From Clostridia bacterium (GTDB lineage: Bacteria; Bacillota; Clostridia; Lachnospirales; WQUN01), in the NCBI GenBank assembly GCA_025997155.1, contig BNUF01000007.1:1-36457 (forward strand): a stretch of DNA of 36,457 nt. Direction: 5' to 3'. Below are positions 1 through 36,457 of this stretch, one piece after another. Position 1 is the stretch's first letter. Every line of letters starts with the position of its first letter. Under the pieces are notes generated by a model. It worked only from the letters and a program-made list of their open reading frames with translations. It did no database searches and had not been told where the DNA came from. Both the position numbers and the translations under genes were made by a program.

Positions 1-78
1 CTCATTAACTTCACTTTTTAAATGACCATTCTTCAATGCGTTCAACGCTTTTTCCCTTAAATCTATTGAATATGCCAT
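1..78 (-). CDS. IS630-type transposase, N-terminal fragment cut by window edge
   Basis: Reading leftward from an ATG at 76-78, the minus strand gives 26 codons without a stop up to the first base. The product begins MAYSIDLREKALNALKNG. The opening 'YS-DLR-K' followed by a short helix is the typical start of IS630-family transposases, the N-terminal helix-turn-helix that binds the element's ends. The catalytic DDE domain would lie outside the window. The transposase start is only about 30 bp from the stop of the next minus-strand gene (109-336), so the IS end probably lies around 110-127. IS630/Tc1-type elements insert at TA, and a TATA occurs at 124-127. The family call rests on a short stretch but a characteristic one. 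Whether the element is intact cannot be seen. Confidence 0.7.
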   Translation of the reverse strand, partial: MAYSIDLREKALNALKNGHLKSEVNE

Positions 79-108
79 ACTTTTATTTTAACACATCTAT
101 TCAATATT

Positions 109-336
109 TTAAATAGCCTTGACTATAGTCGCGGGATAACCTCGAAAGGTCTCGGACGATAACAACCTTAACTTCACCGGATTTAATGAATCAAGATATT
201 TTTCTAATAGTCCAGAGTTTGGAGTGAATCGATGTTGAAAACCTCTAAAATATGCTAAATTATCCAACAACAAAATAGAGTTTAGGTCAAGTACACTATC
301 TGATTTTGTCATCATAGACCAAATAACTTCACTCAT
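109..336 (-). CDS. 75-aa protein of unknown function, possibly truncated by the adjacent IS
   Basis: This short gene starts at an ATG overlapping the stop of the upstream lipoprotein gene by an ATGA arrangement, so the two are probably translationally coupled. The product is soluble, with no signal peptide or membrane segment, and has a hydrophobic centre (LNSILLLDNLAYFRGFQHRF). I do not recognise a family. The frame closes at 109-111, close to the start of an IS630-type transposase. The last residues could therefore be read from IS DNA, and the original protein may have been longer. Alternatively it is a complete small partner of the lipoprotein. It lies in visibly A+T-rich DNA, unlike the PTS genes to the right. 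Confidence 0.5.
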   Translation of the reverse strand: MSEVIWSMMTKSDSVLDLNSILLLDNLAYFRGFQHRFTPNSGLLEKYLDSLNPVKLRLLSSETFRGYPATIVKAI

Positions 337-1112
337 CTCATATTCTCCTTAATCATTTCGCCGTCAATTACATCATAGAATCCCACCAGTTTATATGGCA
401 GATCGTTTTTTCTGAACATAACAATGAGACCTGTCCATTCCAATAAATCCATTTGCTCCTTAGTGCCAATACCTCTTTTTAAAGTCTGATACCCTTTGTT
501 TTCTTCATTTCTTACACAATAAACGTAAGCAGAATCACTAAAACCACTGATATAAAGTTGTTGTGCGATTTCATTTGATATTTTCATTTTTCGTTCTCTG
601 CTATTTTCCTCGTTTATATAAATTGTCAACTGAAATGCAGAGTGTATTTGTTGATAATTTTCCAATGCATCTTTGAATGTGGAATTTTTATCAAACCCAT
701 TAAATTTATATCCTAAACTGTATGCAATAACTTTGTTCTCGGGGTAAACCTCTGCAATAACATCTGAAATATATTTTCCATAATCGTCTCTTATAAGATA
801 AGCGAAGTAATCGTCATTACAAGCTATTTTCCCGTTCTTGTATAAAGATGCCGAAATATAAACAAAGTCTTTTTCAGGTATAGATTCAGCCTCAAATTTA
901 TATTGGCAATACTTGAAACTCATAGGATTCGTAAATGTTATCTCAAAGTCTTTATCATATTTTTCTTTAAGATATCCTACTATTTGTCTCTTAGCCTCAT
1001 CATCAGAAACTTTTGAACGTAATTGCAGACTTGAATTTGCGGCACAACTTGACAAAAAAAACAATACTACTAATCCAATAATCGCAAAAAATTTATATAC
1101 ACTTTTAAGCAT
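333..1112 (-). CDS. Predicted lipoprotein of unknown function
   Basis: The 259-aa product begins MLKSVYKFFAIIGLVVLFFL and continues SSCAANSS. This is a type II signal peptide with lipobox L-S-S-C, so it should be exported and lipid-anchored on the outer face of the membrane. I chose the ATG at 1110-1112 because GAGGTGAT sits about 8-10 bases upstream; a TTG two codons earlier would be too close to that site. The mature part is mixed alpha/beta, rich in Lys, Asp and Tyr, with no motif I can name. Its stop overlaps the ATG of the 75-aa gene. The DNA is A+T-rich and the locus sits beside an IS, which suggests acquired DNA. Function is unknown. Confidence 0.7.
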   Translation of the reverse strand: MLKSVYKFFAIIGLVVLFFLSSCAANSSLQLRSKVSDDEAKRQIVGYLKEKYDKDFEITFTNPMSFKYCQYKFEAESIPEKDFVYISASLYKNGKIACNDDYFAYLIRDDYGKYISDVIAEVYPENKVIAYSLGYKFNGFDKNSTFKDALENYQQIHSAFQLTIYINEENSRERKMKISNEIAQQLYISGFSDSAYVYCVRNEENKGYQTLKRGIGTKEQMDLLEWTGLIVMFRKNDLPYKLVGFYDVIDGEMIKENMR

Positions 1113-1364
1113 AAACAAGTATCACCTCGAAATACTTGAAATAAATCTATTAGAATTTTTAAATTTATAAGATAGAGCAAATATTAATTAATTTAATTTA
1201 CAATATCTTACAACAAAACTTTGAAAAGCGAAACAATAAACTATTATGTTGTATTATATAAAAAATAATCTATTTAGTCAATATAATTATATAAACAAAA
1301 ATAGAAGTTTGATTAAAAATAAAAATTTGTAACTATATATATGATACTTAGTAGATAAAAAATA
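1113..1364. other. A+T-rich intergenic stretch
   Basis: About 250 bp of very A+T-rich DNA separate the lipoprotein gene from the 63-aa gene. The ribosome site for the lipoprotein (GAGGTGAT, near 1121-1128 on the minus strand) lies at its left end. Several TATAAT-like strings occur, as expected by chance at this composition, so I assign no promoter. I see no gene, hairpin terminator or repeat array. Confidence 0.5.
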
Positions 1365-1556
1365 TCATTTCCCATAATCCTGAACCATTTTTTTTAGATA
1401 ACCAAAACGATAAGTTATATTGTGGCGCATATTCATTTCATTGTACAAATTTTTTAAGTGATGAAATGCTTCGCGGTCAGTTCGATACTCTAAACAAAGC
1501 AAACCATTAAGCAACTCTACCTGTTCATAAGTAAATTCATTATCACAAGCATCCAT
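1365..1556 (-). CDS. 63-aa protein of unknown function, possibly a C-terminal remnant
   Basis: The product is charged and helical, ending HNITYRFGYLKKMVQDYGK. No good ribosome site precedes the ATG at 1554-1556, and the frame stays open eight codons further upstream to a TAG. It may therefore be the tail of a longer decayed gene. The ending (asparagine- and arginine-rich helix, then RFGYLKK) faintly recalls the C-termini of some Clostridia replication-initiator-type proteins; this is only an impression. No operon partner is evident. It lies at the junction between A+T-rich island DNA and the PTS operon. Confidence 0.3.
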   Translation of the reverse strand: MDACDNEFTYEQVELLNGLLCLEYRTDREAFHHLKNLYNEMNMRHNITYRFGYLKKMVQDYGK

Positions 1557-1580
1557 CAGAAACTCAATTCGTTTAACGTT

Positions 1581-1691
1581 CTACAGTAAACTCTGCAAAC
1601 CCTCGCGGTTTGTATTTTCCCTCCGATTCGATTTATTTACCGTATTGGTAAGCTCCAATATCTTCGCGTACTCGTCGGCGTAGTTAAACAC
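1581..1691 (-). pseudogene. Possible 36-codon gene remnant
   Basis: Between the PTS terminator and the 63-aa gene, the minus strand has a short open frame reading VFNYADEYAKILELTNTVNK and ending at TAG (1581-1583). Its codons (GCC, GAC, GAG, GCG) look like the balanced chromosomal genes rather than the A+T-rich island. It has no ATG or ribosome site. An ATG slightly upstream (about 1710) is in another frame and stops after eight codons. It could be a fragment of a deleted chromosomal gene left at the island border, or chance. Confidence 0.2.
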
Positions 1692-1718
1692 AATTATTTC
1701 CGAATTTCATATAAAAGC

Positions 1719-1760
1719 AAAAATCCCCTGTGAGTATTTCCTACCCACAAGAGATTTTTT
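1719..1760 (-). terminator. Rho-independent terminator of the pts operon
   Basis: Forty bases past the ptsI stop, the minus-strand RNA can form a long stem (AAAAATCTCTTGTGGG with CTCACAGGGGATTTTT, using G-U pairs) around a 9-base loop, ending in a T run. It is placed to end the ptsG-ptsH-ptsI transcript. Confidence 0.75.
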
Positions 1761-1800
1761 ACTCAAATTATTTTTTTGATTCGCAGTTTTACATCGGTAA

Positions 1801-3420
1801 TTATTCTATTTCGCGTATTATCTTACGGATAGGGAGTACAAACGATGGCGACACAGAAAGTTCGTCAACGCCCATTTCAACGAATTTCGTCGTCAAGGTG
1901 AGGTCCGCGCCAAGTTCCCCGCAGATACCCGCCCAGATACCGTTTTCGTGGGCGTTGTCAACGACTGTCTGTATCATTCGCAAAACGGCGGGGTGGTGCG
2001 TGTCGCACAGCGCGTCGATTTTGCGGTTTTGGCGGTCCACCGCGAGCGTGTACTGGGTGAGGTCGTTCGTCCCGATACTAAAGAAATCGACTTCTTTCGC
2101 GAGCAAGTCGCTTATGATAACGGCGGCGGGCGTTTCAATCATAATACCCTGTTCGACGTTTCCATATTTTATGTTGTGCGAGTCAAGTTCGTCTTTGACT
2201 TCCTTGACAATCAGCTTGATTTTGCGAACCTCGTCAACCGAAATAATCATAGGGTACATTACGGCGATATTCCCGAAGGCACTTGCCCGAAACAAGGCGC
2301 GTAACTGCGTTTTGAACACGTCCACGCGGTCAAGGCAGATACGGATTGCGCGGTATCCCATTGCGGGATTTTCCTCTTTTGGGATATTGAAGTAATCCGC
2401 CTGTTTGTCCGCGCCTATGTCGAGCGTTCGTATGATAACCTTTTTGCCTGACATAGTTTCGGCGACTTGTTTGTATGCCTTGAATTGCGCGTCTTCCGAC
2501 GGATAGTTGTCACTTTCAAGGTATAAAAACTCACTTCGAAAAAGCCCTATGCCTTTCGCGTCGTTCGCCAAAACCGCCGCCAAGTCGCCCACGCTCGCGA
2601 TATTTGCGTAAAGGCGTATTTTGCGTCCGCTTTTCGTCTGGTCGTCTTTTCCTTTTAGTTCAAGAAGCAGGAGACGTTTTTCCGCCTCGCGTTCCTGAAC
2701 TTTTTTAAACTTGTCAATAGTTTCCAAGTCGGGGTCGATATAAAAAGCCCCTCCGAACCCGTCTATGATTGCGGTGCGTCCGCTCCACGCCGGAGAAATC
2801 CTTATCCCCGTAATCGCGGGAATGTTCATAGTCCGCGCAAGTATCGCGGTGTGGGAATTTGTCGAACCGCTTTGTAGCGCGAACCCCAGAAGTTTCTCCT
2901 TATCCATTTGTACTGTTTCGCTCGGCACGAGGTCGTCCGCCACAACGATAACGGGGTACTCAAAGTTGGGTTCTCGCGACACGCCCAAAAGCACGCTCAC
3001 CACGCGTCCCGAAATATCCAAAATATCCGCGGCGCGTCCGTGCATATAGTCGCTCTCCGGAAGTGACGAAAAGGTTTTTGAAAAGTTGTCGCCCGTGACC
3101 GCCGCCGCGTATTCGGCGTTCACCTTTTGCGTCTTGATTATGTCGACGATAGTATCAATGAAATCGTCGTCGTCAAGGAGCATTTCGTGAACCTCGAAAA
3201 TCGCCGCCTCGTTCTCGCCGACTTTTTTAAGCGCCTGTTCATACAATCCGTGGATTTGCTCCTGAGCCTTAATCCGCGCCGCCTCGAACCGCTCTATTTC
3301 AGCCTCGATTTCGCCCTCGCCGATTGTCCTTCTTTTCACGTTGCTGTCGGCTTTTCCGTAAAAAAGCACCGTGCCGATTGAAACGCCGTTGTATATGCTT
3401 TTTCCCTCAAATTTTTCCAT
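1801..3420 (-). CDS. ptsI: PTS enzyme I (phosphoenolpyruvate-protein phosphotransferase)
   Basis: This cytoplasmic enzyme takes phosphate from PEP and passes it to HPr, the first step of PTS sugar uptake. The product has 539 aa, slightly shorter than the usual ~570. In order it shows the N-terminal HPr-binding helices, the phospho-histidine domain with GSTNSHTAILAR (His190), and the PEP-binding barrel with GLFRSEFLY, IMIETPAA and FFSIGTNDLTQYTLAVDR. Near the C-terminus is GICGELGAD with the active-site Cys500. In most members this last motif reads G-M-C-G-E-M-A, so LGAD is a mild variant. AAGGGTGAT precedes the ATG. It is the last gene of the operon, 10 bp after ptsH, and is followed by a terminator. 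Identification is secure. Confidence 0.96.
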   Translation of the reverse strand: MEKFEGKSIYNGVSIGTVLFYGKADSNVKRRTIGEGEIEAEIERFEAARIKAQEQIHGLYEQALKKVGENEAAIFEVHEMLLDDDDFIDTIVDIIKTQKVNAEYAAAVTGDNFSKTFSSLPESDYMHGRAADILDISGRVVSVLLGVSREPNFEYPVIVVADDLVPSETVQMDKEKLLGFALQSGSTNSHTAILARTMNIPAITGIRISPAWSGRTAIIDGFGGAFYIDPDLETIDKFKKVQEREAEKRLLLLELKGKDDQTKSGRKIRLYANIASVGDLAAVLANDAKGIGLFRSEFLYLESDNYPSEDAQFKAYKQVAETMSGKKVIIRTLDIGADKQADYFNIPKEENPAMGYRAIRICLDRVDVFKTQLRALFRASAFGNIAVMYPMIISVDEVRKIKLIVKEVKDELDSHNIKYGNVEQGIMIETPAAVIISDLLAKEVDFFSIGTNDLTQYTLAVDRQNRKIDALCDTHHPAVLRMIQTVVDNAHENGIWAGICGELGADLTLTTKFVEMGVDELSVSPSFVLPIRKIIREIE

Positions 3421-3430
3421 TATATCACCC

Positions 3431-3685
3431 TTACAGGTTTTCTTTCAAAAAAGTTTCGATTGTCGCCGCAGAAACGTCTTCGTCCTCACCGTTAACGTTT
3501 ACGGTTATTGTACTCCCTTTTTTAGCTCCCAGTCCCATAAGTGCCATAGCGGAAGCTTTAACGGTTTTTTCGCCTAGGGTGACGGTAACCAAAGACTTGA
3601 ATTTCTTCGCCTCTTTCACCAAAAGCCCCGCAGGACGTGCGTGAATCCCGATTTCGTCGGTGATTGTGTAGTCAAAAGTCTTCAT
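3431..3685 (-). CDS. ptsH: Phosphocarrier protein HPr
   Basis: HPr shuttles phosphate from enzyme I to the EIIA domain of the permease. The 84-aa product has the usual length. It carries the active-site histidine in GIHARPAG (His15). The second conserved segment, KASAMALMGLGAKKG, has a serine at 45 aligned with the regulatory Ser46 of Bacillus HPr, the site used by HPr kinase for catabolite repression. This is consistent with CcpA/HPr-Ser-P control, although no HPr kinase gene is in the window. It lies between ptsG and ptsI on the same strand with short gaps, so all three are probably co-transcribed. Confidence 0.96.
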   Translation of the reverse strand: MKTFDYTITDEIGIHARPAGLLVKEAKKFKSLVTVTLGEKTVKASAMALMGLGAKKGSTITVNVNGEDEDVSAATIETFLKENL

Positions 3686-3701
3686 AAAACATTCTCCTCA
3701 T

Positions 3702-5849
3702 CTATTTTATTTCGATTATATCCTGCCCAAAAGTAACGCTGCCTTTCGGGAGATTAGAAACATCGGTGTAATCGTCCGTGTTTGTGATGATTACGGGGGT
3801 TACGACGGGGTATCCCGCCTCTTTAATCAGAGCTATGTCGAATTCGTTTAGGATATCGCCTTTTTTGATTTTGTCGTCTTCCTTGACCTTTATGCTAAAA
3901 CCCTTGCCGCCTAGCTTCACGGTGTCAACGCCAACGTGGATTAACACCTCGACGCCGTCGTCCGAAGTTATGCCGATAGCGTGGCTTGTTTCGGCGACGG
4001 AGGTTACCGTGCCGTCAAAGGGGGCTTTTACGACGCCGACTGTCGGGATAACCGCCGCGCCCTTGCCTAGGATTTCGCCCGCGAAAACGTCGTCAGGCAC
4101 TTCGCTAAGCGGGATTAACTCGCCCTCGAGAGGGGAGGAGATATTGCCCGTAAAGGCGGCGGAAGGAGCTGCGGCGGGTTTGGGTTCTTCCTTAAGAGAA
4201 ACGATAACGGGGGAGTCCGACGCGGGGGATTCCAAATAGTCCTCAAGGTTCGATTTCACGATTGTCACACGCGGTCCGAATATTACCTGTATGCCCGTTC
4301 CTTTGCACACAACGCCCGACGCGCCCGTTTGCCCCTTAAGAATCTCCTGTTTAACAAGGTTCTCGTTTTTAACCGTTACCCTAAGGCGCGTCGCGCAGCA
4401 GTCAACGTCGCTTATGTTCGCCTTGCCGCCCAGCCCGATTGTGATTATCGCCGAAAGTTCGTCGCCCTTGTTTTCGGAAACCGCGCCGCCGCTCTCTCGT
4501 CCGCGGTAATCGTCTTTTGTGAAGAGTTTTACCTCGCCGTCGCCCTCTTCGCGTCCCGGGGTTTTAAGGTCGAGTTTTTTAATAAGGAAAGTGAAAATCC
4601 CGTAGTACAGTACAAAATAAATCGCGCCGATAATCGGAATCCAAATCCAGCTCGTTTTCGAGTTGCCGGGCAGTATCCCGAATAAGGCAAGGTCGATTAG
4701 CCCGCCCGAGAACGTAAGCCCCACGCCGACATTGAGCGCGTGGGCAATCATATACGCCAAACCGCCGAGAATGACGTGGATAACGAACAAGACGGGAGCG
4801 ACAAAGAGGAAAGTGAACTCAATCGGTTCTGTGATACCCGTGAAGAAGGAGGTGAGCGCCGCCGAAAGGAGCAAGCCGCCGACTACCGCCTTTTTTTCAG
4901 GTTTGGCGCATTTGTACATAGCAAGCGCCGCGCCGGGAAGTCCGAACATCATAAATATGAACTCGCCCGAGAAATACTGGGTGGCGTCCGAGTTGAAGTG
5001 GGTGATAAGCTGCATATTGGCGAGTTCGGCGAAAAACGCCTTTTGTCCGCCCGCGACATTTACCGTTTGCACCGCTCCGTCAACCATTTCTTTTACGGGG
5101 AAAACGCCGCCGATTTCCGTGTACCAAAAAGGCATATAGAAAACGTGATGCAGACCGAAAGGAATGAGGGCGCGTTTTATAAGCCCAAATATCAGCGTGC
5201 CGACAAGCCCCGCCGACTGCATACCCTCGCCGATAAGGGCGATTCCCTGCTGAAACACGGGCCATATGAAGTACATAAGAATACCGACAAATACATACGC
5301 CACAGTAACTACTATCGGTACGAAACGCGTCCCGCCGAAAAACGACAGGGCGGGGGGGAGTTCCTTTTTGTAGTATCTGTTATGCAAAGCCGCCACGCCA
5401 AGCCCGACGACGATACCGCCGAAAACGCCCATTTGCAGGGAGTTAAGCCCGACGACGGACGCGAGCTGCCCGTCCTTGAAAACTTTGCCGCCCGCCACCG
5501 CGATTTTAACCATTGCCGCAATCGACGCGTGCATTACAAAAAAGCCGACCGCCGCCGCAAGCGTCGCGACTTCCTTTTCTTTCTTAGCCATACCGAGGGC
5601 GATACCCATAGCGAACAATATCGGCAAATTCCCGAATATTACGTCGCCCGCCTCGCGCATTACGGTGAGCACGGCGTTTAGCGCGGTGCCTTCCCCCAGA
5701 ACGTTCTGGAGGTTGTACGCCTCAATCATACTTTCGTTGGTAAAAGAACCGCCTAGCCCGAGCAGCAAGCCCGCGACGGGTAAAAGCGCAATCGGGAGCA
5801 TAAAAGAACGCCCGATGCGCTGGAGAACGCCAAAAACGCCTGATTTCAT
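3702..5849 (-). CDS. ptsG: PTS sugar permease EIICBA, probably glucose-specific
   Basis: This membrane permease imports and phosphorylates a hexose. The product is 715 aa in order IIC-IIB-IIA. The IIC domain (about 1-425) is a multi-helix domain with FGLHHVFYMPFWY and GITEPIEFTFLFVAPVLF. The IIB domain (about 460-540) has the phosphocysteine in DCCATRLRV (Cys485). The IIA domain (about 570-700) has VLIHVGVDTV (phospho-His638) and the helper His623. The IIC motifs resemble glucose permeases more than N-acetylglucosamine ones, but specificity is inferred. I start at the ATG at 5847-5849: AAAGGTGAT lies seven bases upstream, and a longer reading would run through the promoter at 5890-5918. No antiterminator hairpin fits in the ~35-nt leader. 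Confidence 0.9.
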   Translation of the reverse strand: MKSGVFGVLQRIGRSFMLPIALLPVAGLLLGLGGSFTNESMIEAYNLQNVLGEGTALNAVLTVMREAGDVIFGNLPILFAMGIALGMAKKEKEVATLAAAVGFFVMHASIAAMVKIAVAGGKVFKDGQLASVVGLNSLQMGVFGGIVVGLGVAALHNRYYKKELPPALSFFGGTRFVPIVVTVAYVFVGILMYFIWPVFQQGIALIGEGMQSAGLVGTLIFGLIKRALIPFGLHHVFYMPFWYTEIGGVFPVKEMVDGAVQTVNVAGGQKAFFAELANMQLITHFNSDATQYFSGEFIFMMFGLPGAALAMYKCAKPEKKAVVGGLLLSAALTSFFTGITEPIEFTFLFVAPVLFVIHVILGGLAYMIAHALNVGVGLTFSGGLIDLALFGILPGNSKTSWIWIPIIGAIYFVLYYGIFTFLIKKLDLKTPGREEGDGEVKLFTKDDYRGRESGGAVSENKGDELSAIITIGLGGKANISDVDCCATRLRVTVKNENLVKQEILKGQTGASGVVCKGTGIQVIFGPRVTIVKSNLEDYLESPASDSPVIVSLKEEPKPAAAPSAAFTGNISSPLEGELIPLSEVPDDVFAGEILGKGAAVIPTVGVVKAPFDGTVTSVAETSHAIGITSDDGVEVLIHVGVDTVKLGGKGFSIKVKEDDKIKKGDILNEFDIALIKEAGYPVVTPVIITNTDDYTDVSNLPKGSVTFGQDIIEIK

Positions 5850-5889
5850 TGTGCTAATCACCTTTATATGTATATTTTTGTTAGAATAA

Positions 5890-5918
5890 ATTTTAGCACA
5901 TATAAAGGAGACTGTCAA
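5890..5918 (-). promoter_or_regulatory. Sigma-A promoter of ptsG-ptsH-ptsI
   Basis: On the minus strand, TTGACA (5913-5918) is followed after exactly 17 bp by TAAAAT (5890-5895). Transcription would start near 5883, leaving a leader of about 35 nt. This sets the ptsG start and excludes a GlcT/LicT-type leader. Confidence 0.8.
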
Positions 5919-5991
5919 CAATCTTTGGCGTGATTATTTTCTTAAACTTTGGAAATACTTTACTTAAAATATTATATAAAGGGGCATACAT

Positions 5992-6594
5992 ATGCTGGGT
6001 AGGTTGTTTGACGCGAAAATCTTTGTAATATCGGTATTGGCGGGGGTTATAGTCACGGCGGCGGGAGCGTCCTACGCGGAGCGAACCGAAAAAGGGATTA
6101 CCGACAACGTAATCCGTCTGCATATATTGGCGAACAGCGACCGCGAAATCGACCAGACGCTCAAGCTCCGCGTGCGCGACGAAATTTTGGCGCGCTACGG
6201 CGAAATCCTTAACGGAAAAGACATATCCTCCGCCCGTTCCCTGATTCTCGAAAATTTGCCCAAGATACAGGAAACCGCCCAAAACGCGGTTTATTCTGGC
6301 GGAGCAGCTTACAGCGTTAGCGCGAAACTCGAAAAAAGCGCGTTCCCGACGAAAACATACGGCGACATCGCCCTCCCCGCCGGGACATACGAGGCGCTTA
6401 GAATCGAAATAGGCGCGGCAAAGGGACGCAACTGGTGGTGCGTAATGTTCCCGCCCCTTTGCTTTGTGGACGCGGCGCAAGTTTCCGACGAGATGAAAGA
6501 CAAACTGCGCGAAAACCTGCCCGCCGAAAGCTATAATGTCGTCACGAATCCTGTCAAGGTGAAATTCAAGATTGTCGAAATCTTTCACAAATAG
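5992..6594 (+). CDS. spoIIR: Stage II sporulation protein R
   Basis: SpoIIR is made in the forespore and secreted toward the mother cell, where it triggers SpoIIGA to process pro-sigma-E. The 200-aa product has one N-terminal hydrophobic segment (about 9-27), then the family hallmarks IRLHILANSDREIDQTLKL and GRNWWCVMFPPLCFVD. AAAGGGG lies nine bases before the ATG. The upstream GGAAATACTT (5951-5960) resembles the -10 of forespore sigma-F promoters, but no convincing -35 partner is seen. The gene is divergent from ptsG and its 3' end overlaps the convergent Rrf2 gene by 10 bp. It is good evidence that the host can sporulate. Confidence 0.93.
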   Translation: MLGRLFDAKIFVISVLAGVIVTAAGASYAERTEKGITDNVIRLHILANSDREIDQTLKLRVRDEILARYGEILNGKDISSARSLILENLPKIQETAQNAVYSGGAAYSVSAKLEKSAFPTKTYGDIALPAGTYEALRIEIGAAKGRNWWCVMFPPLCFVDAAQVSDEMKDKLRENLPAESYNVVTNPVKVKFKIVEIFHK

Positions 6595-7025
6595 AACATA
6601 TAGCCCTCCGCCGCCTGCTTTTCGCTCTCCGCCACAAGTTCGTCAAGCGTCACGCAAAGAGAGTCGCGAATAGCTTTGTCAACCTTCTCAAAAACCATAT
6701 CCCGCATAGCGCTCTCGATGAATTTTTCGTTTTCCTCAATCGTGTTTTCGGTTTTCTCGAACATAGAAGTCTCGATGGAGTACAAAATGTCGCCCGCCGT
6801 GATTTCGGACGGGTTTTTCATTAGGCGGTAGCCGCCCTGCGCCCCTTTTGTCGACGAAACAAGTTCCGCCCTCTTTAGCAGTGAAAAAACCTGCTCAAGG
6901 TAAATTTTTGAAATATCAAGGCGTTTAGCCAGACTTATTATTGTAACGTACTCCTGCGCGCGGTAACTCTGCGCCAAACATATCATAGCGGACAGACCGT
7001 ACCGCGCCTTTACGGATATTCTCAC
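6585..7025 (-). CDS. Rrf2-family transcriptional regulator
   Basis: The 146-aa product starts VRISVKARYGLSAMICLA from a GTG at 7023-7025, with GGGGTG six bases upstream; this matches the family's usual start. It has the winged-helix DNA-binding domain (about 1-60) and the signature GAQGGYRL. The three clustered cysteines that hold an Fe-S cluster in IscR are absent: only one cysteine near the N-terminus and one near residue 120 are seen. It is therefore more like CymR-type members that sense via partner proteins. No cysteine or Fe-S biosynthesis gene is adjacent, so the target cannot be inferred. It is 17 bp downstream of the broken HaeII gene. Confidence 0.88.
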   Translation of the reverse strand: MRISVKARYGLSAMICLAQSYRAQEYVTIISLAKRLDISKIYLEQVFSLLKRAELVSSTKGAQGGYRLMKNPSEITAGDILYSIETSMFEKTENTIEENEKFIESAMRDMVFEKVDKAIRDSLCVTLDELVAESEKQAAEGYMFYL

Positions 7026-7042
7026 AAAATACACCCCGTGTC

Positions 7043-8067
7043 TTATGTTAAACTTGAACTCCAAAACTCATTATGAATATCGTCATATCCGCGTTCTTTC
7101 AGTATATCAGGAATTTCAGATAATGACGGAAATTCATTTGATATTTCAAAACACAAACAGGACAATAAGTCATCGCCTAGAACATCGGCATACTTACCGC
7201 GCAATGCTTTTTCGTACCATTCGATAAGGTTCGTTTCGGTAACAACGCTTTGTATTTTATTCCGCCAACCTATTTGATTAAGCAACGACAATATCAACCG
7301 TTCCTCCGCGTCTTTGCAGACGATAACTATTTTGTCGCTTGAAACACCGTCAACTATTTCATTCGCTAAATCTTCATTAAGGCTTAAATGTTTTATCTGA
7401 ATAGCCGGACCCCAGTTAGAATACATATCAAGCCCCCTGTCGGCGGCATTTGTTACGCCGACACGAAAAACTTGCGCGTTTTGAACGCTTTTAGCGTTAT
7501 CCGTGTCAAGGCACATAATCATTTTTGCGAAATCGACAAATTCCGTTAACAAGTCTTGTTTCTTTTCGCTGAAACGCGGATACAAGCGTTGAAAACAAGG
7601 CTTTTATCTATACTCCGCTTTAATCCCGCTTAATTACGGAAAGAGTTTATGAACGCGGCAACCTCGAAATTTTCTTTTGCGGCGTTAAGGCAATAATTCA
7701 AGGCTTCCGATAATTGCGTGTGCCTGTTTGTAAAATGTCCGTAAATATACGCTTCTACCGCGCCAGACGTGCGGACATTCTCTTGACCTAGTACATTCAG
7801 CACTTGCGGCGGTATTGCGTTGTCGTTAAATAAGTCGTCTTGAAATCGCGCGCTGCTTGTACATGTACGACCGAGCAATACACGACTAATCTTATCACGC
7901 CATTTTTTGCTTGCGTTGCGGTAATCGTCAAGGTTTAACAAGTCTACCGTACCTTGCGATATTCTATGACGATATAGTATTTCCGCTATCTGAATAGGTT
8001 TGTAGAGGTGTACCCGTGATTTTTTGATAATCTTATCAAGCGCGGCTTTTGCCTGTTCAACGTCCAT
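7043..8067 (-). pseudogene. HaeII-type restriction endonuclease, broken gene
   Basis: The gene product would cut DNA at sites left unmethylated by the adjacent methyltransferase. Two minus-strand pieces read as one protein. Piece one (7630-8067, 145 aa) begins MDVEQAKAALDKIIKKSRVH; piece two (7043-about 7585) contains FRVGVTNAADRGLDMYSNWG and IVIVCKDAEERLILSLLNQIGW. Both resemble the HaeII endonuclease family, whose members are about 350 aa as I recall. Piece one ends at TAA (7630-7632), but the same frame continues past it as AGLKRSIDK, which also looks like family sequence. The coding frame then shifts between about 7605 and 7585. That is at least two lesions, with no good start for piece two. 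The 5' end overlaps the methyltransferase gene by 11 bp. Sequencing error is a less likely alternative. Confidence 0.72.
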
Positions 8068-9049
8068 TGTTTGTATTCTCCCGTTCGTGTTTTTTTAACG
8101 CGGTTATCATTTCTTCCGCGACCGCCTTGATGACGGGAACGGCGACGCTGTTTCCGGTTTGTTTTTTTATGCCGCTATAAGGTACTACAACCTTAAAGGT
8201 ATCGGGGAAACCCTGCAAGCGCAGCATTTCTCTTTCGGACGGGCGGCGTTCGTTATTTATCAAGATATAGTTTGCCGACGCTCCTGCCCGTAACGCGCAA
8301 GAAAAGTGGTGCGGGGTAATAGACCCGCCTACGTTCTCGTGCGTTATATACGGGCGTTCGAGAACTGTTTTCATACGCGTGGTTCGGCTTTGTTTTATTT
8401 TATCGCGAACCCATAAGGACACGCTTACTTCATTTTCGTTTTCAAGAACATCAGAAAGCGACAATCTTTCACATTCGGGAACGGGTGTCGGAAAAATAAA
8501 ATCTACATTGTCGCGAAACCCGCATATTATTATTCTTTCGCGTTTTTGCGGAACTCCGAAATCAAGCGCGTTTAATACTTTTGAATAGACATTATACCCG
8601 AGCGCCTTTAAGTGATTTTCTATGGTTTGAAAGGTCTTGCCGCCATCGTGCGCGGTGAGGTTTCGAACATTTTCGAGCATAAAAGCTTTCGGGCGTTTAT
8701 CTTTTAGTATTCTTTCAATCTCAAAAAACAACGTCCCTTGTGTTTCGTGACCAAAACCCGCCTTACCGCCAATTATACTAAACGGCTGACAAGGGAATCC
8801 GCCGAGTAACATATCAAAATCCGGTATATCGCCTGACGCTATCTTCGTAATATCTCCGTGCGGACGTTCTCCGAAATTCGCCTCATATGTTTTCGCCGCC
8901 TGTTCGTCCCACTCAGACGAAAAGACGCATCGTCCGCCAACGTGTTCAAACCCTAAACGTATGCCGCCGATACCCGCGAACAAGTCGATAAACTTAAAGT
9001 TATCCCATTTGTAACATTGCGTGAAATTTATAACCGACCTGCCGCTCAT
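8057..9049 (-). CDS. DNA (cytosine-5) methyltransferase, HaeII-type
   Basis: This enzyme transfers a methyl group from S-adenosylmethionine to C5 of cytosine in a specific site. The 330-aa product has the ordered motifs of the family: I, FIDLFAGIGGIRLGFE; IV, GGFPCQPFS with the catalytic cysteine; VI, ENVRNL; VIII, QKRERI; a variable target-recognition region; and X, GNSVAVPVI. It appears complete. Pairing with a HaeII-like endonuclease gene predicts recognition of RGCGCY, as HaeII is known to use; this is inference by neighbourhood. It has its own promoter (9094-9122) with AAAGGGAT before the ATG. With the endonuclease broken, it probably acts as an orphan methylase. Confidence 0.92.
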   Translation of the reverse strand: MSGRSVINFTQCYKWDNFKFIDLFAGIGGIRLGFEHVGGRCVFSSEWDEQAAKTYEANFGERPHGDITKIASGDIPDFDMLLGGFPCQPFSIIGGKAGFGHETQGTLFFEIERILKDKRPKAFMLENVRNLTAHDGGKTFQTIENHLKALGYNVYSKVLNALDFGVPQKRERIIICGFRDNVDFIFPTPVPECERLSLSDVLENENEVSVSLWVRDKIKQSRTTRMKTVLERPYITHENVGGSITPHHFSCALRAGASANYILINNERRPSEREMLRLQGFPDTFKVVVPYSGIKKQTGNSVAVPVIKAVAEEMITALKKHERENTNNGR

Positions 9050-9093
9050 ATTCGGAATAATCCCTTTCGTTTGGACAATCTTACACGGAGTGC

Positions 9094-9122
9094 ATTATAG
9101 CACAACGCGGTCAAAAAGTCAA
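9094..9122 (-). promoter_or_regulatory. Sigma-A promoter of the methyltransferase gene
   Basis: Minus-strand TTGACT (9117-9122), 17 bp, then TATAAT (9094-9099). The leader to the ATG at 9049 is about 40 nt. It is back-to-back with the putative pfkA promoter. Confidence 0.75.
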
Positions 9123-9137
9123 CTCCCTATTTTTAAC

Positions 9138-9166
9138 TTGACTAAATATAAAAAATATGGTAAGTT
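9138..9166 (+). promoter_or_regulatory. Weak candidate promoter for the pfkA operon
   Basis: TTGACT (9138-9143) is followed after 17 bp by TAAGTT (9161-9166). The -35 is good but the -10 matches only three of six positions. Position and orientation fit pfkA, and nothing better is visible between the methyltransferase and pfkA. Confidence 0.35.
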
Positions 9167-9219
9167 AGTTAGAATAGGTTATCTTGGGTTGATTACATTT
9201 TTTCATGGAGGTTGTGTCA

Positions 9220-10221
9220 ATGGCAATTAAGAAAATCGGGGTTTTGACGAGCGGCGGGGACGCTCCGGGAATGAACGCCGCAATCCGCGCGGTCGTGCGA
9301 ACGGCGTTGTATAACGATATAGACGTTGTGGGGATAAAGCGCGGGTATGAGGGGCTTCTCAACGCGTTCCGCTACAACGGCTCTATCGACAGCGAAAATA
9401 TTATCAATATGACTCCTCGTTCCGTGTCGGATATCATTCAGCGCGGCGGCACAATCCTCCTCACGGCGCGTTCGGAGGAAATGCGCACACCCGAGGGGCA
9501 GGACAAGGCGGCAAAAAATTGCAGGGACCTAGAACTTGACGCGCTGGTTGTAATCGGCGGGGACGGCTCACTTCACGGAGGCGCGGAACTTATACGCCGC
9601 GGGGTAAACGTTATCGGGCTTCCCGGGACGATTGACCTTGACCTTGTGTGCAGCGAGTACACAATCGGGTTCGACACCGCCGTGAACACGGCAATGGAGG
9701 CAATCGGCAAAATACGCGACACCTCTGGCTCTCACGAACGCTGTTCCATCGTTGAGGTTATGGGGCGAAACGCGGGATATATAGCTCTTTGGTGCGGGCT
9801 TACGGGCGGCGCGGAAGAGGCACTTATACCGGAGGATTCCGCGACAAACAACCACGAGGAGCTTGAGGAACTTATCCAAAGAAACCGCAAAAAGGGCAAG
9901 ACGCACAACCTTATTGTCGTTGCGGAAGGAATCGGCAACAGCGTTAAAATGGCGAAAGAAATCGAGGGCAGAATCGGGATTGAGACACGCGCCACGATAC
10001 TCGGATACCTCCAGCGCGGGGGTTCGCCGACGGCGGTGGACCGTCTCCACGCGTCCGTTATGGGGTATATGGCGGTTGACGTTCTTCTTCAGGGCAAGCA
10101 AAACCGCGTGATTGTCGTGAAAAACGGAAAAGACGTCGATATTGACCTTGAAGAGGGGCTTAACGAGCAAAGGGTGTACGACCCGACTATGTACAATATC
10201 CTCAAAACGCTTTCGGTCTGA
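9220..10221 (+). CDS. pfkA: 6-phosphofructokinase
   Basis: PfkA phosphorylates fructose 6-phosphate to the 1,6-bisphosphate, the committed step of glycolysis. The product is 333 aa from an ATG at 9220, which follows GGAGG by eight bases. Visible motifs are TSGGDAPGMNAAIR (nucleotide loop), GGDGS at 113-117, PGTID at 135-139, IGFDTA, and EVMGRNAGYIALW. Glycines at the two positions that are Asp and Lys in PPi-dependent enzymes indicate ATP use. One oddity is that the nearly universal TIDND reads TIDLD here (Leu140). The catalytic Asp139 is kept. It heads a run of glycolytic genes on the plus strand. Confidence 0.95.
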   Translation: MAIKKIGVLTSGGDAPGMNAAIRAVVRTALYNDIDVVGIKRGYEGLLNAFRYNGSIDSENIINMTPRSVSDIIQRGGTILLTARSEEMRTPEGQDKAAKNCRDLELDALVVIGGDGSLHGGAELIRRGVNVIGLPGTIDLDLVCSEYTIGFDTAVNTAMEAIGKIRDTSGSHERCSIVEVMGRNAGYIALWCGLTGGAEEALIPEDSATNNHEELEELIQRNRKKGKTHNLIVVAEGIGNSVKMAKEIEGRIGIETRATILGYLQRGGSPTAVDRLHASVMGYMAVDVLLQGKQNRVIVVKNGKDVDIDLEEGLNEQRVYDPTMYNILKTLSV

Positions 10222-10275
10222 TACGGAGATGATTTTATGACTGATACGGCATTGTTTGAAACGCGGGAGGAAATT

Positions 10276-10467
10276 ATGAGCGACCACCAGTACAACGCGA
10301 CTATTATAAGCGGATACGAAATGTTACTTGCCCAAGCGCGGGTTACAAAATTTTCGCTAACGCCCAAGGAATACAATTCTATTATTGACCTTGTTGCGGA
10401 TTACCGAAAATGGGTTATAACGATGACAGGCACTAACGACATCAGTCCCGTACCCGAAAAAATATAG
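10276..10467 (+). CDS. 63-aa unknown protein, first of a tandem pair
   Basis: The product begins MSDHQYNATIISGYEMLLAQ and ends PVPEKI. It is 46% identical over its whole length (29 of 63 residues, no gaps) to the next gene's product. I place the start at the ATG at 10276 because the paralogue begins at the same residue and both are preceded by GGAGGAA plus a 3-4 base spacer. An in-frame ATG at 10237 with its own GGAG would add 13 residues and may also be used. The protein looks helical and soluble, with conserved TP-(K/E)-(E/Q)-YNS and DYR-(K/E)-WV. I know no family. Its place between pfkA and pyk suggests a link to glycolysis, unproven. Confidence 0.72.
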   Translation: MSDHQYNATIISGYEMLLAQARVTKFSLTPKEYNSIIDLVADYRKWVITMTGTNDISPVPEKI

Positions 10468-10484
10468 TTCGCAAGGAGGAAGTT

Positions 10485-10676
10485 ATGAGCGACCACACCT
10501 ACAATTCGTCTCTTTTAATCGCGTATATGGCGCTTATCGACAAGATAAAGATTCGTAAAAGTTCAACGACTCCCGAACAGTACAATTCTTTGATTGACCT
10601 TGCTGAAGATTACCGTGAGTGGGTAATGATTGCTACGGAATCCCAAAACGTTCCGCCCACGCCAGAGAAGATATAA
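10485..10676 (+). CDS. 63-aa unknown protein, second of a tandem pair
   Basis: The product begins MSDHTYNSSLLIAYMALIDK and ends PTPEKI, exactly as long as its upstream neighbour and alignable without gaps. AGGAGG lies five bases before the ATG. Shared positions include MSDH-YN, TP--YNS-IDL, DYR-WV and PEKI; the middle third differs most. No cysteine, signal peptide or membrane helix is present. The gene lies 17 bp after its paralogue and 14 bp before the pyk start codon, so all should be on one transcript. It probably arose by tandem duplication followed by considerable divergence. Function is unknown. Confidence 0.75.
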   Translation: MSDHTYNSSLLIAYMALIDKIKIRKSSTTPEQYNSLIDLAEDYREWVMIATESQNVPPTPEKI

Positions 10677-10690
10677 GAGGAGGTTATATA

Positions 10691-12460
10691 TTGCGTAAAA
10701 CAAAGATAGTCTGCACATTAGGACCAGCCTGCGACAACGTTGATACGATAAAGAAACTGATACAGAACGGGCTTGACGGGGCGAGATTCAACTTTTCGCA
10801 CGGCACGCACGAATCTCACGGGGAAATGATTGCGAAACTCAAGCAGGCGCGTGAGGAAATGGGCAAGCCGATTCCGATGATACTTGACACAAAGGGCCCC
10901 GAGATACGCATAAAGACGTTTAAAAGCGGTTCGGTGGAGCTCGAGCAGGGGCAGCAATTCACGCTTACCACGCGGGAGGTGGAGGGCGACGAAACTGTCG
11001 TGTCCGTGACCCACGCGGAATTACCGCAGGATTTGACAATCGGCAAAAGCGTACTTCTTGACGATGGGCTTATCGAACTTAAAGTTGATTCGCTGACGGA
11101 TACGGATATTATCTGCACCGTCATAAACGCGGGAACGCTCAGCGACCGCAAGGGCGTGAACGTACCCGACGTTTACGTGAGCCTTCCGTCCCTCACGGAC
11201 AAGGACACGGACGACATTATTTTCGGCATAAAAATGGGGTTCGACTACATTGCGGCGTCGTTTATACGTTCCGAAACGGACGTGCTTAAGATTCGCCAGA
11301 TTCTTGAGGACAACGGCGGACACGAGATAAAAATCATATCCAAAATCGAGAGCCGCGACGGCGTGAACAACATCGGGCGTATTCTTGACGTGTCGGACGG
11401 AATTATGGTTGCGCGTGGGGATTTGGGCGTGGAACTAAACCCCGAGGAAGTGCCTGTCACGCAAAAACGCCTTATCCGTATGTCGAACGACAAGAGCAAG
11501 CCCGTAATCACGGCGACGCAGATGCTTGAATCTATGGTGCATAACCCGCGTCCGACACGCGCCGAGGTGAGCGACGTGGCTAACGCGATTTATGACGGTT
11601 CGGACGCGATTATGCTTTCGGGCGAGACGGCGAGCGGACACCACCCTCTCGAGAGCGTCAAGATGATGGCGCGGATTGCCGAAATGACGGAAGAAAACAT
11701 TGACTACTACGGGGATGTTTCGCAAAAAAGCAAATTGTCCGCGTCGCATATCACCAACACGAACGCGATAAGCCACGCGTCTTTTTCCATTGCGAGCGAC
11801 CTTGACGCGGCTTGTATCGCGGCAATCACCTCCTCGGGGTTCACGGCGCGTATGATTTCCAAATTCCGCCCGAATTGCCCGATTTTGGCAATCACAAACA
11901 ACCCCGTCACGGAACGCCAGTTAAACATTACGTGGGGTTGCGTGCCGCATTTGCATAAAGAACAGATTGAAAACGACAACGTTTTTGACGTGGCTGTGAC
12001 TGTCGTTGAAAATCTGGGCATCGCGAAAACGGGGGATTCCGTCGTTATCACGGCAAGCCTTCCCGTTGACGGCGCGGGAACGACGAACACGCTTAAGGTA
12101 CAGGTAATCGGCAATATTTTTACGACAGGCGAGGGCTACGGCGACAAGACAGTACGCGGACGCGCCAACGTAATCAAGGGTGTTGACGAGGACGGAAAAT
12201 ATGTCAAGGAAATCCTTGAGGGCGACATACTTGTCGCGACAAAAACCACCGACGAGATGATTGGGCTTATCAAAAAAGCGTCCTGCGTAATCGTCGGCTC
12301 CGGCGACGACTCCTACGAACAGAGGAACGCGATAACTGTCTGCAAAGCTCTCGGCATACCCTTTGTCATATGCCGCGAGAACGTCACGAATCTTATCCCC
12401 GATTATATTTCTATTACGGTTGACACCGCTAACGGATTTATCTATAATGGGAAGAAATAG
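10691..12460 (+). CDS. pyk: Pyruvate kinase with C-terminal PEP-utiliser-like domain
   Basis: Pyruvate kinase converts PEP and ADP to pyruvate and ATP. I start at TTG (10691-10693), preceded by GAGGAGG and seven bases. The 589-aa product then begins (M)RKTKIVCTLGPACDN, as the family does. Motifs include ARFNFSHG, LDTKGPEIR, KIESRDGVNN, VARGDLGVEL, and the kinase signature region ITATQMLESM with SGETASGHHPLESV. After about residue 480 comes an extra domain, as in Bacillus and many Clostridia enzymes (total ~585 aa), related to the mobile domain of PEP-utilising enzymes. Its phospho-histidine motif is not visible, so it is probably structural or regulatory. Confidence 0.95.
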   Translation: MRKTKIVCTLGPACDNVDTIKKLIQNGLDGARFNFSHGTHESHGEMIAKLKQAREEMGKPIPMILDTKGPEIRIKTFKSGSVELEQGQQFTLTTREVEGDETVVSVTHAELPQDLTIGKSVLLDDGLIELKVDSLTDTDIICTVINAGTLSDRKGVNVPDVYVSLPSLTDKDTDDIIFGIKMGFDYIAASFIRSETDVLKIRQILEDNGGHEIKIISKIESRDGVNNIGRILDVSDGIMVARGDLGVELNPEEVPVTQKRLIRMSNDKSKPVITATQMLESMVHNPRPTRAEVSDVANAIYDGSDAIMLSGETASGHHPLESVKMMARIAEMTEENIDYYGDVSQKSKLSASHITNTNAISHASFSIASDLDAACIAAITSSGFTARMISKFRPNCPILAITNNPVTERQLNITWGCVPHLHKEQIENDNVFDVAVTVVENLGIAKTGDSVVITASLPVDGAGTTNTLKVQVIGNIFTTGEGYGDKTVRGRANVIKGVDEDGKYVKEILEGDILVATKTTDEMIGLIKKASCVIVGSGDDSYEQRNAITVCKALGIPFVICRENVTNLIPDYISITVDTANGFIYNGKK

Positions 12461-12478
12461 TATAGGAGGTTTGATTGC

Positions 12479-12637
12479 ATGACAAAATATGTATGCATAG
12501 TCTGCGGATACATTTACGACCCGGAAGTCGGCGACGCGGATTCGGGCATAAAACCGGGCACGGCTTTTGAGGATATCCCTGACGACTGGGTGTGTCCTAT
12601 GTGCGGCGTAGGCAAAGACCAATTTGAAAAAGAATAA
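12479..12637 (+). CDS. Rubredoxin
   Basis: This 52-aa electron carrier begins [20 protein letters not shown] and later reads [16 protein letters not shown]. The two C-x2-C-G knuckles (Cys6/Cys9 and Cys39/Cys42) bind a single iron, and the length and aromatic residues (Tyr, Trp) are standard. AGGAGG is nine bases before the ATG. Rubredoxins serve oxygen and peroxide reduction systems and other redox reactions in anaerobes. No rubrerythrin or reductase gene is next to it; it is set between pyk and fba with 18- and 15-bp gaps, so its expression would follow glycolysis. Confidence 0.95.
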
Positions 12638-12652
12638 CAGGGGGTATTTGGT

Positions 12653-13516
12653 ATGTTAGTAAACGCGAAAGAAATGCTCATTAAGGCGCGTGACGGACAT
12701 TACGCCGTTGCTCAAATCAACATTAACAACCTTGAGTGGACAAAAGCCGTCCTCACGACCGCGCAGGAACTCGGCGCGCCTGTAATACTCGGCGTTTCGG
12801 AGGGTGCGGGCAAGTATATGACGGGGTTTAAGACCGTTACGGCTATGGTTCGCGCAATGGACGAATCCCTTAAAATCACCGTGCCGATTGCCCTTCATCT
12901 TGACCACGGAACGTATGACGGCTGTAAGAAGTGTGTCGAGGCGGGCTTTACAAGCATTATGTTTGACGGAAGCCATTTCAAAATTGACGAAAACGTTGAA
13001 AAAACGACGGAACTCGTTAGACTCGCGCACGACAACGGGCTTTCTATCGAGGCGGAAGTCGGCAGTATCGGCGGCGAAGAAGACGGCGTTGTGGGCGCGG
13101 GCGAAGTCGCGGACGTTGCGGAGTGCCAGAAAATCGCGGCGCTTGGAATCGATTTTCTCGCGGCGGGCATCGGCAATATCCACGGCGTTTATCCGTCAAA
13201 CTGGAAAGGTTTGGCATTTGACGCGCTCGAGAATATCCACAAAGGCACGAACGAAATCCCGCTCGTTCTCCACGGCGGCACGGGTATCCCCGAAGAAATG
13301 ATTAAAAAAGCGATTTCCTTAGGCGTTTCAAAAATCAACGTAAACACGGAGTGCCAGCTCACTTTCGCGGCGGCGACCCGCAAATATATCGAGGACGGCG
13401 GCGACCAAAAATCGAAGGGCTTTGACCCGCGCAAACTCCTTAACCCTGGCTATGAGGCTATCAAACTGACCTGCAAAGAAAAATTTGAACTTTTCGGCTC
13501 AATCGGCAAAGCCTGA
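12653..13516 (+). CDS. fba: Class II fructose-bisphosphate aldolase
   Basis: The enzyme splits fructose 1,6-bisphosphate into dihydroxyacetone phosphate and glyceraldehyde 3-phosphate. The 287-aa product is zinc-dependent, shown by ALHLDHG (residues 81-86), the acidic segment EAEVGSIGGEEDG, GNIHGVY, LHGGTGIP and the phosphate loop region KINVNTE. Length is typical of the Bacillus FbaA-like group. The ribosome site is AGGGGG, about seven bases before the ATG. With pfkA and pyk it forms a glycolytic cluster. Paralogues in this family can act on tagatose bisphosphate or other sugars, but the neighbours favour FBP. Confidence 0.93.
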   Translation: MLVNAKEMLIKARDGHYAVAQININNLEWTKAVLTTAQELGAPVILGVSEGAGKYMTGFKTVTAMVRAMDESLKITVPIALHLDHGTYDGCKKCVEAGFTSIMFDGSHFKIDENVEKTTELVRLAHDNGLSIEAEVGSIGGEEDGVVGAGEVADVAECQKIAALGIDFLAAGIGNIHGVYPSNWKGLAFDALENIHKGTNEIPLVLHGGTGIPEEMIKKAISLGVSKINVNTECQLTFAAATRKYIEDGGDQKSKGFDPRKLLNPGYEAIKLTCKEKFELFGSIGKA

Positions 13517-13521
13517 ATAAT

Positions 13522-15729
13522 ATGAAAAGACCGCTCGCGACCGCCGTATGTTTCTACATTGCGGGCGTTTTTTCGGGTTACTACGGACATATCTTTCTTT
13601 TCGCGGTTTTGTGGGCGTTCGCGGCGTTCGCCCTTACAAAATTTTTTCGGGTACACCTTGGCTTTTTCGTTATGTTTTTCGGGTTTGCGGCGTTTGGGCT
13701 GTACAATATCCACACCCATACGCAAATAGAAAAACCTTCCGAAAAGCCGATTACATATAAAGGTTATATAAAAGATTCCGCGCCGTCGGCGGGTAAATAT
13801 ATCGTTCAGGCGGACGTGGGGTATCTTGTTTATAATGAACAAGAGTTCAAATTAGGCGATATTGTAGAGGTTACGGGGGTTGCTAGGCTTTTACAGGTGC
13901 AACGTAATTTCGGCGGGTTTAACGAGCAAAGATACTATGCCGCAAGAGATGTATACTACAAAATGTATTCGCCCGAGATTCGCAAAGTCGGAGCAAAAAG
14001 ATTTTATATACCGCGTTTGCGTGAATATTTATGCAAGGCGTATGACGATACGTTGCCGCCTCGTGAAGCGGGGGTTATGAAGGCGCTTGTGGCGGGAGAA
14101 CGCGCAAACCTTGACGACGATTTGGAGCGGCTGTACTCTGTCGGCGGGATTTACCATATATTGTCAATATCTGGGTTGCATATCGTTATCGTTATTTTGG
14201 CACTTACCGCGCTCTTGACGAACTTTTTCAGTATGAAAAAATCCCAGCTGATAGCTTTGTTGTTTTTGTTAGGGTATATGGTGCTTACAGGGTGCGTGCC
14301 GTCTGTGGTTCGCTCTGTGATTATGTTCGCTGTCGCCGCCGCCGCGTTTTTTTGCAACCGCACGTATGACGGAGTTACAGGACTTTGCGTGTCGGCGTTT
14401 TTAATACTGCTGAATCCGTTTTATCTTTGGGACGCGGGCTTTTTGTTCAGTTTTTCGGCTGTCGCGGGGATTATATTGATTTTTCCAAAGATTAACAGGC
14501 TATTGGCAGGCTGCCCAAAAGGGATTCGCGAAAGTCTGGGGATTTCCATATCCGTTTGTATCTCGACTTTTCCCGTTTGTACGGATTTTTTGCCGTTCCA
14601 CTCTATGTACACCATATTAGTGAATATAATTTTGTTTCCGACGTTTACTTTTTTGCTGGCGGGCGGGTTCGTTCTGGGGATTGTCGGAATGATTGCGCCG
14701 TTTAGCTTTGTTGCGACGACTGTCGCGGCGGCGGTGTACACCATACTCAAATTTTACGAGGTTTTTCTGGAGGTCGTCACAAAATTCCCCTTCTCGTGGG
14801 TTCTGCTCGGGTATATCCCGCTGGGCGTCGCGGCGGTTTACTACTTGGCGGTCGTCCTTTTTCTTAGAAATCATCGTTTTGCGAAAATTGCCTTTGGAGC
14901 GTTTTGTGCCGCTTTTTCGTTCAACTTGTTGTATGTGCCGTTTTCCGTGACAATGCTTGACGTGGGGCAGGGGGATTGTTTCGTTATCAGGAGTTCCGGG
15001 AAAACAATGGTAATCGACGGCGGCGGGAATATTCTTAATCCCGAAATCAAAACGGGTAAGCGCGTTCTCCTGCCGTATCTGAATTATTTGGCGGTACGCC
15101 GCGTTGATTACGCGGTAATCACCCACACGGACTATGACCATTACGGCGGAATTGTGGAACTTCTTCTGAACAAGAAAGTCGGGAAACTTTACCTGCCCGC
15201 CGTCGTTGACACGGAATCGGAGGATTTCAAAATAATTATGGACGCGGCGAAAAAGAGCGGCACAGAGGTGGGATTTCTTGAAAGAGGCGACAAATTCACC
15301 CTTGGCAAGGCAAGGCTTATGTGCCTTGCACCCGACACAAAGGAATACTATGAGGACGTGAACGACACCTCGGCGGTATTAAAATTATCCTACAAAAACG
15401 CGTCATTTTTATTTACGGGAGATATAACGCAAACCGTGGAAAAAATCCTGATAAAAGAGTATAATCTAGGTACGGACGTTTTGAAGATTCCGCATCACGG
15501 TTCAAAGTACTCTAATAGTACGGAATTTTTACAAGCCGCACACCCGAAAATAGGAATCGTGAGTTATGCCGAACATAACGTTTATAACTTCATTCCGCCT
15601 GAAACTAGAAAACGGCTTGAAAATATTGTTTTGTTTGAAACGGCGAAACACGGAGCGGTACGAATTGGGGTATACAGGGACGGACTTAGAGTAAAGACGG
15701 CGATAAAATATGGACGTAAAGGAACTTAA
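13522..15729 (+). CDS. comEC: ComEC/Rec2-type DNA uptake channel
   Basis: ComEC forms the membrane channel that carries single-stranded DNA into the cell during natural transformation. The 735-aa product has an N-terminal membrane and OB-like region, then the multi-helix competence domain with SISGLHIVIVILAL (about 213-226). It ends in a metallo-beta-lactamase-like domain: MLDVGQGDCFVIRS, ITHTDYDHYGG and KIPHHGSKYSN. These keep the metal-binding HxDxDH pattern (HTDYDH), so the domain may be an active nuclease. The gene starts 5 bp after fba with a weak ribosome site, and its end overlaps holA by 20 bp. Other competence genes are not in the window, so whether the host is transformable is unknown. 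Confidence 0.92.
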   Translation: MKRPLATAVCFYIAGVFSGYYGHIFLFAVLWAFAAFALTKFFRVHLGFFVMFFGFAAFGLYNIHTHTQIEKPSEKPITYKGYIKDSAPSAGKYIVQADVGYLVYNEQEFKLGDIVEVTGVARLLQVQRNFGGFNEQRYYAARDVYYKMYSPEIRKVGAKRFYIPRLREYLCKAYDDTLPPREAGVMKALVAGERANLDDDLERLYSVGGIYHILSISGLHIVIVILALTALLTNFFSMKKSQLIALLFLLGYMVLTGCVPSVVRSVIMFAVAAAAFFCNRTYDGVTGLCVSAFLILLNPFYLWDAGFLFSFSAVAGIILIFPKINRLLAGCPKGIRESLGISISVCISTFPVCTDFLPFHSMYTILVNIILFPTFTFLLAGGFVLGIVGMIAPFSFVATTVAAAVYTILKFYEVFLEVVTKFPFSWVLLGYIPLGVAAVYYLAVVLFLRNHRFAKIAFGAFCAAFSFNLLYVPFSVTMLDVGQGDCFVIRSSGKTMVIDGGGNILNPEIKTGKRVLLPYLNYLAVRRVDYAVITHTDYDHYGGIVELLLNKKVGKLYLPAVVDTESEDFKIIMDAAKKSGTEVGFLERGDKFTLGKARLMCLAPDTKEYYEDVNDTSAVLKLSYKNASFLFTGDITQTVEKILIKEYNLGTDVLKIPHHGSKYSNSTEFLQAAHPKIGIVSYAEHNVYNFIPPETRKRLENIVLFETAKHGAVRIGVYRDGLRVKTAIKYGRKGT

Positions 15730-16654
15730 CAAGAGTATCAAGGACGGAAATTTGTCGAATTTGTATCTTTTTTATGGCGAAGAAATGTATCTGAAAAATA
15801 TGTACGCCGCAAGGGTTGCGGACGCGGCGCTTCCCGACCCGAATTCGCATATGATGAACAAGGAAACCACCTCCGCCACAGAGGGATTTTTTGACAAATG
15901 CGAGACGTATCCGTTTATGGCGGACAGGCGCGTTCTTATCGTCAAGAACAGCGGGGCGTTTTTGGGCAAAAAGGACGCAATTTCCGAATATTTTAAGCAA
16001 ATTCCCGATACGACAGTCGTGATATTTATTGAGGACGTTGACAAACGCTGCAAGGCATACAAAGAGATACAAAAATACGGCGTTTGCATCGATTTTGAAA
16101 AACCCTCCGACAACGAACTTGTGAAGTGGGTTTGCGCGGTTGCGGCTGACCTCGGGAAAAAAATCGACGCGGAAACGGCGCGGTTTTTTGTGCAAACGGT
16201 AAATAATAATATGGATACAATGTATACTGAATTAAATAAACTAATCGATTACGCGGACGATGTGATTAAAAAAGACGATATCGCGCAAATTTCGACATTG
16301 CTCCTCGAAAACCGCGTGTTTGACTTGATTGACGCACTCGCCGCGAAAAAACCTCATTTGGCGGTTGCTATGTACCAAAATTTGATAGCGGCTAAGGAGT
16401 CGCCTTTGCTCATTTTGGCGCTTTTGGAGCGGCAATTTCGGATACTCCTCGCGGCGCAAAACCCCGCGAACTTGGCGAAACTCTTGGGGCTTAGGGATTT
16501 CGTGGCGAAAGACGCAATCTCGAAGGCGAAACATTTTGACAAAAAGAAACTGGAAGAAGCAATCGCGGAGTGTCTTAAGACGGACGCGTACATAAAAACG
16601 GGCAAACTCCCCGAAAGCGCGGTCGAAACGCTGATTATAAAATACGCCACATAG
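15710..16654 (+). CDS. holA: DNA polymerase III delta subunit
   Basis: HolA is the clamp-loader subunit that opens the beta clamp. The 314-aa product begins MDVKELNKSIKDGNLSNLYL and continues FYGEEMYLKNMY, a common delta-subunit opening. Further matches are the ...FMADRRVLIVKN... segment and a C-terminal helical domain with LALLERQFRILLAAQ. Length is usual (about 320-340). It overlaps the comEC end by 20 bp; the comEC-holA order is common in Bacillota. There are no unusual residues that I can see. Confidence 0.9.
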   Translation: MDVKELNKSIKDGNLSNLYLFYGEEMYLKNMYAARVADAALPDPNSHMMNKETTSATEGFFDKCETYPFMADRRVLIVKNSGAFLGKKDAISEYFKQIPDTTVVIFIEDVDKRCKAYKEIQKYGVCIDFEKPSDNELVKWVCAVAADLGKKIDAETARFFVQTVNNNMDTMYTELNKLIDYADDVIKKDDIAQISTLLLENRVFDLIDALAAKKPHLAVAMYQNLIAAKESPLLILALLERQFRILLAAQNPANLAKLLGLRDFVAKDAISKAKHFDKKKLEEAIAECLKTDAYIKTGKLPESAVETLIIKYAT

Positions 16655-16664
16655 GAGGGTTGTT

Positions 16665-17864
16665 ATGCTTTGCAAAAAATGCCACACCGCAATAAACGCG
16701 GGCGACGAAAGCTGCGCGTACTGCGGCGCGAATATTGACCGTAAGTATATTTTTAAATCTACCACAAGATTGTTTTGCGGGATTGTGGTTTTGTTTGGGG
16801 TAGTCTTTGTGAGCAGTATGATTGCGGCGGACAAACCCAAGGATTTATCGGAAGCAATGCAGACAATCGGCGTGATTCCCGTTGTTCCTGAGGTGGTAAC
16901 GCCTGTTTCGGAGCCGAGAGAACTCACCGCCCACGAGGTGCAGCTTATGACCCACCGCGCCGCGATGCTTGCGGTGGATTTTTGCAAAAAATATTCACAA
17001 TTCAGTATGTATGTTTCAAACAAGGGCTATTTGTACGAGAGCGCGGCGGGAGAGTACATTTCCGTTGACTCGATTTTGCAGACGGCGGACAATTCAAACA
17101 TCAACCCGAGGACGCTTTTTTTGTATGTTAAACCGGTACATCTTGTACAGTATTCGTCAATTCTTCCTGAAATTGACAAACTCGACCTTCTCAAGATTTT
17201 CGCCGCCTATGAAACCTCAGACGGTTTTGTGATTTCGGATAAATACGGATATCGCGGCACGTTGTCACGCCCTGATATGCAAGATTTGCTGAAAATATAT
17301 GACAATTCTCACGGGACAATCAAAAAGGTTATAAAAGGAAGTGACGACTACAATCAGATTGTACAGCTTTTGGGGAACGTGAACTTCAGGTATCTTTACA
17401 AAGATGACAAATACGCCGTCGCGGTTGTTTCTCCCGTTGAGAACAATAACCGAATTCACGCGTACTTATTGTACAATATCAGCGGAAATTGGGTGATAGG
17501 GTTATCGAATTATGAAAGACACGATAAATTTAAATCGTATATCAACGAGAATTTTCCCGACGCGACACTTGATTTAGTCCCGTCCTATAACCTTATGGGA
17601 TACATTCAGCATATTTCGGGCGATTATATGACCGTGTATGAGGGGATTGTTGCGCGGGGTAACGCGCGCATAGACGACAAACCAACTTTCATAAGCGGCA
17701 CTAACGATTTTTGCTATATTGAAACGGCAATGGGCAAGAAATTCGTTTGCTTTTTGCGCGGAAATTTGTGGGAATCGAGGGAAGTTTCGACATACGAACA
17801 GGCAGTCTCGAAAATGAACGAGTTCAGTTCAAACCCGCCTTTGTTCATTTTAAAGCAGTACTAG
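16665..17864 (+). CDS. Zinc-ribbon membrane protein of unknown function
   Basis: The 399-aa product starts with a zinc ribbon (Cys3, Cys6, Cys17, Cys20; CKKC and CAYC), followed by one membrane segment at about 35-55 (FCGIVVLFGVVFVSSMIAA). The remaining ~340 residues should lie outside the cell. That part is mixed alpha/beta and rich in Tyr, Asp and Asn; I recognise no domain. The architecture (cytoplasmic zinc ribbon, one helix, extracellular domain) is shared by many uncharacterised Bacillota proteins. AGGAGGG lies six bases before the ATG. It is 10 bp after holA and probably on that transcript. Its end overlaps the convergent SLH gene by 4 bp. Confidence 0.75.
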   Translation: MLCKKCHTAINAGDESCAYCGANIDRKYIFKSTTRLFCGIVVLFGVVFVSSMIAADKPKDLSEAMQTIGVIPVVPEVVTPVSEPRELTAHEVQLMTHRAAMLAVDFCKKYSQFSMYVSNKGYLYESAAGEYISVDSILQTADNSNINPRTLFLYVKPVHLVQYSSILPEIDKLDLLKIFAAYETSDGFVISDKYGYRGTLSRPDMQDLLKIYDNSHGTIKKVIKGSDDYNQIVQLLGNVNFRYLYKDDKYAVAVVSPVENNNRIHAYLLYNISGNWVIGLSNYERHDKFKSYINENFPDATLDLVPSYNLMGYIQHISGDYMTVYEGIVARGNARIDDKPTFISGTNDFCYIETAMGKKFVCFLRGNLWESREVSTYEQAVSKMNEFSSNPPLFILKQY

Positions 17865-18706
17865 GATTTTGAATAATAAATCACGCGTCCGTCATTTACG
17901 GTTATGTCGCAAATGTCGCCGACTTTTATGTCAAGTTTCGGGGAGCAGGCGAATTCGCGGTACACGCCTGACACTTCGATGCCGATTTTGTCGTTGCCGT
18001 GGGCTGTGACGGTGCAATTTTTTATCGTGGGCGGGGTGTTGCTCGCGGATTCGATTGCCACTATTTCATCGTCTTTGCATAAAACGGAAATTTCGCGGTC
18101 GAGGTAGCCGTCAAGGACAAGCCCCTGATATGTGAATACGCCGATATCCGTCACCATTGCGTATTGCGGCAGTTTTTCGTTTTGCGCGTGGGTGGCGAGG
18201 ACGATTATGTTTTTCTTGGCTATGCCGGTGTTTTCCAAGTCGGAGACGAGTTTTTTGTAGAGGGAGACCCAAAGTGCGTAGGACACGGGCTTGTCGCGGT
18301 TTTCGTCCGTGATTCGGAGTTTTTGCATCTTTTCGTCACGCGACAAAAGAACCTGCGCCTGAGAGAGGGTGAGCGGGTCGCTCGGGGCGAACTTGCCGCC
18401 GTATCCGCCCATTATCCCTTGGGCATATACTATATTTACATACTTATCGTACCATTTATCAGAGTCCGTGTCGGAAAACGCCGCGGCTCGCGGCTCGGCG
18501 TTTATCGTCTCCATATCGTTGTAGGCAAGAGCCATCATTTTTGCGGCAAGCGCGCGGGATACGGGGAGGTCGTCGCCGACTACCGCCGCGTCGCCCGTTT
18601 CCCGCGTCTGCACAACGTCGGTTTGGGCGAATTTTTTGTTGGCGTTCGCCATGGAGACGAACACGCCCAAAAGTACGGCTGTGATTATATATTTTAAAGA
18701 TGTCAT
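17861..18706 (-). CDS. Secreted SLH-domain protein
   Basis: The 281-aa product has an N-terminal signal peptide (MTSLKYIITAVLLGVFVSMA). An S-layer homology region follows (about 50-125) with FSDTDSDKWYDKYVNIVYAQ, GIMGGYGGKFAPSDPLTLSQ and AQVLLSR; such repeats bind pyruvylated cell-wall polymers. Only one clear repeat plus a partial one is seen, whereas strong anchoring usually needs three. The C-terminal half (about 140-281) resembles the small beta domain found beside SLH repeats in some Clostridia SpoIID-like proteins; this is tentative. AAAGGAGG precedes the ATG. It lies 42 bp after proA and is last in the alaS-led run. Confidence 0.78.
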   Translation of the reverse strand: MTSLKYIITAVLLGVFVSMANANKKFAQTDVVQTRETGDAAVVGDDLPVSRALAAKMMALAYNDMETINAEPRAAAFSDTDSDKWYDKYVNIVYAQGIMGGYGGKFAPSDPLTLSQAQVLLSRDEKMQKLRITDENRDKPVSYALWVSLYKKLVSDLENTGIAKKNIIVLATHAQNEKLPQYAMVTDIGVFTYQGLVLDGYLDREISVLCKDDEIVAIESASNTPPTIKNCTVTAHGNDKIGIEVSGVYREFACSPKLDIKVGDICDITVNDGRVIYYSKS

Positions 18707-18748
18707 AAAAGTATCCTCCTTTGTTATGATATGAGGACACGCTTATGG

Positions 18749-19993
18749 TTATTCTCGTATTTGCCCCTCTCCCATAATAACGTATTTCGTCGTCGTCATT
18801 TCGCGCAAACCCATAGGACCTCTGGCGTGGAGTTTTTGCGTGCTGATTCCGATTTCCGCGCCAAGCCCGAATTGCCCGCCGTCTGTGAAGGCGGTGGAGG
18901 CGTTGACATAGACGGCGGCGGAGTCCACCTCTTTTAGGAATTTTTGGCTGTTTTGGTAATCGTTGGTGACGATTGTTTCGGAATGGTTTGTGGAATACTT
19001 TCCGATATGCGCTATCGCGTGGGATATATCCGAAACCACCGCAATGGAAATTATCAAGTCGTTGTATTCCGTGTACCAATCGTCCTCATTCGCGGGGGTT
19101 ATGTCGGGGATTATAGCGGCAGTCCGTTCGTCTCCGCGCATCTCGACCTTATGCCCCCGCAATCTGCTGCATATAAGAGGAAGAAAGTCGTCTGCTATAT
19201 CCTGATGTACAAGTAATTTTTCAACCGCGTTGCATACGCTCGGGCGGCGGGTTTTCGCGTTTATCACGATATTCGCCGCCATCTCGAAATCGGCGGACGC
19301 GTCAACGAAAATGTGGCAGTTGCCCGCGCCCGTTTCGATTACGGGGACAGTCGCGCTTTTCACGACTGAATTGATAAGCCCCGCCCCGCCCCTCGGGATA
19401 AGCACGTCAATGTATTCGTTGAGCCGCATAAGCTCCTGCGCTGTTTCGCGGTCGGTTTTCTCAATAATTTGCACAAAGTTTTCGTCATATCCATATTTAG
19501 CCAAAACCCCGCGAAATATCGACACAAGGGCGTTGTTGCTGTTAAACGCGTCGCTTCCCCCGCGCAAAACGAGCGCGTTGCCCGTTTTCAGGCAAATCCC
19601 GAACGCGTCACTCGTCACATTCGGACGCGCCTCGTAAATAATCGCGACGACGCCTAGGGGTACGCGTCTTTGTCCGACTATAAGCCCGTTTTCAAGGGTG
19701 CGTGATTGTATCTCTCCCAGCACGTCCTTTTCGTCCGCGAGTTTTCGCAAATCCGCCGCCATTGCCTGTATGCGGTCTTCCGTGAGTTTCAGCCGGTCCA
19801 GATAGGAGGGTTTAATCCCCGATTCAAGGGCGTTTTTGTAGTCGGTTTCGTTTTGCGCCAAAACTTCTTTTGCGTCAGAAACAAGAGAGTCCGCGCATTT
19901 TCGCAAGATATCCTTGCGCTGTCCCGCCGAAAGGAGGTTGAGAGCGGTTGCCGCCGCTTTCGCGTTTTTCCCGATATTTTCCAGATATTCCAT
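18749..19993 (-). CDS. proA: Glutamate-5-semialdehyde dehydrogenase
   Basis: ProA reduces gamma-glutamyl phosphate to glutamate semialdehyde with NADPH in proline synthesis. The 414-aa product has the expected length, with the motif IYEARPNVTSDAFGICLKTG and catalytic Cys254 in RPSVCNAVEKLLVH. The C-terminal FGLGAEIGISTQKLHARGPM is also typical. I start at the ATG at 19991-19993, one base after the reductase stop, with GAGGG five bases upstream inside the previous gene. The usual partner proB (glutamate 5-kinase) is not in the window. The neighbours here are redox enzymes, which suggests co-expression by genome arrangement rather than a proline operon. Confidence 0.95.
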   Translation of the reverse strand: MEYLENIGKNAKAAATALNLLSAGQRKDILRKCADSLVSDAKEVLAQNETDYKNALESGIKPSYLDRLKLTEDRIQAMAADLRKLADEKDVLGEIQSRTLENGLIVGQRRVPLGVVAIIYEARPNVTSDAFGICLKTGNALVLRGGSDAFNSNNALVSIFRGVLAKYGYDENFVQIIEKTDRETAQELMRLNEYIDVLIPRGGAGLINSVVKSATVPVIETGAGNCHIFVDASADFEMAANIVINAKTRRPSVCNAVEKLLVHQDIADDFLPLICSRLRGHKVEMRGDERTAAIIPDITPANEDDWYTEYNDLIISIAVVSDISHAIAHIGKYSTNHSETIVTNDYQNSQKFLKEVDSAAVYVNASTAFTDGGQFGLGAEIGISTQKLHARGPMGLREMTTTKYVIMGEGQIRE

Positions 19994-19994
19994 A

Positions 19995-20879
19995 TTATCC
20001 CTCGATTCCCGCGCAGGCGTAGGTCGCGGCAACCGCGCCGTCCGCCGCCGCCGTGATGATTTGGCGCAGCGGAGTCCGCCTCACGTCGCCCGCCGCAAAG
20101 ATTCCGCCGATACTTGTCCGCATACATTCGTCCGTGATTATCGCTCCGTTGCCGTCCGTTATACCGAGATTTCTTATAAATTCCGTATTCGGCAAAGTGC
20201 CGACAGCCGCAAAAACCCCGTCCGCCTGTATATCCCTGACTTCCTTTGTTTGTACGTTTTGTATCGTTATAGACGATACTTTTTTGCCGCCGTTTATCGA
20301 CGTAAGGATTGTGTCGGTGACAAGGGCGACATTCGGCAATTCGCGCAAGGGTGCAATATTGCCGCGAAACTCCCCGCGCCTGTGGATTAGGTAGACTTTT
20401 TCGCAGATACGCGAAAGAAAGAGCGCGTCGTGGATAGCCGTGTTTCCTCCTCCGATTACGGCGACAGTCTTTTTTCGGTAGAAATTTCCGTCACAAACGG
20501 CGCAGTAAGAAACGCCGCCTGATTCCTCCCCCGCAACCTCAAGTTTTCGCGGACGCGCGCCTGTCGCTATGATAACGGCTTTCGCCTTATAATCTCCCTT
20601 GCTCGTCTTTATAACCTTTTCGGGGCTTATTTCAAAAATCTCCGCGTTTCTTAAATTATATTCGAATTTTTTGAGGTGAGAGATAAAACCCTCAATCAAG
20701 TCGTATCCCGAAATAATGCCCATTGCGGGGTAGTTCTCGATTATATCCGTGTTGGCGATTTGCCCGCCCATATAAACATTTTCAAAAAGGTAGGGGATAA
20801 ATCCCGCCCTCGCGGCATAGATTGCGGCAGAAAGCCCCGCCGCGCCGCCTCCGATTATCGCAATATCCGTTTCAGTCAT
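19995..20879 (-). CDS. trxB: Thioredoxin reductase-like flavoprotein
   Basis: This enzyme passes electrons from NADPH through FAD to a thioredoxin-like partner. The 294-aa product has the FAD-binding IIGGGAAGLSAAIYAARAG, the redox pair in CAVC (Cys126/Cys129), the NAD(P)-binding AVIGGGNTAIHDALFLSR, and the closing FAD motif GGIFAAGDVR. Length is slightly below the usual 305-320. CAVC rather than CATC occurs in some clostridial members, so the electron donor could be ferredoxin or NADPH; sequence alone does not settle this. It begins in an ATGA overlap with the malic enzyme stop and is followed by proA one base after its stop. Confidence 0.9.
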   Translation of the reverse strand: MTETDIAIIGGGAAGLSAAIYAARAGFIPYLFENVYMGGQIANTDIIENYPAMGIISGYDLIEGFISHLKKFEYNLRNAEIFEISPEKVIKTSKGDYKAKAVIIATGARPRKLEVAGEESGGVSYCAVCDGNFYRKKTVAVIGGGNTAIHDALFLSRICEKVYLIHRRGEFRGNIAPLRELPNVALVTDTILTSINGGKKVSSITIQNVQTKEVRDIQADGVFAAVGTLPNTEFIRNLGITDGNGAIITDECMRTSIGGIFAAGDVRRTPLRQIITAAADGAVAATYACAGIEG

Positions 20880-22045
20880 CGTACCGCCCCGCTTTCAATC
20901 GCCGCCCGCGCAACCGCCGCCGACACAAATTCGCGTATGCGCGGGTCGAATGCCTTCGGCAAAATATAATCCGCCGAAAGTTCGTCGTCGCTCACAAGTT
21001 CCGAAAGAGCTCGCGCCGCCGCGAGTTCCATAGCTCCGTTTATGTCGGTGGCGTAAACGGAGAGCGCGCCGCGAAAGAGGGCGGGGAACGCGAGCACGTT
21101 GTTTATCTGGTTCGGGTAGTCGCTCCGCCCCGTGCCGACAATATACGCACCCGCCTCTTTCGCGAGTTCGGGCATAATTTCGGGGGTCGGGTTCGCCATC
21201 GGGAAAATTATCGGTTTATCAGCCATTGCGCGTATCATCTCGGGCGTTAGAACAGCGGGGGCGGACACGCCGATAAACGCGTCCGCGCCTTGCAGCGCAT
21301 CGGCTAATGTGCCTTTTTTTCGCGACAAATTGGTGAGTTTCGCAAGCTCCTCCTGTTCGGAGTTGAGGTCAGCGGCCCCTTGGTAAAGCGCGCCTGATTT
21401 GTCGCAAATTGTAACGTTTGCGAAACCCTCTGAAAGTAAAATTTTGGCAATCGCAACCCCTGCCGCTCCCGCGCCGTTTATGACTACCTGTATTTTTTTC
21501 TTATCCTTGCCGCAAACCCGAAGCGCGTTTAGCATTGCCGCAAGAACCACAATCGCCGTCCCGTGCTGGTCGTCGTGACACACGGGTATGGCGCAGATTT
21601 CTTTCAGCCGCCGTTCAATCTCAAAACAGCGCGGCGCGGCGATATCCTCAAGGTTTATCCCGCCGAAATTCCCCGCCAAAAGAGCGACTGTACGCACTAT
21701 CTCATCGGTATCCTTTGAATCTATGCAAATAGGCACAGCGTCAAGCCCGCCAAACGCCTTAAAAAGAACGCATTTCCCCTCCATAACGGGCATCGCCGCC
21801 AACGCCCCGATATCCCCCAAACCAAGCACCGCCGTGCCGTCCGTCACAACCGCGACTGTATTCGCCCGCCCCGTCAGCGCGAAACTCTCGGCTGGGTTCT
21901 TTGCAATGGCAAGGCAAGCCGCCGCCACCCCCGGGGTGTACGCAAGCGACAATTCCTCCGACGTTTCCACGCTCATTTTCGGGATAGTCTCTAATTTTCC
22001 GCGCCACTCTCTGTGAAGGCGCAAGGATTCTTCTAAATAATTCAT
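20876..22045 (-). CDS. NAD(P)-dependent malic enzyme
   Basis: The enzyme oxidatively decarboxylates malate to pyruvate and CO2. The 389-aa product is the short bacterial type without a phosphotransacetylase tail. Motifs include SLAYTPGVAAACLAI, VAVVTDGTAVLGLGDIGALA, PICIDSKDTDEIV, CHDDQHGTAIVVLAA and the nucleotide loop INGAGAAGVAIAKIL. I start at the ATG at 22043-22045, which overlaps the alaS stop as ATGA, with GGGAG upstream; a longer reading in this frame is arginine-rich and runs inside alaS. The stop overlaps the reductase start the same way. It probably supplies reducing equivalents or pyruvate; direction in vivo is not knowable here. Confidence 0.94.
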   Translation of the reverse strand: MNYLEESLRLHREWRGKLETIPKMSVETSEELSLAYTPGVAAACLAIAKNPAESFALTGRANTVAVVTDGTAVLGLGDIGALAAMPVMEGKCVLFKAFGGLDAVPICIDSKDTDEIVRTVALLAGNFGGINLEDIAAPRCFEIERRLKEICAIPVCHDDQHGTAIVVLAAMLNALRVCGKDKKKIQVVINGAGAAGVAIAKILLSEGFANVTICDKSGALYQGAADLNSEQEELAKLTNLSRKKGTLADALQGADAFIGVSAPAVLTPEMIRAMADKPIIFPMANPTPEIMPELAKEAGAYIVGTGRSDYPNQINNVLAFPALFRGALSVYATDINGAMELAAARALSELVSDDELSADYILPKAFDPRIREFVSAAVARAAIESGAVR

Positions 22046-24705
22046 GTTCTCGCTCCCAGTTGCGCGGTCAAAATCTCCACGCATTTTGAAACGGCCTCGT
22101 CGATTTTTTCGGGGTCTTTGCCGCCCGCCGTCGCCATATTCGGTTTGCCGCCGCCGCCGCCGCCGCAAATCTGCGCTCCGATTTTCACGATTGCCCCCGC
22201 GTTCGCGCCGGATTCCACCGCCTGTTTCGACGCTGAAACGACAAAGTTCACCTTTTCAGCAAGCGACGACGCCAAAATAACCACGCCTCCTGATTTTTCA
22301 CGGAGTTTGTCGGATATACATTTAAGTTCGTCCATATTCACATCTTTAAGAATCCCCGTGATTACGGATATTCCGCCTATGTTTTGCGGATTTTTCGCAA
22401 GTTCCGAAACGATTTCGTTGCTAACTCCAGAACGCGCCTTGTCAAGTTCCGACAAAAGCCCGCGCATAGTGTTGAGTGTCGTGTCAACCTTCGCCTCAAC
22501 GTTTTCGGGGGTAGCTTTTAGCATCTTGCATATATTTTTTAATTTATGCTCGGAACTCTTGTAGTGCTTTATAGCGGTACTTCCTGTCAACGCCTCGATT
22601 CGGCGCGTTCCAGACGCACTCCCCGTTTCGGAGAGAATCCTGAAAATCCCGACTTTTCCCGTATTATCCACATGAGTTCCGCCGCAAAATTCAATCGAAA
22701 CGCCATGCCCGATTTCCACCACCCGCACGGTGTCGCCGTATTTTTCGCCGAAAAGAGCCATTGCGCCTTTTTCCCGCGCCTCCTCAATCGGCAGTTCCTG
22801 TGTGACGACAGGCAAAAACTCCATAACCTTTTCGTTTACGATTAGTTCGACTTTTTCCAGTTCTTCTTCTGTGAGGGGGGCAAAGTGGGTAAAATCGAAC
22901 CGAAGATGGTTTGGCGACACCATAGACCCCGCCTGCTCCACGTGATGCCCGAGAACCATACGCAAAGATTTTTGCAAAAGGTGCGTCGCGGTGTGGTTTT
23001 GGCTCGTCTTAAGGCGGTTCTTTTTGTCGACGGTAACCATAACATAGTCGCCCACGCGTATCTCGTTCTGCCCGACAACGCCGATATGCGCGATTTTGTT
23101 GCCCGCAACGCGGATACAGTCGCTCACAAAAACTTTGTTAGAACGCCCTCTTTCCGCGCTCGAGATAACTCCCTTGTCGCCTTTTTGCCCGCCCTTTTCG
23201 GGGTAAAGCACCGTTTTGTCAAGAATTACGGCGACGGTGTCGCCCTCGCCCGCTTGGCTTATGGGCCTGTTCCCGCTTATAATAGCGAGAACCTTAGCCG
23301 CGCACTCCGTTTCGTCATACCCGACAAACTCCGACGCCATATCGGTCGGGAGAGTGTTGTACACAGTCGCGTCACTTCCCATATATGTGGTCGTCTCGCG
23401 TGATTCCCGCGCCCGCGCCTTCTGTTCGCGCATTTGCTCCTCAAAACCCTTTTCGTTCACGGTTATGTTCGACGCCGCGCATATTTCTTTTAGCAGGTCA
23501 AGAGGGAATCCGAAAGTATCGTACATTTTGAACGCGTCGTCGCCTTGCAGCTCACTTTGTCCGTTTTGCTGAAGTTCTGATATCTTCTTTTTAAGAAGGG
23601 CGATACCCGCGTCAAGGGTTTGGTAAAATCTGTCTTCCTCGACGGACAACGCCTTGTGTATATATTGGCTTTTTTCTTTAAGTTCGGGGTACGCTCCGCC
23701 CGAAACGTCTATTACAATTTTTGACAAATCGCTTAGGAAAATTTTGTCAATTCCCAGAAGTTTGCCGTGCAGAGCGGCGCGGCGAAGAAGCCTCCGCAGG
23801 ACGTACCCGCGTCCCTCGTTTGACGACTGGATTCCGTCCGCCGTCATAAATGTGACGGAGCGTATATGGTCGGTGATTATGCGTATTGAAATGTCGGTTT
23901 TCGGGTCGGCGTTGTACTCTTTTCCCGAGACCTTGCAAACCTCGTCGCGGATTGCGCGGATTGTGTCAACGTCAAAAATTGACGACACCCCTTGGGTCAC
24001 CGCCGCGACTCTCTCAAGCCCCATTCCCGTGTCAATGTTAGGCGCGGCAAGGGGGAGGTAACTGTCGTCCGTCTGTTTGTCGAATTGCGTAAATACGAGA
24101 TTCCATATCTCGACATATCGGTCGCAATCACAGCCGACGCCGCAATCGGGGCTTTTGCAGCCGTGTTCGGGGCCTCGGTCGAAATATATTTCGGAGCAAG
24201 GCCCGCAAGGTCCGATTCCGACTTCCCAAAAATTGTCGTCTTTTCCCAGACGTTTGATTTTTTCGGGGGCAAGCCCGACTTTTTCCTGCCAAATATTGTA
24301 TGCCTCGTCGTCCTCTTCGTACACGGACACATACAGAAGTTCGGCGGGGATTTCCATAACTCCTGTCATAAATTCCCACGCCCACGGGATTATTTCGTGT
24401 TTGAAGTAGTCCCCGAAGGAAAAGTTTCCAAGCATTTCAAAAAAAGTGCCGTGGCGCGTCGTGATTCCAACGTTCTCAAGGTCGCCTGTGCGTATGCACT
24501 TTTGGCAGGTGGTCACGCGCTTTGAGGGAGGCGTCTCCCGCCCCGTGAAATATGGTTTAAGCGGAGCCATACCAGAATTTATGAGGAGCAGACTGTTATC
24601 ATTTTGCGGGACGAGCGGAAAACTCTTTAAGCGAAAATGCTCCTTCCCCTCAAAAAATGCCAGAAACTTTTCGCGTATTTCGTTCAGACCTCTGTATTTT
24701 AGCAT
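22042..24705 (-). CDS. alaS: Alanyl-tRNA synthetase
   Basis: AlaRS charges tRNA-Ala. The 887-aa product is full length. The N-terminal catalytic part shows LINSGMAPLKPYFTG and TTCQKCIRTGDLENVG. The editing domain carries HTATHLLQ and CGGTHVDNTG, whose His and Cys residues bind zinc. The C-terminal region ends with GAQICGGGGGGKPNMATAGG, the usual glycine-rich C-Ala segment. GGAGAG lies upstream of the ATG. The leader is long (about 200 nt from the promoter at 24915-24943) because a 163-bp palindromic element sits in it. No T-box motif (TGGNACC with terminator) is visible there, although many Bacillota alaS genes have one. It heads the alaS-mae-trxB-proA-SLH run. Confidence 0.97.
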   Translation of the reverse strand: MLKYRGLNEIREKFLAFFEGKEHFRLKSFPLVPQNDNSLLLINSGMAPLKPYFTGRETPPSKRVTTCQKCIRTGDLENVGITTRHGTFFEMLGNFSFGDYFKHEIIPWAWEFMTGVMEIPAELLYVSVYEEDDEAYNIWQEKVGLAPEKIKRLGKDDNFWEVGIGPCGPCSEIYFDRGPEHGCKSPDCGVGCDCDRYVEIWNLVFTQFDKQTDDSYLPLAAPNIDTGMGLERVAAVTQGVSSIFDVDTIRAIRDEVCKVSGKEYNADPKTDISIRIITDHIRSVTFMTADGIQSSNEGRGYVLRRLLRRAALHGKLLGIDKIFLSDLSKIVIDVSGGAYPELKEKSQYIHKALSVEEDRFYQTLDAGIALLKKKISELQQNGQSELQGDDAFKMYDTFGFPLDLLKEICAASNITVNEKGFEEQMREQKARARESRETTTYMGSDATVYNTLPTDMASEFVGYDETECAAKVLAIISGNRPISQAGEGDTVAVILDKTVLYPEKGGQKGDKGVISSAERGRSNKVFVSDCIRVAGNKIAHIGVVGQNEIRVGDYVMVTVDKKNRLKTSQNHTATHLLQKSLRMVLGHHVEQAGSMVSPNHLRFDFTHFAPLTEEELEKVELIVNEKVMEFLPVVTQELPIEEAREKGAMALFGEKYGDTVRVVEIGHGVSIEFCGGTHVDNTGKVGIFRILSETGSASGTRRIEALTGSTAIKHYKSSEHKLKNICKMLKATPENVEAKVDTTLNTMRGLLSELDKARSGVSNEIVSELAKNPQNIGGISVITGILKDVNMDELKCISDKLREKSGGVVILASSLAEKVNFVVSASKQAVESGANAGAIVKIGAQICGGGGGGKPNMATAGGKDPEKIDEAVSKCVEILTAQLGART

Positions 24706-24725
24706 ATAAATTCTTCTCTCCGTAA

Positions 24726-24888
24726 GAACCTGTTTAGTATCCCCATCGCACCGTCTTTTTGGCTAATTTCCCGCCCTGCCGCGTCAGCCCCTCCTAACAA
24801 ACTCTCTGGAGTGTGCGTCGTCGGGGCTTCCTTGCAGGGCGGGAAATTAGCTCAAAAATCCGCCGCAAGCGGGATACTAAACAGGTTC
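24726..24888. mobile_element. 163-bp palindromic MITE-like element in the alaS leader
   Basis: The element has 18-bp perfect terminal inverted repeats (GAACCTGTTTAGTATCCC at 24726-24743, complement at 24871-24888). It also has a second 18-bp perfect inner pair (24762-24779 with 24834-24851), extended through a T5/A5 tract with one bulged base. Between outer and inner arms is a 12-base mismatched segment on each side, and the centre is an ~54-base loop. The trinucleotide TAA flanks both ends (24723-24725 and 24889-24891), as expected of a target duplication. No coding frame is present. IS5-type elements of the IS1031 group are known to duplicate TNA and to have GAGCCTG-like ends, so an IS5-type transposase is the likely mobiliser. 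Confidence 0.75.
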
Positions 24889-24914
24889 TAAGAATATCCC
24901 TACCATATCTTTAA

Positions 24915-24943
24915 ATTTTACCATTTTTGGCGGGGTTTCGCAA
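24915..24943 (-). promoter_or_regulatory. Promoter of alaS
   Basis: Minus-strand TTGCGA (24938-24943), 17 bp, TAAAAT (24915-24920). Transcripts from here would include the whole palindromic element before reaching alaS at 24705. Confidence 0.6.
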
Positions 24944-24955
24944 TAATTATTTTTC

Positions 24956-24984
24956 TTGTGTTAATGGGAAGAATTTAGTATAAT
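24956..24984 (+). promoter_or_regulatory. Promoter of yqhQ-prmC-prfA
   Basis: TTGTGT (24956-24961), 17 bp, TATAAT (24979-24984). It is back-to-back with the alaS promoter, the two -35 boxes being 12 bp apart. The leader to the yqhQ ATG is about 110 nt and holds two hairpins. Confidence 0.65.
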
Positions 24985-25029
24985 TAAAGATAATAAATGT
25001 AAAAGAAGGTTTTAGATAAAGTTCTTTTG

Positions 25030-25076
25030 CTTCTTTTCTTTCAAGAAAAGAAGTGGGGTTTGGGGCAAAGCCCCAA
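25030..25076 (+). repeat. Two adjacent hairpins in the yqhQ leader
   Basis: The first (25030-25053) is an 11-bp perfect palindrome, CTTCTTTTCTT paired with AAGAAAAGAAG around TC. The second (25060-25076) pairs TTGGGGC with GCCCCAA around AAA. Neither is followed by a T run, so they are not obvious terminators. The compact A/G-rich palindrome plus GC hairpin looks like a dispersed intergenic repeat, but only one copy is in this window. Being just before the GAGG site at about 25093, they could affect translation. Confidence 0.5.
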
Positions 25077-25101
25077 GGTCTTGACCTTGATTGAGGTAAA
25101 T

Positions 25102-26094
25102 ATGAAAAACGACGATATAAAAAAAGCGTACCAAGCCGCGGGAGCGGACAAGGCAATCGGCGGGCAGGCGGTAATCGAGGGCGTTATGATGCGCGGAAAG
25201 AGAATGTACGCTATCGCCGTGCGAACGCCAGACGGACATATCGAGACGGTGCGGGAGGACGTTACGCCTGTTTCGGAGAAGTACAAATTGTTCAAACTGC
25301 CGATTCTGCGGGGGATTGCGTCCTTTTTGAGTTCGCTTGTGGTGGGAATGGAAATTTTGATGAAATCCGCCGAAATCGCGGGGGAGAATTTGGAGGACGA
25401 AGAGCCGTCAAAGTTTGAGCGGTATCTTATTGACAAATTCGGCGAAACGGCGTTTATGAAGTTTTTGATATATGTGAGCGTGGCGGTTGCGCTTGTGATT
25501 TCAGTCGCGGTTTTTATGCTGTTGCCTGTATATGTCGGGGGATTTTTTGAGGGGTTGCTTAAGGGGAACACGTGGGCGCTTGGGATAATCGAGGGGACGG
25601 TAAGGATTGCGCTGTTTCTCGGGTATCTGTCGCTTGTCGGGAGAAACCGCGACATTCAGCGGGTTTTCCAGTACCACGGCGCGGAACACAAGACGATTAA
25701 CTGTTTTGAGGCGGACTGCGAACTTACGCCCGAAAAGGTGGCGGAGTACCCGCGCTTGCACAAACGCTGCGGGACGAGTTTTTTGCTTATCGTAATGGTG
25801 ATAAGTATGATTGTGTTCCTGTTTTTGCGGACGGACGTTTTTCTTGAGAGGGTTTTGTGGCGCGTTCTTCTCGTGCCGTTTATCGCGGGCGCGTCCTACG
25901 AGTTCATCAAATGGGCGGGGAGAAGCAAGTCGAAGGCGGCGTATTACCTAAGCTATCCCGGGCTTTGCCTCCAAAAAGTGACCACACGCGAGCCTGATTT
26001 ATCACAGATAGAGACGGCGATAACCGCACTGAAAGAAGTTTTGAAGAGTGAAAACAACGAGGGAGCTGTTGCGGGAGGGGTACAGCCGTCTTAG
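25102..26094 (+). CDS. yqhQ: DUF1385 (YqhQ-type) membrane protein
   Basis: The 330-aa product starts MKNDDIKKAYQAAGADKAIG at 25102, five bases after GAGG. The family signature AIGGQAVIEGVMMRGKR is at about 18-35. Hydrophobic segments follow at about 75-95, 125-165 and 190-215, and another pair in 235-290. A conserved YHGAEHKTINCFE motif, with a histidine pair and cysteine that could bind metal, lies in between. In Bacillota this gene is often next to prmC and prfA, as here. Its molecular function is not established. The prmC start lies inside its 3' end by 47 bp, so the two are coupled. Confidence 0.9.
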   Translation: MKNDDIKKAYQAAGADKAIGGQAVIEGVMMRGKRMYAIAVRTPDGHIETVREDVTPVSEKYKLFKLPILRGIASFLSSLVVGMEILMKSAEIAGENLEDEEPSKFERYLIDKFGETAFMKFLIYVSVAVALVISVAVFMLLPVYVGGFFEGLLKGNTWALGIIEGTVRIALFLGYLSLVGRNRDIQRVFQYHGAEHKTINCFEADCELTPEKVAEYPRLHKRCGTSFLLIVMVISMIVFLFLRTDVFLERVLWRVLLVPFIAGASYEFIKWAGRSKSKAAYYLSYPGLCLQKVTTREPDLSQIETAITALKEVLKSENNEGAVAGGVQPS

Positions 26095-26878
26095 GGCGGC
26101 GGGGAGCGAAACATACAGCCTTGACACGCAGTTGTTGCTTGCCCACGCGCTTAACGCGGACAGGCTGCACGTTTTGACATACGCGGGGGGTGTGCCTGAA
26201 GACAGAGCCGATTTGTTCTTTGGGTATATCGAACAAAGAGAACGCCATAAACCTGTACAGTATATCACGAATTATTGCGAATTTTTTGGGCTTGGGCTGT
26301 ATGTGGACGAAAACGTGCTTATCCCGCGAGCGGACACCGAAATTTTGGTCGAGGAAACGCTTAAATGTTTGAAGAAAGGCGACAGGGCGCTTGAGATAGG
26401 CGCGGGGAGCGGCGCGGTGTCGATTGCCCTGAAAAAGAACGCGGACGCTGTTGTTCACGCCGTCGACGTTTGCCCGAACGCGCTTTGTGTCGCGCAAAAA
26501 AACGCGGATACCCACGGCGCGTCTATATGTCTGTTTCTTTCGGATATATTCAGTAATGTAACGGATTCCTACAACATAATAGTGTCGAATCCGCCGTATA
26601 TTAAAAATGACGAGGAGCTGCCCGAAAGCGTGCGTTACGAGCCGAAAAAGGCGTTGTACGGCGGCGCGGACGGGCTTAGGTTCTACCGCGAGATAACCGA
26701 AAACGCGGGCGGACGTCTTGCGAAGGGCGGAGTTTTGCTGTTTGAAATCGGCGCGTCACAGGCGGCGGAGGTATCCGAACTTTTGACTAAAAACAACTTT
26801 GTAAATATACAAGTAGCTCAGGATTTATCGGGACTTGACAGAGTTGTAAAAGCACAGAAAGGGAATACGAATGTTTGA
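26048..26878 (+). CDS. prmC: Release-factor glutamine methyltransferase
   Basis: PrmC methylates the glutamine of the GGQ motif in release factors, here probably the RF1 of the next gene. The 276-aa product starts at a GTG (26048) inside the end of yqhQ. It has the N-terminal helical domain, then [14 protein letters not shown] for S-adenosylmethionine binding and the catalytic NPPY in [10 protein letters not shown]. Length is normal (about 280). The end overlaps prfA by 8 bp. Gene order prmC-prfA is reversed in many bacteria, but the pairing is standard. Confidence 0.93.
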
Positions 26879-27947
26879 GAAACTGCTTGAAATGGAACAA
26901 AAATTCGACAAACTCACAGAAGAGATAAACGACCCCAAAATTATGGAAGACCGCGACAAATGGCGCGAGATGATGAAGGAACACAGCACCTTGGGCGAAA
27001 TCGTCGGGGTTTTTCGGGAGAGCAAGAGGGCGGAGAAGGAGCTTGCGGACGCGAAGGAAATGCTTAACGGCGACGCGGAGGACGACGATTTCAAGACGCT
27101 GTTAAAGGACGAAATCAAGGAACTTTCCGACAACGTTGAAAAGCTTCGCGAAGATTTGAAAATACTGTTACTGCCGAAAGACCCCAACGACGACAAAAAC
27201 GTAATCGTTGAGATTCGCGGGGGGGGGGGGGGCGACGAGGCGGCGTTGTTCGCGGGGGATTTGTTCCGAATGTACAGCAGGTACGCGGAGCGAAGCCGTT
27301 TCAAGACTGAGATTATGAACGCGAACGACTCCGACCTTGGCGGATTCAAGGAAATCGTGTTTATGATAACGGGGAACGGCGCGTATTCCCGTCTCAAATA
27401 CGAAAGCGGCGTGCATAGAGTTCAGCGAATCCCGACGACGGAGAGCGGGGGGCGGATACACACCTCAACCGTGACCGTCGCGGTACTTCCTGAGGTGGAC
27501 GAGGTGGAAGCTCCCCTCGACCTAGGCGATGTACGCGTCGACGTTTTTCGTTCGTCGGGCAACGGCGGGCAGAGCGTCAACACGACGGATTCGGCGGTAC
27601 GCGTGACGCACGTCCCCACGGGCATTGTCATTTCCTGTCAGGACGAAAAATCACAGCTTAAAAACAAGGACAAGGCGTTAAAAGTTCTCCGCGCCAAGTT
27701 ATACGAATTAGAACAGGAAAAACAGCGAAACGAACTCTCCGAGAAACGCCGAAGTCAGGTAGGTACGGGCGACCGAAGCGAACGCATACGCACCTACAAT
27801 TTTCCGCAGGGACGCGTCACCGACCACCGCGTAAACCTCACGCTCCACAGGCTTGACGTTATCCTTGACGGCGACCTTGACGAGATTATGGACACGCTAA
27901 TCACCACCGACCGCGCCGCGAGTTTGACAAGTGTACAGGGTAATTAG
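26871..27947 (+). CDS. prfA: Peptide chain release factor 1
   Basis: RF1 ends translation at UAA and UAG. The 358-aa product is full length, with the stop-codon-reading loop at RIPTTE (PTT at 188-190, PAT or PVT in most) and the catalytic GGQ at 232-234 in [17 protein letters not shown]. Position 235 is Ser where many RF1 proteins have His; I believe this variant also occurs in other Gram-positive groups. Residues 117-121 are five glycines encoded by a run of 14 G, where most RF1 proteins have a more mixed AGTGG-type sequence. The frame is intact across it. It overlaps prmC by 8 bp. Confidence 0.95.
27219..27232. repeat. 14-G homopolymer inside prfA
   Basis: Fourteen consecutive G follow CGC and precede CGAC, encoding glycines 117-121 of RF1. 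Such a tract is prone to slippage in replication, transcription and sequencing. The count is in frame here. Confidence 0.95.
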
Positions 27948-27963
27948 TATGGGAGGATATATT

Positions 27964-28344
27964 ATGTTATGGAATGACAGTTTGGCAACGGGAGTGGCAC
28001 TTATCGACGAACAGCACAAAGAACTTTTCAGAGCTATCGATATGCTTATGGACACCTCGCAAAAGGGGCGTATACCCGAGGTTCTCAAGTTTTTGAGCGA
28101 CTATGTTGACAAGCATTTCGCAGACGAACAAAAACTTCATGCGTCGTCAGGTTACCCGAAAGCCGCGGTCCACAGAACCTATCACGAGAATTTTGTAAGA
28201 ACCCTCAGGGAAAACGTGGCGAAATACAACGCCAACCCGAATATTCCAGCTATACTGGCGATAAACACGATGGCGTCAAATTGGCTCACCGAACACATTA
28301 TGGTACACGATATGGAATTTTCGAGATATTACAAGTCTAGGTAG
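27964..28344 (+). CDS. Bacteriohemerythrin
   Basis: This small oxygen-binding protein has a four-helix bundle with a di-iron site. The 126-aa product begins MLWNDSLATGVALIDEQHKE from the ATG at 27964, seven bases after GGAGG. Iron ligands are visible in DEQHKELF, KHFADEQKLH, HRTYHENF and the final TEHIMVHDMEF. Length is typical of single-domain forms. In anaerobes these proteins are thought to bind or deliver oxygen, or to sense it. It follows prfA by 16 bp and its end overlaps the convergent murG gene by 8 bp. No partner chemotaxis or redox gene is adjacent. Confidence 0.93.
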   Translation: MLWNDSLATGVALIDEQHKELFRAIDMLMDTSQKGRIPEVLKFLSDYVDKHFADEQKLHASSGYPKAAVHRTYHENFVRTLRENVAKYNANPNIPAILAINTMASNWLTEHIMVHDMEFSRYYKSR

Positions 28345-29419
28345 CGGGGGTGTTTTCGGCGATTAGGCGCAGTATTGCCTCCGTGCCGCTTAGCTGTTTC
28401 GACTTGTTCATATTTTCGGTGTATTTTGTCTTGTTCTCATAGACTTCTTTTACGCACGACAACAGGGTGTCTTTGCTCAAGTCCTCTTCATAAAGGACGC
28501 GGGCGAAGCCCTGTTTTTCGTATGAAACGGCGTTGAGTATCTGGTCGCCGCGACTGGCGTTTTTTGACAACGGGATAAGCAGCATAGGTTTTTTGAGGGC
28601 GGCGAGTTCGCATATAGAGTTTGCGCCAGCCCGCGAAACGCATATGTCGGACAGCGCGAAAATATGGGGCAAGTCCTCGCGGACATACTCAAACTGTTTG
28701 TAGCCGTTTAAAGAAATCGTTTTGTCAATATTACCGTTTCCGACAATATGCACAACTTGAAACTGCTCTAAAAGTTTCGGGAGCGCCTCACGAACCGCGT
28801 CGTTTATCTTCACCGAACCAAGACTTCCGCAGATTATCAAAAGCACGGGTTTTTTGCCGTCAAACCCGCAGGTTTTCGCGCCGTGTTTTTTTATACCCGA
28901 AAAAATTTCGGCGCGGATAGGCGAGCCTGTGAGGACGGCTTTCGCGTTTTTTGACAATTTCGGCAAATTTGATAAAGTTTCGGGGAAAGACACGCAAACC
29001 ACATTCGCGAACGGGATTGAAATTTTGTTCGCAAGCCCGCAAGTCAAGTCAGATTCGTGTATTATAATCGGGATACCCAAAAGTCTCCCCGCTATAACCA
29101 CGGGGACGCTCACAAACCCGCCCTTTGAGAAGATTATGTCGGGACGCTTCTTTTTAAGAAGCCAGCGCGCGTCCGAAATCCCTTTCAGCACTCTGAACAT
29201 ATCCAAAATATTTTTTCTTGAAAGGTATCGGCGAAATTTGCCTGTTGAAATCCCGTGATATTCTATGTTTTCCTTTGTAATCAAATCTTTTTCGATTCCG
29301 TCGTGACTGCCGATGTAGCGGACTTTGTAGCTCGCCTTGTGCAGCCCCGAAAGAAGCGCTATGCACGGGATTACGTGCCCTGCCGTTCCTCCGCCCGTCA
29401 AAACTATTGTTTTTCCCAT
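28337..29419 (-). CDS. murG: Lipid II-forming GlcNAc transferase
   Basis: MurG adds N-acetylglucosamine to lipid I on the inner face of the membrane, completing the peptidoglycan precursor. The 360-aa product has the GT28 opening VLTGGGTAGHVIPCIAL, KKRPDIIFSKGGFVSVPVVI, CGSLGSVKIND and the donor-binding part SRAGANSICELAALKKP with PLSKNASRGDQ. AGGAGG is nine bases before the ATG. It stands apart from the usual mur-fts cluster, as also occurs in several Clostridia, and has its own promoter. Identification is firm, although GT28 glycolipid transferases are relatives. Confidence 0.92.
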   Translation of the reverse strand: MGKTIVLTGGGTAGHVIPCIALLSGLHKASYKVRYIGSHDGIEKDLITKENIEYHGISTGKFRRYLSRKNILDMFRVLKGISDARWLLKKKRPDIIFSKGGFVSVPVVIAGRLLGIPIIIHESDLTCGLANKISIPFANVVCVSFPETLSNLPKLSKNAKAVLTGSPIRAEIFSGIKKHGAKTCGFDGKKPVLLIICGSLGSVKINDAVREALPKLLEQFQVVHIVGNGNIDKTISLNGYKQFEYVREDLPHIFALSDICVSRAGANSICELAALKKPMLLIPLSKNASRGDQILNAVSYEKQGFARVLYEEDLSKDTLLSCVKEVYENKTKYTENMNKSKQLSGTEAILRLIAENTPAT

Positions 29420-29450
29420 AATCTTATTCCTCCTCTTCTTACTGTATTAT

Positions 29451-29479
29451 ATAGTAATATTTCGCGGAATATTTGTCAA
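29451..29479 (-). promoter_or_regulatory. Promoter of murG
   Basis: Minus-strand TTGACA (29474-29479), 17 bp, TACTAT (29451-29456). A second possible -10 (TATAAT a few bases downstream) would need a 22-bp spacer and is less likely. Confidence 0.65.
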
Positions 29480-29511
29480 GAATATTGTAGCGGTACAATA
29501 TCAAATCGGAC

Positions 29512-29539
29512 TTTACTATATTTATTTTTAAGATATAAT
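29512..29539 (+). promoter_or_regulatory. Promoter of pdxK
   Basis: TTTACT (29512-29517), 16 bp, TATAAT (29534-29539). The leader to the ATG at 29560 would be very short, about 15 nt, yet it still holds AGGAGG. Confidence 0.5.
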
Positions 29540-29559
29540 TTAAAGATAGGAGGGATACT

Positions 29560-30369
29560 ATGAGTGATATAAAATTGGCGTTGACGATTGCGGGAAGTGA
29601 CGCGAGCGGCGGCGCGGGGATTGAGGCGGACCTCAAGACTTTTGAGGAATACGGCGTTTACGGTATGGCGGCGATTACCGTAATCGTGACTATGAACCCC
29701 GAAAATTGGACGCATAACGTGACGCTCATCGATTCGGACGTGATACGCGCGCAGATTGCCACGGCGACGGCGGGGCGTAAGTTGTCGGTTTTGAAAACGG
29801 GTATGCTTGCGAACGTTGAGATGATACAGATTGCCGCCGACACAATCGACAACAACGGCATACAGAACGTCGTAATCGACCCCGTAATGGTGTGCAAGGG
29901 CGAAAACGCCGTGCTGAACCCGGAAAACGCGGACGCGCTCAAAAACATTTTGGTGCCGAAATCGACCGTGACGACGCCGAACCTTTTTGAGGCGGGGGTT
30001 TTGTCGGGGCTTGGCAAAATAACCGACCTTGGCGGAATCAAGGAGGCGGCGAAACGAATCCACGCAACAGGAGCGAAAAACGTCGTCGTCAAGGGCGGCA
30101 AAGCGCTCGCGGGGAACGCGGCAATCGACGTTTTCTTTGACGGGACGAACATTGACGTTTTGGAGACCGAAAAAATCACGCACTCGTTCAATCACGGCGC
30201 GGGCTGTACCTTCGCGGCGGCAGTCGCGGGCGGACTCGCGAACGGTTTATCCCCGCGTGACTCCGTGTACAACGCGAAAGAATTCGTGAGCTCTGCTATC
30301 GCGCACGGGTTTGAGTTCAACCGTTTTGTCGGCCCTGTGTTCCACGGCGCGATACACGCTCTAGTCTGA
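29560..30369 (+). CDS. pdxK: Pyridoxine / hydroxymethylpyrimidine kinase, PdxK type
   Basis: This ribokinase-fold enzyme phosphorylates a vitamin B6 precursor or a thiamine pyrimidine. The 269-aa product has TIAGSDASGGAGIEADLKTF near the start, NVVIDPVMVCKG in the middle and the anion hole HGAGCTFAAAV with its Cys. The features MNPENWTHN, IRAQIAT, AKEFVSSAI and FVGP---H match, as I recall them, Bacillus PdxK rather than ThiD. The two functions cannot be separated with certainty by eye. It stands alone, divergent from murG, with no thi or pdx gene beside it. AGGAGG is eight bases before the ATG. Confidence 0.82.
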   Translation: MSDIKLALTIAGSDASGGAGIEADLKTFEEYGVYGMAAITVIVTMNPENWTHNVTLIDSDVIRAQIATATAGRKLSVLKTGMLANVEMIQIAADTIDNNGIQNVVIDPVMVCKGENAVLNPENADALKNILVPKSTVTTPNLFEAGVLSGLGKITDLGGIKEAAKRIHATGAKNVVVKGGKALAGNAAIDVFFDGTNIDVLETEKITHSFNHGAGCTFAAAVAGGLANGLSPRDSVYNAKEFVSSAIAHGFEFNRFVGPVFHGAIHALV

Positions 30370-30390
30370 AACAAATATAAAAATTTATGC

Positions 30391-30419
30391 TTGACAATCT
30401 GGCGCGTGTATAGTACAAT
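30391..30419 (+). promoter_or_regulatory. Promoter of tRNA-Leu
   Basis: TTGACA (30391-30396), 17 bp, TACAAT (30414-30419). It ends 15 bp before the mature tRNA, the right place for a start site just upstream of its 5' end. Confidence 0.8.
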
Positions 30420-30434
30420 GCTATTGTTAAGCAA

Positions 30435-30517
30435 GCCCGAGTGGCGGAATGGCAGACGCGGCAGACTCAAAATCTGCTATACGTGAGTATGTGGGGGTTC
30501 GAGTCCCTTCTCGGGCA
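30435..30517 (+). tRNA. tRNA-Leu (anticodon CAA)
   Basis: The acceptor arms GCCCGAG and CTCGGGC pair fully, with discriminator A. The anticodon stem GCAGA/TCTGC encloses CTCAAAA, giving anticodon CAA, which reads UUG. A long variable arm typical of class II tRNAs follows, then a T-arm with TTCGAGT. CCA is not encoded. It has its own promoter and terminator. Confidence 0.92.
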
Positions 30518-30523
30518 TACATC

Positions 30524-30560
30524 AAAAAAGATACCTCTTTTGCGGGAGGTATCTTTTTTT
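30524..30560. terminator. Terminator of tRNA-Leu, probably bidirectional
   Basis: AAAAAAGATACCTC pairs with GGGAGGTATCTTTTTT around a short loop, with T runs readable on both strands. On the plus strand it ends the tRNA; on the minus strand it lies 5 bp past the flotillin stop. Confidence 0.88.
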
Positions 30561-30565
30561 AAACT

Positions 30566-32101
30566 CTATTGAGGCTTTGCGCCGCGAGTAAGCGTTTCTA
30601 CTAAATCAATTCCTGTGAGTGCGTTGACTGTCGCGGGGAGCGTCGCTATAATGTCGGTGACGTAACCCGTGATTTTTGACGCACCGCCCGAATTGCCGCC
30701 GCTGTCGACTATCGTAATTGTGTCGGTTTTTGAAAGAGGCGCGGAGATTGCCGAGGCGATTTCCGGGAGTTTCGAGATAATCATTTCGGCCATAGCCGCG
30801 TCGTTGTACTGTTTGAACGCCTCGGCTTTTTTCGTCATAGCCTCCGCCTCCGCGTCGCCGCAATCGCGTATAAGGGACGCTTGCGCCTCGCCGTTCGCGC
30901 GGACGACGGACGCTTGCGCCTCGCCTTCTAGTTTGACGATAGCCGCCTTAGCCTCGCCTTCTAGTTTGACGGCTTGGGAGTTAGCCTCCGCCTCCAGTTT
31001 AATCAGCTGCGCCTTCGCCTCCGCCTCCTGTATCTTTTTATACTTTTCGCCTTCGGCTTGTTTTTGCTGTTTGTAGTAATCCGCGTCGGCGATTTTCTTA
31101 ATCGTGCCGTTGAGCTCCTGCTCCTTGCGGATAACCTCTTGTTTCGCAAGGTCGGTCTCGCGTTCCTTCTGCGTAATCTCGACCTGCATCTGCGCGTTTT
31201 TGAGCTCAATTTCCTTTTCGGATTTAAGGATTTCCGCCTGCATAGACGTTTCGATAACTTCTTTTTTAACCTTGTTCGTTTCGATTTCATAGGCAAGGTC
31301 GGAGATTGCGCGGGCGGTTTCTTGTGCTTTGCGGTATTCCTGAACTTTGAGTTCCTTTTCCTTTGTCGCCTGTGAGATTTGCGTTTCGGCGAGAAGACGC
31401 GCTTCCTCCCCAAGGCGGTTCGCCTCGGCGGTTTTAATCTTCGTCTCTCTTGCGGCTTCCGCCTCGGCAATCTGCGCGTCCCGTTTCACTTCCGATATGC
31501 GTTTTTTACCGAGTGACTGGAGGTATCCGTTGCTGTCGGAGATGTCGCGGATTGTGAACGCCTTTATTTCAAGCCCCATTTCGGCGAGCCCAAGCGCGGC
31601 GACTTCCTGAACCTGCGACGAAAATTTTTCGCGGTCTTTGTATATCTCCTCGACCGTAAGTTTTGAGATAATTTCGCGGAGTTTGCCCTCAAGAACGTCT
31701 TTGGCAATGTCCGCGATGACACCTATCGTCTTGACTTCGTTGCCTGTGTTAAACTGTTCCACGGCGGCTAATATAGACTCTTTGTCACTCTTTATCTTGA
31801 TTACGGCGACACCGTCCGCGATAATGCCAACGCCCTGTTCCGTAAGCGCCTCGACAGTCTTTACCTCTATTTTCATATTCTCAAGCGAAATCCTGTCGGT
31901 ACGTTCGAGTATCGGAATAACCAACCCGCCGCCGCCCGATATGACGCGTTTTCTAAGCCCTGTGACCACCAAACCCTTGTCTTGCGGGACTTTTTTCCAA
32001 AGCGCAAGCATACATATTACAAGAAGTACGATTCCGGCTAAAATCCCGCCCGTGATAGGCGCGGACGATTCCGAGACTAGATTTAATAACAGTATCGACA
32101 A
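30566..32101 (-). CDS. Flotillin-family (SPFH) membrane scaffold protein
   Basis: Flotillins gather in ordered membrane patches and assist assembly of signalling and secretion complexes. The 511-aa product has one N-terminal membrane segment (about 17-35), an SPFH domain (about 40-210), then a long coiled coil (about 220-420) rich in EAEA, KAEA and KLEGEA repeats. The C-terminal part (about 430-511) is Ala/Ile/Thr-rich with ALTGIDL. This is the YuaG/FloT type of B. subtilis. I read the start as TTG (32099-32101) with AGGGGG seven bases upstream; no better ATG is near. The NfeD-type gene 17 bp upstream is the usual partner (YuaF). Confidence 0.92.
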   Translation of the reverse strand: MSILLLNLVSESSAPITGGILAGIVLLVICMLALWKKVPQDKGLVVTGLRKRVISGGGGLVIPILERTDRISLENMKIEVKTVEALTEQGVGIIADGVAVIKIKSDKESILAAVEQFNTGNEVKTIGVIADIAKDVLEGKLREIISKLTVEEIYKDREKFSSQVQEVAALGLAEMGLEIKAFTIRDISDSNGYLQSLGKKRISEVKRDAQIAEAEAARETKIKTAEANRLGEEARLLAETQISQATKEKELKVQEYRKAQETARAISDLAYEIETNKVKKEVIETSMQAEILKSEKEIELKNAQMQVEITQKERETDLAKQEVIRKEQELNGTIKKIADADYYKQQKQAEGEKYKKIQEAEAKAQLIKLEAEANSQAVKLEGEAKAAIVKLEGEAQASVVRANGEAQASLIRDCGDAEAEAMTKKAEAFKQYNDAAMAEMIISKLPEIASAISAPLSKTDTITIVDSGGNSGGASKITGYVTDIIATLPATVNALTGIDLVETLTRGAKPQ

Positions 32102-32118
32102 TATAATTCCCCCTTAGT

Positions 32119-32670
32119 TTATTTTACATAATATGTGTTTGCCACGATTGATACAATCGTCACCGTTTCGCCCCGCGCAATAGCCGCGCCGTCTTCCGTT
32201 TTGGCGGGGCTGTTAAAGGTGTTGCCGTTCACGACATAGGTAATCTGCCCGTACATTCCCTGAAGTATACTTTCGGTGACACGCGCAGACTGCCCGATAA
32301 GACTTTGCTGCTCGGGGCTGCTGGTGTTTTGGGCGCGTATAAGCGGGACATACGCGAATTTGTAACCCGCGTAGCTTATGATAAACCCGACGATAAACGC
32401 CAGCGAAACGCAAAGATAAAGCCCGAGATATCCCAAACTAAGCCCGAGAATCCCCGCCCCGCCGAAACTAAGCAAAAACGCCGCGATAATAACAGGTTTA
32501 AAGGGCGAAATAAAAGCGCCGTCAAAATGTCCGTCCGCGTGAATGTCCGCGCCGTCGATATGCCCGAAATGCGAAATATCCCCGATTACGCCCAAAAGAA
32601 CCGAAAGTATTCCGTACCCCAAGCCAACGCCGAAACATACCTGAAAAACCGTCTCCGCAATTTCCCGCAT
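32119..32670 (-). CDS. NfeD-like membrane protein, flotillin partner
   Basis: The 183-aa product begins MREIAETVFQVCFGVGLGYG from an ATG with GGAGGGGAGGGG upstream. It has a hydrophobic N-terminal segment (about 7-28), a histidine/aspartate-rich loop (HFGHIDGADIHADGHFDGAF at about 35-54), two further membrane helices (about 60-105) and a soluble C-terminal OB-like domain (about 120-183). This is the YuaF/NfeD layout. The histidine-rich loop might bind metal, an inference. NfeD partners are commonly encoded directly before flotillin genes and shape its membrane assembly. No convincing promoter was found; a TATAAT with a poor -35 lies upstream. Confidence 0.82.
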   Translation of the reverse strand: MREIAETVFQVCFGVGLGYGILSVLLGVIGDISHFGHIDGADIHADGHFDGAFISPFKPVIIAAFLLSFGGAGILGLSLGYLGLYLCVSLAFIVGFIISYAGYKFAYVPLIRAQNTSSPEQQSLIGQSARVTESILQGMYGQITYVVNGNTFNSPAKTEDGAAIARGETVTIVSIVANTYYVK

Positions 32671-32830
32671 AATGACCCCTCCCCTCCAGCCGTTAATTAT
32701 AACCACATTATATCATAAAAGTTTCTGTTAATAAATATAATAATTTTGCCAAAATATAATAGCACAAAATAAAAAACTATGTTATAATTGATACAAGTGA
32801 AAAAGTAATCAAATGCTTTTGGAGGTCTTT

Positions 32831-33310
32831 ATGGTTGATAGTATTGAGGACAAAATTGTTAAGGAGGACGGCGCGGCGACTGAAACTGCCGCAAAAGAGC
32901 CGGTGACGGTTGCCGAAGGCGTCATCGTCGAGGGGCGGGTAACCCGAATAAAACCATTCGGCGCGCTCGTTTCGTTGCCTAACGGAGCGCAGGGACTCGT
33001 GCATATCTCGCACATAGCGGCAACATATGTGCAAAACATCGAGGATTATTTATCAATCGGGGATATTGTGAAAGTTAAGGTGCTATCAATCGACGCCGCC
33101 CTCAACAAAATTTCCCTCTCTATCAAGGAAACCGTCGACGCGCCCGCGCGCGGCAACAGCGGAGCTATGCGTCCGCAGACGAGTTTCAGGCGAGATGACC
33201 ACAGGCGAGCCGACTCGTCGCCTCTCACTTTTGAAGACAAGCTCAAGGAGTACACAAAATCATCAAGCGAAAGACTTGCGGGACTTAACAAACGCAACAA
33301 AAAACGCTAG
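32831..33310 (+). CDS. S1-domain RNA-binding protein
   Basis: The 159-aa product starts MVDSIEDKIVKEDGAATETA at 32831, five bases after GGAGG. An S1 RNA-binding fold occupies about 30-103: GVIVEGRVTRIKPFGALVSL, then GLVHISHIA and VKVLSIDAALNKISLSIK. The C-terminal tail is basic and disordered (RRDDHRRADSS ... NKRNKKR) and likely binds RNA or the ribosome. It resembles YugI/CvfD (general stress protein 13) of Bacillota, which binds the small ribosomal subunit, but has a longer N-terminal and C-terminal extension. It is a single gene, followed by a terminator. A TATAAT at 32783-32788 may be its -10, without a clear -35. Confidence 0.88.
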   Translation: MVDSIEDKIVKEDGAATETAAKEPVTVAEGVIVEGRVTRIKPFGALVSLPNGAQGLVHISHIAATYVQNIEDYLSIGDIVKVKVLSIDAALNKISLSIKETVDAPARGNSGAMRPQTSFRRDDHRRADSSPLTFEDKLKEYTKSSSERLAGLNKRNKKR

Positions 33311-33318
33311 CATCCCGC

Positions 33319-33348
33319 AGAAGGGGCAGTCGTCTGACTGCCCCTTCT
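33319..33348. terminator. Bidirectional hairpin between convergent genes
   Basis: A 13-bp perfect stem (AGAAGGGGCAGTC with its complement) around GTCT lies between the S1 gene and the SIMPL gene. No long T run follows, but its location between two converging stops suggests a shared terminator or transcript-end stabiliser. Confidence 0.65.
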
Positions 33349-33356
33349 ATCGGAGA

Positions 33357-34067
33357 TTAATAGGTATAAACCACATACACGTTCGCGGAAATCTCGAGTT
33401 CGCCCTCCGAAACAGAGGTCGACTGAATCGAGTCCGCCGCCGATTCATACGCGGAGTTTGTCGGGGCAAGTTTGCGGACGGAGTAGGACGGCACGCTCTG
33501 TTCCGTGACGCTTTTCGGAGCTTTGATTGACACGCCGATTTCGGTCGCGATGGCGGAAGCTTTGCCGTGTGCGTCGGCAACGGCGGCGGCAAGAGCCTGC
33601 GAATAGTAGTCGGCGGATTTGCTGGCGGAGAAGGTGATAGAACCGCTTGTATTAGCACCCGCCGCAGTCGCCGCGTCAAACGCCTTGCCCACAAGGGACA
33701 GGTCGGTTATTTTGACGGAAACGGAGTTTGCCGCGGTGTAGCCGACGACCTTTGAAACGCCGTCCTTGTAGTTCGTTCGCGGGTTAAGCTGGAGTTGGCT
33801 CGTTTTTATGTCCTTGTCCTGAAGACCCAAGTCTTTGAGGGATTTCATAATATCGTTCATCTTGGTTTGCGTTGTGTCCCACGCGGTTTTTGAGTTAGCG
33901 TCGTCCGTGCGAACGCCGAAATTTATGATTGCGGTGTCGGGCGTGACGGAAATCGAGGACTGTCCATGAACGTTTATGGTGCGTTCGTCGTTTTCGTCCG
34001 CGAACGCGGCTGTGTTCAGGGCGAAGATTGTCGCCAAGGAAACCGCGACTAAAAGTATTTTTTTCAT
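33357..34067 (-). CDS. Secreted SIMPL-domain (DUF541) protein
   Basis: The 236-aa product has a signal peptide (about 1-23, ending TAAFA) and a SIMPL domain over most of the rest. Visible parts are INVHGQSSISVTPDTAIINF, LKDLGLQDKDIKTSQLQLNP and the later AVADAHGKASAIATEIGV. SIMPL proteins are periplasmic or cell-surface, form large ring-like assemblies in some species, and have no settled role beyond envelope stress links. The start overlaps the stop of the DUF4349 lipoprotein by ATGA, so it is coupled. It is the last gene of the three-gene run that begins at 35675. Confidence 0.9.
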   Translation of the reverse strand: MKKILLVAVSLATIFALNTAAFADENDERTINVHGQSSISVTPDTAIINFGVRTDDANSKTAWDTTQTKMNDIMKSLKDLGLQDKDIKTSQLQLNPRTNYKDGVSKVVGYTAANSVSVKITDLSLVGKAFDAATAAGANTSGSITFSASKSADYYSQALAAAVADAHGKASAIATEIGVSIKAPKSVTEQSVPSYSVRKLAPTNSAYESAADSIQSTSVSEGELEISANVYVVYTY

Positions 34068-34954
34068 AATACATCTCCTTCTGGTTTAACTAATTTCTTT
34101 TTATGTTTGTCATATAATCTCTTAAAAATCAGTCCAAATATTCCCAAAAACACAAACGGCGCGGAAATATAGCCGATAAACATCAAAGTACCTTCAAAGG
34201 ATTTAGAGAACGCGTCTCCGATTCGCGAAAGGAAGTTATCCGCGGAAGCCGCCGCCAAGCCCGCCTCCGACACGTTCACGTTTATCGTGGAAAAACTTGA
34301 CAAAGATTCCAGCTTGTCCGCCCGCGCCTCATAGATTGCGATTTGCGTGCGTGTGTCGGAAAGGCGGCGTTGCAGCTGGATTATTTCGGAAGTCTCCGTC
34401 GCCTTGCCGATTAAGTCGTTAAGGCGTTCCTCCTCGGCGCGGAGTGTCGTCACGCGGCTTTTGGTGTCAAAATATTCGTCCGTCACCTCGTCGATATGCT
34501 CGCTTGAAGAAAGAAGACTGCCCGCGCCCTCAACCGCCGTTTTCGCGTCCGCGTACTTGTCCTTTGGGACGCGGATTGTGGCGTTGTAGGTGCTGTGGGA
34601 TTTTTCTTCGTAATCTTTGTAGGTTCGGAAATCGGAGTTCTCAAAATACCCGCCGTAGGTTGACACGGCGTTGCGGATAGTCTTTATCGTGCTGTCGAAA
34701 TCTTTTGTGCTAAGAGAAACCTGCGCCTGCTTGATTAGCATCTGTTCTTTCGGCGCGTCAGGAGATTGGGGGTAGTATTCGCCGATTGCGGGAGGCGTCT
34801 CGGCATATGAATCATACGCGGACGCGCCGCCCGCGCCTGAATTTGACTTGCTTTCCATCTGAGGCGCGGCGGAAGTCGCCCCCGACGGGAGCGGAGGTTT
34901 TGCGCAAGAGGTCAGAAAAATCAAGACAAACAGCAAAACCGCTTTATTCTTCAT
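34064..34954 (-). CDS. DUF4349-type lipoprotein with C-terminal membrane helix
   Basis: The 296-aa product starts with a lipoprotein signal (MKNKAVLLFVLIFLTSC). A Ser/Gly/Pro-rich linker follows (about 20-70), then the DUF4349 region (about 72-235) with QAQVSLSTKDFDSTIKTI, YGGYFENSDF, TIRVPKDKYADAK and a coiled coil (TTLRAEEERLNDLIGKATET). A membrane helix at about 253-280 precedes a short basic tail. Lipid anchor plus a C-terminal helix would tether both ends, with the coiled coil outside. Function in the family is unknown; sensing or scaffolding at the envelope has been proposed. It overlaps the upstream gene by 11 bp. Confidence 0.85.
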   Translation of the reverse strand: MKNKAVLLFVLIFLTSCAKPPLPSGATSAAPQMESKSNSGAGGASAYDSYAETPPAIGEYYPQSPDAPKEQMLIKQAQVSLSTKDFDSTIKTIRNAVSTYGGYFENSDFRTYKDYEEKSHSTYNATIRVPKDKYADAKTAVEGAGSLLSSSEHIDEVTDEYFDTKSRVTTLRAEEERLNDLIGKATETSEIIQLQRRLSDTRTQIAIYEARADKLESLSSFSTINVNVSEAGLAAASADNFLSRIGDAFSKSFEGTLMFIGYISAPFVFLGIFGLIFKRLYDKHKKKLVKPEGDVL

Positions 34955-35675
34955 CTTTCTCCGCCTCCGTTTTAAGCCGTTTTTTTCTCACAACATACAC
35001 AATCAATCCGATAATCACCAACGGTACAAACGCGTAAGCGATAAACAGCGCAATCCCTTTAAGTACCTCAAAAAGCCCGTGCCACGAGTCATAAAACGCG
35101 CCAGCGACAGGGTTCGAATAGTCCTGAATCGGGACGACGCGGGACGGGAGCGAAATGTATATGTTGACGTAAGCCGCCCCCGTCTGGTCGTTGATTGCGC
35201 GAATACGCCCGAGATATCTGTCAAGATTTCCGCTCGTTTGCGAAAGGGTATCGCTTAAAAAAATCATTGTCTGCAAATTATTGCTTTTCTCAAGCATCGA
35301 GGTGAGCTTTTCAAATTCTTCCCGCGCCGAATCAGCGCGTATGGAAACTTCCGTATATTCGTCAAGATAACTTTGCTGGTTCTCGTCCTCCGCCGTGACG
35401 CTCCCCGCCGTGCGGATAACGTCGCGGGCAAAGTCAAGTTCCGCGTAGTCTATGCGCTTTGTAAATTCCGCGTATGAGCTAAACCCGTTTCCATACGAAT
35501 TCGAGTTTATTGTTTCGCCCAATTTTTCAACGAGTTTCGCGGCTTTTTGCGGGTTGTCCGATTCGATATAAATGTTGACATTTTTCCGTATCTTGTCCTC
35601 GGGAGAAATCGTCTCCGCAAAAACAGCGTTCACTCCGATGCACAAAGTAAACAGCAAGAAAAGAAGTTTTTTCAA
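34944..35675 (-). CDS. DUF4349-like membrane protein, divergent paralogue
   Basis: The 243-aa product begins at TTG (35673-35675), with GAGGTG five bases upstream. It has a cleavable signal peptide (about 1-20, ending VFA), a DUF4349-like extracellular part with a coiled coil (about 100-150), and a C-terminal membrane helix (about 200-228) followed by a charged tail (RKKRLKTEAEKDEE). It shares order of parts with the next gene but little sequence, and it lacks the lipobox. It is the first gene of the run. A promoter is seen at 35713-35741. The pair may form a hetero-oligomer, an inference. Confidence 0.75.
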   Translation of the reverse strand: MKKLLFLLFTLCIGVNAVFAETISPEDKIRKNVNIYIESDNPQKAAKLVEKLGETINSNSYGNGFSSYAEFTKRIDYAELDFARDVIRTAGSVTAEDENQQSYLDEYTEVSIRADSAREEFEKLTSMLEKSNNLQTMIFLSDTLSQTSGNLDRYLGRIRAINDQTGAAYVNIYISLPSRVVPIQDYSNPVAGAFYDSWHGLFEVLKGIALFIAYAFVPLVIIGLIVYVVRKKRLKTEAEKDEE

Positions 35676-35712
35676 TCCGACACCTCGTTTTCACAAAGTA
35701 TAACCTCAATCC

Positions 35713-35741
35713 ATTATAAACCAACAAAGCTGCCTTGGCAA
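35713..35741 (-). promoter_or_regulatory. Promoter of the DUF4349-SIMPL operon
   Basis: Minus-strand TTGCCA (35736-35741), 17 bp, TATAAT (35713-35718). The leader is about 30 nt. It is back-to-back with the tRNA-Arg promoter, 15 bp between the -35 boxes. Confidence 0.72.
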
Positions 35742-35756
35742 GATAATTTTTCGCTG

Positions 35757-35785
35757 TTGACAGAATAAGCAAACTCTGATATAAT
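35757..35785 (+). promoter_or_regulatory. Consensus promoter of tRNA-Arg
   Basis: TTGACA (35757-35762), 17 bp, TATAAT (35780-35785): both boxes match consensus exactly, as expected of a strong stable-RNA promoter. It ends 10 bp before the tRNA. Confidence 0.88.
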
Positions 35786-35795
35786 ACGTAAATCG

Positions 35796-35869
35796 GCATC
35801 CTTAACTCAGTTGGATAGAGTGACAGCCTCCGAAGCTGTAAGCCGCCGGTTCAAGTCCGGTGGGGTGCA
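35796..35869 (+). tRNA. tRNA-Arg (anticodon CCG)
   Basis: Acceptor GCATCCT pairs with GGGGTGC using G-U pairs, discriminator A. The D-stem is ACTC/GAGT. The anticodon stem ACAGC/GCTGT encloses CTCCGAA, giving CCG, which reads CGG. The T-arm GCCGG/CCGGT encloses TTCAAGT. CCA is not encoded. Confidence 0.92.
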
Positions 35870-35885
35870 TACCAGCAAACACGGC

Positions 35886-35925
35886 AAAAAGCCCCGATTT
35901 ACCTTGCGTAACGGGGCTTTTTATT
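35886..35925 (+). terminator. Terminator of tRNA-Arg
   Basis: AAAAAGCCCCG pairs with CGGGGCTTTTT around a 15-base loop, followed by more T. It is a strong rho-independent terminator 17 bp after the tRNA. Confidence 0.88.
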
Positions 35926-36194
35926 TACCCTCAAAAGTTTAATTTTAACCCATTTTTACCCCTCTAATTTAATAAAATTTAAAAAATAAGTAATAAATAA
36001 GTAATACGGGACTTTAATTAAAAACCATATGTCAATAAAAATAATATACTATATATGTGGTTATTTCTCTAAAATCCATAAATTAAATATACTTGTAGAT
36101 TAGTTTTATTAGAATTTGATTAGAATTTTCAAAAAGGGTAACTTGGACTTATATTTGAGGATACACTATTCTTTTTGCTTATTAAAGGGCTTTT
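35926..36194. other. A+T-rich spacer without a gene
   Basis: This stretch is very rich in A and T, including near-repeated AATAAGTAAT strings around 35986-36005. I see no coding frame with a ribosome site, no hairpin and no tRNA-flank repeat suggesting an integration site. It ends at the presumed target duplication TAA (36195-36197) of the IS5-type element. Confidence 0.45.
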
Positions 36195-36197
36195 TAA

Positions 36198-36457
36198 GAG
36201 CCTGTTCAAAATCTTTCTGAATAAGAAATGAATTGGAGCAAGCGAAGAAAACCACGAAATCGCGTGAAATAGACCTTTACGATATCTTTTGCGCAATACT
36301 TTATTTGATAAAAAGCGGGTGTAAAGGGCATATGCTCCCGGCAGATTTTCCAAAACGCGGCATAGTTCGCTATTATTACTAGGTTTGGTCAAAAGAGCGT
36401 GAAGACGGCACAACACTGCTCTCTGAGGTCTTAAAAAAAATTGGTGACAAGGATACG
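36198..36457 (+). mobile_element. Left end of an IS5-type insertion sequence, cut by window edge
   Basis: GAGCCTGTTCAAAATC at 36198 follows TAA (36195-36197). IS5-type elements of the IS1031 group have ends starting GAG/GAACCTG and duplicate TNA, so this is a plausible left terminus. The transposase frame begins about 35 bp inside. The right end is outside the window. Confidence 0.6.
36233..36457 (+). pseudogene. Damaged IS5-type transposase, N-terminal part
   Basis: The plus-strand frame reads KKTTKSREIDLYDIFCAILY, then LIKSGCKGHMLPADFPKRGI and VRYYY, then a TAG (36380-36382). It continues as VWSKEREDGTTLLSEVLKKI to the window end. This is the N-terminal DUF4096-type domain of IS5-family transposases, whose usual text near the middle is a tryptophan-rich C-x-W-x-M-L-P-x-D-F-P-x-W; both tryptophans are replaced here (Gly, Arg). 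An ATG at 36228 is in another frame, so the start is also lost or shifted. Two replaced core residues, an in-frame stop and a missing start make this copy inactive. Confidence 0.72.

Follow-up and report, generated by a model that had tools for sequence, protein, structure and literature searches.

A probable IS5-type MITE before alaS in a Clostridia bacterium and the core, conserved on one strand, that it shares with differently ended elements

The 163-bp element that lies before the essential gene alaS in the 36,457-nucleotide stretch of DNA from an uncultured Clostridia bacterium analysed here (the window) is very probably an IS5-type MITE built around a core that is conserved on one strand. 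Bacterial MITEs are usually regarded as dead IS fragments whose ends alone matter. In this family of elements the ends change, and yet genera share a one-strand fold between them, which extends more weakly to other classes.

The element occupies positions 24726..24888 on the (-) strand, which is the sense strand of alaS and the strand of the conserved core (O1), and it begins GAACCTGTTTAGTATCCC and ends GGGATACTAAACAGGTTC. An earlier note, made from the letters alone, had described a palindromic 163-bp unit without coding capacity, with two nested perfect 18-bp repeat pairs and TAA on both sides, and the repeats and the TAA copies were found in place. The terminal inverted repeats are perfect over 18 bp, the left one (GAACCTGTTTAGTATCCC) at 24726..24743 (+) and the right one at 24871..24888 (-), and the inner inverted repeat, also perfect over 18 bp, lies within the core stem with its left arm at 24762..24779 (+) and its right arm at 24834..24851 (-). 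The target duplication reads TAA at both 24723..24725 and 24889..24891, and the list of open reading frames has no entry within the element at a cut-off of 80 aa. The conserved structured core spans 24748..24864 (-), where it matches covariance model R1 at 124.8 bits, a score to be read with the window core being one of the 19 cores from which R1 was built. In the alaS sense, the element has a predicted folding energy of -112.6 kcal/mol, compared with -51.4 (sd 3.8) in shuffled sequences (z -16.2), and none of 200 shuffles was equally stable.

Copies elsewhere in the same genome (G000; 3.05 Mb in 502 contigs, 77% complete) show the hallmarks of mobility. Blastn with the element returned 27 matches at 18 places, the surplus matches being additional pieces of a copy or its palindrome matched on the opposite strand. 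Both ends could be placed in 15 copies, and in 11 of these the 3-bp flanks agree exactly, reading TAA or TTA in every case; because the flanks of the copies on contigs C18 and C116 are the same, this amounts to an exact duplication at 10 of 14 distinct sites. The remaining four copies are flanked by TAA/TCT (C14), TTA/TCA (C20), TAA/TGA (C56) and TTA/TAT (C39), the last having TATTA on both sides. The earlier note had named a blastn search for copies with TNA duplications of their own as its check on mobility, and this result supports the reading of its MITE-like unit as a MITE. The copies fall into two subfamilies, with ends GAACCTGTTTAGTATCCC (that of the window) and GAGCCTGTTCAGTATCTC, and include shortened forms of 121 bp and 79 bp. 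A blastn comparison of the element with phage and plasmid records found no match.

Two places in this genome hold compound arrangements. At G000:C18:1-616 and C116:1016-1534 (L214, L215), the 163-bp and 121-bp forms lie between the same flanks, apparently as one insertion in two forms. The similarity stops after ~500 bases, which would fit either strain variants or a duplication; C18 itself starts with the terminal part of a different IS5-type element. At G000:C122 ~5897-6990 (L151, L198), a MITE of the second subfamily is split about midway by an IS5-type element whose ends read GAGCCTGTTCAAAATCTT.

TNA targets are habitual for one subgroup of IS5, and the same genome contains IS5-type elements of 831–875 bp with DDE_Tnp_1 matches: 849 bp with TAA duplications (C148), 831 bp with TTA (C12) and 875 bp with TCA (C128). 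The first part of the C148 element matches NCBIfam IS5_3 at 65.9 bits, under the 110-bit cut-off of that model, and in several of these elements the frames are broken by stops. Their ends are related to the MITE ends, with agreement at 15 of 18 bases for the second subfamily and at only 12 of 18 for the window end. An autonomous partner with the GTATCCC end was found neither in the own genome, by end pattern with up to 3 mismatches and at the DDE_Tnp_1 places, nor in the loci inspected after a search of 295 genomes of the order with the end pattern (13 with a match) and of 15 genomes for transposases (6 with a match). For another end type, TAGGGCGTGTTNCCACTA, a check confined to 30 fetched loci did turn up a like-ended IS5-type element, an 824-bp one in genome G033 (L439) with matches to PF13340 and PF01609. 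We propose that a non-autonomous IS5-type MITE inserted into a TAA of the alaS leader, and that it was probably mobilised in trans by a TNA-duplicating IS5-family transposase; related elements are present in the same genome.

The shared core was first seen as weak blastn matches to other genera (7 of 61 genomes matched, counting the own genome), in which the middle of the element was alike and the ends were other. From cores found in this way we hand-picked 19, excluding those that were cut off, for alignment A1. They fold as one hairpin in which YAGGA faces GACGM twice, at mirrored places, and the own-genome form likewise has two mirror-placed YAGGA/GACGM loops; at the hairpin tip the sequence varies and pairing is retained. 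Standard pairs fill 92.3% of the cells of A1, compared with 80.0% in shuffled alignments and 39–49% in slid ones. Double-sided changes occur at 20 of 30 pairs, and none of 500 shuffles reaches A1 in any of five measures. Two further sets, less independent than A1 because they were found with the structure model, were aligned blind to structure. The first, 25 family cores less than 75% alike, gave the same fold, with 93.1% of cells paired and double changes at 33 of 36 pairs. The second, more distant set comprised 23 of 29 representatives from outside the family (L276, L297, L306, L310, L314 and L320 were excluded) and the window core, and had 90.4% of cells paired and double changes at 27 of 30 pairs; here the first loop (CAAGGM ... 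RACGMAG) is kept and the second is variable. Searches with Rfam 15 found only tRNAs at gathering score in the window, a best score of 22.1 bits against a gathering score of 150 for the element at a lax threshold, and nothing at gathering score for the core in 16 further loci.

At an E-value of 0.001, R1 located the core in 22 of the 38 family genomes (up to 60 matches per genome), in 37 of 391 from the class and in 13 of 398 from the phylum, counts that include the own genome each time and, for the phylum, three further genomes that are also in the class set; in the family set, the window genome alone represents its genus. Core matches are also present in three single-contig genomes (G456, G991 and G1030). 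The part of these matches that was fetched yielded 187 distinct cores in 59 clusters. Two successive cores in the same orientation occur at both G325:C94 (L288) and G974:C13 (L306, L328), and no terminal repeats are evident around the L288 pair. At G008:C260 (L120, L125), a core is apparently split at its centre by a further inverted-repeat element.

The base pairs of these cores distinguish the two strands. When the cores are read as O1, the model pairs contain 390 G-U and 42 A-C cells, or 193 and 34 when each is counted once per cluster and pair, numbers in which the search itself is biased towards G-U and towards pairing because the cores outside A1 were picked with the structure model. Leaving out the one very common U-G pair gives 269 vs. 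42 cells and 159 vs. 34 by cluster and pair. Counted as distinct events, departures from a Watson-Crick consensus within clusters comprise 45 G-U, 14 A-C, 81 swapped Watson-Crick and 48 other changes. O1 is more stable than its complement in 182 of the 187 cores and less stable in four. The terminal arms, taken as a control, are also skewed (G-T 254 vs. A-C 142), and a cruder alignment of the core arms with no helix definition gives only 487 G-T vs. 400 A-C because the loops are aligned too. A tandem G.A step, in columns that the model leaves unpaired, switches in a coupled manner between GA/GA and GC/AA: among 189 rows, 137 have GA/GA, 31 GC/AA, 4 GA/AA and 17 other combinations, with no GC/GA. 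These rows were counted on the model alignments, a text pattern being noisy (42 of 187 missed, 18 C/G). From the G-U excess, the stability of O1 and the coupled G.A step, we conclude that selection acts on one strand of the core, most likely as RNA.

Around these cores the ends differ. Ends with an alignment score of at least 10 were found for 154 of the 176 cores having enough flank, and the element is 158–172 bp long in 116 of the 154. In genome G035, at least eight end types could be told apart by eye on such cores (for example AGAACCTGTGTTCAATACC, AGAAGCTGTATTCATTGACC, AGACCTCTTCCGAAAC, AGGGCGTGTTCCCACTACC and ATACCAACTTGCCATC), not all of them unrelated since several begin IS5-like. Two of its cores, L355 and L351, are 87% identical, and their ends, TAGACCTGTCCGGGAACTCC and AGAAGCTGTATTCATTGACC, match no better than shuffled sequence. 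In G029, L379 and L374 have 78 identical bases in mid-core, with unlike outer stems and ends. Like cores with unlike ends make up 168 of 383 same-genome pairs, a proportion that is too high, some ends having been assigned to flanking sequence (e.g. L422), and five pairs were therefore inspected as alignments instead. Like cores within unlike ends imply either that cores move between end types or that ends are replaced around cores. The earlier idea of a mobile element with a folded leader RNA stood as regards the MITE, and overlooked the strand-specific core common to differently ended elements.

Could the core act as single-stranded DNA of one strand in recombination, rather than as RNA? Strand-specific single-stranded DNA hairpins are known of the HUH and attC types. 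Such a role would explain the exchange of core blocks, and a strand-specific hairpin with conserved mismatches, the 78-base block in two unlike frames and the tandem cores of some genomes all fit it, but the ends and duplications are of the DDE-type IS5 kind, and we regard this reading as unlikely. It is quite unlikely that the element is an ordinary palindromic MITE whose inside is functionless, either as an IS fold-back remnant or as the product of palindrome correction at the DNA level. Correction would also yield paired changes on both arms, the terminal arms lean to G-T too, and the portion of PMC10969869 available to us leads one to expect folded transcripts from bacterial MITEs. Correction, however, gives perfect palindromes, yet here mismatched loops persist, as does the tandem G.A step; the strand asymmetry of the core and the presence of like cores inside unlike ends likewise argue against this explanation.

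The reading that we prefer, an IS5-type MITE with a core conserved on one strand, would place the window element in a modular Bacillota MITE family. In such a family, terminal repeats of ~20 bp, fitting some transposase, would surround a core of ~117 nt that is predicted to form a long hairpin from one strand, with the conserved tandem G.A step and YAGGA/GACGM internal loops. RNA would be the active form of the core: read-through transcripts in the core direction may fold, to be bound by an RNA-binding protein of the host or cut by one of its nucleases. Processing of the core RNA by an RNase III-like activity is a first guess that we make with considerable doubt. Folding together with binding or cutting by the host would render insertions tolerable, and the core would for that reason be kept whatever its ends. 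We suggest, tentatively, that selection may have the core and not the ends as its unit, the core being a structured RNA that is mobile by riding acquired transposon ends and that passes between end types. If so, RNA-cored MITEs would form a mobile class defined by fold, served by many transposases across Bacillota. Confirmation would add an unlisted RNA family borne by DNA transposons, and raises the question of which protein reads the core and what a MITE loses when the core is absent.

As far as we searched, a strand-specific core common to differently ended MITEs has not been described. Our literature search, whose scope left most subscription journals outside, recognised no description of such a core, including in the available parts of PMC2267715, and the accessible sections of a MITE review (PMC10969869), PMC2229807 and PMC3049150 do not describe a common core under many ends. 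The closest known systems are IS5-family-derived MITEs, which are likewise short and non-coding, with perfect terminal repeats, TNA duplication and related-ended IS5-type elements in the genome; the window element differs from them in having a structured core common to elements with other ends. Folded MITE transcripts are described in what we could consult of PMC10969869 and PMC2229807, and the latter, in the same part, proposes RNase III processing for NEMIS. Correia/NEMIS and ERIC are thus alike in being MITEs with folding transcripts; they occur in other hosts, and that part of PMC2229807 describes no such core in them. The pneumococcal BOX, RUP and SPRITE elements are likewise small interspersed repeats for which RNA structure is predicted, BOX being modular and present in a leader region and RUP being thought to be mobilised by IS630-Spn1; the available text of PMC3049150 describes no common core in them under many ends. 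IStrons (PMC4227781) also tie a structured RNA to a DNA transposon, and their self-splicing is said to render insertions harmless. They carry a group I intron, whereas the core here has no Rfam match.

At the locus itself, alaS encodes an alanine--tRNA ligase (887-aa ORF, 22042..24705 (-); TIGR00344, 944.8 bits). Its start codon lies 20 bases past the element, with GGAGAG in that gap, and on the other side of the element a promoter-like site, TTGCGA-17-TAAAAT, lies at 24915..24943 (-). The earlier note had put the element wholly between the alaS promoter and start: the placement stood, and the promoter is better called promoter-like, a consensus match that is only suggestive since 2 such sites were found in the 551 bases scanned vs. 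0.7 expected. Because the core is sense-oriented with alaS, the alaS mRNA should carry it, and with the core sense in the leader an effect of the element on alaS expression is possible.

That the element instead regulates alaS as a leader, in the manner of a T-box or an attenuator, is highly improbable: its sense orientation between promoter-like site and start codon, a weak terminator-like hairpin at 24872-24860 (-) and a T-box at one of the alaS loci of other genomes would suit a leader, but copies occur at many non-alaS sites, the window has no T-box (Rfam 15 covariance models), and R1 found no core (E 0.01) in 909,778 bases of 80 other alaS loci (the top-ranking 80 among 413), with upstream DNA of varying length (only 180 bases in L027). 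Conservation before alaS alone in many species, which the earlier note had named as the mark of a regulatory leader, is therefore not what we see. With the window lacking a T-box and those loci lacking the core, the T-box or alaS-leader candidate was dropped; so was an intrinsic terminator, the weak hairpin being the single site found vs. 0.8 expected, which is chance level. The T-box just mentioned, in 1 of 14 alaS loci scanned with Rfam, is at L039:4215-4421 (+), ~580 bases before the alaS match.

Nor do the cores show a preference for lying sense to the genes that flank them. By crude ORF calling, 38 share the sense of both neighbours, 57 run antisense to both, and 28 and 26 are in the two other arrangements (n=149, 15 of them overlapped by a long ORF; p 0.064), 38 of the 187 cores having been dropped where one side lacked a gene. 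The cores are thus unlikely to serve in general as leaders of neighbouring genes, and the position before alaS looks like one insertion among many. The genes after alaS encode a malic enzyme, then a pyridine nucleotide-disulphide oxidoreductase (trxB-like) and an aldehyde-dehydrogenase-family protein (proA-like). Divergent from alaS, at 25027-27947 (+) of the window, are genes for a DUF1385 protein, a PrmC-like methyltransferase and a peptide chain release factor.
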